A DNA stretch of 64,000 nt from Terriglobales bacterium (GTDB lineage: Bacteria > Acidobacteriota > Terriglobia > Bryobacterales > Bryobacteraceae): the NCBI GenBank assembly GCA_027485675.1, contig JAIXQP010000031.1, forward strand, positions 1 to 64,000. Direction: 5' to 3'. Below the pieces are notes generated by a model. It made no database searches and was not told the origin of the DNA. It saw only the letters and a list, made by a program, of their open reading frames with translations. The translations under genes were made by a program, and so were the position numbers. Of this stretch, positions 1 to 64,000 are shown piece by piece (the stretch's first letter is position 1; every line of letters starts with the position of its first letter).

Positions 1-228
1 AACCGGCACCTCGGCGGCACAAGGGCAACCTCAACTCCAGACCACAGAAATCACCGCCACAAGTCCTTTGCTATCAATTCAGACCCAACCGGTCTCCGGC
101 TAATTTGGACACCAGTGGTGTGCGCGAAGCGAAGGTTCCTGTTGCGATTCGGACTTCGGCGGCGGATTCGTCGCCGCGCGAGAGGGACCTACCAAGATTG
201 AATCGCTGGCAGGGGCTGCGGAGAGACG
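1..228. other. Left edge, no gene recognised
   Basis: No open frame here looks coding on either strand. The short plus-strand frame from 105 has biased, low-information composition and no family resemblance. The minus-strand HNH gene ends at 229. Confidence 0.5.
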
Positions 229-795
229 CTATGACGACTGCTTTTCGATTGCTTCGGCAATCAGAGGCGCGAAGTATCGCAATCCGTCCAACGTAACAAG
301 ACCTTCACGATAGGCCTCGTACCAATTTTGGCGCCACCGAATCATGGCTTCTCCGTCTTGTAGCTTCAGCCGTTCGAGAGTGTATTCCGCCTTCGCCTTC
401 AGTTCTGGGGGTACCGCGTCGGTTGCTCGCAGTTGCAGCGATGGCAGGATGATTTCGAACCATCCAGGACCCACTTGGTACGGATCCAGAACCTTGTCGT
501 CCAGGTCCCTCTTTGACGAATTGATCGGCCCTGAGACGAATCGATAGTTGTGCCATTCGTAGGCAAGATGCCGAAAATTCTTGACGCCACGGTAGTGGTC
601 TACAGTACCTGTAGGGTCGTGCATGCCAGCATAACCGCAGCGACGGCTGAAGCCGTCGGCGAGATGATGTTTGAATGGTGACCACAGATCTGGGACCCGC
701 TTCGGCTTAGGATGCTTCGCCAGCCACTGGTTCCCTGGGATTGTGACTTTTGCCTCGAAATCCGCCGGCAGTGGTACGCCATTAACTGGGATCAT
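229..795 (-). CDS. HNH endonuclease of a Septu/PtuB-like ATPase-nuclease pair
   Basis: The 188-residue protein carries an HNH-type nuclease core. Cys53 lies in RRCGYAGM, the catalytic-type Asp66-His67 in TGTVDHYRG, and Asn83 in AYEWHNYR, followed by INSSK at 91-95 and VLDPYQVG. The C-terminal half (GWFEIILPSL, then a helix-rich tail) matches the layout of HNH proteins encoded with AAA ATPases in Septu and some retron systems. Only Cys53 of the usual zinc-knuckle cysteines is visible, so the structural zinc site is reduced or absent. Its ATG overlaps the stop of the upstream ATPase in an ATGA tetranucleotide, so the two are probably translationally coupled. Inferred role: DNA or RNA cleavage during phage defence under control of the ATPase. 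An unrelated HNH module is the main alternative. Confidence 0.72.
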   Translation of the reverse strand: MIPVNGVPLPADFEAKVTIPGNQWLAKHPKPKRVPDLWSPFKHHLADGFSRRCGYAGMHDPTGTVDHYRGVKNFRHLAYEWHNYRFVSGPINSSKRDLDDKVLDPYQVGPGWFEIILPSLQLRATDAVPPELKAKAEYTLERLKLQDGEAMIRWRQNWYEAYREGLVTLDGLRYFAPLIAEAIEKQSS

Positions 796-2075
796 GTTTT
801 TCTTCCCTTTAGGTCATTGAGTGAAGTGGTATTCACAATCCATCGAGGCCAAAATCTGTCACCTGGAGCCAGCAGCCTTTGCAGGCGACCGTGGATTTCT
901 TCTTTGGTATCGAGGCCATGCGGCAAATCTGGTTTTCCCAGCATGAAGGCCTCGGCGGCTTCGATGGCTTGTTCGGCCTGGAGAGAGCGAGCCTGTTCCA
1001 GGCCGAAGGTTTCCGACACGAGCCAGTTGGTCGCGTCGCCGTGGGTGGCCCAGCCGCCCTGGTCCGCGATGACTTGGCCATCGCACTCGGTCAGGTGAAT
1101 GAGATCGTCTTTACTCGAATCGAAGTAGGGTTCGAGGGAGGCCGCGATGAGCGGGGCGTGGGTGGCCAGGAGGAGTTGCGGATCCCGGCCAGCGTCGCCG
1201 CGAAGGACACATAGCGCCGCCAGGAGACTGGGAATGATGGTGCGCTGCCAGCGGGGGTGCAGGTGGGTCTCGGGCTCGTCAAACAGGATAACGAAACGGT
1301 CCTCCGGCTTTCGGCCCAAGAGTTCCGCGGCCATGCGGTGTTCGTGCCAAGCCCAGACCATAAGATAGGCCAAGGCAAGAATGCGGCGGATGCCAGCCGA
1401 GGCCAGCGCGACCGGAACGGATTGGCCACCAACCAGCAGGGTGGGCCGGTCACGGCCTTCGCCTAGGAAGACGCGCCGGGGCGGGCCGACCCGGATTGGT
1501 TCGCCCTGCGGCGAGAGCTTTTCGAGCACGGCTTCAAGGGCCTGAAATTGGGGCTTGCGGCCTTCCTGCCAACTGACCCAATCCCGTTCCAAGCCTTCGC
1601 AAATACGCAGTGGCTTGGAGTCCGAGGTAGGAGAGGGCAGGTCCAGACCATCCCAGACGTCGGCGGCTTGGAAGTGGAAGGCGTCAGGGCGGGCAGGATC
1701 GCGACGCCAGAGGTTGCGAACCGGATCCCATATCGAGAAGCCGCCATCGACGCGAGCGTAGATGACGATTCCTGCATTCGTAAACCCTTCATGGACCGGC
1801 AGCCAGGACTGCTCTTCGCGGCTGAACTGAAACAGGACGGGGGGGACCGTGCCATCCCGACCCCGAACGCCATACTCGATGGTGGCTAACTGCGAGGGAT
1901 TGGGCGGGAGCGCGGGCAGACCGACCCAAGTGCGCGTGAGAGCCCACCATGACAAATCGAGCAAGAATGACTTGCCGAGTCCGTTGTCGCCGGCGATCAC
2001 ATTGATTCGCACTGCCCAATCGACGCGCAGGTCCGGGGCGAGGCCAACATTCTTCAGATGCAGATAATCCAGCAT
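792..2075 (-). CDS. AAA family ATPase (OLD/SMC-like, PtuA-like partner)
   Basis: The 427-residue protein has an SMC/OLD-type ATPase layout. The Walker A is GDNGLGKS at 29-36. There is a long insert at about 45-215, a signature-like segment (VALASAGIRRI) near 232-242, a Walker B ILFDEPETHLHP at 263-274, and a His-switch LLLATHAPL near 301. The N-terminal LHLKNVGLAPDLRVDW is the usual lead-in of recombination-ATPase-like AAA_15/AAA_21 proteins. No TOPRIM domain follows, which fits a PtuA-type ATPase rather than an OLD nuclease. The downstream HNH gene overlaps by 4 bp. Both products are inferred to form an anti-phage complex in the cytoplasm. Whether this is canonical Septu or a related AAA+HNH type cannot be decided from sequence reading alone. 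Confidence 0.75.
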   Translation of the reverse strand: MLDYLHLKNVGLAPDLRVDWAVRINVIAGDNGLGKSFLLDLSWWALTRTWVGLPALPPNPSQLATIEYGVRGRDGTVPPVLFQFSREEQSWLPVHEGFTNAGIVIYARVDGGFSIWDPVRNLWRRDPARPDAFHFQAADVWDGLDLPSPTSDSKPLRICEGLERDWVSWQEGRKPQFQALEAVLEKLSPQGEPIRVGPPRRVFLGEGRDRPTLLVGGQSVPVALASAGIRRILALAYLMVWAWHEHRMAAELLGRKPEDRFVILFDEPETHLHPRWQRTIIPSLLAALCVLRGDAGRDPQLLLATHAPLIAASLEPYFDSSKDDLIHLTECDGQVIADQGGWATHGDATNWLVSETFGLEQARSLQAEQAIEAAEAFMLGKPDLPHGLDTKEEIHGRLQRLLAPGDRFWPRWIVNTTSLNDLKGRKT

Positions 2076-2090
2076 GAGGAGGGGATGCCC

Positions 2091-2324
2091 TTAGTGTAAG
2101 CCGCTAGTCGGAGGGGTGGAAATCGCTTGGCCATCGGAAGGAGTCCGGCGGCGGGAATGTGGGGTGAGCAAGCGCAATACGGCCTGAGCGGTGGCGGCGT
2201 CGCCGGACTGCCGACACTCTTTTGCGGCTTGCCGCAATGCCCGGCGGAAGGCGGGGTCGCGGCGGACGCGGGCGGCAATGATTTCGTGAAAGGAGTAGGT
2301 TAGGGTGTTGGACTTGGGCGGCAT
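2091..2324 (-). CDS. Small HTH-antitoxin-like protein, probably truncated
   Basis: This 77-residue ORF ends 15 bp before the ATPase start on the same strand. Residues about 10-52 (FHEIIAARVRRDPAFRRALR, then a QSGDAATAQAVLRLL stretch) resemble the N-terminal half of a common HTH-type antitoxin family in which RDPAFR and a GD..TAKAVLRDY stretch precede the DNA-binding half. Here the resemblance stops at about residue 53 and the remainder is low complexity, so the HTH half seems lost or frame-shifted away. It could be a relic, or a small leader or regulator gene of the ATPase-HNH operon. Confidence in a functional product is low; confidence that it is coding-derived is moderate. Confidence 0.45.
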   Translation of the reverse strand: MPPKSNTLTYSFHEIIAARVRRDPAFRRALRQAAKECRQSGDAATAQAVLRLLTPHSRRRTPSDGQAISTPPTSGLH

Positions 2325-2333
2325 GGCAGATCG

Positions 2334-2510
2334 CTACGTGAGTGGGCGGAGACGGGCCCGGGAGTTTGGAGGAGCGGAGAGAGCGTTGTCGGCCAATTGA
2401 CCGAAGCGGGCCCAGCGCTCTCGTGTTGCGGCAACCATAGAGCCGGGCGCGTGTTCCGGTTTGCGGGCTCGCTGGACAACGTCTTCGGGAGGCTGGTCGG
2501 ATTTCGCCAT
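2334..2510 (-). CDS. Possible 58-residue hypothetical protein
   Basis: A short minus-strand ORF starts at ATG 2510 directly after a GAAGAGG purine run and ends 10 bp before the HTH-like ORF. The translation has a hydrophilic N-terminus (MAKSDQPPEDVVQRARKPE) and a basic TRERWARF segment. I do not recognise the family. Its position at the head of the ATPase-HNH run is the main reason for listing it. The purine run sits very close to the ATG, so translation is uncertain. Confidence 0.25.
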   Translation of the reverse strand: MAKSDQPPEDVVQRARKPEHAPGSMVAATRERWARFGQLADNALSAPPNSRARLRPLT

Positions 2511-2570
2511 CCTCTTCAGAATAGCTTTGGCAACATGGGATCGGGAGGCGGGCAGAGTACACTGGCGAAT

Positions 2571-2765
2571 ATGGAGCTGGCAGAACGGATCGTTAGGGAT
2601 CCTGGCATTCTTGGGGGGAAACCGGTGATTCGGGGGACCCGGCTGGCCATCGAGTTCCTGCTGGAGTTGCTGGAGGCGGGAGTATCCGAGCAGGAGCTTT
2701 TGGTGAACTATCCGGGTTTAACGCCGATGGATCTAGAGGCGTGCCGATCGACGCAGCGGGGCTGA
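2571..2765 (+). pseudogene. DUF433 family antitoxin, C-terminally truncated
   Basis: From ATG 2571 the protein reads MELAERIVRDPGILGGKPVI and continues RGTRLAIEFLLELLEAG, VSEQELLVNYPGLTPMDLEA. This is the DUF433 (VapB-like) fold: IVxDPxILGGKPVIRGTR followed by a winged-helix and LTPxDIxA. Family members usually run on about 8-15 residues past this point (ACLAYA-type helix); here it stops after ACRSTQRG, giving 64 residues. No PIN-like toxin (DUF5615/VapC type) follows downstream, where one is often found. It therefore looks like the surviving part of a toxin-antitoxin pair. The frame is open further upstream to 2397, but ATG 2571 matches the family start. Confidence 0.6.
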
Positions 2766-2964
2766 CGGCTCCGGATCGATAGCGGAATCAGGAGACAGCT
2801 GGAGCCGCCGATGTGGAGTTTTCGGCAAGGTAAACCTCTATTGGACTTGGCCGCTCAGAAATGGCGGCCTTTTCGGTGACCTTTAATGACGGCTCTGTGG
2901 GGTGTCCCCCGAGGCGGGAAGGGGCCCACTTCCTGGCTCGGGGCTCTCTGTTGCTGGAAATGCG

Positions 2965-3219
2965 ATGATGAGAAGTATGGTTCACGCTAGCGTCTTGACG
3001 GAGGAGTTTGCCAAGGCCGCCGCCGACGCTGGATGTCGGGCCCGCCGGGCGGGGCTCGCCGCTGGTCAACCGGTGGTATTTCTGGACGCGGCGGGCCGGT
3101 ACGTCGAAGAGTGGCCGGACGGAAGGTGCTTCGAGGTTCGGTTGGATGCGTCGCAACCGCGCGAGTCGCACCGGGTGGTGGTGCGCGAACTCCTCTCGAA
3201 CGTAACCAAGAGTGCCTAG
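2965..3219 (+). CDS. Small antitoxin-like protein upstream of zeta-like toxin
   Basis: The 84-residue protein (start chosen at ATG 2965, with GGAAA upstream; ATG 2968 is equally possible) lies directly in front of the zeta-like kinase gene. Residues 30-66 contain AGLAAGQPVVFLDAAGRYVE and the EWPDGRCFEVRLD segment, a pattern of small proteins encoded beside zeta/AAA_33 toxins. I infer that it is the antidote. Its stop codon (3217-3219) overlaps the probable original toxin start GTG 3212, the overlap typical of toxin-antitoxin operons. No DNA-binding motif is evident. Confidence 0.5.
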   Translation: MMRSMVHASVLTEEFAKAAADAGCRARRAGLAAGQPVVFLDAAGRYVEEWPDGRCFEVRLDASQPRESHRVVVRELLSNVTKSA

Positions 3220-3242
3220 TCATACTTTGGTGGCGGGCTTTG

Positions 3243-3794
3243 ATGGCGGGGCGAAACGGTTCCGGGAAGAGCACCCTGACCGCTGCGATCTCCTTCGATG
3301 GCGCTGCCGGAGTGGTTGATCCAGACGCCATCGCGGCGGGGCTGGACCCTGCGCGACCGTCTCGCGTTGCATTTGCCGCCGCGCGGCAGGCCATCCTGCG
3401 CAGCCGGAGATTCCTGGACCGCCGGGAAAGCTGTGTTTTGGAGAGCACTCTGGCGGGTCATGGCGCACTCTCGCTGCTGCGAGAAGTTCGCAAAGCGGGA
3501 TACCGGACCCTGGTGGTTTATGTAGCTTTGGGCGACCCGGAGTTGCACATCGAACGGGTCCGGCTTCGGGTGACGCAAGGGGGCCATGACATCCCGGCTG
3601 CGGACATTCGGCGGCGATACACGCGCAGCCTACGGCATGCTCCCGAAGCGATGCGGCTGGCCGATGAGGCTATTGTGTTGGACAATTCCGGACCGCGTCC
3701 GGAACGGATGCTCCTGTTGCAGGCCGGACGGATGGTGTGGCGGGCGGAGTCGCTTCCGGCGTGGGTGCTCCATCTCGCTGAGGAATTCGATTAG
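3243..3794 (+). pseudogene. Zeta-toxin-like ATPase/kinase with disrupted 5' end
   Basis: The 183-residue reading frame from ATG 3243 contains the P-loop GRNGSGKST (residues 3-11), PDAIAAG, the long FLDRRESCVLESTLAG segment and GGHDIPAADIRRRYTRSL. These are hallmarks of zeta-toxin/AAA_33 small kinases, which phosphorylate UDP-sugars or other small substrates. The expected N-terminus, MPSHTLVAG, is present just upstream in another frame from GTG 3212. Removing the 13 nt at 3232-3244 restores an unbroken MPSHTLVAGRNGSGKSTL. The insertion lies between two TGGCGGG copies, as slippage or micro-duplication would leave it. A shortened protein could still be made from ATG 3243 but would lose the first beta strand. 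The call is therefore frame-damaged toxin, possibly attenuated. Confidence 0.72.
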
Positions 3795-3878
3795 TTCCGT
3801 TCTCTCTGCACTGGGCCGGCGAGTACAATTTGCGCTCGTCAGTCTGCGCCAGGCAAGGTTTTCGGGAGCGACCGTGAC

Positions 3879-4166
3879 TTATGCTGTGGAGGCGCGGAAC
3901 TGCCGATTGACGAACTGGCCGACGGTCCGGGTGCCGTCGGCATCGATGCGCTGAAGAAGGTTTGGGCTTCCGGGAACGGCTTGGAAGTGCGGATAGGGTT
4001 GTTACGCAAGGACGGCTTGTAGACGCTCGCGGCCTGCGGGGGTGTCGATGGCCTCCAGGCACGCGGAGAGGGAGTTGGGCTGCCGGGCGATGGATGGTTC
4101 GAGTGGCTCGCGGGAGGCGCGAGCGTTGAGCGGGAGTTTATCCGGGAGGTTGACTGTCTCGCTCAT
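3879..4166 (-). pseudogene. Small hypothetical gene interrupted by an in-frame stop
   Basis: From ATG 4166 the minus strand reads MSETVNLPDKLPLNARASRE and continues to ERLQAVLA, meets TAA at 4002-4004, and then goes on in the same frame for 41 residues (QPYPHFQAVPGSPNLLQRID, then GTRTVGQFVNRQFRA) to a second stop at 3879-3881. Both halves look protein-like and the frame is continuous, which fits a roughly 95-residue protein broken by one nonsense change (for example CAA to TAA). I do not recognise the family. It converges on the zeta-like toxin and may belong to the same accessory patch. Confidence 0.4.
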
Positions 4167-4269
4167 TTTCACACGGTAACACGCGGCAACTGCAGGGGTG
4201 TCATTGGGGTTCGCAGCGGGCTGGACGCATGATGTTCGCGGGCGCAGGTGCTGGTGCCTGAAGATCCGG

Positions 4270-4608
4270 TTATCGAGGGTCGGGCTTTGCGTGCAGCTCG
4301 ATCCAGCGGAGCAATTGCGGCAGATCCGCCGTGATCATCTTCCAAACCTCGTCGAGATCCACGCCCTCGTAGAAATGGATGAGTTTGTCCCGGGTGCCCG
4401 CGATCAGCTTCCAAGGAATTTCCGGATGCGCTTGCCGGAAATCTGGCGACAAGCGTTTGACCGCCTCCCCGATGACCATGAGCTGATGGATGGCGGCGGA
4501 TTGGGACTTGGCATCTTCAACGAAGCCGGCGCGGGCGGGCCCGGCAAACTCGATGGCCAGCCGGGCGGCCTTCAGAATGTCTAACAGGTGCGCTTCATCG
4601 CGCGACAA
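4270..4608 (-). CDS. hepT: HepT-like HEPN ribonuclease toxin (DUF86)
   Basis: The 112-residue protein starts at TTG 4608, overlapping the end of mntA by 14 bp, and begins LSRDEAHLLDILKAARLAIE as family members do. The HEPN active-site motif RX4HXY is intact as RDKLIHFY, followed by EGVDLDEVW. HepT proteins are HEPN ribonucleases silenced by the paired nucleotidyltransferase MntA, which AMPylates the HXY tyrosine. The frame extends upstream to 4668, but that extension runs inside mntA and has no family resemblance. The pair is probably functional, since both key motifs are present. Confidence 0.88.
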   Translation of the reverse strand: MSRDEAHLLDILKAARLAIEFAGPARAGFVEDAKSQSAAIHQLMVIGEAVKRLSPDFRQAHPEIPWKLIAGTRDKLIHFYEGVDLDEVWKMITADLPQLLRWIELHAKPDPR

Positions 4609-4909
4609 AGTAGGGCTCCGCGGATTCCAGAATGGCCTTGCGGCGAATCCAGTTGGAGCTGCGCTCAATCGCCTTCTGGGATACTAAGTCGACGGGGCGG
4701 CCGGCGAGTTCGGCGAGTTCGCTCTCCATGGCCACGTGATCCAGCAGACTCCAATCGGCTTCCGGGGTGAAGGTGACGAGGAGGTCCAGGTCACTGTCCG
4801 GACGGAAGTCGTCCCGCAGGGCGGAGCCGAAGAGGCGCAATTCGGCGATCTTCCACTTTGCGCAGAACTCGCTGAGGCGCTGGGGCGGAATGAGGATCTC
4901 GGATCGCAT
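4595..4909 (-). CDS. mntA: MntA-like minimal nucleotidyltransferase antitoxin
   Basis: The 104-residue protein has the minimal nucleotidyltransferase signature GSX10DXD: GSALRDDFRPDSDLDLLV at about residues 28-45, with Asp41 and Asp43 as metal ligands. A third acidic residue is plausibly Asp79 in RPVDLVS. MntA-type proteins AMPylate the HepT tyrosine to neutralise it. The gene overlaps hepT, giving antitoxin-then-toxin order on the minus strand. It lies 66 bp downstream of the TrmB-type regulator gene, which is probably a separate unit. Confidence 0.88.
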   Translation of the reverse strand: MRSEILIPPQRLSEFCAKWKIAELRLFGSALRDDFRPDSDLDLLVTFTPEADWSLLDHVAMESELAELAGRPVDLVSQKAIERSSNWIRRKAILESAEPYFVAR

Positions 4910-4975
4910 GGGACGCTCTCTTTTGAAGGATAGCTCGTTCGCAGCGAGGCCGGCGGCCTGGGGCGTTTTCGGCCG

Positions 4976-5809
4976 CTAACGGCCGGGCATGGGCATGGCG
5001 ACGCTGCGCTGCCAGTACTGCTCGAAGAGGCCGCGCATCGCTTCGCCTAAACCGTTGTGGTCAAAGACAACCGCGGTCCAGGTGGGTTTGGTGATCACCG
5101 GATCGAGAAGGGCGAGGAGGCCTCGGCGACCGTCGCAGAGGGTTAGCTTCAGGGGCAGGGAGGGGACCTGGTGGACCTCGACGCCGGCCTCCATGAACTC
5201 GATGAGGCGGCGGCGGTGGATGTCGTCTAACGTGCCCATTTCAATGAGCAGGCGGCAGCGGACCCCGCGGGAGAGCGCTTCGCGGACCATCTGGTCGTCG
5301 ACCGGGTCGATGGCGTAGGGCGGGCGGGAGAATTCGCAGTACTCGGTCTGCACCTCGCCCATCATGCGGCGGTACTCGGTGGCCGTCTGGAGGGGCTCGG
5401 AGACGATGCGGAGGAAATCGAGCGTGCCGCGGCCGCCCTGACCTTCGGAGTAGGAGGTGTTCAGGTCCTCGACGAGGTCCGTGGCGTGGCGGGACTGCTC
5501 CGTGAGCTCCTGCTGGAGCGCCTGGGCGCGGCGGGCGAAGTAGCTGGGGATCGCGAGCGAGGGCTCGACGGCGGAGAAGAGCTTGGTGCGCTCCTGGACG
5601 ACCTGGGCAAAGCCCTTCTCGACGAGGGAGTCGAGGACTTCGTAGATCTTCTGACGCGGGACGTGGGCGCGGGCGGCGAGTTCGAGAGCTTTAAAGCGGG
5701 GATGACCGACGAGGACCAGGTAGGAACGGGCTTCGTATGCGTTTAACCCTATTTGTTGCAACCGTTTCCAGAATCTCGCGTATTCCGCATCCGGCAATTC
5801 ATTTGGCAT
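4976..5809 (-). CDS. TrmB-like HTH transcriptional regulator
   Basis: The 277-residue protein has an N-terminal winged helix (IGLNAYEARSYLVLVGHPRF, then LAARAHVPRQKIYEVLDSLV and EKGFAQ, about 24-73) as in TrmB family regulators. A coiled-coil segment follows (about 90-120). The C-terminal domain contains VRCRLLIEMGTLDDIHRR, of phospholipase-D-like TrmB effector type. I chose ATG 5809 rather than 5821 because GGAAAGG lies about 3 nt in front of it. It is transcribed divergently from the MoxR-like gene with about 60 bp between the starts, so it may control that operon. The ligand is unknown. Confidence 0.78.
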   Translation of the reverse strand: MPNELPDAEYARFWKRLQQIGLNAYEARSYLVLVGHPRFKALELAARAHVPRQKIYEVLDSLVEKGFAQVVQERTKLFSAVEPSLAIPSYFARRAQALQQELTEQSRHATDLVEDLNTSYSEGQGGRGTLDFLRIVSEPLQTATEYRRMMGEVQTEYCEFSRPPYAIDPVDDQMVREALSRGVRCRLLIEMGTLDDIHRRRLIEFMEAGVEVHQVPSLPLKLTLCDGRRGLLALLDPVITKPTWTAVVFDHNGLGEAMRGLFEQYWQRSVAMPMPGR

Positions 5810-5872
5810 CGACCTTTCCACATTATCAAACTATTCCCGGCCCCGGTGAGGTTTCGTGCATCAATAGGAGAT

Positions 5873-7366
5873 ATGAATCAGCTACCGGCCACGTTGGGCG
5901 AATTGAAACAGAGCGAGTGGGTGCGGCGGTGCTCGCCGGACCGCAGCGTGAAAGACGAAATGCGGGAAAACCTGATCGCCAAGATCCGGGCCGGCGAGAA
6001 GCTGTTTCCCGGCGTGGTGGGCTACGAGGATACCGTCGTGCCGCAGGTGGTGAACGCCGTTTTGGCGAAGCACAATTTTATCTTGTTGGGGACGCGGGGA
6101 CAGGCGAAGACACGGCTGATTCGCATGCTGACGACGCTGCTGGATGAGTGGATGCCGTACGTGGCGGGGAGCGAAATTCGGGATAATCCGCTGGCTCCGC
6201 TGTCGCTGTTTGGGAAAGAGCAGGTGGCGGCGCTGGGCGAAGCAACTCCCGTGGCTTGGATGCACCGGGAGGAGCGGTACGTGGAGAAGCTGGCGACACC
6301 GGACGTGACGATTGCGGACATGATCGGGGATATTGATCCGATTAAGGCGGCGAAGCTGGGGCGGGAGATGGGGAGCGAGCTGACGGTGCATTATGGGTTG
6401 CTGCCGCGGGCGAACCGGGGGATCTTCGCGATTAACGAGCTGCCGGATTTGGCGGGGAAGATTCAGGTGGGGCTGTTCAACATCATGCAGGAGGGGGATA
6501 TTCAGATTAAGGGGTATCCGGTGCGGCTGCCGCTGGATGTGGTGCTGCTGTTTACGGCGAACCCGGAGGATTATACGGCGCGCGGGAAGATTATCACGCC
6601 GTTGAAGGACCGGATTGGGAGCGAGATTCGGACGCACTATCCGCACACGATGGAGCAGGGCATGGAGATTACGGCGCAGGAGGCGTGGACGAGGCGGCAG
6701 GGGGGCCTGGCGCTGACGGTGCCGCGGTTTATTCGGGAGACGGTGGAGGCGGTGGCGTTTCTGGCGCGGGAGGATAAACGGATTGATAAGCGGAGCGGGG
6801 TTTCGCAAAGGTTGCCGATTTCGGTGATGGAGAGTGTGATTTCGAACGCGGAGCGGCGGGCGCTGGTGGGCATGGAGGTGGAGGCGGTGCCGCGGGTGGT
6901 GGATTTGTACGCGGCGCTGCCTTCGATGACGGGGAAGATGGAGCTGGAGTACGAGGGGGAGTTGAAGGGCGGGGAGGCGGTGGCGCGGGAGCTGATTAAG
7001 GCCGCGGTGGGGCGGGTGTTTACGCATTATTTTGATGGCGTGAACGTGGGGATGATTGTGAAGTACTTTGAGCGGGGCGGGGCGTTGAAGGTGGACGAGG
7101 GGACGTCGCCGGCGGATATGTTGCTGGCGATGATGCCGGTGGAGGGGTTGATGGAGAAGACGGCGGCGTTGGGGATTGGGGTGGGGGAGAGCGACGCGAT
7201 GCGGGCGGCGGCGGCGGAGTTTGTGTTGGAGGGGTTGTACGCGCACCGGCGGATTAGCCGGAGTGAGGAGTTGGGGTTTATGGGCGAGGAGCGGCGGACG
7301 GGACGGGGCGAGGCGGAGACGGAGGAGAACCCGCAGCCGCGGAAGAAGCGGCAGCAGTTCAATTAG
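5873..7366 (+). CDS. MoxR/magnesium-chelatase-like AAA+ ATPase
   Basis: The 497-residue protein starts at ATG 5873 with AGGAG at 5866-5870. The AAA+ core shows a Walker A GTRGQAKT at 73-80 (Ala where Gly is usual), a Walker-B-like GIFAINEL at 183-190 (Asn in place of the first acid, Glu189 kept), and sensor-1-like LLFTANPEDYT at 225-235. The layout resembles ChlI/MoxR proteins that act as ATP-driven chaperones or insertases with VWA partners. The following VWA gene starts 3 bp after the stop, so the two form an operon. The 3' end is basic and Glu/Arg rich. The substrate is unknown. Confidence 0.82.
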   Translation: MNQLPATLGELKQSEWVRRCSPDRSVKDEMRENLIAKIRAGEKLFPGVVGYEDTVVPQVVNAVLAKHNFILLGTRGQAKTRLIRMLTTLLDEWMPYVAGSEIRDNPLAPLSLFGKEQVAALGEATPVAWMHREERYVEKLATPDVTIADMIGDIDPIKAAKLGREMGSELTVHYGLLPRANRGIFAINELPDLAGKIQVGLFNIMQEGDIQIKGYPVRLPLDVVLLFTANPEDYTARGKIITPLKDRIGSEIRTHYPHTMEQGMEITAQEAWTRRQGGLALTVPRFIRETVEAVAFLAREDKRIDKRSGVSQRLPISVMESVISNAERRALVGMEVEAVPRVVDLYAALPSMTGKMELEYEGELKGGEAVARELIKAAVGRVFTHYFDGVNVGMIVKYFERGGALKVDEGTSPADMLLAMMPVEGLMEKTAALGIGVGESDAMRAAAAEFVLEGLYAHRRISRSEELGFMGEERRTGRGEAETEENPQPRKKRQQFN

Positions 7367-7369
7367 CTT

Positions 7370-8563
7370 ATGCGCAGCATACGGTATTCGAAATTTACGG
7401 AAGAGGACTTTGGCCTGACGGCGGAGGACCTGATGAAGGCGCTGGCGGATTTCTTTCTGCAGAGCGGGTTTCAGGATCCGTACGGGCAGTTTCCGTTTGA
7501 TGAGAATTCGCTGGAGGCGTTGAAGGAGGCGGTGCGGCGGGCGCTATTGAGCGGGGAGCTGGTGCCGCTGGAGGAGCTGCAGAAGCTATCGGAAGAGCAG
7601 TTTGAGGAGCTGGTGGAGCGGCTGGTGGAGAAGCTGCAGACGGAGGGGTACGTGACGGAGCCGCCGGCGGGGCCGGGGCGGGAGGGGGAGCGGCAGGAGA
7701 TCCGCGTGGAGGCGACAGACAAGGCGCTGGATTTTTTGGGGTATAAGACGTTAAAAGATTTGATGGGGTCGCTCGGGAAGGCTAGTTTTGGGGCGCATGA
7801 TACGCGGGAGTTGTCGACGGGGGTGGAGACGAGCGGGTCGAGTAAGTTGTATGAGTTTGGGGATACGTTGAATTTGGACGTGAATGCGACGTTGTTTCAT
7901 GCGATGCAGCGGGAGGGCGTGAAGGTGCCGCTGGGGTTGGAGTATGAAGACCTGCATGTGCACCAGAGCGAGTACCAGAGCAGTTGCGCGACGGTGTTGA
8001 TGCTGGATTGTTCGCACTCGATGATTTTGTACGGGGAGGACCGGTTTACGCCGGCGAAGCGGGTGGCGCTGGCGCTGGCGCATTTGATTAAGACGCAGTA
8101 TCCGGGGGATTCGCTGCGGTGTGTGTTGTTTCATGATTCGGCGGAGGAGTTACGGCTGCAGGATCTGGCGCGGGTGCAGGTGGGACCGTACTATACGAAT
8201 ACGCGGGATGGTCTGATTCTGGCGCAGAAACTGCTGCAGCAGGAGAAGAAGGACATGAAGCAGATCATCATGATTACGGACGGGAAGCCTTCGGCGTTGA
8301 CGCTGGAGGACGGGCAGATTTATAAGAATCCGTTTGGGTTGGATCCGTTGGTGATTACGCGGACGTTAGAGGAGGTGAGCCGGTGTAAGCGGGCGGGGAT
8401 TCTGATTAATACGTTTATGCTGGCGCAGGATTACGGGTTGATCAGTTTCGTGAAGAAGATTAGTGAGATGTGCAAGGGGAAGGCTTATTTTACGCGGCCG
8501 GAGACGCTGGGGCAGTACTTACTGATGGACTATATGACGCGGAAGAGCAAGATGGTGCATTAG
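7370..8563 (+). CDS. VWA domain protein paired with MoxR-like ATPase
   Basis: The 397-residue protein has an acidic helical N-terminal half and a C-terminal von Willebrand factor A domain. The MIDAS motif DxSxS is intact as DCSHS (Asp213, Ser215, Ser217), and [10 protein letters not shown] supplies the later metal-site Asp. No signal peptide is visible, so it is probably cytoplasmic. MoxR-VWA pairs act in metal insertion, complex assembly or stress responses; which applies here is unknown. The gene's last bases overlap the convergent secreted-protein gene: the two stop codons share 2 bp. Confidence 0.85.
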
Positions 8564-9891
8564 GGGGCGAGGAGGGCGGCGATTTGCTTCCAATCGAGGG
8601 CTTGCCAGATGGGGACGTGGCGGTAGCAGCCCTGGGGTGGGGCGAGGGATTGGGCGGGTAGGCGGCGGGGGAGGAGTTGGTCGTCCTGGACGTCGAAGCA
8701 GCGGCCGAATTGGCTGACGACGAGGATTTGGGGGAGGTGGCGGGGGAGTTTGGGGTCGAAGTAGGCGAAGTTTTGCATGACGAGAGGTTGGCAGTCGGGG
8801 CTGCTGCCGAGGGGTAGGATGCGGCCGCGGAGGGCGTAGCGGCCCTGTTCCTGGGGGGCGGGGAGGAAGCAGGCGGGGGCGGCGGCTTCGGCGGGGGTGA
8901 GGGCGGCGAGGCGCTGTTGGGCGTCGGCGTGGGCGGCGAGGGGGTGCCAGTACCAGTTGCCGGAGGGGTCGCGTTGGGGGTTGGCGTCCTGGCGGGCTTT
9001 GTCGCGGTTGTAGGCGAGTTCGCGTTCCATGTTTTGGAGGCGGTTGCTGTAGCGTTGGGGGTTGGTGGAGCGGAGGGGACCGGACTGCTTTTCGAAGTGG
9101 TCGCGCATGGCTTGTTCGTAGGCGGGGGTGAGGGTTTCGGCCTCTTTGGCTTTGAGGGAGGCGAGGCGTTGTTCGGCGGTGGTTTTGTCCTTTAGCAGTT
9201 CGGGGAGGGCGGCGCGGAGGGCGCGGCCGTAGGGGACGGGGGCGTAGGGGTCGCGGCCGGGGCGGGTGATGACGAGTTCCTGGGCGTCGAGGACGGGGTA
9301 GCCGCCGAAGGCGGTGCGGGCGCTGGGGCGGGTGAAGAAGGGGATGGGGGCGCGGTCGCCGGCTTTTTCCTGAGCGATGATGGATTGTTTTTGAGGACCG
9401 GGGAGGCGGTTGAAGAGGAAGTAGATGCCTTCGGTTTCGCCGCCGGTGACCTGGACGTACTTCCCGTTGCGGAGGTCGTCGGCGAGATAGAAGGGATAGA
9501 AACCGGCTTCAAAGTGGATGGGGAGGGCGTTGGGGGTGAGGGGCGGGGGGAGGTCGTAGGGGTTGGCGAGATAGTAGGCGCGTGGTTCTTTCATGAACCA
9601 ACCGCGGAGGCTGGAGCCTTCGGGGGTGGCGCGGAGGAGGGCGGAGAGTTGGTTGAGGGTTTGGTTCATGGCCTGGAGGGCGGCGGGGGTGACGGCGGGG
9701 AAGCCAGGGCGGGGGCGGAGGGGGGTGACGGTCCAGGGGCCCTGGCGTTTCCAGACATAGCGGCCGGACTTATTCGGGTAAGCGACGAGGCCTTCGGGGT
9801 CGCTGGGATCGTAGGGTGGGTTAGTGGGGGGCGGGACGGTTTGGGCGAGGGCGGTTAGTGACCCGAGGAATAAGACGAGATAGTAGATCAC
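8560..9891 (-). CDS. Secreted hypothetical protein
   Basis: The 443-residue protein begins at GTG 9891 with a signal-peptide-like start (IYYLVLFLGSLTALAQ). The open frame continues upstream to 10287, but that part lies inside the SpoU gene and is Pro/Ser-rich shadow sequence. The mature part is proline rich and includes NKSGRYVWKRQGPWTV, YPVLDAQELVITRPGRDPYA and a Lys/Glu-rich helical middle. A few cysteines near the C-terminus (ACFLP, SPDCQPL, FGRCFD, QGCYRH) suggest disulfides after export. I do not recognise a family. It is the last gene of a five-gene leftward run. Confidence 0.7.
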   Translation of the reverse strand: MIYYLVLFLGSLTALAQTVPPPTNPPYDPSDPEGLVAYPNKSGRYVWKRQGPWTVTPLRPRPGFPAVTPAALQAMNQTLNQLSALLRATPEGSSLRGWFMKEPRAYYLANPYDLPPPLTPNALPIHFEAGFYPFYLADDLRNGKYVQVTGGETEGIYFLFNRLPGPQKQSIIAQEKAGDRAPIPFFTRPSARTAFGGYPVLDAQELVITRPGRDPYAPVPYGRALRAALPELLKDKTTAEQRLASLKAKEAETLTPAYEQAMRDHFEKQSGPLRSTNPQRYSNRLQNMERELAYNRDKARQDANPQRDPSGNWYWHPLAAHADAQQRLAALTPAEAAAPACFLPAPQEQGRYALRGRILPLGSSPDCQPLVMQNFAYFDPKLPRHLPQILVVSQFGRCFDVQDDQLLPRRLPAQSLAPPQGCYRHVPIWQALDWKQIAALLAP

Positions 9892-9901
9892 ATGACTTAG
9901 T

Positions 9902-10423
9902 TTATCGGATGAGTTGGCGGTATTTGCGGAGGAGTTCGTAGAGGACGATGCCGCCGGCGGTGGCGACGTTAAGGGAGTGTTTGACGCCGAGCATGGGGAG
10001 GCGGACGTGGACGTCGGCGCGGGCGGAGAGGGCGGGTTGGATGCCGTCGACTTCGTGGCCAAAGATGACGCAGACGGGGAAACGGGGCTGCCAGTCAAAG
10101 AGATCGACGGCGCGGGGGGTGGTTTCGATGGCGGCGATTTCGGTGTTTTCGGGGAGGAGGTCGAGGGGGTTGGCGGCGTAACGCCAGGGGACGGTGAGTT
10201 CGGCGCCGAGGGCGGTTTTCGCGATTTGTTTGGGGTTGCGCTCGGGGGTGGAGGCGATGCCGGCGAGGAGGATGGCCTCAGCAGCACAGGCGTCGGCCGT
10301 GCGGAAGAAACTGCCGATGTTGTACATGCTGCGGACGTTATCGAGAAGGACCGTCACCGGGAGGCGCGTGATGCCGTCGTAGGCGGCGGAGAGGGGGGTG
10401 GCGGCGAAGGGGAGACGGTCCAC
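9902..10423 (-). CDS. SpoU/TrmH family RNA 2'-O-methyltransferase
   Basis: The 173-residue SPOUT methylase starts at GTG 10423. It has the three SpoU motifs: LLDNVRSMYNIGSFFRTADA (residues about 26-45), CVIFGHEVDGI (motif 2) and LPMLGVKHSLNVATAGGIVL (motif 3, which with motif 2 forms the trefoil knot that binds S-adenosylmethionine). It lacks the extra RNA-binding domain of larger family members. The RNA target (tRNA or rRNA) cannot be told from sequence. mscL ends 6 bp upstream. Confidence 0.88.
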   Translation of the reverse strand: MDRLPFAATPLSAAYDGITRLPVTVLLDNVRSMYNIGSFFRTADACAAEAILLAGIASTPERNPKQIAKTALGAELTVPWRYAANPLDLLPENTEIAAIETTPRAVDLFDWQPRFPVCVIFGHEVDGIQPALSARADVHVRLPMLGVKHSLNVATAGGIVLYELLRKYRQLIR

Positions 10424-10429
10424 TCGGGG

Positions 10430-10852
10430 TTACTTCTTCAGCAGGTCGCGGATTTCGGTGAGGAGCTTGACGTCGTCCGGGATGGCCGGGGCGGCGGGAG
10501 CGGGGGCGGGGGCGGGTGGGCGCTTGGTGGCGTTGACGGCTTTGACGAGGAGGAAGACGCAGAAGGCGAGGAGGACGAAGTTGATGACGACGGTGAGGAA
10601 GCTGCCGTAGGCGAGCGTGGCGGCGCCGGCTTTCTTGGCTTCGGCGAGGCTGGCGTAAGTCTTGCCGTCGAGGGCGGTGAAGTAGTTCGAGAAGTCGAGA
10701 CCACCGGTGGCCGCGCCGATGACGGGCATGATGAGGTCGCCGACGAGAGAGTCGACAATTTTCCCGAAGGCTCCGCCGATGATCACGCCGACGGCGAGAT
10801 CCATGACATTGCCCTTGTTAATGAACTCTTTAAATTCTGAAACCATTCCCAT
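10430..10852 (-). CDS. mscL: Large-conductance mechanosensitive channel MscL
   Basis: The 140-residue protein has the MscL layout: cytoplasmic [20 protein letters not shown] leading into TM1 ([20 protein letters not shown]), a periplasmic loop, TM2 ([20 protein letters not shown]) and the C-terminal helix [12 protein letters not shown] Pro-Ala-rich linker of about 20 residues precedes the terminal helix. It releases osmolytes on hypo-osmotic shock from the inner membrane. It lies between the GNAT and SpoU genes with gaps of 11 and 6 bp. Confidence 0.95.
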
Positions 10853-10863
10853 GGTTAGTACTC

Positions 10864-11649
10864 CTATTGGTCCGCAAATGGACGGTTGTAGATTGAGAAT
10901 CTCGTGAACTCGCGGAAGCCGAGGCGATCGTACAGTTTTCGGCCAGCGGGAGACGATTGTAACACCGATTGAGGACAGTCGAGATTTGTTGCATTGTACT
11001 GAGCGGCGTGGCGCATTAATTTTTCCCCATAGCCGCGACCCTGGTAGTGGGGGAGGGTGCCGACGGAGTAGAAGCCGGCGACGCCGTGGGCGGCGGTGAC
11101 CATGGCGCAGGAGACGGGTTCTTCGAAGCGGTAGACGAGCCAGCCGTAGGTGGGGGGGCGCCAGGCGGCGGGGTCGGCGTAGATGCGCTGGCAGAGGGGG
11201 AAGGCGACGTGGAAGATGACGGAGACGAGATGGGCGAAGGTGAGGGCGTCGTGGGCGGTGAGGACGGGGCGGACGGTGAGTCCGGGGGTGAGGGCGTGGC
11301 GGGGGGCGGGGAAGGGTCCGGCGAGGAGGCCGGGGGCGGACTGTTGGAAGCGGTAGCGGTATTGGTGGAAGAGGGCGGGGTCGGGTTGGGGGGCGAGTTG
11401 TTCGCAGAGCCAGAGGGCGGAGCCGGTGGCGAGTTGGTCGTAGTGGGTGGTGAGGTGATGGAGGACGGTGGGGAGGTGGGTGGCGGGTGCGGTGAGGGAG
11501 GCGATGTTGAAGGCGGTGGAGTCGGCGCCGGAGTAGATGGCGAGGGCGCCGGGGAGGGAGGCGGCGTGGCCGGAGTGGGCGTAGAAGTGGGAGGCGAGGC
11601 GGTGGTTGGCCTCGATGAGAGAGTAGGGCGGGGGGCCCGAGGGGGGCAT
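10864..11649 (-). CDS. GNAT family N-acetyltransferase
   Basis: The 261-residue protein carries a C-terminal GNAT domain: [20 protein letters not shown] (motif A, acetyl-CoA pyrophosphate loop QGRGYG) and [15 protein letters not shown] (motif B). The N-terminal 110 residues form a degenerate second domain, as in two-domain GNAT proteins. The substrate is unknown. The gene starts 15 bp after the hybrid kinase stop and 11 bp before mscL. Confidence 0.78.
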
Positions 11650-11664
11650 GGGGGGATTATGTCA

Positions 11665-13923
11665 CTAGTTGGGGGGCGGCATCCATTGGGCGAGGGTGGC
11701 GAGGAGGGTTTCGGCGACGATGGGCTTGCTGAGGTACGCGTTCATGCCGGCGGCGAGGCACTCTTCGCGGTCGCCGCCCATGGAGCTGGCGGTGAGGGCG
11801 ACGATGGGGATGCGTTGCAGGGGACCGTCGAGGAGGCGGATGCGGCGGGCGGCGTCGATGCCGGACAGGCCGGGCATCTGGACGTCCATGAGGATGAGGT
11901 CGACGGGTTGGGTGAGGAGGAGGGCGAGGCAGGATTCGGCGTCTTCGGCGAGGTGGACGCGGCAGCCGGAGCGTTCGAGGAGGCGCTGGGCGACGAGGCG
12001 GTTGACGGGGTTATCTTCGACGAGGAGGACGGATCGGCCGTCGAAGCGGGGGAGGGGGGGCGGGGGCAGGGCGGCGTCCGGGGTGGGGGCGGGCGGGTAA
12101 GGGAACGGGATTTCGAGCCAGAAGGTGCTGCCTTGGCCGGGGGTGCTGCGGCCGCCGATCTGGCCGCCCATGGCTTGGACGAGCTCTTTCGAGATGGCGA
12201 GGCCGAGGCCGGCGCCGCCGAACCGGCGGGTGGCGGTGGCATCGGCCTGGACGAAGGGCTGGAAGATGCGCTGCATCTCCTCGACCGGGATGCCGATGCC
12301 GGTATCGTGGACGGCGAAGCGGACGGTGGCGGTGTGTTCGTCGCGGGCGAGTTGGACGGCTTCGAGGCGGACGGAGCCTTGCTGAGTGAATTTGAGGGCG
12401 TTGCCGGTGAGATTGATGAGAATCTGGCGGAGGCGGTCGGCGTCGCCGGTGAGGAGGGCGGGGAGGGCGGGGTCAATGCTGTAGTCGAGGGAGAGGCCGG
12501 CGGCTTGGGCGGCGGGGCGGAAGGTCTGGGCGATGCGGGGGAGGACGTCGTGGAGGGAGAAGGGTTGGGCGGCGAGACGGAGGTGGCCGGCTTCGATTTG
12601 GGAGAGGTCGAGGATGTCGTTGAGGAGGGTGAGGAGGGAGCGGGCGGAGGTGGTGGCGAGGGAGACGTATTCTTTCTGTTGGGGATCGAGGGGGGTGGAC
12701 TGGAGGACCTGGAGGAGGCCGAGGACACCGTTCATGGGGGTGCGGAGTTCGTGGCTGGTGTTGGCGAGGAAGCGGCCTTTGAGGGCGTCGGCATCCTTAG
12801 CCTTTTGGAGGGCGACTTCGAGGGCGGCCTGGACTTTGCGGCGGCGGACGATACTGACGACGAGGGCGGAGATGACGAGGAGTTGGAGCAATGCGAAGGC
12901 GGCGCCGCCGAGGATCCAGGGGCGGTAGGCGTACCAGAAGGAGGGGGGACGATTGAGGACCTCGGCGCCGGGGGGCAGTTGGCTTTCGGCGATGCCCCAG
13001 CGTTGGAGTTCGCGGTAGTCGAAGAGGAGATGGAAGCCGCCGGAGAGGCGGACGGGGAGGGAGGCGGGTGGGACGCGGTTGAGGACCTGGAGGGCGAGTG
13101 CGGCGGTTTGGCGGCCGTGTTCGAAGCCGAGGTTGGAGGTACCGACGAGGAAGCCGTTGCCGGGGCGGCTGACATAGGCGCCGACGACGGGGACGGGGGA
13201 GGCGCGGGCGAGGGCTTGTTCGCCGGCGGCGGGGCCGACGTAACGAGCGGCGTCGTGGCGGAAGGGGGTGAGGAAAAAGATACTGTCGGGGGGTATCTTC
13301 GTTACTGCCTGGGTGATGGCGTCGATGGTGAGCTGGTGGCCGTCGAGTAAGTGGAATTGGAGGCCGGGGTAGCGTTCGGTGGCGGAGCGGAGGAGGTTAG
13401 TCATGGAGGCGCCGAACTGGCTGTTGTCGGCGACGAAGTAGAGATGGCGGGCCTGGGGGCGGAGATGGATGGCAACGCGAACGAGTTTATCGGCTTCGAC
13501 GGTTTCGATGAGGCCGGTGAAGCGGGAGCGGGGCAGGGAGAGGTGGGCGGGGATTTCGCTCAAGCCGCAGAAGACGACGGGCGGGGCGCCGAAGAGAGCG
13601 CGGCCGTGGGTGGCGATGAAGTCGAGGGCTTCGTCGTCGGAGGCGATGATGAGATCGAAGTTGCGATTGGCGTGGGTTTGGGCGAGGCGATCGCGGAAGC
13701 TGGCGGCGTTGGCGGGATAGTCGTTGCGGCGGGCGTCGAGGAACTCGAACCAGAGCTGGTAGTCGCCGGCGTCTTCGAAGGTGGTGCGGAGGGCGCGGGA
13801 GAGTTCGTCGGTCCAATCGTAGCCGACGCGGTAGGAATGGAGGACGAGAATGTTTCTGGGGGCGGCGAGGGTTACCGCGGCAAAGAGCAATGCGGCGGCG
13901 GCAAGTCGATTCATCTGTGCCAC
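11665..13923 (-). CDS. Hybrid sensor histidine kinase/response regulator
   Basis: The 752-residue protein has a signal peptide (1-20), an ABC substrate-binding-like sensor domain (about 24-310), and one membrane span near 336-360. HisKA follows with phospho-acceptor His391 in NTSHELRTPMNG, then HATPase_c (N-box NLTGNALKFT near 504-513, DTGIGIP near 540, GGAGLGLAI near 569). A C-terminal receiver domain has LLVEDNPVNR and phospho-acceptor Asp680 in LILMDVQMPG. An external ligand is therefore sensed in the periplasm and phosphate is relayed to the receiver. No separate DNA-binding output regulator is encoded next to it, so the downstream partner is elsewhere or is a phosphotransfer protein. Confidence 0.92.
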   Translation of the reverse strand: MAQMNRLAAAALLFAAVTLAAPRNILVLHSYRVGYDWTDELSRALRTTFEDAGDYQLWFEFLDARRNDYPANAASFRDRLAQTHANRNFDLIIASDDEALDFIATHGRALFGAPPVVFCGLSEIPAHLSLPRSRFTGLIETVEADKLVRVAIHLRPQARHLYFVADNSQFGASMTNLLRSATERYPGLQFHLLDGHQLTIDAITQAVTKIPPDSIFFLTPFRHDAARYVGPAAGEQALARASPVPVVGAYVSRPGNGFLVGTSNLGFEHGRQTAALALQVLNRVPPASLPVRLSGGFHLLFDYRELQRWGIAESQLPPGAEVLNRPPSFWYAYRPWILGGAAFALLQLLVISALVVSIVRRRKVQAALEVALQKAKDADALKGRFLANTSHELRTPMNGVLGLLQVLQSTPLDPQQKEYVSLATTSARSLLTLLNDILDLSQIEAGHLRLAAQPFSLHDVLPRIAQTFRPAAQAAGLSLDYSIDPALPALLTGDADRLRQILINLTGNALKFTQQGSVRLEAVQLARDEHTATVRFAVHDTGIGIPVEEMQRIFQPFVQADATATRRFGGAGLGLAISKELVQAMGGQIGGRSTPGQGSTFWLEIPFPYPPAPTPDAALPPPPLPRFDGRSVLLVEDNPVNRLVAQRLLERSGCRVHLAEDAESCLALLLTQPVDLILMDVQMPGLSGIDAARRIRLLDGPLQRIPIVALTASSMGGDREECLAAGMNAYLSKPIVAETLLATLAQWMPPPN

Positions 13924-14015
13924 GCCTTGGAGTACTGTATCGGCAAGAGAACGGCGACCTATGGGCCGATGGAATGAATGCCCGTATTGTTACACATTGG
14001 CGTGCGAAGCGAGGT

Positions 14016-15284
14016 CTACCAGGCGTGGCGGGCGAGGACTTCCGGGGGGCCGGGGATCATCGCCTTCACCCGGGTGCGGAGGACGATTTGGAGGTTCTGG
14101 TTCTCCCATCCCGGGGGAAAGCCGCTTAAGGCATCGTTCATCCAGGCCTCGTCGGCCACGACGGTGGCGGCCGCTTCCGTTCCGTACGGGGTGAAGCCTC
14201 CGGCGATGATTTGGGTGCGTCCGGTTTTGTCATCCCGGATGCGGGCGATGATGGCGAAATCCTCTTCGTTCTTCAGGGTCGGCCAGCCGCCCGGGATCCG
14301 CCAACGGGAGTCATCCGGCGCCGCTTCGTCGTACACATGATGGCCGCCTTTGCTCCGCAGTTGAAAGCGCGTCGAGCGGAAGGCTTCTACCGTCCAGGGA
14401 TTCGAGAAGTAGGCAATTAAGATGGCGTCGCCTTCCTTGACGTCGGAATAGTTGATATCCGAAACGCCGCGGACCCGGAACGGCTTTCCGGCCGCGCCGA
14501 GCAGCCGCATGACCTGCGCGAGTCCAATGACATCTCCGGCGGGGACGGTGCCGCGGGCAATCGGCTGCACTCGGCCTAAGAATGCGTCACAACCGGCGGG
14601 GGTTTTGCAGGCTTCGAGGCCGCGGCTGCGGAATTCGGCGATATTGACCGCGGAGTGCACCCCGTCGACCAACCCGAGGCCGACGAGGACCGAAGCGCGG
14701 TTATCGAGGATGGGTGACCAGAACTGGGCGAACGGCGTAGGCCGGGCGAGGTAAACCGCTCCGGCAAGGCCGAGAATCAATGCTGCCAAGGCGGCGGCGT
14801 AGGGCCAGCGGCGGGGCGGGAGGGACGGGGCGGCGCTGGCCGGCGCAGCCGGTGAGACAGCGGGCGCCTCCGGCGGGGCGACGATCGCCGTTTCGACCTT
14901 TTGCCGGAATTCGGCGACGTAGGCACCGGGCGGTACGTCGATGCGTAGGCCCTCCACGGCGCCATAGCAGTCATAGTAATGAGCGAGGCGCTTGCGGACT
15001 TCGACCGCGGCGACGCGGACGACGGCGTCTTCGGCAGTGCCATAGTCCGCGCTGCGGCCGAAGAGTTCGACGCCGACACTCCGCTCGCGCAGGTGATCCC
15101 AACGCTCGGCTAAGGTGAGTTCGACGATGTGGCGGAGGAGGCTGGCACAGCGCTTACTTTGCCGGAAGGAGGGGCTTTCGAGAATCCGCTGGAGTTCCCG
15201 GAGCACCAGATCTTTGTCGATTGGGAGGACGGAAGGGGAACCACCGACGGACATGATCTCGACGAATATATCACTTGTGTTCAT
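14016..15284 (-). CDS. Membrane-anchored winged-helix-like hypothetical protein
   Basis: The 422-residue protein has an N-terminal domain (about 22-130) typical of Acidobacteriota proteins: LRELQRILESPSFRQSKRCA, then LLRHIVELTL, RERSVGVELFGR, EDAVVRVAAVEVRKRLAHYY and the closing PPGAYVAEF. A Pro-Ala linker and one membrane span (about 160-180) follow, then a C-terminal domain of about 240 residues without a known family. The N-domain is often found fused to adenylate-cyclase or TPR output modules; here it probably senses or signals across the membrane. It is divergent from a TonB receptor gene across an 83-bp gap that holds a 16-bp palindrome, so local regulation is plausible. Confidence 0.65.
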   Translation of the reverse strand: MNTSDIFVEIMSVGGSPSVLPIDKDLVLRELQRILESPSFRQSKRCASLLRHIVELTLAERWDHLRERSVGVELFGRSADYGTAEDAVVRVAAVEVRKRLAHYYDCYGAVEGLRIDVPPGAYVAEFRQKVETAIVAPPEAPAVSPAAPASAAPSLPPRRWPYAAALAALILGLAGAVYLARPTPFAQFWSPILDNRASVLVGLGLVDGVHSAVNIAEFRSRGLEACKTPAGCDAFLGRVQPIARGTVPAGDVIGLAQVMRLLGAAGKPFRVRGVSDINYSDVKEGDAILIAYFSNPWTVEAFRSTRFQLRSKGGHHVYDEAAPDDSRWRIPGGWPTLKNEEDFAIIARIRDDKTGRTQIIAGGFTPYGTEAAATVVADEAWMNDALSGFPPGWENQNLQIVLRTRVKAMIPGPPEVLARHAW

Positions 15285-15298
15285 AGACTTCCAGGGGA

Positions 15299-15314
15299 TC
15301 TTAACCGGTTAAGA
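15299..15314. promoter_or_regulatory. 16-bp perfect palindrome in divergent promoter region
   Basis: TCTTAACCGGTTAAGA reads identically on both strands and sits between two divergent starts, the wHTH-like membrane protein (15284, minus) and the TonB receptor (15368, plus). This is the expected place and symmetry for a dimeric repressor operator. The regulator is not identified. Confidence 0.5.
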
Positions 15315-15367
15315 GCCGTACTGCGCCCAGGCGGGGGGAGCGATTTTCCCTAAGCTGCGAGGACAAG

Positions 15368-18300
15368 GTGGATTCCCGAGTGAAACTTCGTATCTTTTTG
15401 TTGACCATGTTGATCATCCTGCCTCTGTTGGCGCAGATTCGGTCCTCCCGCATTACGGGGAGTGTGACGGATCCTTCCGGGGCGGCGATGCCAGGCACCC
15501 GGGTGGAGGTGCGCGAGGCGGCGACGAACCAGAGTTACGTGGTGGAGACAAACGAGGCGGGCGAGTTTGCCGTGCCCTATCTGCCGCCGGGGAGCTACCA
15601 GGTTGCGGCCGAGCGGAGCGGGTTCAACCCGTTCCTACAGAAAGGATTTGAACTATCGACCGGTCAGCAGTTGCGCGTGGAGATCCGGCTGACGGTGCAG
15701 TCCGTGGAGGGGCGGATTGAGATTGTGGCCGATGCGGTGAGCGTGCAGACGGAGAACGCGACGCTGCAGGGGGTGACCAGTGAAAAGGTGATTCAGAGCA
15801 TTCCGAACATTAACCACAATCCACTGTTCTACGTCGGCCTGCAGATGGGCGTGACGCCGCGGGCGTCGGCGCAGGTATCGACGGGGCAGAACTCATTCGG
15901 CATTGGGATCAACGGCCGGCGGGCGCTGTCGGCGATTGGGGTGAACGGCGGCGGGGCGTTTCAGAACGACTTCCAGGTGGACGGGGTGAGCGTGGTGGGT
16001 TCGGCGTGGAACGAAGCGGCGGTGATGCCCGGGACCGAGGGGCTGCAGGAGGTCCGGACGACGGTGAATAACTATTCGGCGGAGTACGGGCGGGGCCAGG
16101 GCGTGATTTCGATGACGACGAAATCGGGCGGAAACGAGTTTCACGGCTCGGCGTTCTGGCGGCACCGGAATGAGGCCTTCAACGCGAATACGTTTGGCAA
16201 CAACGCGCGGGGCATCGCCCGGCAGCCTTCGAAGGTGCATACCTACGGCGGGACGATCGGCGGGCCAATTGTGAAGAACAAGGCGTTTTTCTTCACGAGT
16301 TGGGAGGGACTGCGGTTCAACGAGGGCCTGGTGTTTTTGCGGACGGTGCCGACGCCGCTCGAAAAGCAGGGGAACTTTTCGGAGACCCTGGCCAACGTGG
16401 GCGGCCGGGGTGTACCGCTGCAACTGTTTGACCCGTTCAATGTGACGCAGACCTCTCCGAACGTGTTCGCGCGGAACCCGTTGCCGAATTCGGTGATTCC
16501 GGCTTCCCGGCTGAACCGGGCGGCGCTGGGGCAGGTGCAGAACTATCCCGACCCGAACCGGACGCCGGACGACATCTTCAACAACAACAACTTCCAGCGT
16601 TCCGGGGTGCGGACCTACCGGCGGAACCTGTTGAACTCGCGCGTGGACTACCGGCTGAACGAGCGGAACTCGCTCTACTTCACCGGCGGGTTTACCTTTG
16701 GCGACGTGAAGAGCCCGTTGACCTGGGGGGAGGGGAACCTGTACAACAGCGCGACGGGCGAGCAGTTCGCCCCGCTGGTGACGGACCGGAACCCGTACCT
16801 TTCGGCGGGGGATACGTGGGTGCTGTCGCCGACTTTGGTGCTGGACATCCGGTATGGCTTGAATCGGATCCGGACGGGCTCGCTGGCCGACGATACGCCG
16901 GACTTTGACTATACGGCGGCGGGGATTCCGGCGAACATTCAGGCGGCGATGGCCGTGCGGCGGGTGCCGAACTTCTTTGGCTCGACGAACTGGTCCGTGC
17001 TGAACAACAACGCTTATATGCACAAGGACGAACGGCAGACGAATCATGTTCTGGCGGGGTCGGCGACGAAGACGGCGGGGAAATGGACGTTTAAGTTTGG
17101 GGGGGAGATGCGGCAGAACCACTCCAACTACACTGACGCGCAGGAGGCGATCAGTTATCAACTGGTCCAAGCGGCGACGGCGGGCCCGGCGGTGAACGCA
17201 ACGGGCGGACTGACGGTTCCGCCGACGGCGGACCAGAATGGTCATGCTTATGCGAGCTTTTTGATGGGGGCGGGGAACCTGACGATTGGCCGGGGCTTCA
17301 ATGTGAAGCCGGCATTCTTGCAGCAGTACTTTGCGTTGTACTCCCAGAATGACTGGCGGCCGACGAGCCGGTTGACGTTGAACTTGGGCTTGCGGTGGGA
17401 CTATCAGCCGGGCGTGACGGACCGTTTCAACCGGATTACTTCCTTCGACCGGAACGCGACGAATCCGTTCGGCGGGCGGGGGGCCTATTACTTCCCAGGG
17501 GTGACGGGCGAGGACCGGAACCTGTGGGCCGGAGACAAGAATAACTTTGGCCCGCGGCTGGGAGCGGCGTATAAGTTGCGGGAGAATCTGGTGGTGCGGG
17601 GCGGCCTGGGCGTGATCTATCTGCCATCGAACACGGGATTCTTCAACGGACCGTTCAATTATGGGATGCAGTCGTTTGCGCCGTTCACGGATCCGAATCT
17701 TTATGGGGTGAACCCGGCGGGGTTCATTGTGGGAGACTTCGCGCAGGTGACGCGGCTGGTGCAGGGCACGGGCAGCGACGCGACGGCTCCGGCGCTGTAC
17801 GGAGGGGGGCCGACGCCGCGGTTCCCGCGCGAAGGATACGTGACGCCGCTGGTTTCGCAGGCCAACCTGTTCGTGGAGTGGAAGAAGGGAGACTGGCTGT
17901 TTGCGGGCGGCTGGAGCGGGGCGTACGGGCGGCAGTTATCGCTGAGTTCGCTGGCGGTGAACAACAGCGACCAGTTTCTGCCGGATGCGACGCGGCAGGC
18001 GTGGCGAACGAATTACATCTCCCGGAACGGGACGGGCCATTTAGGCACGGACGTGGTGCCGAATCCGTTCCAGCCGGCCAATGGGCCGCGGATTCCGTTT
18101 TCGGGTTCGCTGGGCAACGCGACGATTCCGCTGCGGGAGACGTTGCTGCCGCATCCGTATTTCGGAACGATGGGGGTGCAGCGGCAGGAGGGCTTCTCGG
18201 ACTACAACGCGCTGCAATTTCAAGTGACGCGGTCGCTGCGGAAAGGGCTGCTGGTGAGTGCGAACTATACGTGGAGCCGGGCGCTGGAGGTGGCGAACGC

Positions 18301-19087
18301 CGAGGCGCAGAATAACTTCAACGGCGAGGGATTTGGGACGCAGGCGGGTAACCTGATCGACTTACAGCAGAACCGGCGGCTGGCGGCCAACGATGTGCCG
18401 CACCGGGCGGTGTTGACCTACGTTTGGGATCTGCCGGTGGGGAAGGGCAAGGCGTTGCAGCCGGGGAACCGGGTGGTGAGCGCGGTGGTAAGTGGTTGGC
18501 AGGTGAGTGGGGTGTATACGTTCCAGAAGGGGACGCCGGTGGTGGTGGGTGGGGCGAACACGAATGCGTTGAATGGGCGTCCGAATGTGAATCCGGGGCA
18601 GAGCCGGGTGCTGCCGGCGAACCTGCAGGGCTGGTACGACGGCCGTACGCCGGTGACGTTGCCGAGCGGGCGGGTGGTGACGCCGGCGGCGTTCACGTTC
18701 TTGAAGTACAACCCGGACGCGTTTGTGGGCCAGACGGTGACGGTGGCGAACGGGTCGACGCAGCGGGACCTGTTTTGGTGGGGGAACGCGGCCTTCACTT
18801 ACAATGATCTGCGGAACGATGCGTTGAATAACTGGACGATGAGTTTGCAGCGGACGGTGGTCCTGACGGAGCGGCTGCGGATGGATCTGCAAGTGCATGC
18901 GCAGAATTTGTTTAACCATACGCAGTTTGCGCCGGCGTATAACATGGGGTTGGGGGCGACGGAGATTTTGAATAACCCGAGCCGGGGGCAGTTGCCGGGG
19001 TATGGGCAGTCGGCGAACTTTGGGACGCGGGGGATGGGGACGTATGACCCGCGGAATTTGGAGATGGTGTTGAAGTTGCGGTTCTGA
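15368..19087 (+). CDS. TonB-dependent receptor, Oar-like
   Basis: The 1239-residue outer-membrane protein has a signal peptide (to about residue 22, LLAQ), a carboxypeptidase-regulatory-like beta-sandwich (RITGSVTDPSGAAMPGTRVE onward, about 27-105), and a plug domain (about 125-240; QVDGVSVVG, VNNYSAEYGRGQGVISMTTK). The long C-terminal part has barrel-strand patterns and ends in an aromatic/basic strand (LEMVLKLRF). This is the Oar-like class abundant in Acidobacteriota, inferred to import large substrates with TonB energy. The start is GTG at 15368 after GAGGACAAG. A stable hairpin lies about 55 bp after the stop. The next gene is an IclR regulator. Confidence 0.92.
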   Translation: MDSRVKLRIFLLTMLIILPLLAQIRSSRITGSVTDPSGAAMPGTRVEVREAATNQSYVVETNEAGEFAVPYLPPGSYQVAAERSGFNPFLQKGFELSTGQQLRVEIRLTVQSVEGRIEIVADAVSVQTENATLQGVTSEKVIQSIPNINHNPLFYVGLQMGVTPRASAQVSTGQNSFGIGINGRRALSAIGVNGGGAFQNDFQVDGVSVVGSAWNEAAVMPGTEGLQEVRTTVNNYSAEYGRGQGVISMTTKSGGNEFHGSAFWRHRNEAFNANTFGNNARGIARQPSKVHTYGGTIGGPIVKNKAFFFTSWEGLRFNEGLVFLRTVPTPLEKQGNFSETLANVGGRGVPLQLFDPFNVTQTSPNVFARNPLPNSVIPASRLNRAALGQVQNYPDPNRTPDDIFNNNNFQRSGVRTYRRNLLNSRVDYRLNERNSLYFTGGFTFGDVKSPLTWGEGNLYNSATGEQFAPLVTDRNPYLSAGDTWVLSPTLVLDIRYGLNRIRTGSLADDTPDFDYTAAGIPANIQAAMAVRRVPNFFGSTNWSVLNNNAYMHKDERQTNHVLAGSATKTAGKWTFKFGGEMRQNHSNYTDAQEAISYQLVQAATAGPAVNATGGLTVPPTADQNGHAYASFLMGAGNLTIGRGFNVKPAFLQQYFALYSQNDWRPTSRLTLNLGLRWDYQPGVTDRFNRITSFDRNATNPFGGRGAYYFPGVTGEDRNLWAGDKNNFGPRLGAAYKLRENLVVRGGLGVIYLPSNTGFFNGPFNYGMQSFAPFTDPNLYGVNPAGFIVGDFAQVTRLVQGTGSDATAPALYGGGPTPRFPREGYVTPLVSQANLFVEWKKGDWLFAGGWSGAYGRQLSLSSLAVNNSDQFLPDATRQAWRTNYISRNGTGHLGTDVVPNPFQPANGPRIPFSGSLGNATIPLRETLLPHPYFGTMGVQRQEGFSDYNALQFQVTRSLRKGLLVSANYTWSRALEVANAEAQNNFNGEGFGTQAGNLIDLQQNRRLAANDVPHRAVLTYVWDLPVGKGKALQPGNRVVSAVVSGWQVSGVYTFQKGTPVVVGGANTNALNGRPNVNPGQSRVLPANLQGWYDGRTPVTLPSGRVVTPAAFTFLKYNPDAFVGQTVTVANGSTQRDLFWWGNAAFTYNDLRNDALNNWTMSLQRTVVLTERLRMDLQVHAQNLFNHTQFAPAYNMGLGATEILNNPSRGQLPGYGQSANFGTRGMGTYDPRNLEMVLKLRF

Positions 19088-19142
19088 GGGGACCGCTCGG
19101 TTAGGGGAAGCGGCAAGGTACCTAACTGGCTGCTCCCATCGC

Positions 19143-19183
19143 CTTTCGGCCGGGCATGGCTGGAACCCCTGCCCGGCCGAAAG
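19143..19183 (+). terminator. Strong hairpin after TonB receptor gene
   Basis: Two perfectly complementary 14-nt arms, CTTTCGGCCGGGCA at 19143-19156 and its reverse complement at 19170-19183, flank a 13-nt loop. No T-run follows on either side, so it is not a textbook intrinsic terminator. It is the only strong structure in the 223-bp gap between the receptor and the IclR gene and probably ends or protects the receptor transcript. Confidence 0.55.
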
Positions 19184-19310
19184 CGCTTCGCAGTGCCGTT
19201 ACCCGACCGAGGTGGAGGGAGCGCCTCCGAAACTGTAGCGGGATCTTCACGCTCATTTCATTCCATCGCCATTCCCGTCTCCTACCATCGAGTGGAATTC
19301 AGTCCACCCT

Positions 19311-20159
19311 ATGGAACATCGTGACGGTCTCGCTCGCACCGAAGTTCTCGACAAAGCGATTGCGCTGCTTGAGCTACTCGCCGATCACCCGCAAGGGCTC
19401 CCGCTTACTCAAATCGTGGAGTACGCGCAGATCCCCAAGACGTCCGCCCATCGGTTGCTGCTGTCCTGGATTGGGCTCGGATACGTCGCCAAGCAGGCCA
19501 GCGGCGCCTATGTCCTGGGCCTTCGCGCGATCGAACTGTCGCGGCGGGTCGCGCGGCGGAATCGCCCCGTCGAGATTTGCCACACCATCCTGCGCGACCT
19601 CCAACAACACTGCGGGGAAAGCGTCTATCTGGGCATCTACCGGGCCGGCGCCGTCGTGCTGGTGGATGCGGTGGAGAGCAGCCACGCGCTGCGCGTGGTC
19701 GTCGACCTGGGGGAACAATGCTATCTGCACGCCTCTGCCCAAGGTCTGGCGGTGGCGGCACACCTGAATCCTGAGTATCTCGCGCAAATTCTCCCGACGG
19801 GGGGGTTGAAGCCCATCACGGCCCAAACCAATACGGACTGGGCTGTGTTTCAGTCGCGCCTGCAGCAGTGCCGCGACCGGGGCTACGCCGTGAATGAAGG
19901 AGAGACCGTGGCCGGGGCGGTCTGCGTGGGCGCGCCGATCTTCGCCGGCGAAGGCGGACCCGTCTTGGGTTCCGTCGGCATCAGCACGCCGGTGTTCCGC
20001 GCCACCCAGGAAACGCGGCAAGTGCAGATCCGCCTGCTGTTGGACGCCGCGGCCCACATGACGCGGGCGCTGGACGGACTGCCCGCCGAATCCGGCGCCG
20101 TTTCCCCATCGTTTGGGCATTTGCTTCCGGCACTCCGCCGCGCGCAAGCTTCGCACTGA
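19311..20159 (+). CDS. IclR family transcriptional regulator
   Basis: The 282-residue protein has an N-terminal winged helix (LDKAIALLELLADHPQGLPL, then IPKTSAHRLLLSWIGLGYV, ending YVLGLRAIEL; about 12-75). The C-terminal IclR effector domain includes CGESVYLGIYRAGAVVLVDA, GLKPITAQTNTDW, GYAVNEGETVAGAVCVGAPI and VLGSVGISTPVFR. IclR proteins usually control catabolic genes in response to a small carboxylate or sugar. The second TonB receptor gene begins about 40 bp downstream, so the regulator probably controls it and the FG-GAP gene. Confidence 0.9.
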   Translation: MEHRDGLARTEVLDKAIALLELLADHPQGLPLTQIVEYAQIPKTSAHRLLLSWIGLGYVAKQASGAYVLGLRAIELSRRVARRNRPVEICHTILRDLQQHCGESVYLGIYRAGAVVLVDAVESSHALRVVVDLGEQCYLHASAQGLAVAAHLNPEYLAQILPTGGLKPITAQTNTDWAVFQSRLQQCRDRGYAVNEGETVAGAVCVGAPIFAGEGGPVLGSVGISTPVFRATQETRQVQIRLLLDAAAHMTRALDGLPAESGAVSPSFGHLLPALRRAQASH

Positions 20160-20201
20160 TTCTTGATCCGGCTATTCGCCGGCCTCGCCTTGGAGATCTC
20201 T

Positions 20202-23200
20202 ATGTATTCGAATCCCCTCTTCTACTCGACTTCCGGCTGGCGCCTTGCCCTCGCTGCTTTGGCGGTCTGCGCCGCCCTGGGCGCGCAGACGGCGCCCACT
20301 CAGATTCTCGGAACCGTGGCAGACGCTTCGGGAGCGGCCGTGGTGGGCGCACAAATCGTCCTTTCCTCGGAGGCCCGGGGCTTCACGCACCGCGCGGAGA
20401 CCCAGCCGGACGGCTTCTACTCCGTCTCCAATCTCTTGCCCGGCCTGTATCGCCTCGAGGTGAGCAAAGCCGGATTCCGGACCTTTTCGCAGTCGGGCAT
20501 CGCCGCGGTGACGGCCAAGAGTGTTCGCGTTGACCTGACGCTATCGGTGGGGGCCAGCGCGGAGAGCGTGACGGTCTCCGGCGACGCTTCCTTGTTAGAT
20601 ACTGCTTCGCAGGAGGTGGGCCAGACGATCGACAACCGGAGGGTGATTGAGCTTCCGCTGAACGGGCGCAGCTACCTGGAACTGGCTCCGCTCGCGCCGA
20701 ACGCAGTTCCCTTCGCGACGGGAACCCGTCAGGGGACGGGCTTTGTGCTGGGGGGCAGCCGCTTCAACTCGAATAACTTGATGGTGGACGGAATCGACAA
20801 CAATACAATCTTCTTCAACCGGGATTCGGTTCGTCCGTCGGTGGAAAGCATTCAGGAGTTCCGGGTGATCACCAACTCGCCGAGTGCGGAATACGGGCGG
20901 AACATGGGCGGTGTTCTGACGGTGGAGACCAAATCCGGGGGGAACCAGTTCCACGGCAGCCTGTTCGAATTCCATCGAAACAACCAACTCAACGCGCGCA
21001 ATGCGTTTTCCTCGCAGGCGAGCCCTTTCTTTGTGCGCAACCAGTTTGGCGCGTCGCTGGGCGGGCCGGTGGTACGCAACCGCGCCTTTTTCTTTGGGAA
21101 CTTTGAAAAGCTGCTGCAGCGGGAGTCCGGGGTTGCCAACCTGAATGTGCCCGCGGCCGACCTTCGGGTGGGGGTGTTTCCCGCGAGCCGGCTCATCTTC
21201 GACCCGGCCACGACCCGGCCTAATCCCGCCGCTCCCGGTCAATTCCTGCGGGACCCGTTCGCCGGTAACCGGATTCCGGCGTCGGCGATGGATCCGGTGG
21301 GCCGGCGCATCGCCGCCGAGGCGTGGCCTGAGGCGAACCTAGGCGCCAATACCCACCGCGTGCAGGTGCCGCGCAATTTCGACGAGAACCAGTGGAACCT
21401 GCGCGGCGACCTGCGGCTGAGCGATCGGCAGTTTGTCGCCCTTCGCTACACCACCTATGACACGTTTACGGCTGCGAACGATGGGTTTTCGACGGCTTAT
21501 TCCGGGGCGGCCAACCCGATTAACGTGGGCCACAACGCCCTAGCCAGCCACACCTTCACGCTCTCGCCCCGGCTGCTGAACGATGCCCGGCTGGGCTTCA
21601 ACCGCTTTGTCGTCGATCAGAAGCCGCAAAATTTCGGCACCGACCCAGCCGGGGCGATCGGGCTGCGCGGCACCAATCCCAGCGCCGCAGTATCCTCGTT
21701 TCCGTCGATCCAAACCGGTTACTCCGAGTTCGGCTCGGGCAGTAACTTCGTCGTGTCGGCAGAGACGACCTATCAGGCGTCGGACACACTGACCTGGTCC
21801 GCGGGCCGGCATACCGTGAAGGCGGGTTTCGACCTGCGCGCCCTGCAGGCGAACGTGTTCGGTTCGTTCGTTCCTTTTGGTCAACTGCGTTTCGGATCGA
21901 TCTTTTCGAGCAACCCCTCGCAGCCGAACACGGGCGACGTGATGGCTGACCTGCTGCTGGGGTATCCCCAGTCGATCCAATTGAACGTCCAGTTCAGCCC
22001 GCTGTATAACCGACAGACTTTGTTCGGCGCGTTCGTGCAGGATGAGTGGCGCGTAAACCGCAAGCTGACTCTGAACCTCGGGATGCGCTACGAGCTGTTT
22101 ACGCCCGTGGTGGACAAGTTCGACCGCCAAGCCAATCCCAATATCGCGAACCCGCTCGGCGAGTTCCGGCTGGCCACGAGGGATGGCCAGATACCGGACT
22201 ACGTCCAGAACGAGATCAACCAACTGCCTATTCCGGCGGCGGAGCGGGGGCGCCTGTTCCAGCCGGGCAACTCGCGCGGACTGACCCGGACAAACAAGCT
22301 CGATTTCTCTCCCCGTTTCGGAGTGGCGTACCAACTCGATCCACGGACCGTCGTCCGCACCGGCATGGGGGTTTACCGCTCACTAACGGGCGGCGGCACC
22401 TTTGTCCGGCTCGGCTTCAATCCACCGAACTTCATTGAGACCTTCTTCATTGCGCCGAACGCCGTGACGCCGATTGCACGGCTGCAGGCGGGGGTTCCGT
22501 CGTTCCAGCAGGGGACGGGCCGCATTGAAGGCCTAAGCCCACGCCATCTGTTCGAAGACGATAACCGGAACCAACTGACGTTCCAGTGGAACTTCAACGT
22601 GCAGCGCGAGATGGCCCGGGATTTCGTGTTGGAGGCCGGATACGTGGCCTCGTTTGGCCGGAACCTGACGCTTTTCCTGCTCGAGAATCAGATCAGGAAC
22701 CCGGCGGACTACGGTAAGGGCCAGGCGGCGCGGCCGGTGCCGGTGTTCGGCAACATTTGGGGATGGGGCAGCGGCGCGAAATCGCGGTATCACGCCGCAA
22801 CGTTCCGGGCCGAAAAGCGCTTCAGTGCGGGTTTAGCGGTGCTGGGTTCCTACACTTTCGCGAAGTCGCACGACGACGCCCCCGGCGATTTTGCCGTCGG
22901 CAACCTGGGAATTTCCACCGCTCCGATTGACAGCTACGACATCTCCCGGGAGTATGGGCTATCGGGATTCGACACGCGGCACCGGATGGTGGTGTCGACG
23001 CTGTACGAACTCCCGTTCGGGGTGGGCAAGCGTTGGCTGACCCAGGGCGGCGTTTCGAATCTGCTACTGGGCGGATGGGACGTTTCAAGCATTGTGTCGA
23101 CGCAAACCGGACTGCCGATTGATGTCCGGACCCAGACCACGCGCACGTTCAGCTTTAACAACCAGAACCGTCCAGACCGCATTGCGAACGGCAATTTGCC

Positions 23201-23510
23201 GGAGGTACAGCGCACGGTGGACCGGTGGTTTGATACCGCGGCGTTCGTGAACCCGGCCGATTTCCGGCTGGGAAACTCCGGGCGGAACCCGGTAACGGCG
23301 CCGGGTTTTTTTAACCTCGACGCGACGATCGCCAAGCGGTTCACCGTGCGCGACCGACTATCCTTTCAATTGCGGACTGAGTTCTTCAATCTGACGAATA
23401 CCGTGAACTTTGCCGCGCCGAATAACATACTGGGAAATCCGAACTTCGGCCGGATCCTGAGTTCGCGGCCAGCGCGACAGATCCAACTCGGCTTGCGAAT
23501 CCAGTTTTGA
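20202..23510 (+). CDS. TonB-dependent receptor, Oar-like (second)
   Basis: The 1102-residue protein starts at ATG 20202 with GGAG at 20192. It has a signal peptide (ALAALAVCAALGAQ), a carboxypeptidase-regulatory-like domain (QILGTVADASGAAVVGAQIV and on), a plug with MVDGIDNNTIFFN and SPSAEYGRNMGGVLTVETKS, and a long barrel ending LGLRIQF. It is not a close copy of the receptor at 15.4-19.1 kb. Its codon use is balanced between C- and G-ending codons, while the genes at 6-14 kb use mainly one. It follows iclR and precedes an FG-GAP gene, forming an uptake cluster of unknown substrate. Confidence 0.92.
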   Translation: MYSNPLFYSTSGWRLALAALAVCAALGAQTAPTQILGTVADASGAAVVGAQIVLSSEARGFTHRAETQPDGFYSVSNLLPGLYRLEVSKAGFRTFSQSGIAAVTAKSVRVDLTLSVGASAESVTVSGDASLLDTASQEVGQTIDNRRVIELPLNGRSYLELAPLAPNAVPFATGTRQGTGFVLGGSRFNSNNLMVDGIDNNTIFFNRDSVRPSVESIQEFRVITNSPSAEYGRNMGGVLTVETKSGGNQFHGSLFEFHRNNQLNARNAFSSQASPFFVRNQFGASLGGPVVRNRAFFFGNFEKLLQRESGVANLNVPAADLRVGVFPASRLIFDPATTRPNPAAPGQFLRDPFAGNRIPASAMDPVGRRIAAEAWPEANLGANTHRVQVPRNFDENQWNLRGDLRLSDRQFVALRYTTYDTFTAANDGFSTAYSGAANPINVGHNALASHTFTLSPRLLNDARLGFNRFVVDQKPQNFGTDPAGAIGLRGTNPSAAVSSFPSIQTGYSEFGSGSNFVVSAETTYQASDTLTWSAGRHTVKAGFDLRALQANVFGSFVPFGQLRFGSIFSSNPSQPNTGDVMADLLLGYPQSIQLNVQFSPLYNRQTLFGAFVQDEWRVNRKLTLNLGMRYELFTPVVDKFDRQANPNIANPLGEFRLATRDGQIPDYVQNEINQLPIPAAERGRLFQPGNSRGLTRTNKLDFSPRFGVAYQLDPRTVVRTGMGVYRSLTGGGTFVRLGFNPPNFIETFFIAPNAVTPIARLQAGVPSFQQGTGRIEGLSPRHLFEDDNRNQLTFQWNFNVQREMARDFVLEAGYVASFGRNLTLFLLENQIRNPADYGKGQAARPVPVFGNIWGWGSGAKSRYHAATFRAEKRFSAGLAVLGSYTFAKSHDDAPGDFAVGNLGISTAPIDSYDISREYGLSGFDTRHRMVVSTLYELPFGVGKRWLTQGGVSNLLLGGWDVSSIVSTQTGLPIDVRTQTTRTFSFNNQNRPDRIANGNLPEVQRTVDRWFDTAAFVNPADFRLGNSGRNPVTAPGFFNLDATIAKRFTVRDRLSFQLRTEFFNLTNTVNFAAPNNILGNPNFGRILSSRPARQIQLGLRIQF

Positions 23511-23525
23511 TGAGGTGTTTCTGCC

Positions 23526-24698
23526 ATGCCCTTTCTCTTTGCCTTCCTCTTGCTGACGCCGCCGCCGGCCCCGCAGGCCACCGCGCCGGGGCCGTACCAT
23601 CTCGCCAGTGGCGACCTGAACCGTGATGGTTTCGCGGATCTCGTCATCGTCTGCCGCGGCGAACTGCTGAGCCCGAAGGAGAAGCGTCCGGCCAACGACA
23701 CGATTACTGTGTACTTTACGGCGGGTACGGCGGAGCCCGTCAACCGGCAGGACTTCGGGGTGGGCTTTGGGCCGTATACGGCGGTAGTTCAGGATTTGGA
23801 TGGCGATGGCTTCCAGGATGTCGCGGTGGTCAACTTTCAAGCGAATGATGGGCGGCATCTTTCGATCCTTTGGGGGCAGGCGCAGGCGCCCTACCTGTCG
23901 GCCGCGGTGGCGATCCCGATGACCGGGGAGCATGGCTACGATAAGCAACGAACGGCAACGGGGGACCCGATCTACCCGACGCCAGGTCTGACCTCGATTG
24001 CGGTGTTGGATGCGGATCGCGATCGGCGTGCGGATTTGGCGGTGGTGGCGTGGTCGAGCGACTTCTTCGCGATTTTGCGGAACCAGGGGCAGCGCCGTTT
24101 CACACAGCAGATTTACCCGCTGCCTCCGGGGCCGCGGGACGTGGCGGCGGCGGACTTCAACCGGGACGGGTTGACGGATTTGGCGTTCACGATCTATTCG
24201 TCGAACCTGGTGGAGGTCTGGCTGGGCGAGAAGGATGGGCGGTTTCGCCGGGCACAGCAGTTTCATGCGCAGGGTCACATTCCGTACCATCTGAAGGCGG
24301 GCGATCTCGATGGAGATGGTTACCCGGAACTGGTGGTGGGCAATCGGGGTCCATCGGATAATGTGGCGCTGTTTCGGAATGAGAAGGGCCGATTCCGATT
24401 CGATGGTTCCTGGGCAACGGATACGCGGCAGGCGGGCGAGTCGACGGCGGACGAGTTGCGCGATGTTCTGTTACACGACGTGGATGGTGACGGGAAGCTG
24501 GATCTATTGGCGGCCGGACATGTGTCCCACAAGGTGATTATGTGGCGGGGCACGGGGAGGGTGGGGTTCGGGCAGGGGTTTGGGGAGGCGCGATCGCGTA
24601 GTTACGCGGGGAAGGGACCGCGGGCGTTGCTGGCGGTGGGGGGACGGATTGCGGTGGGGTTGTTTGATTCCGACGAATGGACCTGGTGGACGCCATAG
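23526..24698 (+). CDS. Secreted FG-GAP/VCBS repeat protein
   Basis: The 390-residue protein has a short hydrophobic leader (PFLFAFLLLTPPP) and repeated FG-GAP-like calcium-binding units: GDLNRDGFADLVIV, QDLDGDGFQDVAVV, LDADRDRRADLAVV, ADFNRDGLTDLAFT, GDLDGDGYPELVVG and HDVDGDGKLDLLAA, about every 50-60 residues. These form a beta-propeller that is usually extracellular or cell-surface and binds ligands or calcium. It starts 15 bp after the TonB receptor stop with GAGG in front, so it is co-transcribed and may bind the same substrate. Confidence 0.88.
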   Translation: MPFLFAFLLLTPPPAPQATAPGPYHLASGDLNRDGFADLVIVCRGELLSPKEKRPANDTITVYFTAGTAEPVNRQDFGVGFGPYTAVVQDLDGDGFQDVAVVNFQANDGRHLSILWGQAQAPYLSAAVAIPMTGEHGYDKQRTATGDPIYPTPGLTSIAVLDADRDRRADLAVVAWSSDFFAILRNQGQRRFTQQIYPLPPGPRDVAAADFNRDGLTDLAFTIYSSNLVEVWLGEKDGRFRRAQQFHAQGHIPYHLKAGDLDGDGYPELVVGNRGPSDNVALFRNEKGRFRFDGSWATDTRQAGESTADELRDVLLHDVDGDGKLDLLAAGHVSHKVIMWRGTGRVGFGQGFGEARSRSYAGKGPRALLAVGGRIAVGLFDSDEWTWWTP

Positions 24699-25813
24699 TC
24701 CGAACAGATCGACAACCCAATGGGACCCTGGCCCGTCCGGCGACTTGCACCATACTCATAGTCGTTTCTCCTCGCTGAACTGTCGGGCTCCTGCTAAAAG
24801 CAACTAACGGCGGAAATGCTTCCCCGTAAAGCCGGGGATGGCGCTGGGAACAGGCAAGCAGAGAGTCGGGCACGAGACCCTGGGGATCGCGAATCAAGAG
24901 TTACGGTCTTGGGCAACGCATCCGACTAACGCGAAACTCAAGTAGCGGCTCGAAGCCAAAACGTCTGAAGGGTTCGCCGAAGCCGACGTCTGATCGCACC
25001 CGGTACCCATGAGTCAGTATTCGGCTTTTCCTCCGCATTCTCGCGGCACGGGGTTTGCTGAAAGGAAGAACCGTGGGCGTGGAGGCGACTACCCAGGAAG
25101 CCAACGCAGCGACGCAGAGCATCGGCCGCCGAGACACCGGGGACAACTCCCAGGAGTTCCGGGCCGGGTCGGCCAACGAGCCGGGGATCGCAACCCCGAC
25201 GCGGGAGCCGTTCGCTCAATGGGACCGCAAGCCCAACAAGCGCATGCCGAACGAAGCTTGGGGGCACCCGCGTGACTCGATTGCGGGTATCGCGAAGAAG
25301 AAGGAGGGCCCGCCGCACCTAAAGCATAGAGCCGGATCCTTGGAAACCGGCGCGACCGCGGCGGTGACGTCACCGGGCGCTGACGACGAGCGGAGAAACC
25401 GGGGGACTTGTAGCGGACAATGGCGATCCCCACAACGCGGTGCTGCAGAAGCCAGAAAAGAGCGGCGTGCGACGTTTCCGTCCGGTGTGGGATCGGGTGC
25501 GACGGCGGAGCAGAAGACGGAGCGAGGCAGCGGACGCGCTTCCGCAGACGGGATAAAGTCGGAAAGCGGATCTGGATTCACGCCAGTGCGTTCGATCGGT
25601 GCTGGGCGTTACGGGGGATGTTTGCGGTGGGCCGTCGAGAGAGTTCCGGGGATGGAAGAGCGTTAGCTGCGCTTGGATGGTTAGTCTGCTGGCGTGAGTG
25701 CGGCGCGGGTAGCCTAACATCCGGCGACGGGAGTTATCCGGTGACCTTCCCGGAATTAACGATTTAGCTACGGGCTTCTAAAGAATTATCCTTCTCCGTC
25801 GAAACGATTTACT
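24699..25813. other. 1.1-kb gap without recognisable gene
   Basis: Several frames stay open here (the longest on the plus strand is 25055-25666), but their translations are Arg/Gly/Ser-rich without family features or repeats. A short hairpin CCCCG-TAAAGC-CGGGG lies near 24823-24838. I saw no tRNA, rRNA, CRISPR or transposase sequence. It may be an old relic region or an untranslated RNA, and it forms the boundary between the uptake cluster and the chemotaxis operon. Confidence 0.45.
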
Positions 25814-26146
25814 GTGGAGACAGCAACACCACACTCGGTACACTCCAGCCACGCCTGCCCGTCGGAGGCGGTCGAGCGGCTGGAATTGCCGGCGGAACTA
25901 CGGATTGTAACCGTCGGGGCGATCCGCGAGGAGTTGCTGGCGGCGCTGCTCCGCGCCGGGGAACTAACGGTCAACTTAGGCCGCGTCACCTCGTGCGACA
26001 CCGCCGGCTTGCAAGTGTTGGTGGCAGCACGTAAATCCGCAGAGCGAATGGGCAAGACGATGCGATGCGTCGCGATTCCCGCCGTGGTCAGCCAGTTCGC
26101 CGAGGACTTGGGCATCTCCTTCGAAGGAGACGCCCATGGAGCCTAA
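25814..26146 (+). CDS. STAS domain protein (anti-anti-sigma-like)
   Basis: The 110-residue protein starts at GTG 25814. It is a single STAS domain: LRIVTVGAIREELLAALLRA, LTVNLGRVTSCDTAGLQVLV (with the serine-aspartate region VTSCDTAG at the phosphorylation position), and ERMGKTMRCVAIPAVVSQFA. It overlaps the cheA start by 11 bp and is the first gene of the chemotaxis operon. STAS proteins in such operons probably act in a partner-switching branch beside CheA signalling. Confidence 0.82.
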   Translation: METATPHSVHSSHACPSEAVERLELPAELRIVTVGAIREELLAALLRAGELTVNLGRVTSCDTAGLQVLVAARKSAERMGKTMRCVAIPAVVSQFAEDLGISFEGDAHGA

Positions 26147-28154
26147 CCGCTTTATCGAGACGTTTCTCGAAGAGAGTGGGGAGTTACTGGCCTCGATTGA
26201 GACGGCGGCGTTGCACCTGCACGGCGGGACAGGAGGAGAGCGCGAAGCGATCGACCAACTCTTTCGGGCTTTGCATACGCTCAAAGGTTCAGGCGCGATG
26301 TGCGGCTTCTCGGCGGTGGCGGCATTTGCCCACGAAGTGGAGACGTTACTCGATGAGGTGCGCGGGGGAAAGGTGCCGGTCACCGCGGAGCTGGCGGGCC
26401 TGATGCTGGCGGCGGGCGACCACATCCGTAGCCTGCTCGAGGCCGACCAAGGCGGGTTAGCCGCCGACGAAACGGTGGAGAAGTCGCTGCTCGAGAGAAT
26501 CCGGGCCTTACAAGCGGCGGCGCCGATGCCCTCGACCCCGGCCATGGCGGCACCGGCGGGGGCGGCGGGGGCGGCAGAGTGGAGCATTGAGTTCCGTCCC
26601 GAGCCGTCCATCCTACGGCAGGGGGGCAACCCGGAGCTGTTGTGGCGCGAACTGCGAGAGTTGGGCGAGTGTGTGGTTACTGGTCACAGGGATGAGGTGC
26701 CGGTGCTCGAAGAGCTGGATGCGGAATCCTGCTATTTCTGGTGGTCGATTCGCTTACGGACAACAGCTTCTCTGCCGCAGCTCCGGGATGTTTTCCTCTT
26801 CGTCGAAGATGGCGCGCATTTAGTGATTGAACCGCTCGCTCCCGAGGAGAACCCCTCGCCAGGCCCCCTGGCGAGGGGAGCGGAGGGCGGGGAAGAGTCC
26901 GGCCGGGAAGGCAGTGCGGCTGCGAAGGCAGCGCAGGATACGCAGGCAGCGCAGGATACGAAAGCTTTGCCCAGCCGGGAGGCAACGGTGCGGGTGCCGG
27001 CCTCGCGGCTGGACCGACTCGTGAATCTGGTGGGTGAGTTGGTGATGAATCAGTCCCGGCTCGCTTCGGCCGCGGCCCAGTTCCGCTCGCCGGAGTTGGC
27101 GGGTCCGGTGGAGGAGATCGAGCGCCTGGTGGGCGAACTGCGAGATGACGTCCTGCAGATCCGGATGATGCCCATCGGCTCCATCTTCGGCCGCTTTCGG
27201 CGACTGGTCCACGATCTCTCGCGCCAACTCGGCAAGGAGATAGAGCTGCTGACGGAGGGCGAGGAGACGGAACTCGACAAAAGCATCCTGGATCAGTTGG
27301 GCGAGCCGCTCGTGCATCTGTTGCGCAATAGCATCGACCACGGTATTGAAGATGCCGGGGTGCGGGAGGCGCAGGGCAAGCCGCGCCGGGGGACGGTACG
27401 GCTGAGCGCCACGCCTCGCGGTTCCGATGTTTTGGTGATGATCGAGGACGATGGCGCCGGGCTCAACCGGGATGCGATCCGCGCCAAGGCGGTAGCCAAG
27501 GGCTTGATTGCCGCCGATGCGCAACTGAGCGACAAAGATCTGTGGCAGCTGATTCTGCTGCCTGGTTTTTCAACCGCGGCAACGATCACCGATGTTTCCG
27601 GCCGCGGGGTGGGCATGGACGTGGTGAAGCGCCAGATTGATGCCTTGCGGGGGACCTTGACTCTGGAGAGTGAACGCGGGAAGGGCACGACGGTCCTGAT
27701 CGCCTTGCCGCTGACGCTGGCGATTATCGACGGTCTGTTGGTGGAGAGCGGAGACAGCCAGTACATCATTCCCATGACGGCGGTGACCGAGAACGTTGAA
27801 CTCCCGGCCGCCGAGCGCTGCCTGCGGAATGGTCGCAATTTGATTGCGGTGCGGGGAGAGTTGGTCCCCTTTGTCGACCTGCGGGAGAGCTTCGGCATAG
27901 CGGGGGAGCCCCCGGAGTTGAGCAAGATCGTGCTGGTGCGGTATGAGGATCAGCGGGTTGGACTGGTGGTGGACCGCGTGATGGGCACGCACCAGACAGT
28001 AATTCAGGCGCTGGGCCGCTTCTTCCGGACGATCCAGGTGATCTCCGGCTGTACGGTGATGGGGGATGGCCGGGTGGCTCTGGTGTTGGATATTGCGGGG
28101 CTCGTCCGCGCGGCGAACGGGCCGGAGACAGAACGGCGCCGCTTGGCGGCATAA
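26136..28154 (+). CDS. cheA: Chemotaxis histidine kinase CheA
   Basis: The 672-residue protein has the CheA order of domains. The N-terminal HPt contains phospho-acceptor His47 in [15 protein letters not shown] variable Ala/Pro/Glu-rich region follows (about 125-280), then dimerisation helices ([20 protein letters not shown]). The HATPase shows [43 protein letters not shown] and [15 protein letters not shown]-terminal CheW-like domain ends at 672. A tandem [11 protein letters not shown] repeat near 267-276 marks the flexible linker. It autophosphorylates from ATP and passes phosphate to receivers. It is translationally coupled to the STAS gene. Confidence 0.95.
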
Positions 28155-28209
28155 GCTTCGCGCGGGCTCGCCGCGGAACGAATTCAGCAGTCTAATTGAG
28201 GGGATACCA

Positions 28210-30270
28210 ATGAATAGCTGGAGTATTGGGAAGCGTTTAGTGGGCGGTTTTGCCACGGTGATTGCGGTGGCGATCACTTTGAGTGCATTCTTCTACACGC
28301 AATTGGGAGAAGTGACCCGGAATGCGTTTGAAATCAGCCGGAACTCGCTGCCGAGCGTCTACCTGATCGGGGCGCTCAAGGCGGAGGCGCAAGGCCTGTA
28401 TATCCTCGCGATGGAACATGCGATCTCCAACGACCCGCAGGACATGGCGCGGATCGATCGAGAGATTGCCGTTGCGAAGGAGAGGTTCGCCAAGATGGAC
28501 ACTGGATACGAGGCGCTCTACAGCAATGATGAGGACCGGCGGCTGTTTGCGGCCATGCGGACAGCCGGCAACACCTTTTGGAGCCTGCAGGAGGAGATGC
28601 TGCGCACGAGCCGTCTGGGGACGCCAGAGGCGAACCGCAAGGCGATTGCCATGGCCACTACGGTTTTAAAGGACTCGTTCGTGAGTTACCAGAAGGCGGC
28701 CGACGCGGTGGTGAAATTCAATCAGGACTATGCGGCGTCTGCCACGGAGAGCTTGACCGACGCGAGCAATCAGGCGCGCTTGGGGTTGATTTGCGGTTTG
28801 CTGGCGGCGGTGGCGATTGCTTCGTTGATCGCTTGGCTTGTGCTGCGGAGTATCCTGCAGCCCCTGGCTGCAGCGATGGGTTTGGTGGCTTCCGTGGCCG
28901 ATGGCGACCTGAGCCAGAAGGTGGTGGCGGCCTCAAAGGATGAGTTCGGCCAGATGCTGGAGGCGCTCAACCGCATGGTGAACAGTTTGCGGGAGAAGGC
29001 CGAAGTGGCCGAGAAGATCTCTGCTGGCGATTTGGCGGTGCAGCCACGGCCCACCTCGGACCGGGATACCCTGGGGCACTCGCTCGTGCAAATGGTAGCT
29101 AGTCTGCGGGACAAGGCGGCGGCCGCCGACAGTATTGCGAAGGGTGATCTGACCGTCGAGTTGAAGGCGATTTCCGATCGCGACGTGCTGGGGAACTCGT
29201 TTTTGCAGATGGTGAGCAGTCTACGGGAGAAGGCGGTGGTGGCCGAGAGTATCGCGAAGGGAGACCTTACAGTCGAGCTGAAGTCCGTTTCTGACCGGGA
29301 CACGCTGGGTAAATCGTTCGTGCTGATGTTGTCGAATCTGCGGTCGACGGTACAGGCGGTCGTCGCGGCCTCCGCCAACGTGGCTTCCGGCAGCGCACAG
29401 ATGAGTTCGACGGCGCAGCAGTTGGCGCAGGGGGCCACCGAGCAGGCCGCTGCGGCCGAGGAGACGACGGCTTCGATGGAGGAGATGACCGCGGGTATTC
29501 AACAGAATGCGGACAACTCCCGGCAAACCGACAAGATCGCCGTGGCGGCGGCCACTGACGCCAAGACCAGCGGCGAGGCGGTGAACCGGACGGTCGAGGC
29601 GATGCGGGAGATCGCTGAGAAGATCAGCATCATTGAGGAGATTTCGCGCAAGACGGATCTGCTGGCGCTCAACGCGGCGGTGGAAGCCGCGCGGGCCGGG
29701 GAGCACGGCAAGGGCTTCGCGGTGGTGGCCTCCGAGGTGCGGAAGCTGGCCGAACGCAGCCAGACGGCGGCGGCCGAGATCAGCCGTTTGACGGGGGACG
29801 GGGTCAAGACCTCGGTGGGGGCGGGCGAGTTGCTGTCCCGGCTGGTTCCCGACATTCGCAAAACCGCTGAGCTGGTCCGGGAGATTGCGGCCGCCAGCGC
29901 CGAACAGAGCACCGGCGCTCACCAGGTGAACAAGGCCATCCAGCAGTTGGACCAGGTGATTCAACAGAACTCAGCGGCCGCCGAAGAGGTGGCGGCGACG
30001 GCCGAGGAGTTGTCGAGCCAGGCCGAGCAGTTGCAGCGGGCCACGAGCTTTTTCCGGTTGAGCCATCAGGCGGGGGCATCGTTAGGAGCGCCCCTGGTGC
30101 GTCCGGCCGCCCGGCGCCGCCCGGCGGGACCGGCCAGGCCGGGGGGTTCGGCGAGCTTGGTCAATATGCACAACGCCACGAAGCCGTCGTCACGGGCAGT
30201 CATCGATCTTGACGCCGAAGGGGATGTGTTTGATTCGCAGGACGCCGGATTCGAGCAGTACCGGGACTAG
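28210..30270 (+). CDS. Methyl-accepting chemotaxis protein with tandem HAMP-like units
   Basis: The 686-residue receptor starts at ATG 28210 (GAGGGG upstream; the frame is open to 28066 only inside cheA). It has TM1 ([16 protein letters not shown]), a four-helix periplasmic domain, and TM2 ([20 protein letters not shown], about 192-212). A HAMP is followed by three near-identical 50-residue units with the pattern [38 protein letters not shown]. The signalling domain contains the conserved tip [20 protein letters not shown] with [21 protein letters not shown] Pro/Arg-rich tail of about 50 residues follows, without the NWETF-type CheR tether. It senses a periplasmic ligand and controls CheA. 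Confidence 0.93.
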
Positions 30271-30282
30271 GAGGGAAGCACC

Positions 30283-30765
30283 ATGCACGCCGTCAATCAG
30301 TACATTACCTTCAAACTGGGCAACGAGCTCTTCGCCGTTCCGGTGAAACAGGTACGCGAGGTGCTCGAGTTGGGGGCGCTGACCCGGGTGCCGACCGCTC
30401 CGCCTTACATGCGGGGCGTGGTCAACGTGCGGGGCAAAGCGATCCCGGTCGTGGACCTGCGGCTCCGGTTTGGCTTGCCGGCGGGGCCGGGCACCGTGAG
30501 CAGCCGGATCCTGGTGCTCGAACTCCTGCTGGACGGCGAAGCGACGGTGCTGGGTGCGATTGCCGACAGTGTCCATGAGGTCATCGAACTCGGCCAGGGG
30601 GCGATCAATCCTCCGCCGACGATCGCCATGCGCTGGCGGTCGGAGTTCATTGTGGGCATGGGCCGCCGGGGCGAGGATTTTCTGATTATTCTCGACGTGA
30701 ATGCCGTGTTTGCCTCCGAACAGTTAGCCCTTGCGGAGCCAGGGGCCGCTCTGGCCGCCGGCTGA
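30283..30765 (+). CDS. cheW: CheW coupling protein
   Basis: The 160-residue protein is a single CheW domain: QYITFKLGNELFAVPVKQVR, LTRVPTAPPYMRGVVNVRGK, AIPVVDLRLRFGLP and GAIADSVHEVIEL, ending with DFLIILDVNAVF. It couples the receptor to CheA at the inner membrane. It starts 12 bp after the receptor gene with AGGAGGGAAG in front. Confidence 0.95.
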   Translation: MHAVNQYITFKLGNELFAVPVKQVREVLELGALTRVPTAPPYMRGVVNVRGKAIPVVDLRLRFGLPAGPGTVSSRILVLELLLDGEATVLGAIADSVHEVIELGQGAINPPPTIAMRWRSEFIVGMGRRGEDFLIILDVNAVFASEQLALAEPGAALAAG

Positions 30766-30797
30766 AGCAGAATCAGGCAGAAAGGATCGAAACGGTC

Positions 30798-31715
30798 GTG
30801 CCGAATACCCGAAACACGGCGGCGGTCCCGAGTGGCGCGAGGTCTTCTCTCAACACTGCAGACCGCCCCGTACCTAAAGGCGAGGCGGTGGTTCTATCGA
30901 CTGCGAACTATCGGAAACTCGCCCGGCGAATCACCGCCGAAACCGGCATTCAGTTGCCCGAGGGGAAGCGGATGATGGTGAGCGGGCGTTTGCAGCGGCG
31001 AACCCGCGCACTCGGGCTGAACTCGATTGAGGAGTATTGTGAGCTGGTTTTGAGCGAAGGCGCCAAGGCGCAGGACCGCACGGACCTGATTGACGCCGTA
31101 ACCACGAACACCACCGAATTCTTTCGCGAGCCGGAGCACTTTGATCTGCTGCGGCAGAAGATTCTGCCGGAATGGCGCCAACGGTCCGGGCCCGGAGACC
31201 GGATGACCCTTTGGTCGGCGGCGTGTTCGTCCGGTCAGGAACCCTACACGCTAGCGATGGTGTTGGCGGAGTTTGGGGCCGCCTTGCCGGGCTTTTGCTA
31301 CCGCATACTGGCCACGGACATCTCGAAGACGGCGCTCCAAAAGGCACGCAGCGGCATCTACGAACGGCGCCAGACGGAACGAATGCCGCGCGAACTGCGG
31401 AGCAAGTACCTGCTGCAGGCCAAGGACACCCCCCTGGTGCGGATCGTCCCGGAGTTGCGGAGGCAGGTGGTGTTCCACCCGCTGAATCTCATGGACACCG
31501 ACTACCCGCTCGCCGAGCCATTCGATGTCATCTTTTGCCGGAATGTGTTTATCTACTTTGATCGTCCGACGCAAGCCGCCGTCGCGGCGAAGCTCTGCCG
31601 TTATCTGCGCCCTGGCGGCTATCTGTTTATCGGCCATTCCGAGTCGCTGGTGGACAACCAACTTCCGCTCGTGTCGATTGGACGTTCCTGTTATCTCCGT
31701 ATTGCAGAGGAGTAG
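30798..31715 (+). CDS. cheR: Chemotaxis protein methyltransferase CheR
   Basis: The 305-residue protein has the N-terminal CheR alpha domain (LARRITAETGIQLPEGKRMM) and the S-adenosylmethionine-binding domain: TTNTTEFFREPEHFDLLR, LWSAACSSGQEPYTLAM, CYRILATDISKTALQKARSG and FDVIFCRNVFIYFD. It methylates glutamates on the adjacent receptor. The start is GTG 30798. The first 35 residues are extra relative to the usual length and could be untranslated. Its natural opponent, cheB, is present only as a relic directly downstream. Confidence 0.93.
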   Translation: MPNTRNTAAVPSGARSSLNTADRPVPKGEAVVLSTANYRKLARRITAETGIQLPEGKRMMVSGRLQRRTRALGLNSIEEYCELVLSEGAKAQDRTDLIDAVTTNTTEFFREPEHFDLLRQKILPEWRQRSGPGDRMTLWSAACSSGQEPYTLAMVLAEFGAALPGFCYRILATDISKTALQKARSGIYERRQTERMPRELRSKYLLQAKDTPLVRIVPELRRQVVFHPLNLMDTDYPLAEPFDVIFCRNVFIYFDRPTQAAVAAKLCRYLRPGGYLFIGHSESLVDNQLPLVSIGRSCYLRIAEE

Positions 31716-31721
31716 TCATAG

Positions 31722-32305
31722 AAGCCTGCAAGAGCCAAGGTTAGCGCCCTGATTGTTCATGGTTCCGCGTCTATACGGCAAGCGATGGTGCAAAAGGCTC
31801 GGCTCCGATCCGGAAATCGAAGGAATTGGGACGGAGACCGGATGTGACCACCCGCGATCGGCCGATGCCGCGGCGAGGTGGGTTCGACCGTAACGGCGCC
31901 GGTCTCGGAGATGGCGCTGCTCGTCTGGGGACAGGGGCGGTGGCGGTAACCGCCGAGCCGTCAATTGGGGCGTAGGAGTTCTTTGCCGATGCGAGGGGAT
32001 TCCCCTCCGGCGCAGTGATGGCGCAGCAGATGCCGGAGACCTTGACGGCCCGATTTCCCAAGCGGCTGGATGGTCTTTGCGCGGTCACGGTGGGGGTGAT
32101 GCTGACGGGGATGGGCGACGATAGCGCCCGAGGGATGTTAGCGATGAAGGCGGCGGAAGCGACCACACTGGCCGAAGACGAGGCGGGTTGTGTGGGGTTC
32201 GGGATGCCCGCGGCCGCGATCCAGCATGGCGGGGCGGAGCGGGTCCTGCCACCGGGGCAGATGGCAAGAGCAGTGATTGTGTTCATCAGAGAGGGGGAGA
32301 GAGTT
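31722..32305 (+). pseudogene. cheB: Decayed cheB (glutamate methylesterase/receiver)
   Basis: The order and identity of the fragments match CheB. A receiver start reads KVSALIVHGSASIRQAM from about 31737. The frame then shifts to LGSDPEIEGIGTETG. Further on, MAQQMPETLTARFPKRLDGL from about 32021 corresponds to the VQHMP..FT..FA.RLD segment. After a large gap relative to normal CheB it continues as VMLTGMGDDSARGMLAMKAA and GMPAAAIQHGGAERVLPPGQ. The receiver aspartate, the catalytic serine (GASTGG) and the catalytic histidine regions are missing or scrambled, and there is at least one stop (near 31967) and several frameshifts. It cannot make an active methylesterase. Confidence 0.85.
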
Positions 32306-32548
32306 CCCAGCACGGCCAATGATGTTCCGGGTTGGCCAAACGTTCCTCGATCCCGACACCGGCCCCCAGCGCTTCTGGTAGATCGCGCGATATCACGGGG
32401 GCTTCGTCGGGCGAATGGTCCTGATGATCCCGTTTCTTACCTCCGGGCCCTGCCCCGGAGCTTCGATGCAAGTAGGCGGGCGCTGCCACAACGCGGCCCC
32501 GGGGCCTGGGTTTCCCGGTGGATTAGTCATGCGGTAGAGTAACTTCGT
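32306..32548. other. Spacer after cheB relic
   Basis: No gene recognised. It contains a small hairpin (CTCCGGG arms at 32441-32447 and 32454-32460) and a 12-bp GC palindrome GGCCCCGGGGCC at 32495-32506. Either could help end the chemotaxis transcript; neither has a T-run. Confidence 0.35.
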
Positions 32549-33826
32549 ATGCAGAATCGTCGCAGCATTCTCAAGGCCTCCGTTGGTCCGCTCATCGTTC
32601 CCAGCTATGTCCTCGGCCAACGCAGCGGGCGCGTGGCGCCCAGCGACCAGGTCGTCATGGCCGGCATTGGCATCGGGGCTCGCGGGGCTCACGATCTGAG
32701 CAAGATTCTCAAGTTTCCCGATGCCCGGTTTGTCGCCGTTTGCGACGTCCGCAACGAACGACGCGAAACCATTAAGTCCACCGTCGACCAAGCCTACGGC
32801 AACCGCGACTGCAAAACCTACGCCGACCAGTTCGAACTGCTCGCCCGCTCCGATATCGACGCCGTCCTGATCGCTACCGGCGACCGGTGGCACACGCCGC
32901 TCTCCATGATCGCCGCGCAGCACGGCAAAGACGTCTATTGCGAGAAGCCGTGTTCGATGTCCATCGAAGAGAGCTGGGCCCTGGCCGCCGCCTTTCAACG
33001 CTATAACCGCCTTTACCAGGCCGGGTGCCAGAGGCGTAACGGGGCCAACTTCCAACTGTGCCGCGAACTGCTGCGATCGGGAGCGCTCGGGAAGTTGAAG
33101 ACGCTTTATGCCAACGTCGGGCCTTCCGTGAACTGGCCGCCGCTGCCCAGCCGCGACTGGCTGGAAGGACAGCCCTTGCCCCCACCGCAGGTACTCGACT
33201 GGGAACGCTGGCTAGGACCGGCGCCCTGGCGGCCATATCATCCGAGTTATGTGCAGGGCGGGTGGCGGAATTACTATGATTTTCATGGCGGCGGGATTTT
33301 GGAGTGGGGCTCGCACACGGTGGACCTGTGCCACTGGGCGGCAGACCTGGATGATACGCAGCCGGTGGAGTACGAACCGGTGGGCGGGAATACCGGTCCG
33401 TATAGCGTGAACTGTAAGTACGCCAACGGCGTTGAGTTAGTGATGCGGGATAACGCCTGGGACGGAGCGCTCAATACGGGGAGCTGCAGCTTCCGGATTG
33501 AGGGCGAACTGGGCTGGGTGGAGACGGGGGATAAGACTAAGATCGAGGCTTCCGAGAACATCAAGCCGTTGCTGCGGCCGACCGAGCCGGCGCCGATGGC
33601 GCTCGAGAACCATATGCGGGAGTTTGTCACCTGCGTGCGGACGCGGAAGACACCGAGCGCGAATGCGGCGGCGGCGGCGAATTCGCACGTGACCTGCCAC
33701 GCCGCGTTTATCGCGTTCCAACGGGGACGGAAGCTGACCTGGAGCGTGGAGAAGCGCGAGTTCACCAACGATGAGGTGGCGAACCGGATGCGGTCGCGGG
33801 CGATCCGCGAGCCGTGGCGGATTTGA
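32549..33826 (+). CDS. Gfo/Idh/MocA family oxidoreductase, exported type
   Basis: The 425-residue protein begins MQNRRSILKASVGPLIVPSY, a Tat-like start (RRSILKA) common in Acidobacteriota members of this family. The Rossmann part has MAGIGIGARGAHDL, RFVAVCDVRNERRE, DAVLIATGDRWHTPL and the lysine motif DVYCEKPCSMSIEE. The C-terminal domain contains HGGGILEWGSHTVDLCHWA. It is inferred to be an NAD(P)-dependent sugar dehydrogenase or hydrolase. Base use changes inside the gene: the first half is rich in C-ending codons, the second half (after about 33,200) in G-ending codons like the genes that follow. Confidence 0.88.
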   Translation: MQNRRSILKASVGPLIVPSYVLGQRSGRVAPSDQVVMAGIGIGARGAHDLSKILKFPDARFVAVCDVRNERRETIKSTVDQAYGNRDCKTYADQFELLARSDIDAVLIATGDRWHTPLSMIAAQHGKDVYCEKPCSMSIEESWALAAAFQRYNRLYQAGCQRRNGANFQLCRELLRSGALGKLKTLYANVGPSVNWPPLPSRDWLEGQPLPPPQVLDWERWLGPAPWRPYHPSYVQGGWRNYYDFHGGGILEWGSHTVDLCHWAADLDDTQPVEYEPVGGNTGPYSVNCKYANGVELVMRDNAWDGALNTGSCSFRIEGELGWVETGDKTKIEASENIKPLLRPTEPAPMALENHMREFVTCVRTRKTPSANAAAAANSHVTCHAAFIAFQRGRKLTWSVEKREFTNDEVANRMRSRAIREPWRI

Positions 33827-33848
33827 GGAGTTGAGGAGAGGGGAAGCG

Positions 33849-34550
33849 ATGGCACAGACACCACAGACGACACCGGCCGTGACGGCGGCCAAGCCGGCTC
33901 CGCCGACGCCGCCCGCGGCTCTGCGGGAGGGCGCGATTGGCACGCTGGATGGCGCGGGGCTGCAGAAGATTCTGACCGACCCGGCGGCGAGCGAGTTTCA
34001 GAAGGCGAAGGCCTGCCAACGGGCGGGCGAGACGGGGGCGACGGAGACGGTGCCGGCGCTGGCCGCGCTGCTGAGTGATGCGCGGCTGGGGACCTATGCC
34101 CGGTACGGGTTGGAGCCGATACCGGGGCCGGCGGCGGACGAGGCGCTGCGGGCAGCGCTGGGACGGCTGCAGGGGAATCTGCTGGTGGGGGTGGTGGCCT
34201 CGGTGGGGAAACGGCGGGACGCGAAGGCGTTGGCGGCGTTGCTGGGGCTGATGGGGAGTGCGGACGCGGCCGTGGCGGAGGCGGCGGCGGCCGCGGTGGG
34301 GAGCTTAGGGACAGCCGAGGGGGCGAAGGCGCTGCAGGCGGCGCTGGGAAGGGCGACGGGACGGCGGAAGATGGTGGCGGCGGACGCGGCGCTGGTTTGC
34401 GCGGAGCGGTTTTTGGCGGACGGAAAGCGGGCGGAGGCGCTGGCGCTCTATACGGTGCTGAGCGGGCCGACGATGCCGCAGGCGGCGCGGCACGGGGCGA
34501 TGGCGGCGATTGTGCGGGAAGAGACGCGCGTGGGGCGGCCGGGAAAGTAA
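33849..34550 (+). CDS. HEAT-repeat-like hypothetical protein
   Basis: The 233-residue protein starts at ATG 33849 after GAGGAGAGGGGAAG. After an Ala/Pro/Thr-rich N-terminus it is a string of helical pairs (VPALAALLSDARLGTYARYG, DAKALAALLGLMGSADAAVA, EGAKALQAALGRATGRRK) typical of HEAT or PBS-lyase-like repeats, often found beside oxidoreductases of this type in Acidobacteriota and Planctomycetes. No signal peptide is obvious. It follows the oxidoreductase by 22 bp, so the two are probably co-transcribed. It is probably a protein-interaction scaffold. Confidence 0.68.
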   Translation: MAQTPQTTPAVTAAKPAPPTPPAALREGAIGTLDGAGLQKILTDPAASEFQKAKACQRAGETGATETVPALAALLSDARLGTYARYGLEPIPGPAADEALRAALGRLQGNLLVGVVASVGKRRDAKALAALLGLMGSADAAVAEAAAAAVGSLGTAEGAKALQAALGRATGRRKMVAADAALVCAERFLADGKRAEALALYTVLSGPTMPQAARHGAMAAIVREETRVGRPGK

Positions 34551-34554
34551 GTGG

Positions 34555-35215
34555 CGGGACGGGCCGATTGATCCGTTTGCTCGGTTGGCGCGCGGCAAAG
34601 GGGGTGCGGCTATAGCTGGGAACTTTGCGCCGGGGGCAGTGGGCTCGCCGGCGTCGTTCCGCAGTAACAACTGGTATCTGACGGGACCGAACGACGGGTT
34701 TTCTCGGAACGGGCTGACTTTCTGATGGCGAATCCGCAAATTGCTTCGGCGCGGCGGTTGGGGAACCTATCGAGTTCCAACTACCATTCGATGCCGGTGG
34801 AGGATCGACAGCGGGCCAAGGGGTTGGGCGATGAGGACGGGGAGGCGCAGGAGCAGAACGACAGCTTCCGGACGTAGCGGAACCGGAAGTCAGACAAGCA
34901 GTTGCTGGGGCTTTTGGCGCACCATATCCTGCGTTCGAACGCGCTGTGTGATTCGCCGATTGGGCCGAATGAGCGCGGGGTGCGGGCAGAGAGTTGGACG
35001 CGGAACCTGGTGGACCGTGAGCAGGTGGGCGAGATTTTCTACGTTCTCCGGCGAACCGTCGGGCGGTGGGCCCGCACCTGGGCCAGGGGCAGCGGACGGG
35101 GAATGGCGCGGTGTATTCCGGGACCTCGGGCTGACGCCGGACCCGAATCTCCATACGCGCAGCAAGGCGACGCCGCGAAACCGGTCGGCATGGCGGGCGA
35201 TTTGAGAATGTGACG
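34555..35215 (+). pseudogene. Relic of an Oar-like TonB-dependent receptor (C-terminal part)
   Basis: Broken frames in receptor order can be read here: FRSNNWYLTGPNDGFSRNGLTF region near 34,655-34,725, then ANPQIASARRLGNLSSSNYH from about 34,727, a GLGDEDGEAQEQNDSFRT segment near 34,824-34,876 interrupted by TAG, then RNRKSDKQLLGLLAHHILRS, ALCDSPIGPNERGVRAES and NLVDREQVGEIFYVLRRTVG. These correspond to barrel segments of Oar-like receptors (SSNYHSMQV, LDKQLLGFDHTHVLRSNAVW, LPIGPNRR..., VGGWQLGGIFNVLSGTPVG). Multiple frameshifts and stops show that it is decayed. Confidence 0.62.
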
Positions 35216-35425
35216 AGCTTGGCCCCGTAGGGGGGGCTCGAACCGGGATCTGAACGACTTGAACTGCGGCCCGATTCACTTAGAAGAGTTGTTCGTAGAG
35301 GAGCCAGAGGAACGGGAGGAGACCGGCGATACCGAAGATCGCGGGCAGGGAAGGAAAGGAGTTAGCGGGATGAGGGTGGGGCGGCTCTCCGATCTTGAAA
35401 AAGCCGCCGCGCCGAGATTAGCCAG
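35216..35425. other. Spacer with short membrane-like fragment on minus strand
   Basis: On the minus strand, 35,281 to about 35,405 reads EPPHPHPANSFPSLPAIFGI and then AGLLPFLWLLYEQLF before a stop. It looks like a C-terminal membrane helix but has no start codon, so it is probably a relic. Nothing else is evident. Confidence 0.3.
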
Positions 35426-36391
35426 TTAGCGGCGGGTGCCCGGGATGTCGTTGGCGAACCGGTAGAGGCCTTTTCCGGCGGTGATGTAGAGGGTTTTGTT
35501 GTCGGGTCCGGCGAAGGTGCAGTTGGTGACGGTGTCCTCCGGCACGGAGACGAACTTGAGGAGCTGGCCGGCGGGGGAGAAGACGTGGACGCCGGGCTTG
35601 GTATCGAGGGTTTCGCTGGTGCCGCGCTTTTGATGGAGACCGGCGACGGCGTAGAGGTTCGCCTGCGTATCCATGCAGAGGCCGTCCGCGCTGCGGCCGG
35701 GATAGAAGTTATGGAAGACGCGCATGTTAGACAGCGTGCCGGCAGAAGAGAGATCATAAGCGCGGATCATGCGCGCGCCACCCTCCTGATTGTTGGCTTC
35801 GACGAGATAGAGCGTCTTATCGTCCGGGGCGATGGCGATGCCGTTGGGGCGCTGGATTTCGGGTTTGGTGAGCAGACGGGTGAGTTTCTTATCGGGGTCG
35901 AGGCGATAGACGGCGCCGCCGGGGAGGTCGGTGAAGTAAAGGCGGTTTTGGGAGTCGTGGGTGACGTCGTTGGGGCCGGTGAAGGGTTGGCCCTCAAAGT
36001 TATCCGTCAGCACTTCGACTTGGCCGGTCTGGAGGTTGGTGCGGGTGAGGCGCGGCTTCATCTCTTCGGCGGCATGGGGAGAGCCGCCGAACTGGGGACC
36101 TTTGAGCGAGGCGCCTTCGCAGGCGACGAGGTGGCCGTCGGGATGGTGGAGCAGGCCGTTGGCCGAGTTGCTGTTCTCGCGGAAGACCGACAGTTTGCCT
36201 TCCGGAGAGAGCTTCATGATGCGCTGGTTGATGGTCTCCGTGAAGTAGATGTTCCCGGCCGCATCGGCCGTGGGGCCTTCCGTGAAGGAGGTGATGGTGG
36301 CGGGGGTGGCTTCGAGTTTCGCCGCCGGCTCAGGCGCCGGGGCGCAGGAGGCGAGCAGGAGCGCGGCAAAGGGTAGAAGGAGGGGGCGCAT
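35426..36391 (-). CDS. SMP-30/gluconolactonase-like lipoprotein
   Basis: The 321-residue protein has a lipoprotein signal (LLPFAALLLASCAPAP, lipobox LASC at 13-16) and a six-bladed propeller of SMP-30/gluconolactonase/LRE type: FTEGPTADAAGNIYFTETIN, NGLLHHPDGHLVACEG, FTGPNDVTHDSQNRLYFTDL, RPNGIAIAPDDKTLYLVEAN and GRSADGLCMDTQANLYAVAG. The metal-site residues (Glu in FTEGP, Asn in GPND, Asp in SADGL) are kept. It probably hydrolyses sugar lactones in the periplasm. It is divergent from the DUF1592 gene with about 50 bp between. Confidence 0.85.
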   Translation of the reverse strand: MRPLLLPFAALLLASCAPAPEPAAKLEATPATITSFTEGPTADAAGNIYFTETINQRIMKLSPEGKLSVFRENSNSANGLLHHPDGHLVACEGASLKGPQFGGSPHAAEEMKPRLTRTNLQTGQVEVLTDNFEGQPFTGPNDVTHDSQNRLYFTDLPGGAVYRLDPDKKLTRLLTKPEIQRPNGIAIAPDDKTLYLVEANNQEGGARMIRAYDLSSAGTLSNMRVFHNFYPGRSADGLCMDTQANLYAVAGLHQKRGTSETLDTKPGVHVFSPAGQLLKFVSVPEDTVTNCTFAGPDNKTLYITAGKGLYRFANDIPGTRR

Positions 36392-36441
36392 GTCCGAGAC
36401 ATGATATCGCGGCGGCGCGAAGCTAGTAAGATCTTAGTGCT

Positions 36442-38919
36442 ATGCGATGGATTCTGGTTGCGCTTGGCCTAATGACGCCAGCCTGGGCGGAAGTGCCCGC
36501 GGCGGTGCGCTCGCGGGTAGAGGCGGCGTGTGTGGGATGCCACGCGGGAGCTGCGGCGCAGGGCGGCCTGGATCTGCGGGCGCTGCCGTTTACGCTCGAC
36601 CAGACTGCCGTGCGGGAGCGCTGGGTGCGCGTCTACGACCGCGTGGAACGGGGCGAGATGCCGCCGCGGGGCGGGGGACTGCCGGCCGCAGAGCGGCAGG
36701 CGTTTCTCAGCGCGCTGGCGCCGCCGCTGGAGGCGGCGGACCGGGCGGACGTGCGGGCGCACGGGCGGGGACCGATGCGGCGGCTGAACCGGGAGGAGTA
36801 CGAACAGAATCTGCGGGATGTGCTGGCGCTGCCGGGATTGGCGATCCGGGAGATGTTGCCGGAGGACCGGGAGGCGCACCACTTTACGAAAACGGCCGCC
36901 GCGCTGGACATTTCGCGGGTGCAGTTGACGGCGTACCTGGATGCGGCGGAGGCGGCGCTGCGGCAGGCGATGGTGACCACAGCGGGGCCGCCGCCGGTGA
37001 CGACCTACCGGGCGCGCGGGCGCAACCTGTTTCCGGGGGTGCGGAGCACGGGGACGTTGAAATCAATGTTCTTTATCCAAGGCGACCAGGGGGTACACGT
37101 CGAGAAGGAGTGGGGGACGCCGCTGCCGAAGGTTTTCGAGGAGGACCCGTCGCTCGAGATGGGGCTGTTCCGATCGCCGGGGTGGCCGTACGGGGCGTTT
37201 CCGGTGGGCTTTGCGGCGCGGGCGGCGGGGGAGTACCGGGTGCGGTTTTCGGCGCGGGCCGTGCTGCAGCAGGAGGGCTACCGGGTGACGGCGGCGACGA
37301 AGCCGGTGCCGATGACGTTGCGGCGAAGGCGGCCGACGAACCACGACATCGCCGAGGATGTGGTGAACGTGGGCGGCACGCTGGAGATTACGCCGGGGCC
37401 GCACGTGTATGAAGTGACGGTGCCGCTGGGCGTGGGGCAGACGATTGAATGGGGCCTGCTGGGGCTGCCGGTGCCGCAGGTGGACGCGGAGGGGAAGACG
37501 GGGAGTTACCGCTTTCCGCCGTTTCCGCCGGGCGGGGCGCCGGGGGTGGCGTTTCACTGGCTGGAGATTACGGGACCGTTGGCGCCGGAGAGCTGGCCGC
37601 CGGCGAGCCACCGGGTGTTGTTTGATGAGCTGGGGGTGGATCCGCGGCCGCAGGACGCTAAGGGAGAGGCACGGCGGTTGTTGCGGCGGTTTGTGGAACG
37701 GGCCGGACGGGGACCGGCGCCGGAGGCGGCGCTCGAACGGTTTATGGCATTGGTGCAGGGGCGGCTGGCCCAGGGCGAGCGCTTTGCCGAGGCGATGTTG
37801 ACGGGCTACCAGGCGGTGCTGTGTTCGGACCTGTTTCTATATCTGCGGACGCCGCGGGAGCGATTTGCGGTGGCGGACCGGCTGGCGCATTTTCTGACGA
37901 ATTCGCGGCCGGATGGGGAGTTGGCGGGGAGCCGGTTGGAGGACCGGGCGGTGTTGCGCCGGGAGACGGAGCGGTTGGTGGCGGGGGCTGGATTTGAGCG
38001 TTTCGTGAAGACGTTCGCGGATTCGTGGCTGCAGTTGCGGCATCTGCGGCGGGACGATGCGGATAAGCGGTTGTATCCGGAGTATCAGTTGGATGAGCAT
38101 CTGGTGGAGTCGATGGAGCGGGAGACGCTGGCGACGTTGACGGCGCTGGTGCGGGAGAACCGGCCGGTGACGGAGTTGGTGCAGGCGGACTATGCCTATG
38201 TGAATGAGCGGTTGGCGCGGCACTATGGGCTGCCGGGTGTGGAGGGGGCGGCGGTGCGCCGGGTGGGGTTGCCGGCGGGGAGCGTGCGGGGTGGGCTGTT
38301 GACGCAGGGGGCGGTATTGAAAGTGACGGCGAACGGGACGGGGACTTCGCCGGTGTTGCGAGGGGCGTGGGTGATGGACCGGATTCTGGGGGAGCCGCCG
38401 CCCCCGCCGCCGCCGGGGGTGCCGGCGGTGGAGCCGGACATCCGGGGGGCGAAGACGATTCGGGAGCAGTTGGCGCTGCATACGAAGCAGGCGGCGTGCG
38501 CGGGGTGCCATGCGCGGTTTGATCCGGCGGGGCTGGCGCTTGAGAGCTTCGACGTGATGGGGCGGTGGCGGAGCCACTACCGGGGAACGGCGGAGGGGGA
38601 GAAGGTGACGGGGATTGACCATACGGGGCACGACTTCGCTTATACGGTGGCGGGGGCGGTGGATGCGAGCGGGAAGCTGCTCGATGGGCGGAGCTTTCGG
38701 GACGTGAAGGAGTTCAAGGCGCTGCTGGCGGCCGAGCCGCGGCGGCTGGCACGGAACCTGCTGCGGCAGTGGACGGTGTACGCGACGGGGACGCCGGTAC
38801 GGTTTGCGGACCGGGCGGAGGTGGAACGGATATTGGACGCCAGCGCGGCGGAGGGATTCCGCGTGCGGGACTTATTGGTGGGGCTGGTGGGGAGTAAGAT
38901 CTTTCTGGAGAGTTACTGA
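36442..38919 (+). CDS. DUF1592/DUF1588 cytochrome-c-like secreted protein
   Basis: The 825-residue protein has a signal peptide and a haem-type CxxCH motif (Cys30-Cys33-His34 in EAACVGCHAG). Domains follow in the family order: DUF1587 (RLNREEYEQNLRDVLALPG, about 113-131), a carbohydrate-binding-like middle, DUF1592 (about 430-580), DUF1588 (GGLLTQGAVLKVTANGTGTS; a second CAGCH near 684) and DUF1585 (RLARNLLRQWTVYATG near 766). This set is typical of Planctomycetes, Verrucomicrobia and Acidobacteriota and is thought to take part in periplasmic electron transfer linked to polymer degradation. One base separates its stop from the DUF1552 start. Confidence 0.9.
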   Translation: MRWILVALGLMTPAWAEVPAAVRSRVEAACVGCHAGAAAQGGLDLRALPFTLDQTAVRERWVRVYDRVERGEMPPRGGGLPAAERQAFLSALAPPLEAADRADVRAHGRGPMRRLNREEYEQNLRDVLALPGLAIREMLPEDREAHHFTKTAAALDISRVQLTAYLDAAEAALRQAMVTTAGPPPVTTYRARGRNLFPGVRSTGTLKSMFFIQGDQGVHVEKEWGTPLPKVFEEDPSLEMGLFRSPGWPYGAFPVGFAARAAGEYRVRFSARAVLQQEGYRVTAATKPVPMTLRRRRPTNHDIAEDVVNVGGTLEITPGPHVYEVTVPLGVGQTIEWGLLGLPVPQVDAEGKTGSYRFPPFPPGGAPGVAFHWLEITGPLAPESWPPASHRVLFDELGVDPRPQDAKGEARRLLRRFVERAGRGPAPEAALERFMALVQGRLAQGERFAEAMLTGYQAVLCSDLFLYLRTPRERFAVADRLAHFLTNSRPDGELAGSRLEDRAVLRRETERLVAGAGFERFVKTFADSWLQLRHLRRDDADKRLYPEYQLDEHLVESMERETLATLTALVRENRPVTELVQADYAYVNERLARHYGLPGVEGAAVRRVGLPAGSVRGGLLTQGAVLKVTANGTGTSPVLRGAWVMDRILGEPPPPPPPGVPAVEPDIRGAKTIREQLALHTKQAACAGCHARFDPAGLALESFDVMGRWRSHYRGTAEGEKVTGIDHTGHDFAYTVAGAVDASGKLLDGRSFRDVKEFKALLAAEPRRLARNLLRQWTVYATGTPVRFADRAEVERILDASAAEGFRVRDLLVGLVGSKIFLESY

Positions 38920-38920
38920 G

Positions 38921-40174
38921 ATGAAGCGTTGGACACGGCGGACGGTATTGCGCGGAGCGGGGGTGGCGCTGGGGCTGCCGTGGCTCGAGTGCCGGGGGCA
39001 GGGCGGGGAAGCGCCCCGGCGGATGCTGTTGGTGGCGAACAACCTGGGGGTGCTGCCGAAGCCGTTCTTTCCGGAGGGGGCGGGGCGGGGATATGCGTTG
39101 TCGCCATACCTCGAGGAGTTGCGGGAGTTCCGGGAGGAGTTCACGGTGTTTAGCGGGTTATCGCATCCGGGCGTATCGGGGGGACATAGCGCGGACAACT
39201 GCTTGTTGACGGCGGCGCGGGGGGCGTTTAAGAGCGGGTTTCGAAATTCGATTTCGTTTGACCAGTTTGTGGCGGAGAAGCTGGGGCCGGTGACGCGGTT
39301 TTCGTCGTTGAACCTGGGGGTGAACATCGACAAGGGGAACCGGAGCTTGTCGTGGACGCGGGACGGGGTGCTGTTGCCGGCGGAGGATAGCGCGCCGAAG
39401 CTGTACGAACGGCTGTTTTTGCAGGGGGATGCCGAGGCGGTGGCGCGGCAGAGGCACCGCCTCGAGAGCCGGGGCAGCATCCTCGATACGCTGCGGGAGG
39501 AGACGCGGCGCTTCAGCGGGGAGATCGGCCGGGAGGACCGGGTGCGGCTGGAGCAGTATGTGACTTCGGTGCGGGAGGTGGAGGAACGGATGGCGGCGGC
39601 GCGGCTGTGGGAGGAGCGGCCGAAGCCGGCGGCGCCGGGGCCGATGCCGGAGGATATTCAGGACAAGAAGCTGTTTTTTGAGAAGTTCGGGTTGATGCTG
39701 GCGATGGGGGAGTTGGCGCTGGAGTCGGATTCGACGCGGATTGTGACGTTGATGGCGGATGCGTTTGTGACGCCGGTGTTGAAGCTGAACGAGAGCGAGT
39801 TATCGACGCAGAGTTACCACGGGTTATCGCATCACGGGCAGGACGAGGGTAAGGTGCGGCAGTTGGGGGAGATTGACCGGCAGCAGATGAAGTTATTGGC
39901 GAAGACGCTGGGCCGGCTGCGGGGGAAGGGGCTGCTCGAGCGAACGATGGTGTTCTACGGGAGTAACATGGGGGACGCGAATATACACGACAATACGAAC
40001 CTGCCGATTTTGCTGGCGGGAGGCGGGTTCCGGCATGGGCAGCACTTAGTGTTTTCGCGGGAGAACAATGCGCCGTTGTGTAACTTGTTTGTTTCGATGA
40101 TGCGGCGCATGGGGGTGGAAGGGGAGTCGTTTGGGAGCAGCAGCGGGGCGCTGCGGGGCTTGGAGTTGGTGTAG
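38921..40174 (+). CDS. DUF1552 family secreted protein
   Basis: The 417-residue protein starts at ATG 38921 with the twin-arginine-like signal MKRWTRRTVLRGAGVALGLP (RRTVLRG). It is a DUF1552 protein: LEELREFREEFTVFSGLSHP, GGHSADNCLLTAA, SISFDQFVAEKLG, EDIQDKKLFFEKFGLMLAMG, ALESDSTRIVTLM, SYHGLSHHGQDEGKVRQL and FYGSNMGDANIHDNTNLPIL. Some family members resemble sulfatase/phosphatase (alkaline-phosphatase-fold) proteins. It is always encoded with DUF1592 cytochromes, as here, with which it presumably works in the periplasm. The open frame upstream to 38804 is inside the DUF1592 gene. Confidence 0.9.
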   Translation: MKRWTRRTVLRGAGVALGLPWLECRGQGGEAPRRMLLVANNLGVLPKPFFPEGAGRGYALSPYLEELREFREEFTVFSGLSHPGVSGGHSADNCLLTAARGAFKSGFRNSISFDQFVAEKLGPVTRFSSLNLGVNIDKGNRSLSWTRDGVLLPAEDSAPKLYERLFLQGDAEAVARQRHRLESRGSILDTLREETRRFSGEIGREDRVRLEQYVTSVREVEERMAAARLWEERPKPAAPGPMPEDIQDKKLFFEKFGLMLAMGELALESDSTRIVTLMADAFVTPVLKLNESELSTQSYHGLSHHGQDEGKVRQLGEIDRQQMKLLAKTLGRLRGKGLLERTMVFYGSNMGDANIHDNTNLPILLAGGGFRHGQHLVFSRENNAPLCNLFVSMMRRMGVEGESFGSSSGALRGLELV

Positions 40175-40177
40175 GGG

Positions 40178-42244
40178 GTGACGTTCCGGATTCAGGGGCT
40201 CGATTGCGCGGAGGAGGTGGCCGTGCTGCGGCGGGAGGTGGGGCCGCTGGTGGGGGGTGCGGAGCGGCTGGCGTTTGACGTGCTGGGTGGCAGGATGACC
40301 GTGCTGGGCGAGGGGGTTCCGGTGGCGGTGGTGGTGGCGGCCGGGCGGAAGGCGGGAATGGTGGCGACGCTCGAGGGAGGGGCGCGGGAGGAGGCGCCGG
40401 AGGGGCGGGATTGGCGCACCGTTTTGATGGTGGCGAGCGGGGTAAGCGCGGCGGCGGGGTTTGGCCTAGAGTGGATGGGGGCGGATGGCAGGTGGGGCTA
40501 TGGGGCGGCCATTGTGTTGGGGACGGCGTTGGTATTGCCGAAGGCATGGCTGGCGCTGCGGCGGGGCAGGCCGGATATGAATCTGCTGATGGTGGTGGCC
40601 ATTGGCGGCGCGGTGGGGATTGGGGATTGGTTGGAGGGGGCGTCGGTGGCGTTTCTGTTTGCGCTGTCGTTGACGCTGGAGGCTTGGAGCGTGGGCCGGG
40701 CGCGGCGGGCGATTGGGGAGTTGTTGGACCTGGCGCCGCGGATGGTGCGGCTGGTGGGCGGGGAGGAGTTGGCGGCGGAGGCGGTGGCGGTGGGGAGCCG
40801 GTTTCAGGTGCGGCCGGGGGAGCGGATTGCGTTGGATGGGGAGGTGGAGAGTGGGATCAGCGAGGTGAATCAGGCGCCGATTACGGGGGAGAGTATGGCG
40901 GTGCGGAAGGAGGCGGGGGCGGTGGTGTATGCGGGGACGGTGAACGGCGGGGGAGCGCTGGTGGTGCGGTCGACGAAGCCGAGTGGGGATACGGCGCTGG
41001 CGCACATTGTGCGGTTGGTGGGGGAGGCGCAGCAGAAGAGGGCTCCGGCGAAGCGGTGGGTGGATCGGTTTGCGGCGGTGTATACGCCGGCGGTGCTGGG
41101 GTTGGCCGTGTTGGTGTTTCTGGTACCGGTGGTGGGGATGGGGTTGGGGGCGGCGGAGTGGTTCTATCAGGCGCTGGTGCTGCTGGTGATTGCGTGTCCG
41201 TGCGCGCTGGTGATTGCGACGCCGGTGGGGGTGGTGGCGGCGTTGACGGCAGCGGCGCGGGCGGGGGTGCTGGTGAAGGGTGGGGTGCATTTGGAGACGC
41301 TGGCGCGGGTGAAGGCGGTGGCGTTCGATAAGACGGGGACGTTGACGACGGGGCAACCGGAGGTGGTGGAGGTGGTGGCGTTAGCCGGGCATACGGAGGA
41401 GGAGTTACTGGAACGAGCCGTGGCCTTGGAGGCGCATAGCGACCATCCGATGGCGCGGGCGATTGTGGCGTATGGGTTAGCGCGGCGGATCGAGCCGTTG
41501 CCGGCGTCGGAGTTCACGATTTTGCCCGGGAAGGGGGCCGTGGGGAGCTGGCAGGGGAGGCGATTCTGGTTGGGCTCCCATCGCTATCTGGAGGAGCTTG
41601 GGCAGGAGACGCCGGAGATTCATGAGCGGCTCGAGGCTTTGGGGCGGAGCGGGCGGACGGTGGTGGTGGTGGGCAATGAGAGCCATGTTTGCGGATTTCT
41701 GGCGCTGGCGGATACGGTGCGGCCGGAGGCGGGGGCGGCGGTGCGGGAGTTGCTCGGGTTGGGGATGGAACGGGTGGTGATGCTTACGGGGGATAACCGG
41801 GGGACGGCGGAGGCGGTGGGGCGGGAGGCGGGAATCGGCGAGGTGGCGGCGGAGTTACTGCCAGCCGATAAGGTGCGGCTGGTGGAAGAGCTGGTGGGGC
41901 GGTACGGGTGCGTGGCGATGGTGGGGGACGGCATCAACGATGCGCCGGCTTTGGGGCGGGCGAGTGTGGGGATTGCGATGGGGGTAGCGGGGAGCGATAC
42001 GGCGATGGAGGCCGCGGATGTGGCGCTGCTGGCGGATGACTTGGGCAAGCTGCCGTGGTTGGTGCGGCACGGGCGGCGGATGATGGGGGTGATCCGGACG
42101 AACATCGGGCTGGCGTTGGGGGTGAAGGCTCTGTTCGTGGTGCTGACGTTTGGCGGGCATGGGTCGTTGTGGGCCGCGATTGGGGCGGACATGGGGATGT
42201 CGCTGTTGGTGATCTTCAACGCGCTGCGGTTGTTGCGGGGGTAG
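40178..42244 (+). CDS. Heavy-metal P1B-type ATPase (Zn/Cd/Pb efflux)
   Basis: The 688-residue pump starts at GTG 40178, 3 bp after the DUF1552 stop. It has an N-terminal HMA-like domain with a single metal-site cysteine (GLDCAEEV, Cys10), membrane helices, the CPC metal motif (IACPCALVIATPVG, near 340), the phosphorylation site DKTGTLTTG (near 385), an HP motif (HSDHPMARAI) and GDGINDAPALG (near 585). CPC with a DCAEE N-domain points to the ZntA/CadA group for Zn(II), Cd(II), Pb(II). It has no local metalloregulator. Confidence 0.92.
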   Translation: MTFRIQGLDCAEEVAVLRREVGPLVGGAERLAFDVLGGRMTVLGEGVPVAVVVAAGRKAGMVATLEGGAREEAPEGRDWRTVLMVASGVSAAAGFGLEWMGADGRWGYGAAIVLGTALVLPKAWLALRRGRPDMNLLMVVAIGGAVGIGDWLEGASVAFLFALSLTLEAWSVGRARRAIGELLDLAPRMVRLVGGEELAAEAVAVGSRFQVRPGERIALDGEVESGISEVNQAPITGESMAVRKEAGAVVYAGTVNGGGALVVRSTKPSGDTALAHIVRLVGEAQQKRAPAKRWVDRFAAVYTPAVLGLAVLVFLVPVVGMGLGAAEWFYQALVLLVIACPCALVIATPVGVVAALTAAARAGVLVKGGVHLETLARVKAVAFDKTGTLTTGQPEVVEVVALAGHTEEELLERAVALEAHSDHPMARAIVAYGLARRIEPLPASEFTILPGKGAVGSWQGRRFWLGSHRYLEELGQETPEIHERLEALGRSGRTVVVVGNESHVCGFLALADTVRPEAGAAVRELLGLGMERVVMLTGDNRGTAEAVGREAGIGEVAAELLPADKVRLVEELVGRYGCVAMVGDGINDAPALGRASVGIAMGVAGSDTAMEAADVALLADDLGKLPWLVRHGRRMMGVIRTNIGLALGVKALFVVLTFGGHGSLWAAIGADMGMSLLVIFNALRLLRG

Positions 42245-42250
42245 GTGGCG

Positions 42251-42937
42251 TCAGGGGGTACGGAAGCGGCGATGGAGGGCGGCGAAGGCCCAGACGCTGG
42301 CGGCGGCCAGGAACAGGGCGAGGAGGAGGAAGGGGACGGTGCGGCGTTCGAGGAAGGTGGAGCCGAGGTACACCGTGGCTACGGCATAGGGGAACTCGGC
42401 GATCAGGAGGGCCGCGAGGTACTTGCCGAACGGATAGCGGAGCAGACCCAGCAGGTAGCCCGGTACTTCCGAGGGGAGGGCGAGTTGGAGGAGCAGGACG
42501 AGGCCGAAGGGGGGACGGTGGGAGAGCAGGCCTTCGTAGCGTTCGAGCAGAGGCCGGGAGGCGATGGCGTAGACCACCTGGCGGCCCAGCAGCAGGCTGA
42601 TGCCGTAAGAGAGGACCCCACCGAGCGTCCAACCGAGCCAGAGCAGGAGGACACTCGCAGCTTGGCCCCAGGCGAGGATGGCAACCGGCACGAACGCGGC
42701 GCTGGAGACGAAGGCGAGCATGGCGGAGGCGGCGGCGAGAAGGACGAAGACGATTGGGCCGAGGACGGGGCGGTTTCGGATGATGGCTTCGGCCTGGGAG
42801 AAGAGTTCGAAGAGGAGGCCGTGCAGGGCGTCGGAATAGGCGAGGGCGGCGGCGAGGAGCGCGACGCAGAGCAGCAGCATGGCGCGCCGCGTGGCGGAGG
42901 CGAGAGGGGCGGGTACCAAGCAACCATTCTCAAGCAT
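42251..42937 (-). CDS. TVP38/TMEM64 (SNARE-associated) family membrane protein
   Basis: The 228-residue protein has about five membrane segments (MLLLCVALLAAALAY, GPIVFVLLAAASAMLAFVSS, VLLLWLGWTLGGVLSYGISL and others) and the family loop with LPSEVPGYLLGLLRYPFGKY, equivalent to the E/G..PSE..GY...G...-F-YL motif of TVP38/DedA proteins. DedA-superfamily members act as lipid scramblases or transporters. It converges with the P-type ATPase gene with 6 bp between the stops. Confidence 0.8.
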   Translation of the reverse strand: MLENGCLVPAPLASATRRAMLLLCVALLAAALAYSDALHGLLFELFSQAEAIIRNRPVLGPIVFVLLAAASAMLAFVSSAAFVPVAILAWGQAASVLLLWLGWTLGGVLSYGISLLLGRQVVYAIASRPLLERYEGLLSHRPPFGLVLLLQLALPSEVPGYLLGLLRYPFGKYLAALLIAEFPYAVATVYLGSTFLERRTVPFLLLALFLAAASVWAFAALHRRFRTP

Positions 42938-43067
42938 TTGCCGGGAGGCTGCCGAGGGCGGCGGCCGGGAGCGAAAACGGTGTTTTTCAATGGCGGCTTT
43001 TATTTCAAATTATTTCACTGGAAGATTCTTTCTTTGTCTGATAGATTTCTTATCCCGAGGAAAATTT

Positions 43068-43472
43068 ATGAGGGCAGAAGAGATCTCTGAGCTGCGCCGG
43101 AGAATGGTGGCGGCGACCGACTATTCCGAATTCCATCACTATTACGTGGCTAATTATTTCGAAAACGCCGGGTTTCGAAGCATGGGGCGACCGCTGAGTG
43201 CGCCCCTGGCGCGGCACTTTGCGCGCGTGTGTCTGGAACTCTACCTGGGGGGGCCGCCCAAGAAGCTGGTGGCGATCCAGGCGAATCTGACGGAGATTCG
43301 AGAGTTTGGGCTTGTCTATGGCGTCCTTTCGATTGGCGGCAAGCTTTGCTCGATCCTCTACTTCGACGACGTCGAACAGGGGATGATGTCCGTTATCGAG
43401 AACATGGAAACCCTGGATACCGAGTTCTTGCAGTTTCATTTGCAGCGTCCCGCGGGGGATAGGCCCAACTGA
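43068..43472 (+). CDS. Hypothetical protein with AT-rich leader
   Basis: The 134-residue protein starts at ATG 43068 after GAGGAAAATTT. It has no signal peptide or membrane segment: a helical, Arg/Glu-rich N-terminal half (MRAEEISELRRRMVAATDYS), ENAGFRSMGRPLSAPLARHF, then beta-type VYGVLSIGGKLCSILYFDDV and a final helix. I do not recognise the family. The 130 bp in front is distinctly AT-rich for this region and probably holds its promoter. Confidence 0.6.
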   Translation: MRAEEISELRRRMVAATDYSEFHHYYVANYFENAGFRSMGRPLSAPLARHFARVCLELYLGGPPKKLVAIQANLTEIREFGLVYGVLSIGGKLCSILYFDDVEQGMMSVIENMETLDTEFLQFHLQRPAGDRPN

Positions 43473-43550
43473 TTCGGCGGCCCTCGGGCCGTGTTACCCT
43501 CGTCATTCCTGTCTCTGTCTGCCAGGACCGAAAACCAGGAGACGATCGAA

Positions 43551-44303
43551 ATGTCCAGCCAGAAGCCGGGATGGTCCCGGCGCCGTTTGTTACACAGCGC
43601 TCCGGCGCTTCTTGCGGGAGGAAGCGTGCTTTCCGCGCAGACTCCCGCTCCGGGGACCCGGGCGCCCATTATCATTCCGCCGGCACCGGTGGCGATGCGG
43701 GAGCAGAAGCTGCTGCAGACGATTCCGATTCCGAAGCAATCCGGACGCGGGGTGATCGTGCTGCGGAATCAGCGCGTCAAGGTGATCAACCCGAGGGGGA
43801 AGCAGGTGGGCGACCTGTTTGCCTTTGCGCAGTATTCGGCCGAGGAGTTCATTGCGCCGGCGTTCACGATGACACGGAATCGGAACATCTACCTGCAAGT
43901 GGGCAAGGGGTTGATGAGCAATTACGGCAATCCGCTGCTGGTGCTCGAAGAGGACACGTCGGGCCGCAACGACCTGCTCTATCCGGCTTGCTCCGGCGCG
44001 CAGAAGCCCGGCATTCCGGCCAGTATTCCCAACTGCCGGGACAACATGCAGGCGGCGCTGCGCGCGATCAATTTTCCGGTGCCGAACCATCCGGAGATCG
44101 TCCATCCGCATAATCTGTTCCAGAACTCTCCCGTGATTGATCTGGATGGGAATATTGAGGTGCGGGAGCCGATCGCCAAGGCGGGGGACTACGTCGTGTT
44201 GCGGGCCCTTGAGAATGTGTGTGTCGTGGTGACCGCCTGTTCGTCGCCCTCCGTCGTGAACGGCAAGGAGCCGAAGGAGTTACTGATGGAGGTTTACGGT
44301 TAG
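43551..44303 (+). CDS. DUF1989 (urea-carboxylase-associated) family protein, exported type
   Basis: The 250-residue protein starts at ATG 43551 with a twin-arginine-like leader (GWSRRRLLHSAPALLAGGSV). The mature part is a DUF1989 domain: RGVIVLRNQRVKVINPRGKQ, VGDLFAFAQYSAEEFIAPAF, NPLLVLEEDTSGRNDLLYPA, CRDNMQAAL, HNLFQNSPVIDLDGNIEVRE and GDYVVLRALENVCVVVTACS. DUF1989 proteins accompany urea carboxylase or aminomethyltransferase systems and are usually cytoplasmic, so a leader peptide is unusual. No urea genes are nearby. It opens a rightward run that continues to 50.7 kb. Confidence 0.82.
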   Translation: MSSQKPGWSRRRLLHSAPALLAGGSVLSAQTPAPGTRAPIIIPPAPVAMREQKLLQTIPIPKQSGRGVIVLRNQRVKVINPRGKQVGDLFAFAQYSAEEFIAPAFTMTRNRNIYLQVGKGLMSNYGNPLLVLEEDTSGRNDLLYPACSGAQKPGIPASIPNCRDNMQAALRAINFPVPNHPEIVHPHNLFQNSPVIDLDGNIEVREPIAKAGDYVVLRALENVCVVVTACSSPSVVNGKEPKELLMEVYG

Positions 44304-44330
44304 CGCCCAACGGGTACACTGGAGGGCGTT

Positions 44331-46358
44331 ATGCAAAACAAGGCTTGTCTCCTCGTTTGGGCTCTGTCGATGGTCCCCGTGCTGCTTCCAGCGGCGGAGA
44401 TCCGGGCCGGTCATTCGCATAAAGGCGAAGCGTTTGACTCCGGGCCGAGAACCCGTCCGCAGGTGATGAGCCAGATTGGGAAGGTGCACTTTCCGATCAC
44501 CCACAAGAACCCGGAGGTGCAGCAATGGTTTAACCAAGGGAACACCTTGCTGCACTCCTTTTCGGACTTTGAAGCCGAACGGGCGTTCCGCTGGTGCGTG
44601 AAGCTCGAACCGGAGAATGCGATGTGCTACTGGGGCTTGGCGCGCGCGGCCGGGGACGAACGGAGCGTGCCGTTTATTCAAGAAGCCGCTAAACGCAAAG
44701 CCGGGGTGACGGAGAGGGAACGGCTCTACATCGAAGCGCTCGAAGCGCGGGAGCGGACGGACCGGTTGCGCGACCGGAACGACGATTATCGCGAGCGGAA
44801 TGTACGTTACAAGAAGATTCTCGAGACGCTGTGTCTGAAGTATCCGGAGGACGATGAGGCCCGGCTGCTGTTGGCGCTGGCGAACATGGGCGATGCGCGC
44901 TACGGAACCGAGCTGATTCTGCGCGAAGTGGAGAAGCGGCAACCGAATCATCCGGGCGTCCACCATTACCGGATCCATAACTGGAACTATCATGAGCCGG
45001 AGGCCGCGCTCGAGAGCTGCCAGCGTTACGGGGCGATTGCGCCGAACGTCGGCCACGCGCTCCATATGCCGGGGCATGTGTACGCCCAGGTGGGGATGTG
45101 GCAGGAGGCCGCGATCGCGATGGACGCGGCGACGCGGACGGAAGTGAAGAACATGCACGCGCAGCAGGTGTTTCCGTTCAACTACTGGAACTGGGGGCAC
45201 AACCGCCACTACTTGAGTTACATCCAGGAGCAGCTTGGCCTGCCGGATTTGGCCATCGCGGGAGGGCGGGAGTTGGTGAATGCTCCGCAGGATCCGAAGT
45301 CGAATGGCGAGGCGCCGTATAGCCCGCATTCGCAAGGCATCCGCTCGCTGGCGAGGACGCTCGTGAAGTACGAGCGCTGGAAGGAGTTGCTCGATGAGAA
45401 GACGATTCCGTGGCGGAAGTTGCCGGCGGATCAGTTATTGAAGGCGTATGTGCAGGCGCGCGCGCATTTCGCGCTGGGGCAGCGGGAAGAGGGGGAGAAG
45501 GCGATGGAGGCGCTCGAGAAGTTCGCCAAAGAGAAGGAGGTGGAGCGGTTGTACCCCTTGATGGCGATGGATCTGAAGGCGCGTCTAGCGTTTGCGAAGG
45601 GAGAGACGCTGCTGGGGCTGGGTCTTCTGAGTGAAGCGGCGGAGAAGCAGTACACCATGCAGATGGGAGACAACGATCCGCCCTCCTATCCGGAAGTGCT
45701 GTTCAATGCGCTAGGCCAGGCGTATCTCAACGCCGGGGCGAAGGATTTGGCGGTTGGGGCGTTTGAGAAGGCCTTGGTGCTGACGCGGAACGACCGGTTT
45801 GCGCTGGCGGGACTGGAGCGGGCAGGGAAGCCGCGGACGGTGACCTTGGCGAAGCCGCAGCGGGAATACCGGACGGAGGCGTTGCGGGAGTTCGGGCCGG
45901 ACCACTGGTCGCCATTCGCGGCGCCGGCGCTCGAGGTGGTGGATGCGGACGGAAAGACGCAGACGCTAGCGACGCAGAAGGGCCGGAACACAATTCTCGT
46001 CTTCTATCTGGGGAAGGAGTGTCCGCATTGTCTGAAGCAGCTGCGCGATTTACAAGGCAAGGCGGGAGAGTGGAAGCGGCTCGACACGGATGTGTTCGCC
46101 GTGAGCCCGAATGCGCCGGAGGCGAATAAGGCGTTGGGGAAAGAAGCGGCCTACCAGTCGATTCGTTTTTTGTCGGATGTCACGCGGGCGAATGCGAAAC
46201 GGTTTTTGGCTTACGACGATTTTGAAGAGATGGAGATTCACGCAACGATCCTGATCGATAAAGAGGGAAAGGTGCGGTGGTCGCGGATGGGTGGGGCTCC
46301 GTTTGAGGATATGAAGTTTTTGGCCGAGGAGATCGAGCGCATCCGCGAGTCCAAATAG
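44331..46358 (+). CDS. Secreted TPR protein with C-terminal thioredoxin-like (AhpC/TSA) domain
   Basis: The 675-residue protein has a signal peptide (LVWALSMVPVLLPAAE) and TPR-like helices at about 50-500 (QQWFNQGNTLLHSFSDFEAE, YWGLARAAGDE, HRYR-type HHYRIHNWNYHEPEAALE, HALHMPGHVYAQVGMWQEAA). The C-terminal redoxin fold (about 545-675) has ILVFYLGKECPHCLKQLRDL, whose CPHC is a redox-active CxxC, and ATILIDKEGKVRWSRMG. Such proteins are found in Acidobacteriota with copper- or thiol-related functions; the exact role is unknown. It ends at the possible GTG start of the ModABC gene. Confidence 0.82.
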   Translation: MQNKACLLVWALSMVPVLLPAAEIRAGHSHKGEAFDSGPRTRPQVMSQIGKVHFPITHKNPEVQQWFNQGNTLLHSFSDFEAERAFRWCVKLEPENAMCYWGLARAAGDERSVPFIQEAAKRKAGVTERERLYIEALEARERTDRLRDRNDDYRERNVRYKKILETLCLKYPEDDEARLLLALANMGDARYGTELILREVEKRQPNHPGVHHYRIHNWNYHEPEAALESCQRYGAIAPNVGHALHMPGHVYAQVGMWQEAAIAMDAATRTEVKNMHAQQVFPFNYWNWGHNRHYLSYIQEQLGLPDLAIAGGRELVNAPQDPKSNGEAPYSPHSQGIRSLARTLVKYERWKELLDEKTIPWRKLPADQLLKAYVQARAHFALGQREEGEKAMEALEKFAKEKEVERLYPLMAMDLKARLAFAKGETLLGLGLLSEAAEKQYTMQMGDNDPPSYPEVLFNALGQAYLNAGAKDLAVGAFEKALVLTRNDRFALAGLERAGKPRTVTLAKPQREYRTEALREFGPDHWSPFAAPALEVVDADGKTQTLATQKGRNTILVFYLGKECPHCLKQLRDLQGKAGEWKRLDTDVFAVSPNAPEANKALGKEAAYQSIRFLSDVTRANAKRFLAYDDFEEMEIHATILIDKEGKVRWSRMGGAPFEDMKFLAEEIERIRESK

Positions 46359-46370
46359 GTGGGCGAGAGC

Positions 46371-48968
46371 ATGGGGAAGTTGCGGGCGGTGCTGGTAGCG
46401 TTTTGGCTCGTGGCCGCGCTACCGGCGGCGCAGGGACAGAGCCTGACGGTCTCGGTGGCGTCGAGCTTACGGCCGGCGATGGAGGAGATCGCCCGGGCAT
46501 TCGAAGCGGAGCATCCCGGCGCGAACGTTGTTTTGAACTTTGGGGCTTCGGGCGCGCTGCGGCAGCAGATTGAGCAGGGGGCCCCGGTGGACGTTTTCTT
46601 GCCGGCAGCGTCGCGGCAGATGGACGAGTTGGAGCGGAAAGGATTGGTGGCAGCGGGAACGCGGCGGGACCTGCTGGGGAACGAAGTGGTGCTGATCGCG
46701 CCGGCCGGCTCCGCTCAGCCGCGCGATTTCGCGGGGTTGCTGAGCGGGGAGGTGCGTTTGCTCGCGCTGGGTGATCCGGCGAGCGTGCCGGCGGGAGAGT
46801 ACGGGCAGCAGGTGCTTCGTTCGCTCGGGTTGTGGGAGCGGGTTGAGCCACGGGTGGTGATGGCGAAGGACGTCCGGCAGGTTCTGACCTATGTGGAGTC
46901 CGGGGAGGCGGAGGCGGGCATTGTCTATGCCAGCGATGCTCGCGGATCGGGTCGCGTGCGCGTAGTGGCCACCGCGCCCGCGGGAAGCCATACGCCGATC
47001 GTCTATCCGGTGGCGGTGACCGCAGCGGCAAAGGCGCCGGCACTGGCCCGGGCGTTTGTGGAATTTCTTTCGCGCAGCGCCGCCGAGAGGGTGTTTCGAC
47101 GGTTCGGGTTCTTGCCGGGCGGGAGGACGGAGACGGCTGCACCGGTGTCCGGGGAGAAACCGTTGGACCTTTCGCCGCTCTGGATTTCGCTGCGGACTTC
47201 GCTGGTCGCCACGGCGCTGACGTTCGTGCTGGGATTAGCCGCGGCCTACGGGATGAACCGGTACCGCGGGAGGGCGCGGAGTTTCATCGACGGGGTTTTT
47301 ATCTTGCCGCTGGTGTTGCCTCCGACGGTGATTGGTTTTTTTCTTCTTCTGCTTTTCGGCCGGAATAGTGGGTTGGGGCAACTGCTGCAGGGGCTCGGCG
47401 TAACGATCGCGTTTTCCTGGCCGGCGACGGTGATTGCAGCGACGGTGGTGGCCTTTCCGATGATGTATCGCGCGTCGCTGGGAGCGCTCGAACAGGTGAC
47501 GCCAACCTTGTTGCAGGCGGCGCGGACGCTGGGCGCCTCCGAATGGCGGGTTTTTCAACGCGTCACGTTTCCGTTGGCCTGGCCGGGGATTCTGGCAGGA
47601 ACGGTGCTGGCGTTTGCGCGGGCGCTGGGGGAGTTTGGCGCCACGCTGATGCTGGCGGGGAACATTCCCGGCCAGACGCAGACGATGCCGGTGGCGATTT
47701 TCTTCGCGGCCGAGGGCGGTGAGATGAATCGGGCGCTGGGTTGGGTCTTGCTGATTGTGGCGGTTTCCTTGGTGGTGGTGACGGGGCTGGGATACTGGTC
47801 GCGGCAACGGCCTGCGAGAGGGTCTGCCAGCGCGTTGGCTGAGGCGGAGGAAAGTACCGCGGGGAGCGGGTTTCAGTTGGGACGCACTTCGCCGGCGGCG
47901 AGCAGCAAGGAGTTGCAGTTCTCGGCGGAAAAGCAGCTGGGCGGGTTTTCGCTCGCCGCTACGTATTCGGTGCGCGGCGGTCCGCTGGGGTTGCTGGGCG
48001 CGTCGGGGTCGGGAAAGAGCCTGTCGCTTCGTTGCATCGCGGGAATCGAGACGCCGGAGAGAGGCCGGATTGTTTTGAACGGGCGGGTGTTGTTTGACCG
48101 CGGCGCGGGAATCGATTTGCCGCCGGCTGAGCGCCGGATTGGTTATCTGTTTCAGGACTACGCATTGTTTCCGCATATCACGGTGGCGGAGAACGTCGCG
48201 TTCGGATTGCACGGCATGGCGGAGGGGGAGCAGGACGCGCGCGTTGCCGAAGCGCTCCGGTTGGTTCGTCTGGAGGGGCTGCGCGAACGCTATCCGGCGG
48301 AGCTGTCGGGCGGGCAGCGGCAGCGAGCCGCGTTGGCGCGGGCGCTGGCGACGCATCCGGATGCGTTGCTGCTGGACGAGCCATTTTCGGCGCTCGATCC
48401 GCATTTGCGGAGGCAGTTAGAGAATCAGCTGCGGGAGGCTTTACGGGAGTACGAGGGCGTGGTGGTCTTCGTCACGCACGATATGGAGGAGGCGTTCCGA
48501 TTCTGCGAGGAGTTGGTGGTGCTTGAAGGGGGTGAGGTGATTGCGGCGGGGCCGAAGCGGAACCTGTTCGAACGACCGGGCACGACGGCGGCGGCGAGAC
48601 TGACGGGGTGTAAGAACATCCTGGCGGCGGTGGTCGAAGCGAGCGGACGGATCCACTTGCCGCAGTTCGGCATCTCGTTGACGGCGGCGGATGAGATGAG
48701 AACAGACGTGACCCATGTGGGGATTCGGGCTCGTCATTTGCGTCTGCTGGAGGCGGAGAGTGGGAAGGCGAACGTGTTTCGGTGCTGGCTGCGGGAGACC
48801 CGCGAGTCGCCGCACGAGATGACGCTATACCTACAGTTGAGGGAGGGAGCCGGTGAGCCGCATTTGGAGATGCAGATGGCCAAGGAGGAGTGGCGCGCGC
48901 TCGAAGCGAGGCCGCAGCCGTGGTTGTTAGAAATAGCTCCCGAAAGGTTGATCCCTCTGGCGGGGTAA
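46371..48968 (+). CDS. modABC: Single-chain molybdate ABC transporter ModA-ModB-ModC
   Basis: One uninterrupted frame (865 residues from ATG 46371, or 869 from GTG 46359) encodes all three parts. ModA: signal peptide, SLTVSVASSLRPAMEEIARA, FGASGALRQQIEQGAPVDVF. ModB permease: SLRTSLVATALTFVLGLAAA, GVFILPLVLPPTVIGFFLLL, EAA loop AARTLGASEWRVFQRVTFPL, ALGEFGATLMLAGN. ModC ATPase: Walker A GASGSGKS near 542, LSGGQRQRAALARAL near 645, LLLDEPFSALDP near 665, His-switch VFVTHDMEEA, then a TOBE-like tail. These are normally three proteins. The chain topology requires ModA to be tethered outside the membrane. It imports molybdate or tungstate. No molybdenum cofactor genes or ModE are in the window. 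Confidence 0.92.
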   Translation: MGKLRAVLVAFWLVAALPAAQGQSLTVSVASSLRPAMEEIARAFEAEHPGANVVLNFGASGALRQQIEQGAPVDVFLPAASRQMDELERKGLVAAGTRRDLLGNEVVLIAPAGSAQPRDFAGLLSGEVRLLALGDPASVPAGEYGQQVLRSLGLWERVEPRVVMAKDVRQVLTYVESGEAEAGIVYASDARGSGRVRVVATAPAGSHTPIVYPVAVTAAAKAPALARAFVEFLSRSAAERVFRRFGFLPGGRTETAAPVSGEKPLDLSPLWISLRTSLVATALTFVLGLAAAYGMNRYRGRARSFIDGVFILPLVLPPTVIGFFLLLLFGRNSGLGQLLQGLGVTIAFSWPATVIAATVVAFPMMYRASLGALEQVTPTLLQAARTLGASEWRVFQRVTFPLAWPGILAGTVLAFARALGEFGATLMLAGNIPGQTQTMPVAIFFAAEGGEMNRALGWVLLIVAVSLVVVTGLGYWSRQRPARGSASALAEAEESTAGSGFQLGRTSPAASSKELQFSAEKQLGGFSLAATYSVRGGPLGLLGASGSGKSLSLRCIAGIETPERGRIVLNGRVLFDRGAGIDLPPAERRIGYLFQDYALFPHITVAENVAFGLHGMAEGEQDARVAEALRLVRLEGLRERYPAELSGGQRQRAALARALATHPDALLLDEPFSALDPHLRRQLENQLREALREYEGVVVFVTHDMEEAFRFCEELVVLEGGEVIAAGPKRNLFERPGTTAAARLTGCKNILAAVVEASGRIHLPQFGISLTAADEMRTDVTHVGIRARHLRLLEAESGKANVFRCWLRETRESPHEMTLYLQLREGAGEPHLEMQMAKEEWRALEARPQPWLLEIAPERLIPLAG

Positions 48969-48988
48969 GCTGATAAAATTTTGGTCAG

Positions 48989-50113
48989 ATGTTTAGCCGC
49001 GCAATCCCCCTATGCTGCGCCTTGCTTCTGGCAACCGCGATTGTCTTGCCCGCTCAGAAGAAGAAGAGCAAGAAAGAGAAGAAAGAAGAGATCACGCAGG
49101 TGCACGAGGTGCCGCCGGATCCACCAGCGGCGGTGACCGTGGAGACGGACCGATTGGAGTTCATCGTTTCGCCGATGTCGGGCAAGGGGCTGCTTTCGGC
49201 GCAGGTGCGGGACGCGATCAAGGCGTTGAAGTCGCAGACGAAGGGCGGGCAGATTGTGAAGCTGCGCGCGTTTGTGGCGGGCACGGGCGATTTGCGGCGC
49301 GTGCAGGCGATTGTCAGCGAGGAGTTCAGCGAGAAGAAGCTGCCGATTCCGACGCTGTCGACGATTCAGGTGGGCCTGTTGCCGATGGAAGGCGCGCAGG
49401 TGGTGATGGAAGCCGTGGTGGTGGCGAAGAAGCCGGTGAATGCGCATGGCCTGGGCTTGCTCTCGGGAATGGGCGGCTATGGCAAAGAGGAGCCGGATCA
49501 GGTGTTGCCGATGCTCGACCGCGCGTTGGCGGATTTGGCGAAGGCGTCACAAGTGGCCGGCAGCTACAAGAGCGATGTGCTGAAGGTGACGTGTATGTTG
49601 TCGTCCCTCGCGCAGATCGCGGAGGTGCGGACCCGGGTGGCGACGGCGTTTCCTTCGGCGATCTTTACGGCGTTTCAGGCGCAGCGCGGGCACGGGGTTT
49701 CGTTGGCGGAATGTGAAGGGGTGGTCCGGTTGACGAAGGCGCCGGCACAGCCGGTTGCGTTTCTGAATCCCGAGGATATGCAGCCTTCGCCGCGCTTCTC
49801 GAAGTTTGTGCTGGTGAACGCTCCGCGGTTGGTGCTGACAGGAACGCAGGTGGCGTTCAACTTCGAGGAGAACGATGTGCGGCTGGCGTTTCAGCGGATG
49901 GCGAAGGTCCTTGAAGGGCAGAAGTCGGGTATGAAGCAGGTAGTGTTTTCGAATCTCTATCCGATCTCGAACCGGATTCTGGAGACGGCGCGCAAGGTGC
50001 GGTTTGAGTTCTTTGATGCGGCAAAACCGCCAGCGAGTACAGCGCTGGTGTTTGAAGGGTTGCCGAGCATGGATGCTTCGCTGGCGATTGAGTTGGTGGC
50101 GGTTCCGCAATGA
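48989..50113 (+). CDS. Secreted protein with two Rid (YjgF)-like domains
   Basis: The 374-residue protein has a signal peptide (CCALLLATAIVLPAQ) followed by a lysine cluster (KKKSKKEKKEE). Two Rid-like regions follow: about 52-155, ending ALKSQTKGGQIVKLRAFVAG...LPIPTLSTIQVGLLPMEGAQ-VVMEAVVVAKK, and about 160-372, with GSYKSDVLKVTCMLSSLAQI and a final ASTALVFEGLPSMDASLAIE-LVAV. Rid proteins deaminate reactive enamines or imines, using an Arg in the (S/T)RxxV region; an obvious equivalent is not clear here, so catalysis is doubtful. The last 4 bp overlap the methyltransferase start. Confidence 0.68.
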   Translation: MFSRAIPLCCALLLATAIVLPAQKKKSKKEKKEEITQVHEVPPDPPAAVTVETDRLEFIVSPMSGKGLLSAQVRDAIKALKSQTKGGQIVKLRAFVAGTGDLRRVQAIVSEEFSEKKLPIPTLSTIQVGLLPMEGAQVVMEAVVVAKKPVNAHGLGLLSGMGGYGKEEPDQVLPMLDRALADLAKASQVAGSYKSDVLKVTCMLSSLAQIAEVRTRVATAFPSAIFTAFQAQRGHGVSLAECEGVVRLTKAPAQPVAFLNPEDMQPSPRFSKFVLVNAPRLVLTGTQVAFNFEENDVRLAFQRMAKVLEGQKSGMKQVVFSNLYPISNRILETARKVRFEFFDAAKPPASTALVFEGLPSMDASLAIELVAVPQ

Positions 50114-50733
50114 TCGAAGGGCGGGACCTGTACGATCCGGAGCGGCCGCTCGATTGGTTTGAGGCGTTGTATCAGAAAGCCGATGGCCAGATGGGGGAGA
50201 TTCCGTGGGGAGATGGTGAGCCCAACCCGAATCTGGTGATCTGGTGCGAGAGGGAAGGCCGGCCGCGGCGCGGCGAACGCGTGTTGGTGGTGGGTTGCGG
50301 ATTGGGGGATGACGCGGAGTACCTGGCGGGCCGAGGCGCGGCGGTGACGGCGTTCGATTTGTCGGCGACGGCGATTGCGTGGTGCCAGAAGCGGTGGCCG
50401 GATTCGGCGGTGCGCTATGTGCAGGCGAATCTGCTGGAGGCGGAGTGGGGCGAAGGCTTCGATTTGGTCGTGGAGATCTACACGCTGCAAGCGATGCCTC
50501 CGGAGGTGCGCGCGCTGGCTTACGCGAAGTTGGCGGCGGCCGTGAAGGGAGAGCTGCTGGTGATCTGCCGCGGACGAGATGAGGCGGATGACCCGGGCGG
50601 CTTGCCGTGGCGGCTGACGAAAGCGGAGATAGAGAACGGGCTCACGGGACTGGAGTTGGCGGCGTTTGAGGATGTCGCAGATCCCGTGAAGGTGGGGACG
50701 CGGCGATTCCGGGCGGTCTGGAAGAAGCGCTAG
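50110..50733 (+). CDS. SAM-dependent methyltransferase, TPMT-like
   Basis: The 207-residue class I methyltransferase has LYDPERPLDWFEALYQKADG and IPWGDGEPNPNLVIWCEREG at the N-terminus, then the S-adenosylmethionine motif VLVVGCGLGDDAEYLAGRGA, AVTAFDLSATAIAWC and FDLVVEIYTLQAMPPEV. The pattern is close to thiopurine methyltransferase-like small-molecule methylases. It is coupled to the Rid gene by an ATGA overlap. Its stop overlaps the convergent amidohydrolase stop by 4 bp. Confidence 0.86.
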   Translation: MIEGRDLYDPERPLDWFEALYQKADGQMGEIPWGDGEPNPNLVIWCEREGRPRRGERVLVVGCGLGDDAEYLAGRGAAVTAFDLSATAIAWCQKRWPDSAVRYVQANLLEAEWGEGFDLVVEIYTLQAMPPEVRALAYAKLAAAVKGELLVICRGRDEADDPGGLPWRLTKAEIENGLTGLELAAFEDVADPVKVGTRRFRAVWKKR

Positions 50734-52094
50734 TTCAGCGACTTCGAAATCCGCTGGGCGTAGGCGCGGGCGGCGGCGAGGACGCGGGCGCGGGCGAGGG
50801 TTTGCGGTATGCGCTGGCGGACGACGACGCGGCCGTTGATGACGACGTCCTGTACGTCGGAGCCTTTGAGGGCGTAGACGAGCGCCGAGTAGACATTGAA
50901 GAGCGGCACGGCTTGCGGCTCGGTCATCGCGACAGTGATGAGGTCGGCGCGCTTGCCGGATTCGATAGAGCCGATCTCCTTCTGCAGGCCGAGCACACGG
51001 GCGCCGTCGATGGTGGCCATGGCGAAGAGCTTGGCGGCGGGCAGCGCGGTGGGATCGTTGGCGGTGACTTTGGCGAGTTTGCCGGCGAGGTCCATCTCTT
51101 CGAAGAGATTGAGATCGTTGTTGGATCCGGCGGGTCCGTCGGGACCTAAGCCGAGGGCGACGTCCAGGCGGAGAAGTTTGAGCACGGGGGCGATGCCGCT
51201 CGCCAGTTTCATATTGCTGCTGGGGCAATGGGCGACGCCGACGTTGCGTTTGGCGAGGGTGGCGATGTCCGCGTCGTCAAGCCAGACGCCGTGGGCGGCG
51301 ACGGTTCTGCCATTTAAGACGCCCAGCTTTTCGAGGGCTTGCGTGGGGGAGAGGCCGCGCTGCTTTTGGGTATCGTCGTTCTCCTTCTTGGTCTCGGAGA
51401 GATGGATAACGAGCGGGGCGCCGTACTTGTTGGCGAGGGCGCGGGAGGCTTGGAGGGTTTCGTCCGAGTTCGTATAGATGGCGTGGGGGGCGACGGCGGC
51501 GGTGATAAGGGGGTCGCCGGCGAACTGCTTGAGGAAGGCTTCGGCGCGCTTCAAGGCATCGGCAGGAGTCTTCGCGTCGGGGACGGGGAAGCCGATGATG
51601 GTTTGGCCGAGGACGGCGCGCATGCCGGCTTTGCGGGTGGCTTCGGCGATGACCTCTTCGAAGTAGTACATGTCGGTGTAGGTCGTGGTGCCGGAGAGGA
51701 GCATTTCGAGGACGGCGAGGTCGGTGCCGACGCGGACGAATTCCGGGTTGACGTTTTTGGCTTCGGCGGGGAAGATGTAGCGTTCGAGCCAGTCCTGGAG
51801 GCGGAGATCGTCGGCGATGCCGCGGAGCAGCGTCATGGGCGCGTGGGTGTGGGTGTTGATGAGACCGGGGGCGAGGATGGCGTCGGGGCGGTTGATGCGT
51901 TGCTTGGAGCGGTGGGCTTTGAGGATTTCGGCGGCGGGGCCGACGGCGACGATGCGGTCCTCTTCGATGGCGACGGCGCCGTTTTCGATGACGCGGCGAT
52001 TGGCGTCCATGGTGACGACGTAGCGGGCGGTGATGACGAGGTCGGCGGCGCTGAGCGCGGTGACGCAGAGGAGACTAGCGAAGAAACGGATCAT
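50730..52094 (-). CDS. Amidohydrolase, MTA/S-adenosylhomocysteine deaminase-like, with signal peptide
   Basis: The 454-residue protein starts at ATG 52094 (the frame is open to 52604 only through the repeat array). It has a short signal-peptide-like start (FFASLLCVTALSAAD) and then the amidohydrolase core: LAPGLINTHTHAPMTLLRGI (metal HxH), AVAPHAIYTNSDETL, LVIHLSETKKE, VAAHGVWLDDADI and ALGLGPDGPAGSNNDLNLFE (metal Asp region). This matches the MtaD/SsnA group that deaminates methylthioadenosine, S-adenosylhomocysteine or related adenosines. Export of such an enzyme is unusual. It fits the purine/pyrimidine salvage cluster on the same strand further right. Confidence 0.86.
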   Translation of the reverse strand: MIRFFASLLCVTALSAADLVITARYVVTMDANRRVIENGAVAIEEDRIVAVGPAAEILKAHRSKQRINRPDAILAPGLINTHTHAPMTLLRGIADDLRLQDWLERYIFPAEAKNVNPEFVRVGTDLAVLEMLLSGTTTYTDMYYFEEVIAEATRKAGMRAVLGQTIIGFPVPDAKTPADALKRAEAFLKQFAGDPLITAAVAPHAIYTNSDETLQASRALANKYGAPLVIHLSETKKENDDTQKQRGLSPTQALEKLGVLNGRTVAAHGVWLDDADIATLAKRNVGVAHCPSSNMKLASGIAPVLKLLRLDVALGLGPDGPAGSNNDLNLFEEMDLAGKLAKVTANDPTALPAAKLFAMATIDGARVLGLQKEIGSIESGKRADLITVAMTEPQAVPLFNVYSALVYALKGSDVQDVVINGRVVVRQRIPQTLARARVLAAARAYAQRISKSLN

Positions 52095-52203
52095 GGATGG
52101 ACTCCGGCATGGGTTCTGCCCAGGTTGATTATCGGGGATCCCGACTACGGATGACGAGGGGTGAGGCGGCGAAGCCGGCCACGGGCGCTTTGTTCTGCAT
52201 GGG

Positions 52204-52965
52204 GCCTCGAGCCGCGCTGCTGAGGATGCCGTGACGTGGGCTTTCCGAGGTGCACGTAGAATGCAGAGCGGGGTCTGCGGGGCGCGCCTCGTCCGCGATG
52301 GGGTGGCGAGAATTGCTCTTGGTGATGAAGGTGACGGAGACAGCGGCGGGCCTGGTTCGGCTGGCGGTGCGCGCGCTGTTCCGCTCGGGGCTTCGAGCGG
52401 CGCTGCTGAGGATGCCGCGACGTAGGCTTTCCGAGGTGCCGGGAGACGGCGGAGCGGGGTCCGCGGGGCGCGCCTCGTGCGCGATGTGGCGGCGAGAATT
52501 GCTCTTGGTGATGAAGGTGACGGAGAGAGCGGCGGGCCGGGTTCGGCTGGAGGTGCGCGCTCTGTTCTGCTCAGGGCTTCGAGCCGCGCTGCTGAGGATG
52601 CCACGACGCAGGCTTTCCGAGGTGCCGGGAGACGGCGGAGCGGGGTCCGCGGGGCGCGCCTCGTGCGCGATGTGGTGGCGAGAATTGCTCTTGGTGATGA
52701 AGGTGACCGAGACAGCGGCGGGCCTGGTTCGGCCGGCGGTGCGTGCGCTGTTCCGCTTGGGGCTTCGAGCGGCGCTGCTGAGGATGCCGCGACGCAGGCT
52801 TTCCGAGGTGACGGTAGACGGCGGAGCGGGGTCCGCAGTACGCGCCTCGTTCGCGATGGGGTGGCGAGAATTGATCTTGGTGATGAAGGTGACGGAGACA
52901 GCGGCGGGCTTGGTTCGGCCGGCGGTGCGTGTTCTGTTCCGCTCGGGGCTTCGAGCGGCGAGTGG
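52204..52965. repeat. Tandem array of 186-bp units (about four copies)
   Basis: The phrase GCGCTGCTGAGGATGCC recurs at 52214, 52400, 52586 and 52772, exactly 186 bp apart; a fifth partial unit starts at 52958. Units differ by scattered substitutions and no gaps. 186 is 62 codons, so the same frames stay open through the array on both strands, which makes long shadow ORFs (52250-53383 plus, 52129-53247 minus). No protein family matches those translations. It lies between the amidohydrolase and cdd genes. Confidence 0.9.
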
Positions 52966-52975
52966 CGCGGGGAGG

Positions 52976-53368
52976 CTAGCGGAGGAAGGAATCATTGAAG
53001 GCTTCCGGCAGGAGCTCGGCGACGGTGAACTCGCGGGTATCGCCATGCAGGTTGACGAGGGTGACGGTGGCTTGCGGGGCGAACTCGGCGAGGAGCTGGC
53101 GGCACGCTCCGCAAGGAGGCGTCGGACGAGGGGTATCGGCGGCGACGGCAATCGCGCGGAACTCGCCGGGCCGGACGCCTTCGCTGATCGCCTTCCACAG
53201 CGCGACCCGCTCGGCGCAGACCGTGAGGCCGTAGCTCGCGTTCTCAATGTTGCAGCCGGTGTAGATGGTCCCGTCCAGCGTCTCGACGGCGGCGCCGACG
53301 AAGAAGCCCGAATACGGGGCCAGGGCCTGCTCCCGAGCGGCGATCGCGCGTTGGGCGAGCTCAGTCAT
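52976..53368 (-). CDS. cdd: Cytidine deaminase
   Basis: The 130-residue enzyme (start ATG 53368) has all zinc and catalytic residues of tetrameric cytidine deaminases: CNIENASYGLTVCAERVA with Cys51 and Glu53, and PPCGACRQ with Cys86 and Cys89. Substrate-binding N40 and E42 lie in GCNIENASYG. It converts cytidine and deoxycytidine to uridine and deoxyuridine. It overlaps the end of punA by 8 bp and is the last gene of the nucleoside operon. Confidence 0.95.
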   Translation of the reverse strand: MTELAQRAIAAREQALAPYSGFFVGAAVETLDGTIYTGCNIENASYGLTVCAERVALWKAISEGVRPGEFRAIAVAADTPRPTPPCGACRQLLAEFAPQATVTLVNLHGDTREFTVAELLPEAFNDSFLR

Positions 53369-54176
53369 GCAGGTTGGCAATGATGGACCGCAAGAGCTTC
53401 TGGAAGCGGTCGGCTTGCTGGCGGCCGGTTTCGAGGACCTCTTCGTGGTTGAGTTCCTGATTCAACATGCCGGCAGCCATGTTGGTGACGCAGGAGAGAG
53501 CCAGGACCTTCATCCGCATATGGACCGCGACGATGACTTCGGCGACGGTGGACATGCCCACAAGGTCCGCGCCGATGGCGCGGAGATACCGGATCTCGGC
53601 GGGTGTTTCGTAGCTGGGGCCCAACAAGCCGGCGTAGACACCGCTGGGCAGGAAGAAGCCCAGTTCGGAGGCGCGGCGCTGGGCCATTTCGCGATAGGCG
53701 GGGGTGTAGGCGAACGTCATGCCGGGGAAGCGTTCGCCCCAGGCATCGTTGTTGTGGCCGACGAGGGGATTGGATCCCTGCAGGTTGATATGGTCGGTGA
53801 TGAGAACGAGATCGCCGGGCCGGTAGTCCGGGTTGATGCCGCCGGCGGCGTTGGTGAAGACCATGGAGCGGACGCCGAGCGAGCCGAGGACGCGAACTCC
53901 AAAGGTAGACTGCTGCGGGGTGTAGCCTTCGTAGAGATGCGCGCGGCCGGCGAGGACCGCGACGGGCTGCCCGGCGATGCGGCCGACGACCAGTTTGCCG
54001 GCGTGGCCGACGGCGGTAGAGGCGGGCCAGTGCGGGATTTCGCTATAGGGGATGACGGTCGCGTCTTCGACCGTGTCCGCAAACGCGCCGAGGCCGCTGC
54101 CGAGGACGATGCCGATTTCGGGGAGAAACGGCAGGCGGTGTTTGAGTTCGAGGACGGCGGCTTCGACGGTGATCAT
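53361..54176 (-). CDS. punA: Purine-nucleoside phosphorylase (trimeric type)
   Basis: The 271-residue enzyme starts at ATG 54176, overlapping the nupC stop in ATGA. It is a PNP of the low-molecular-mass class: IGIVLGSGLGAFADTVEDAT (phosphate-binding GSGLG), GHAGKLVVGRIAGQPVAVLA, GRAHLYEGYTP (phosphate His), MVFTNAAGGINPDYRPGDLV, LGPSYETPAEIRYLRAIGAD and VGMSTVAEVIVAVHMRMKVL. It splits guanosine, inosine and deoxy forms into base and pentose-1-phosphate. The product of NupC transport is its substrate. Confidence 0.94.
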   Translation of the reverse strand: MITVEAAVLELKHRLPFLPEIGIVLGSGLGAFADTVEDATVIPYSEIPHWPASTAVGHAGKLVVGRIAGQPVAVLAGRAHLYEGYTPQQSTFGVRVLGSLGVRSMVFTNAAGGINPDYRPGDLVLITDHINLQGSNPLVGHNNDAWGERFPGMTFAYTPAYREMAQRRASELGFFLPSGVYAGLLGPSYETPAEIRYLRAIGADLVGMSTVAEVIVAVHMRMKVLALSCVTNMAAGMLNQELNHEEVLETGRQQADRFQKLLRSIIANLHD

Positions 54177-55387
54177 ACGAGTAACCCAGCGATGCAGGCG
54201 GACATGAAGTTGGCGAGCGTACCGGCAGCGACGGCGCGGAGGCCGAGGCGGGCGAGGTCGGATTTGCGGGAGGGCACGAGAGCGCCGATGCCGCCGACCT
54301 GGATGGCGATCGAAGAGATGTTGGCGAAGCCGCAGAGGGCGTAGGTGGCGATGATCTTCGAGCGGGGGTCGAGGACGACGCCTTGTTCGGGGAGTTTGCC
54401 GAGGTCGATGAAGGCGACGAACTCGTTGAGGACGAGCCGGGTGCCGAGGAGTTTGCCGACGTGCGGGGCATCCTGCCAGGTGACGCCCAGGAGATAAGCC
54501 ACGGGAGCGAAGATCCAGCCGAAAAGCTCCTGCATGGTGGCGGGGAACCACGCGGCCATCGAGTGGCCCCAGCCGAAGAGGCCGTTGACGAGCGCGATGA
54601 GGGAGACGAAGGCGATGAGCATGGCGCCGATGTTGAGGGCGAGCTGGAGGCCGTCGCCGGCGCCGCGGGCGGCGGCGTCGATGACGTTGACGCCGTTCTT
54701 CTCGATCTCAACCTTGATGCCGCCGAGGGTTTCGGGCTCTTCGGTTTCGGGGATGAACATCTTGGCCAGGAGAATGGTGGCCGGGGCGGTCATGATGACG
54801 GCGGTGAGGAGGTGGCCGATTTCGACCTTGGCGAACATGACGTAGGCGGCCATGACGGCGCCGGAGACGTGCGCCATGCCGGAGGTCATGATGGTGAAGA
54901 GCTCACTTTGCGTGAGCCCGGCGAGGAAGGGACGAATGGTGAGCGGGGCTTCGGTCTGCCCCATAAAGATGCTGGCGGCGACGCAGGTGGACTCAGCGCC
55001 GCTGGCGCCCATGACGCGGCGCATGAGCAGGGCCATCGCTTTGATGATGACCTGCATGATGCCGAGATAGTACAGGATGCCGAAGAGGGCCGCGATGAAG
55101 ATGACGATGGGCAGGACCTGGAACGCGAACAGGACCCCGTAGGGTCCTGTAGATTTGCCGAGTGGGCCGAAGAGGAACGAGCAGCCTTCTTCGGCGTAGC
55201 GGAGGAGGGCTTCGACGGCGCGGCTGGCGGTTTCAAAGGCTCCCCGGATGGGGGTTTTGAGAACCAGCAGGGCGAAGAGGATTTGCAGGCCAAGGCCCCA
55301 GGCGAGGAGCGAGGGGCGAATGGCGCGGCGGTTCGTCGAGAAGAACCACGCCACCGCGAGGATGACGACCAGCCCGACGGCGCCCAT
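54173..55387 (-). CDS. nupC: NupC-type concentrative nucleoside transporter
   Basis: The 404-residue inner-membrane protein has the CNT family pattern: about ten membrane segments, GLGLQILFALLVLKTPIRGA, FAFQVLPIVIFIAALFGILY, the core GASGAESTCVAASIFMGQTE (substrate and cation site), PLTIRPFLAGLTQSELFTIM, SGMAHVSGAVMAAYVMF and RLVLNEFVAFIDLG. It co-transports nucleosides with H+ or Na+. It begins 5 bp after pdp and overlaps punA. Confidence 0.95.
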   Translation of the reverse strand: MGAVGLVVILAVAWFFSTNRRAIRPSLLAWGLGLQILFALLVLKTPIRGAFETASRAVEALLRYAEEGCSFLFGPLGKSTGPYGVLFAFQVLPIVIFIAALFGILYYLGIMQVIIKAMALLMRRVMGASGAESTCVAASIFMGQTEAPLTIRPFLAGLTQSELFTIMTSGMAHVSGAVMAAYVMFAKVEIGHLLTAVIMTAPATILLAKMFIPETEEPETLGGIKVEIEKNGVNVIDAAARGAGDGLQLALNIGAMLIAFVSLIALVNGLFGWGHSMAAWFPATMQELFGWIFAPVAYLLGVTWQDAPHVGKLLGTRLVLNEFVAFIDLGKLPEQGVVLDPRSKIIATYALCGFANISSIAIQVGGIGALVPSRKSDLARLGLRAVAAGTLANFMSACIAGLLV

Positions 55388-55392
55388 GGCGG

Positions 55393-56697
55393 TTAGCTGA
55401 CGACTTCGAGGATGTTCTCGCGTTCGTCGGGAGCGGAGGCCGAGATCCGGAACGCATCCTCTACGAGGTCGGCAGCCTCTTCGACGTTGGTTTCGTCGCG
55501 GTAGTAGAGGCGGCAGAGGATGGTGCCGGGATCGATCTTCTGACCGACTTTGACTTCGAGGATGACGCCGACGGCGTGATCGATGACATCGTCCTTGGTG
55601 TTGCGGCCGGCGCCGATGAGCGTGGAGGCCGAGCCGATGACCTGGGCATCGACGGCGGAGACGTAGCCGCCGCGGGTGGTGACGATATCGCGAGCGCCGG
55701 TGGCGTTCGGGAGGAGCTCGAACTTATCGAGGACGTTGGGATCGCCGCCCTGGGCCTTGATGACCTCTTTGAGCTTCTTGTAGGCGGAGCCGTCGACGAG
55801 GCGGCGCTGGGCGATGTCGCGGGCTTCGTCGATGGTGGGGACGATTTTGCCCAGGTGGATCATGCGCGCGGCGAGCTCGATGGACAGGCGGGTGAGGTCG
55901 ATGGGACCAGCGTTCTGGAGGGTCTGGGAGACCTCCATGATTTCGAGGGCGTTGCCGATGGCGTAGCCGAGCGGCTGGTTCATGTCGGTAATGAGCGCCT
56001 GGACGCGCTTGCCGTGGCGGCGGCCGATGGCGACCATTAGCTGGGCGAGGCGGCGAGCATCGACCTGCTTCTTCATGAAGGCGCCGGAGCCGACCTTGAC
56101 GTCGAGGACGAGCGCGTCGAGGCCGACGGCGAGCTTCTTCGACATGATGGAGCTGGCGATCAGCGGGATGGATTCGACGGTGCCGGAGGCATCGCGGAGG
56201 GCGTACAGGGCGCCATCGGCGGGGGCGATTTCCGCGGTCTGGCCGATGAAGGCGAGCTTGAGCTTGGCGACCTGAGCCTTGAACTCTTCGATGGTGAGAT
56301 TGGTACGGAAGCCGGGGATGGACTCGAGCTTATCGAGGGTGCCGCCGGTGTGGCCGAGGGCGCGGCCCGAGATCATGGGTACGGTGACGCCGGCAGCGGC
56401 GGCGATGGGCGCGGCGATGAGGCTGGTCTTATCGCCGACGCCGCCCGTGGAGTGTTTATCCACTTTCAGGCCCGGAATATCGGAGAAATCGACGGTGCCT
56501 CCGCTCTTGAGGAGCAGTTCGGTGAGGATCCCCACTTCCTTCTCGGTCATGCTCGAATAGAAGGTGGCCATGAGGAACGCGGACATTTGATAGTCCGGGA
56601 TCTCTCCGCGCATGTACCCTTCCACGAGGTAGGCGAGCTCTTCGGAGGAGAGTTCCTCGCCGTCTCTTTTGCGGGTGATCAGGTCGACGGTACGCAT
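55393..56697 (-). CDS. pdp: Pyrimidine-nucleoside/thymidine phosphorylase
   Basis: The 434-residue enzyme starts at ATG 56697 (the frame is open to 56751). It shows the family motifs: MRTVDLITRKRDGEELSSEE, IPDYQMSAFLMATFYSSMT, the phosphate loop KVDKHSTGGVGDKTSL, PMISGRALGHTGGTLDKLES, DASGTVESIPLIASSIMSKK and LDVKVGSGAFMK. It phosphorolyses uridine, thymidine or deoxyuridine to base and (deoxy)ribose-1-phosphate. First gene of the operon pdp-nupC-punA-cdd; no deoC or deoB is nearby. Confidence 0.94.
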   Translation of the reverse strand: MRTVDLITRKRDGEELSSEELAYLVEGYMRGEIPDYQMSAFLMATFYSSMTEKEVGILTELLLKSGGTVDFSDIPGLKVDKHSTGGVGDKTSLIAAPIAAAAGVTVPMISGRALGHTGGTLDKLESIPGFRTNLTIEEFKAQVAKLKLAFIGQTAEIAPADGALYALRDASGTVESIPLIASSIMSKKLAVGLDALVLDVKVGSGAFMKKQVDARRLAQLMVAIGRRHGKRVQALITDMNQPLGYAIGNALEIMEVSQTLQNAGPIDLTRLSIELAARMIHLGKIVPTIDEARDIAQRRLVDGSAYKKLKEVIKAQGGDPNVLDKFELLPNATGARDIVTTRGGYVSAVDAQVIGSASTLIGAGRNTKDDVIDHAVGVILEVKVGQKIDPGTILCRLYYRDETNVEEAADLVEDAFRISASAPDERENILEVVS

Positions 56698-56751
56698 GTT
56701 AGAACCCCAGCGTACCATGTTAATTCGTTGAAAGTAAAACGCTAGGGGCAA

Positions 56752-57384
56752 TTAATACGGGTGGGGTTCGAGCAGTTTGGGGAACTCCCGGGCGGCGGGC
56801 CAGACGGCCAGGCCGAGGGCAATGGCGAGGTCATCATGGGTGGACTGGCCGCCGGTGAGGCTGAGATGGAGCAGCTCTTCGCGCAGGGAGGGCCACTCGG
56901 CCAGGCCCGGATGGATGCGGAGATTGCCGGCTTCGCAGACCATGCGGAGGTTGGCGACGAGTTCGCGGCGCGGAATCGTAAGCTTTCCATCGGGGTGGCG
57001 AACGGCTTGATGGCCCCCGGTCAGGTGGACGGACCGGACAGAGGCCGGCAGCCGCTGCGCGTTCAGCAGATCGACGATGGGCCGTCCGGGTCCGGCGGCG
57101 TCAATAAAGAGGTCGAGGTCCACTTTTGAGCCGGAGCCGAAAGGTTGCCGGCGCTGGACTTCGGCGATAAGCCGTTTGACATGGGACGGCACGAGAACGT
57201 AGTCCGTGCCGAGCGGCAAACGGGCGGCGAACAGGAGCCGGAGCTTCGGCCAGCGTTTGCGCTCCATGGTGGCCGGGTCGAGGCCGTGATCGGAGTAAAC
57301 GAGATCGACGGCGGTGAGGGCCGTATGGTCCCGGCTTTGGCCGAGATCGAGACCGAGGATGAATTTGGGATATAGCTGGGTCAT
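56752..57384 (-). CDS. Terminase large-subunit nuclease-like domain (separate ORF)
   Basis: The 210-residue protein starts at ATG 57384, overlapping the terminase ATPase stop in ATGA. It has an RNase H-like nuclease layout: FILGLDLGQSRDHTALTAVD (first acid), VDLDLFIDAAGPGRPIVDLL (second acid), and THDDLAIALGLAVW (terminal DD motif). This is the C-terminal half of a phage-type terminase large subunit, which cuts DNA during packaging. Here it is encoded as its own ORF. No capsid, portal or tail gene is present. Confidence 0.72.
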   Translation of the reverse strand: MTQLYPKFILGLDLGQSRDHTALTAVDLVYSDHGLDPATMERKRWPKLRLLFAARLPLGTDYVLVPSHVKRLIAEVQRRQPFGSGSKVDLDLFIDAAGPGRPIVDLLNAQRLPASVRSVHLTGGHQAVRHPDGKLTIPRRELVANLRMVCEAGNLRIHPGLAEWPSLREELLHLSLTGGQSTHDDLAIALGLAVWPAAREFPKLLEPHPY

Positions 57385-58223
57385 ACACCATTTCCAAAGA
57401 AGGGTTGATAGGCATCGTCCTGGCAGCGAGTGAGCAGATCGCGGTCGAACACCTGGTGGGTAGCGGCCCGGAACTCGCACATGAACTCTTCCCAGTACCG
57501 GTCGGGATGGATGATTTTGATCTCCTCGAGGAACTCGGCGGGAATTCGCGCGCACTGTTCGGCCGTGAGCCGGAAGCGTTGCCAGTGGGACAGTTTGCCG
57601 TTGTGCCAGAGATCGTAGAACAGCCCGGTCTGGCCTTTGGGCGTGGAGATGACCCACATGGTTCCATTCGAGGTGGCCAGGAACGGCATGACGGCGACGT
57701 ACAGTTCGTCGGTGGCATAGGCGGCTTCATCGATGACGAGCAGGGCACTGCCGGAGAAGCCACGAATGCGGGTAGGCGCATCGGGCAGGCCGACGACACG
57801 GCTGCCGTTGGGCAAAACGAGCGAGTGTTTGTTGACACCGTCCGACCGGGCGCGAAGCCCCAACGTGGGCAGAAGCGCCTTGACCTTGTTAAACAGCTCG
57901 CCTGACTGCCGTTCGCCGGGAGACGCAATGATGATCTCCGAGCCGGGATAGTGGATGGCCTGGTGGGCAATTCGGATGGCGGCCATGCGGCTTTTGCCGA
58001 ACTGGCGGCAGGCATTGAGAATGACCCGTTTGGCCGGGCAATCGAGCACCTCCTTTTGGAATGGATCCGGATGAAAATCGAGGACTTCGGCGGCCCAGGC
58101 GGAAACCGACGGGATTTCTGCCGGGTTATCCGGCGCCGTTTGGCCGAGAATCGGGACGGACGGACACACTGCGGGCCAGCCGATTGTTTCGGTCCTTTGT
58201 GCCTGACTCAGCCATCGATCCAA
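57381..58223 (-). CDS. Terminase large-subunit ATPase domain
   Basis: The 280-residue protein starts at TTG 58223 with GGGAGGAAA in front. It has the terminase/P-loop translocase motifs: FQKEVLDCPAKRVILNACRQ with the A-like loop CRQFGKSR at 72-79, an adenine-side IIIASPGERQSGELF, a Walker B LLVIDEAAYA at 161-170 and coupling motif ISTPKGQTGLF near 192. It ends at FFGNGV just where the nuclease half would begin in phage proteins. ATP-driven DNA translocation is inferred. It may be a domesticated orphan or part of a satellite or gene-transfer-agent-like element. Confidence 0.78.
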   Translation of the reverse strand: MDRWLSQAQRTETIGWPAVCPSVPILGQTAPDNPAEIPSVSAWAAEVLDFHPDPFQKEVLDCPAKRVILNACRQFGKSRMAAIRIAHQAIHYPGSEIIIASPGERQSGELFNKVKALLPTLGLRARSDGVNKHSLVLPNGSRVVGLPDAPTRIRGFSGSALLVIDEAAYATDELYVAVMPFLATSNGTMWVISTPKGQTGLFYDLWHNGKLSHWQRFRLTAEQCARIPAEFLEEIKIIHPDRYWEEFMCEFRAATHQVFDRDLLTRCQDDAYQPFFGNGV

Positions 58224-58324
58224 AGCCGTGTTTCCTCCCTTGATTTGAGGTTACGGGCCGGAATCTGGGATATGGACGCTCTATCCCCATAAGTGGTTGA
58301 TTCCAGGGCAAAGAAAAATTGCGA

Positions 58325-59086
58325 TTACGCGGCAACGGGCTTCTTCCGGTGGCTTAAGCCGGCGACCGGCGCCGGCGTTTTCTGTTTTGGCTGGCTGATG
58401 GGGCAAGGGAGAATGGCTAGTTCGGCCGCTGGGTACGCCGGAGACGAGTTGGCTGTATCTTTCCTGTTTGCAACAGGTTGCGCTGTTTCTTCGATTGGTT
58501 CGTTCCAGAGTTCGGCTTCGACTTCGAGTTGGGCCTGGGCCTGGACCAGATTGCGGACTTCCGGATCCCGGACGGCTTGGCTGTGATGTTTTTGCAGATG
58601 GGTGACCATTTTGCAGAAGGTGGCCCAGGCTTTGAGATGTCCGGCGCGACGCCGTTCGATCTGCCGGTAGATTTTGTCGATCTCGCCCGAGTTGTGCGCG
58701 GCGTAGGCGGCTTTGACGATGCTGGAGTAGTCGGGGTAGTCCTTATGGGCTTTGTCGAAGTTCTGTTGATCGAGAGCGCAGAGCATGTCGCCGAGGCGGT
58801 TGTACATCCAGAGTTCGGCGGTGAGCTGGCGGACGATTTTGGCCTGGGTTTCGGTGGTGACCTGAAACTGGCGGGTATTGTCCTTGAGTTCCTGGGCGAA
58901 GCCTTCCTGGACCTCTTGCGTCAGGAGGACATAATTGGGCGGCATGAGGCTGCGATCGACGTAGCGGCCATGGCGGAGGGCGTTCTGTTTAGCGGCCTGT
59001 TTGCCGGCTTCGGTGACGGGGCCGCGGCTTTTGGCGCCGTTCTGGCGGGCGGTTTCGCGTTTCTTTTCGAGCTGTTCCGGGGTCAT
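58325..59086 (-). CDS. NGAKSRGP-type hypothetical protein beside terminase
   Basis: The 253-residue protein starts at ATG 59086 with AAGGAGAA in front. The N-terminus reads MTPEQLEKKRETARQNGAKS and then RGPVTEAGKQAAKQNALRHG, a motif abundant in Acidobacteriota and in small-terminase-like or DNA-associated proteins. A long helical middle (about 60-200) and a Pro/Ala-rich tail follow. It lies 101 bp upstream of the terminase ATPase on the same strand, where a small terminase subunit would be expected. The function is inferred from place only. Confidence 0.6.
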   Translation of the reverse strand: MTPEQLEKKRETARQNGAKSRGPVTEAGKQAAKQNALRHGRYVDRSLMPPNYVLLTQEVQEGFAQELKDNTRQFQVTTETQAKIVRQLTAELWMYNRLGDMLCALDQQNFDKAHKDYPDYSSIVKAAYAAHNSGEIDKIYRQIERRRAGHLKAWATFCKMVTHLQKHHSQAVRDPEVRNLVQAQAQLEVEAELWNEPIEETAQPVANRKDTANSSPAYPAAELAILPCPISQPKQKTPAPVAGLSHRKKPVAA

Positions 59087-59341
59087 GGGAATGGTTCTCC
59101 TTCCTGCTTTTAGGGTGGCAGGCGGGGAAGGGGAATCCGGGGAGGGGTGACGCGGGAGGGCCGTGGTTATTGGGGGAAAAAATTTCAATCGGTTGTGAAC
59201 GCCGATTTGGGGGGCGAGATTTTCGCGGTGGGGCAGGCTTCGAGGGCCCGCCCCGCCGCTGCCGGGTGGGCTGTGTGGGGTGGAGGTTGGAACCGCGCAC
59301 GATCTAGTTGTGGTGGTACTTTAGCGAAGGAAGGTAGAGTC

Positions 59342-59602
59342 TTGCGTGTGCGAAACGTGAAGAAACCGAAAGCCGACGGGATGGTGACAGAACTGGCCGC
59401 GATTAGCGGTGAAACGCTGATGTCCGCCTTTGAAAACGCCCCGGCGAGGGCACTGGGCGGGGAATTGACGGAGCAGAGGGGCGGCGGGACAGTCGCTGCG
59501 ATCCTCGCGTTTGCCGCCAAGTTTGCTCCCGGGATGACGGATGGGAGCAGTTCGGTTGCACATGCCAACCTGCTTTATGGAGACGACGGTATGCCGGTTT
59601 GA
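59342..59602 (+). CDS. Possible 86-residue hypothetical protein
   Basis: The ORF starts at TTG 59342 after AAGGAAGGTAGAG. The translation, MRVRNVKKPKADGMVTELAA and on to GGGTVAAILAFAAKFAPGMT, has normal composition but no family I know. Its 3' end overlaps a T-arm-like tRNA resemblance near 59588. Low confidence. Confidence 0.3.
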   Translation: MRVRNVKKPKADGMVTELAAISGETLMSAFENAPARALGGELTEQRGGGTVAAILAFAAKFAPGMTDGSSSVAHANLLYGDDGMPV

Positions 59603-59889
59603 ATCTGGCCCCTCGCGTTCTAGGCGGTTTCGCCGCAGCATCCCGAAACTTCAAGATTTGCGGCATTAACTGACGCTGCAGTGGCGGCGCCGGGCGGCAC
59701 TCAGCTTTGGTGATTGTCGAGTTACGCGTTAGCCAACCGTGGTCGCGAGCCGCTGCTGCCTAAGGGCGGTGATTTCATCGATACTGAGATCTCGATTGCC
59801 TGAGCGGGGAAGGGAAGCGTTATGGCACTTGCTTGGAGTTTGGCGGCAGACCTCGGCGATTCTCTCCTGCTCGCGCCTCTTCTGGACTG
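59603..59889. other. Gap at island edge, no gene
   Basis: No coding frame is convincing. The sequence is less GC-rich than the genes to the left. The minus-strand small gene ends at 59890. Confidence 0.4.
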
Positions 59890-60171
59890 CTATCCTTGGA
59901 GCTCGCTTAAGTATCGGTGAATTTCGGCGAGGTCCGGCTCGGACGCGGCCGGGAGGATACCCTCCTTGTCGAGGTCGCCCGCGAAAACGCACTTGACGAT
60001 GACGATCTCTTCGATTGGCACATCGTTCTCCAAAGCGACCCGTCTTGCGTTCGCGATCGCCTCTTCTTCACTGTCGTAGCCCCAAGCCAGCGTGGTGTAG
60101 ATTAGGCCATCGCCTTCATCTGGTAGGGCACCGCGACAAATAGAGTAAGATCCATTCACAAAAAAAGACAT
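59890..60171 (-). CDS. Small hypothetical protein
   Basis: The 93-residue protein (MSFFVNGSYSICRGALPDEG at the start) has alternating helix and strand character: YTTLAWGYDSEEEAIANARR and IEEIVIVKCVFAGDLDKEG. A GAGAG-like purine run lies in front of the ATG. I do not recognise the family. GC content is closer to 50% than in the core regions, fitting the accessory island. Confidence 0.5.
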   Translation of the reverse strand: MSFFVNGSYSICRGALPDEGDGLIYTTLAWGYDSEEEAIANARRVALENDVPIEEIVIVKCVFAGDLDKEGILPAASEPDLAEIHRYLSELQG

Positions 60172-60272
60172 GGAGAGACGATATCATTCCTCGCTCTGGA
60201 ACAGAATAGGGTCTTTCTCTGATCCTCGACTGTCTCACCCCCTCCTCCATTTAGTGGGGGGCGACTGTTCTG

Positions 60273-60548
60273 CTAGATCCGCTCAGAGCAAAGCAGTTCC
60301 GTCTGTTGCAATACAACCTTGACCGCTTCGTCTTGTAGGTCCGGCGGGGAGCCGTGTTTGTTCAGAATTCGCTTCACCAGCACGCGGATCTTTGCGTGTG
60401 CTCCCTCGCGGTACTGCCAATCCACCGTCGTACTAGAGCGAACTTTTCGAACGAGTTCACCGGCGATCACCTTCAGCTTTTCGTCACCCATCGCGCTCTT
60501 CGCGCTATCGTTCGTGGCAAGCGCATCGTAGAAGGCGACTTCTGTGAA
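60273..60548 (-). pseudogene. hsdR: Type I restriction enzyme HsdR, C-terminal relic
   Basis: The minus-strand frame reads TEVAFYDALATNDSAKSAMG, DEKLKVIAGELVRKVRSSTT, VDWQYREGAHAKIRVLVKRI and LNKHGSPPDLQDEAVKVVLQ to a stop at 60273. This is the conserved C-terminal helical domain of HsdR (DUF3387 region). Over 900 residues of motor and nuclease domains are missing, and no hsdM or hsdS is nearby, so it is only a remnant of a lost restriction system. Confidence 0.85.
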
Positions 60549-60773
60549 AACGTACCTGTCCCAAACGCCTCAATTCTCGCCGTACTCGCTGCTGTAAATC
60601 GCTACGCTGCCGCAAACTCCGTTGAAGAAGACTCCGAAACACCGCACAATGAAACCCGGCAATGAACCGAGCCACTCGTCTTTCTCGATGATGGCCTTGG
60701 CTTCGTTCCCACCAATCGCTTTGACGACGGCGGCTTTAATGTCGGCCTCGAAAAAAGGTTCGACGAGGGCCAT
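60546..60773 (-). pseudogene. Mom/GNAT-like fragment fused in frame to HsdR relic
   Basis: Upstream of the HsdR part, in the same frame but before a TGA at 60570-60572, the translation reads EAKAIIEKDEWLGSLPGFIV and CFGVFFNGVCGSVAIYSSEY-GEN; after the TGA it continues GVWDRYVF. This resembles a phage/plasmid Mom-like acyltransferase-fold family (EYLGxLP, YSPEYxENLGVWDRY). The stop replaces the expected Leu, and the fusion to HsdR at about 60547 marks a deletion junction. Confidence 0.4.
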
Positions 60774-61021
60774 TTCCTCACGAATGATGCGCTGATGAGG
60801 GCCTTGGTCGGCGTCGGCTGCTCAGGTGGTTCGGCCAACACGTAGACGCCTCTGGATCGAGTGACCACCTGACCATCGGCTTATGCGGGTCAGCGCGCTC
60901 TCAATGGTTCTGGGTGAGACGGCTCAGCCATTTGCCAAGGTGCGGGCATCCCCCGAAATGTCAGTGGAGGTTAGATGTATTTATCCTCTGATGATGTTTG
61001 CGGACTTTTCTTGGCAAAGAC

Positions 61022-61055
61022 AAAAAGACCCGCCGACATGGGTAGCGGCGGGCCT
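61022..61055 (-). terminator. Intrinsic-terminator-like hairpin on minus strand
   Basis: Arms CCCGCCG (61029-61035) and CGGCGGG (61046-61052) pair perfectly around a 10-nt loop. Read on the minus strand the stem is followed by TCTTTTTG, the form of a rho-independent terminator. No minus-strand gene is visible immediately to its right, so it has lost its gene or ends an unseen transcript. Confidence 0.6.
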
Positions 61056-61058
61056 GGC

Positions 61059-61094
61059 AAATGTTCAATCATTGGGAGACGAGATCGAACATTT
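61059..61094. promoter_or_regulatory. 12-bp inverted repeat, possible operator or RNA hairpin
   Basis: AAATGTTCAATC (61059-61070) and GATCGAACATTT (61083-61094) are inverted copies with one mismatch, separated by 12 bp, about 100 bp before the PIN-like gene. Symmetry and position fit an operator; a structured leader is the alternative. Confidence 0.4.
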
Positions 61095-61194
61095 GTACAT
61101 AGCCGCACCATTGTGTGACACTTCTATATACGGAATGTGAGTGATATGAATGGAAGTATTACTATGCGTGTGATCCATAAGTGGGGTTATTGCG

Positions 61195-62022
61195 GTGCTT
61201 AGGAAGATCGTTGTCTTCGATACCAATGTCTGCCAGAACATCATTGCTGGCTTCCCCGACAGATGGCAGTCTGTGTTGTCGGCAATAGGGAGGCAGTTCC
61301 AAATTAAAGTCTCGCCTCACACGTTCTGGGAACTTCTTGATGCTATTACTAATGGCTCAGAAGAGAGCCTAACTCGGTACCAAGATAGAGTTCGTGTGAT
61401 GTCCGGCTCGGGAAAGCCTAAGTTCTTACTTACTGGCCCTTCCTTTGCTCTAAAATATATCCTCCGCAAGGACTACCCCAACGACGAAACCGCCGTCAAG
61501 GAACTACAGGAAGCCTTCACGGTCGTACTGAAAGCTAGGACAAGAAGCGAGTTAATGCAAAGCGGAGTGAAACTTGATCTGCGACGTTGTCGAACAGCGT
61601 TGGCATTGGAGCGAATCACAGAGAAGAGCACTGGAAGTCGCAACGAACACAAGAACATGTTAAAGGCGATCAGATCGGGAAAGCACCCGGTATCGCCTTC
61701 GGCGCAGGAGTGGGCAAGGGAACTTGCCAATGAGCTTTCACCACATATTGACGATCGCAATGCGGCACTCTTAGTCAATGGTTTGAGTGCGGCCCGATTG
61801 TGGGATGAGGCAGTGAGGAATAAGGCGCTAGATCGGCAATACAATATCGACGGCGAAAAGCATCGAGGCGATTTCACAGATATCCAGCAACTAATGTACC
61901 TGTGTAATCCACACATCTCGTTGGTCACTTGCGAAGAGAAGATGAAGACGTTATGCGCCAGAAGCCCTCAAAGTGATCGCATTCTCCTGTACAATGACTT
62001 CATAAGGGGACTGTCAGTGTAA
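61195..62022 (+). CDS. PIN-like domain protein
   Basis: The 275-residue protein starts at GTG 61195. The first residues, MLRKIVVFDTNVCQNIIAGF, give the PIN-type first strand and acidic residue (FDTNV). Later parts include SPHTFWELLDAI, a helical middle rich in Lys/Arg, RGDFTDIQQLMYLCNPHISL (acidic residue in a GDFxD..Q..Y pattern) and VTCEEKMK. PIN domains are metal-dependent ribonucleases; the acidic positions are present, so nuclease activity is plausible. The gene is markedly richer in A+T than the rest of the window and has no antitoxin-like partner next to it. It may be a defence effector or an orphan toxin acquired by transfer. Confidence 0.55.
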   Translation: MLRKIVVFDTNVCQNIIAGFPDRWQSVLSAIGRQFQIKVSPHTFWELLDAITNGSEESLTRYQDRVRVMSGSGKPKFLLTGPSFALKYILRKDYPNDETAVKELQEAFTVVLKARTRSELMQSGVKLDLRRCRTALALERITEKSTGSRNEHKNMLKAIRSGKHPVSPSAQEWARELANELSPHIDDRNAALLVNGLSAARLWDEAVRNKALDRQYNIDGEKHRGDFTDIQQLMYLCNPHISLVTCEEKMKTLCARSPQSDRILLYNDFIRGLSV

Positions 62023-62054
62023 TGCCTCGCTTCCAATGAACCATGCCCTGCTTT

Positions 62055-62402
62055 TCATAGGCTATCCACTCTCCGTCGTCTCAGCGCATCCTTCATCGCT
62101 GACAACGCATCGGCCAGCGCCCAATCGTATTCGTCCATAGTCGGCTGGCCCAATCGCTTTTTCCGGTGTGGAGAATAGCGATTCCTGATCCAGTGCAGGA
62201 AGTCGCCTTTGGACCGTCCCGCGGCCCATCGTTGCTCGCGTCGAGCAAGAGAGCATTGCATTCGCGGGCTTGGTCGGGGGCTGCCTCCGGGATCCGTCCT
62301 AGGCGGCGCAGTTGGTTTCGGCTCTTCGAATCCAGCGGGCGAGTGCCGGCATTGCCCTCGCTGCCAGGGTCCGATGAATGTGGTCGGGTTTTTGACTGCC
62401 AA
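62055..62402 (-). CDS. Hypothetical protein or fragment
   Basis: The 115-residue frame has a Pro/Arg-rich first half of doubtful coding value. The second half is protein-like: SKGDFLHWIRNRYSPHRKKR, LGQPTMDEYDWALADALSAM and KDALRRRRVDSL. The family is unknown. The true start may be inside the frame (for example ATG 62256 lies in another frame, so it is not useful), or the gene may be a C-terminal remnant. Listed for the coherent second half only. Confidence 0.35.
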   Translation of the reverse strand: MAVKNPTTFIGPWQRGQCRHSPAGFEEPKPTAPPRTDPGGSPRPSPRMQCSLARREQRWAAGRSKGDFLHWIRNRYSPHRKKRLGQPTMDEYDWALADALSAMKDALRRRRVDSL

Positions 62403-62917
62403 CCAGATTCGTTTGGCCGCGGCTGGTCAGGTTCCCGTCGTTGACACCTCGCGAAAGGATCGCAAGTCCGGAGCTTTCGGCATGCTCAAGGGCATGCCCA
62501 TGACATCTGCGTCTCCCGCACCAGAACCGTCGGTTTCTGCCGGGAGGAGAGGATCTACCCATCGTTGAAGGACGACTGAGTGCCATCGCGTCCGAACAGG
62601 CCGTCCAAATCTTGGGCGCCGTTGCGTGCGCGAAGGATTACGATGCCGTACCGATAAGGCCGATCGAGGATCAGGAACTGGTCGAACCGAGAGCTAACAC
62701 GTCCTCATCGGAGCGGGCTCGGTTGCAAGCAAATGCACAGATCAGGAAATCCCACCGCTAAACGCGCGAGGTTGGTGCTCGAACTGCTATTCGGATATCC
62801 ACCGATACGTCACCGTGGTTCCGATTGCCGACGATGCGGATACGATTCCCCAACGCTGTGCCGTTGATCGTTCCCTATTCGCATCGTCTCCTGTAAACTC
62901 AGGACAAGGAGACCGTT
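62403..62917. other. Gap without recognisable gene
   Basis: Only short broken frames are present. An 18-nt sequence (TCATCGGAGCGGGCTCGG) at 62706-62723 recurs as a direct repeat at 63862-63879, on the other side of the MazEF-type pair. The last 40 bp carry AAGGAGA-type ribosome-binding sequence for the next gene. Confidence 0.4.
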
Positions 62918-63103
62918 ATGGACGCCCTCGCGGAAACACTCGATGCTAAACTTCGTTCTTGGAAGCCGGCGACTGCGGCTGAAGTTCGTGCGCGGGTCGG
63001 AGAGGTTATCGCACTAGCGGACTCCGATGTGCTCGACCTGATGCGCTCGCGAACCCGCGAGCAGGCTGTCCTGGACATGCTCGATGAACCCCCAGCCCGG
63101 TGA
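62918..63103 (+). CDS. Antitoxin-like partner of MazF-type toxin
   Basis: The 61-residue protein (MDALAETLDAKLRSWKPATA, then AEVRARVGEVIALADSDVLD, DLMRSRTREQAVLDMLDEPP) is short, helical and charged, with CAAGGAGACC in front of the ATG. It overlaps the MazF-type start by 20 bp. It is inferred to be the antidote from its position; no DNA-binding motif is certain. Confidence 0.65.
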   Translation: MDALAETLDAKLRSWKPATAAEVRARVGEVIALADSDVLDLMRSRTREQAVLDMLDEPPAR

Positions 63104-63404
63104 AGTGTGGCTGGCCGATCTCGGGCTTGCGGCGAAGACCCGTTCCGTCGTGATTGTTTCGCGACATGATCCGGAGGCGCCACGCGCGCTGGCTCTATAC
63201 GCTCCCCTCACGACACAGAACCGCCAGAGTCGTTACGAGGTGCCGCTACCTCGGCTCCCATTCCTTCATCAAGAAACCGTGGCGAACGTGCAGGGCTTGG
63301 CGTCGATTCCCACGACGTAGCTGGAGAGGAGGATTGGGCGGCTCTCCGAATCGGTTATGGCCGACGTCAAGCGAGCCCTCGCCTTCGCGCTCGACCTCGG
63401 TTAG
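63084..63404 (+). pseudogene. MazF/PemK-like toxin with in-frame amber stop
   Basis: The first 78 residues are MazF/PemK-like: PGEVWLADLG, KTRSVVIVSRHD, ALALYAPLTTQNRQSRYEVP and TVANVQGLASIPT. A TAG at 63318-63320 ends this part. The same frame then continues without break as LERRIGRLSESVMADVKRAL-AFALDLG and a natural stop at 63402-63404, which is the normal C-terminal helix of this family. The full frame would be 106 codons, the usual family length. A single nonsense change therefore removes the last helix. It may be inactive or weak; suppression would restore it. Confidence 0.78.
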
Positions 63405-64000
63405 GCTACGTTCTGGGCGGTAGCTCTTCGATTTCGATGAACACCTCGGCGGTTGGGTTCCTCACTCGTTCCTGGCACCTGCTTACTGGCTGATCTGAAT
63501 TGTCGTAAGCCTGGTTGGCCTCGCCGCCTTCGGGCAGCCGATTCAAGAATGGCTCACCCGCGCGATCCCCCTGCCCGATGAGGAGATCCTGCGGCCGCGC
63601 TAGTATCGGATGGTCATCCCCGGCGCGAGCGCCGAAGTGAAGGTCGCATGGGTCGTCTTTGGTGGAGACCAAGACTACCCGAAAGCGTGCGAAGACCGTT
63701 TTCAATCTTTGGAGTCTGATGGTAAGCAATCAAGGCACTGGCTGCTCTGCGGTATGCGGCCTGCGGCTGCTGGTTGTTCGCAGCGAGCAAGGGAGTAACG
63801 CTATCTCGGGCTCGGTCGGTGGGCCGCTCTGAGGATCCGGGCCAGGCGTATGTCACCGTCTTCATCGGAGCGGGCTCGGATGTGAAGCAGAGTGTCGTGC
63901 TTCATCCGACGACAACGAGTTCTTGCTTGGCCTCGGGCGGAAGTGTCCGTAGCGACGGTTGCCGGGGGTGATCGAGAATGATGGCTATGGCTTCGCGAAG
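63405..64000. other. Right edge, no gene recognised
   Basis: Frames are short. A plus-strand segment near 63,500-63,603 (QPIQEWLTRAIPLPDEEILR) and another near 63,610-63,720 (GASAEVKVAWVVFGGDQDYP) look vaguely protein-like but lie in broken frames. The second copy of the 18-nt direct repeat is at 63862-63879. Confidence 0.35.

Follow-up and report, generated by a model that had tools for sequence, protein, structure and literature searches.

A molybdate ABC importer probably encoded as one chain in a small group of Acidobacteriota

All parts of a probable molybdate importer lie in one open frame

The stretch of DNA analysed here, hereafter the window, comprises 64,000 nucleotides of a contig from a Terriglobales bacterium. 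Positions 46371-48968 on its + strand form a single open frame, which runs from an ATG at 46371 to a stop codon at 48966-48968 and encodes a protein of 865 amino acids, here called ModABC. An in-frame GTG is located upstream of this ATG at 46359. Along the chain, a signal peptide is followed by ModA, a five-helix ModB, a ModC-type ATPase and a β-rich tail. The preliminary description of the window had read binding protein, permease and ATPase in the order A-B-C from one frame, and both the uninterrupted frame and Pfam matches above the curated cut-offs for all three parts agree with this reading. Six further fused genes were found in relatives (see below), and the counts given out of seven refer to this whole set.

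The signal peptide (residues 1-22; 46371..46436, + strand) was read by eye as one hydrophobic stretch at residues 4-22, with the N-termini of the other six fused proteins aligned; a signal peptide had also been noted before. No lipobox was seen by eye within residues 1-22. The ModA domain follows at residues 23-248 (46437..47114). It matches Pfam SBP_bac_11 at residues 25-247 with 219.5 bits (curated cut-off 25) and passes the NCBIfam modA profile TIGR01256 at residues 30-246 (213.1 vs 62.5 bits). The candidate ligand positions S32, S60, A141, V168 and Y186 are invariant in all seven proteins; from a comparison by eye, we take them to be the equivalents of S12, S39, A125, V152 and Y170 of E. 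coli ModA. A tether (residues 249-267; 47115..47171) leads to the ModB transmembrane domain at residues 268-480 (47172..47810), for which Pfam BPD_transp_1 (residues 286-471, 72.4 bits vs a curated cut-off of 26.4) and NCBIfam modB TIGR02141 (residues 271-478, 237.4 vs 182.6 bits) were both above their cut-offs. The EAA loop noticed earlier reads AARTLG in six of the seven proteins and AGRTLG in the alignment of the seventh (L034).

Behind a second linker (residues 481-511; 47811..47903) lies the ATPase domain at residues 512-748 (47904..48614). Pfam ABC_tran matches at residues 536-672 (109.6 bits vs a curated cut-off of 25), whereas the cut-off of the NCBIfam modC profile TIGR02142 was missed (210.6 vs 285.05 bits), and the CysA and PotA types of the NCBIfam profiles score about equally. 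We call this part ModC-type by its position and its partners and do not file it as an equivalog. The Walker A, Walker B and signature (LSGGQ) strings described before are present in all seven proteins, as are the Q-loop, D-loop and H-loop. The C-terminal β domain, of regulatory type, occupies residues 749-865 (48615..48965). The fold agrees with its earlier classification as TOBE-like: in a fold search, residues 510-865 of the model aligned, up to residue 865, with ATPases of the CysA/MalK/FbpC type including their tails. Among sequence families, Pfam reports no counterpart of the tail up to E 10 when the HMMER filters are on. Fold matches were obtained for ModA and for the ATPase with its tail; of the 50 that each of two fold searches lists, none is a ModB chain, and such parts are barely tested in these searches.

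The fusion is conserved and appears to have arisen once

The search for A-B-C fusions in Acidobacteriota genomes that had been suggested for this locus gave 12 matches at 1e-150 among the 257 genomes of the order. Seven of these genomes, belonging to two genera, carry the fusion in one frame: the window's own genome, five others of its genus and one of genus g47. In the remaining five (genera g73, g28 and g62), ModBC occupies one frame and modA another. Within the genus, the fusion is found in 6 of 19 genomes. Nine others (loci L113-L121 and L124-L126) carry a separate ModB (44-50% identical) and a separate ModC (36-44%) instead, which are more distant than the ModBC of the nearest unfused relatives, and four carry neither, two of them being less than 65% complete. 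At E 1e-40, no genome of the genus combines the fusion with this separate ModB.

Among named records, we found fused genes in Candidatus Sulfopaludibacter (L032) and at five further loci (L033-L037), which makes six of the 80 loci kept. Since five of these six equal loci from the genome search and L112 equals L035, the number of distinct fused genes is seven. Outside the signal peptide they are 59-97% identical to each other, with L035 and L036 as the closest pair. Among the best 80 of 331 relatives, A, B and C share a frame at six loci; A stands apart from BC at 22, all three are apart at 43, a modA match is lacking at eight and a modC match at one.

A tree of 80 loci was computed on the three domains, leaving the linkers out; in it, a branch with an SH-aLRT of 98 separates the seven fused genes from all other loci. 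This was a quick tree of 80 rows without bootstrap, in which four fused rows were flagged for odd composition. Beforehand, 12 named copies or near-copies had been removed, as had mixed-strand loci and those without a match for a domain or 75% of it; L016 was kept as an exception to the rule on domain completeness. The distribution of the fusion on the tree requires one change, compared to a mean of 6.8 after shuffling, with none of 500 shuffles as low. Taken together, these results confirm both the A-B-C fusion and its conservation, and the branching of the sequences suggests a single origin within the family.

All three domains are under purifying selection. Mean pN/pS among the seven genes is lowest in ModB (0.20), followed by the ATPase domain (0.30), ModA (0.38) and the tail (0.50); the A-B tether has 0.75, the signal peptide 0.81 and the B-C linker 1.04. 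With pS at ∼0.6, near saturation, and linkers this short, the ratios are rough. The tether comprises 18 residues in three genes and 19 in four, its sequence varies, and the model gives it low pLDDT at residues 252-265. The B-C linker varies between 29 and 34 residues, and linker lengths change in whole codons only.

The gene order around the fusion is partly kept. A gene for a TPR-redoxin protein (44331-46358) ends 12 bases before the modABC ATG, but among the fused loci it adjoins the fusion only in the window and in L032; the L033 sequence extends only ∼2 kb upstream. The two genes could possibly form an operon, with no obvious link to molybdenum. Directly downstream of modABC lies a gene of the L-PSP family (48989-50113), which is also found beside the fusion in L032, L035, L036 and L037 (83-92% identity) and was not seen in L033 and L034. 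No Rfam family matched within 40000-52000 at gathering thresholds, and therefore no known riboswitch is present there.

Fusions were not detected outside the clade

We then looked at how far the arrangement extends. In a sample of 396 genomes of the phylum, nine matched at 1e-100, and the only stop-free A-B-C match was that of the window's own genome. None was found in samples of the phyla of the cyanobacterium Mastigocoleus (292 genomes, 83 matched at 1e-100), of the Bacillota member Geosporobacter (348 genomes, 31 matched at 1e-110) and of Desulfobulbus (198 genomes, 13 matched at 1e-80). At these strict thresholds, there is no A-B-C fusion outside the clade in the samples of Acidobacteriota and three other phyla. 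The wide searches used E-values between 1e-60 and 1e-150, and scored only two to four candidates per genome, so that distant independent fusions may exist, for example in Pseudomonadota, Actinomycetota or metagenomes.

Several candidates were rejected. Cyanobacterial open frames of ∼870-1030 owe their length to stops counted as read through. None of 14 cyanobacterial regions that were read directly, most of them chosen for long frames, was fused: nine have modA apart from a one-frame modBC, four have all genes apart, and one (L156) has no modA match. L055 contains stops between modA and modBC, and L115, a candidate A-B fusion (match 195-477, frame 530), has no ModA match upstream of ModB. Plasmids gave no fusion either: of 126 records matched at 1e-60, 20 of them listed, two span 80% or more of the query, each with separate modA and modBC genes. 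In some cyanobacterial and Desulfosporosinus loci (L060, L073, L085, L086, L088), ∼0.8-1.7 kb lie between the modA and modB frames.

A possible origin from an overlapping gene pair

Full-length ModBC is described in a 2011 paper as seen only in cyanobacteria and algae (PMC3627308). The protein of Anabaena variabilis treated there likewise has ModB and ModC in one chain and in the same domain order, whereas its modA is separate and reportedly located 2.7 Mb away (PMC4284476). In long matches, cyanobacterial ModBC is ∼46-54% identical to the fused protein. A fused modBC beside a separate modA also occurs in many Acidobacteriota loci, beyond cyanobacteria and algae (L014-L018, L041, L043-L047, L051, L052, L054, L056, L071, L072, L083, L127, L128). 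Such modA/modBC pairs (L014-L018, L041 and others), which share the fused ModBC, are the closest to modABC in the tree. ModABC therefore goes a step beyond the ModBC fusion in this clade. The preliminary description would have been contradicted by close relatives with three separate genes, but the nearest unfused relatives have modA and a fused modBC.

In five unfused loci of the family, modA ends in its own stop, which overlaps the probable start of modBC in another frame: GTGA in L014, L015 and L016, ATGA in L018 and TGATG in L017. This reading takes the codon in the overlap to be where modBC probably starts; the two frames differ there. From the last ModA motif (GF) to DLSPLWIS, the window has 18 residues compared to nine in L014, both gene ends counted. 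Joining therefore took a frame change as well as extra codons. The overlap in relatives suggests how the join arose: in an ancestor whose modBC was already fused and overlapped with modA, a change of frame and about nine extra codons could have joined the two genes once.

Topology and proposed mechanism

The model of ModABC contains five ModB helices. A plain hydropathy scan (19-residue mean of at least 1.6) detects helix 1 in only three of the seven proteins and, in L034, does not find the fourth; the count of five helices is therefore based on the model. The loop that follows helix 1 is positively charged, with four K/R and one D/E, margins included. With five helices and a C-terminus at the ATPase, ModB would have its N-terminus outside and its C-terminus inside. 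The ModB domain matches that of the solved archaeal ModB2C2-A transporters, which have a related permease and ATPase on separate chains, but the archaeal ModB aligns only from residue 81 (3d31) or 80 (2onk). The ModB of the fused chain thus lacks the first part of archaeal ModB, ∼80 N-terminal residues. A secreted ModA can precede only a permease whose first helix starts outside, and a ModB that starts outside would leave room for ModA immediately in front. Provided that the model is right, placing ModA before ModB and ModC behind it requires no change of topology. The predicted structure is a monomer with a pTM of 0.59, and the relative placement of domains in it is not to be relied on.

Based on these observations, we propose the following mechanism. 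The signal peptide would send ModA to the periplasm. From there, a flexible tether of ∼19 residues would lead into the first ModB helix, and a second linker from ModB to the ATPase and its tail, which may regulate transport. Two chains would dimerise through ModB and ModC, giving ModB2, ModC2 and two tethered ModA domains that take turns at, or compete for, a single docking site, like those of GlnPQ and OpuA. By analogy to these systems, a homodimer with two tethered ModA domains at one pore is the most likely arrangement. We consider it likely that this one gene encodes a complete type I molybdate importer of that form. With somewhat less confidence, we favor the view that the one-chain homodimer has exactly two ModA per complex, a millimolar local concentration of ModA and no excess of free binding protein, with delivery that is possibly cooperative.

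The covalent link between binding and transmembrane domains that GlnPQ and OpuA have is predicted for ModABC by the single frame. In OpuA, the binding domain comes after the transmembrane domain. Joining a binding protein to a permease is also said to have been achieved for maltose, in the MalE-MalF fusion attributed to Licht (2019). GlnPQ (PMC8025302) is a homodimer in which 19 residues link SBD2 to the transmembrane domain, close to the 18-19 residues of ModABC, whose dimer is proposed by likeness; GlnPQ differs by its two tandem binding domains and by transporting amino acids. OpuA has two tethered binding domains that serve one homodimeric translocator (PMC11065425, PMC8199443), as we suppose for ModABC. 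These domains are reported to act cooperatively at a local concentration of ∼4 mM, and a state with one docked binding domain was seen by cryo-EM (PMC11065425); OpuA differs in its substrate, glycine betaine, and in its gating by ionic strength. The ergothioneine importer EgtUBC also combines binding and transmembrane domains in one chain, but the binding domain comes second, and the system is described as type II (PMC9732360). In all three systems the ATPase (GlnQ, OpuAA, EgtUA) is a separate chain, unlike in ModABC.

The fixed 1:1:1 stoichiometry proposed in the preliminary description holds only if neither an internal start nor cleavage occurs. Ribosomes might also start just ahead of ModB, which would yield a separate ModBC and a mixture of chains with and without ModA. 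A possible TTG start at 47163..47165 (+ strand) in the window is preceded by GGGGAG six bases upstream (47151-47156), and L032 has an ATG at the matching codon with GGTGAG at the same distance. An in-frame GTG is found at 47145-47147 of the window, and in unfused relatives modBC begins a few codons ahead of the TTG position. However, TTG generally initiates weakly, and the remaining five fused genes have TGG, TTC or ATC at the matching codon, so that the start is not conserved; we therefore regard such dual products as unlikely.

Slightly less likely is an importer whose main substrate is another oxyanion, for instance tungstate or sulfate. The scores of the ATPase part would permit this, being below the ModC cut-off and about as high for the CysA and PotA types, and ModA proteins bind tungstate too (PMC9171197). 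Against it stand the ModA and ModB models passed, the conserved ModA ligand positions and the molybdoenzyme families in the genome: PF00384 occurs over its cut-off at two loci (one as two matches), with one further match below, and MoCoBD_1 has five matches over its cut-off. At E 0.001, the ModA part of ModABC (P0001) has no further match in the genome. We therefore suppose molybdate to be the main substrate of ModABC, which probably also takes tungstate.

Still less probable is a chain that is made whole and from which ModA is cut off in the periplasm to work as a free binding protein. The low model confidence of the A-B linker, which is probably disordered, would suit a cleavage site, but a mere cleavage site needs no near-constant length, such as the 18-19 residues kept in seven genes while the tether sequence varies. 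Finally, a decaying fused gene or a sequencing error that merges three genes, the refutation foreseen in the preliminary description, has next to no probability: the named relatives are mostly draft MAGs, in which single-base indels can merge frames, but the same join in seven distinct genes from different species genomes rules out assembly error, and linker changes in whole codons and purifying selection in all three domains also argue against this reading.

Implications of a one-chain importer

Among the matches listed in a search of the open-access literature, as far as their text was available, we found no description of a fused ModABC chain and no one-chain ABC importer. Importers tend to make their binding protein in excess (PMC9045158), and the tethered homodimer proposed for ModABC would give up this usual excess of free binding protein. 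Importers with tethered domains have been used to ask how many binding domains are needed per pore and whether they cooperate. A natural all-in-one chain would fix the ratio of the components by genetics and would make mixed-dimer experiments simple, with one gene and two tags, while the close unfused relatives permit a before-and-after comparison of one gene-joining event. We conclude that a small group of Acidobacteriota relatives has in common a fused gene for a molybdate ABC importer, whose product probably works as a pair of chains.
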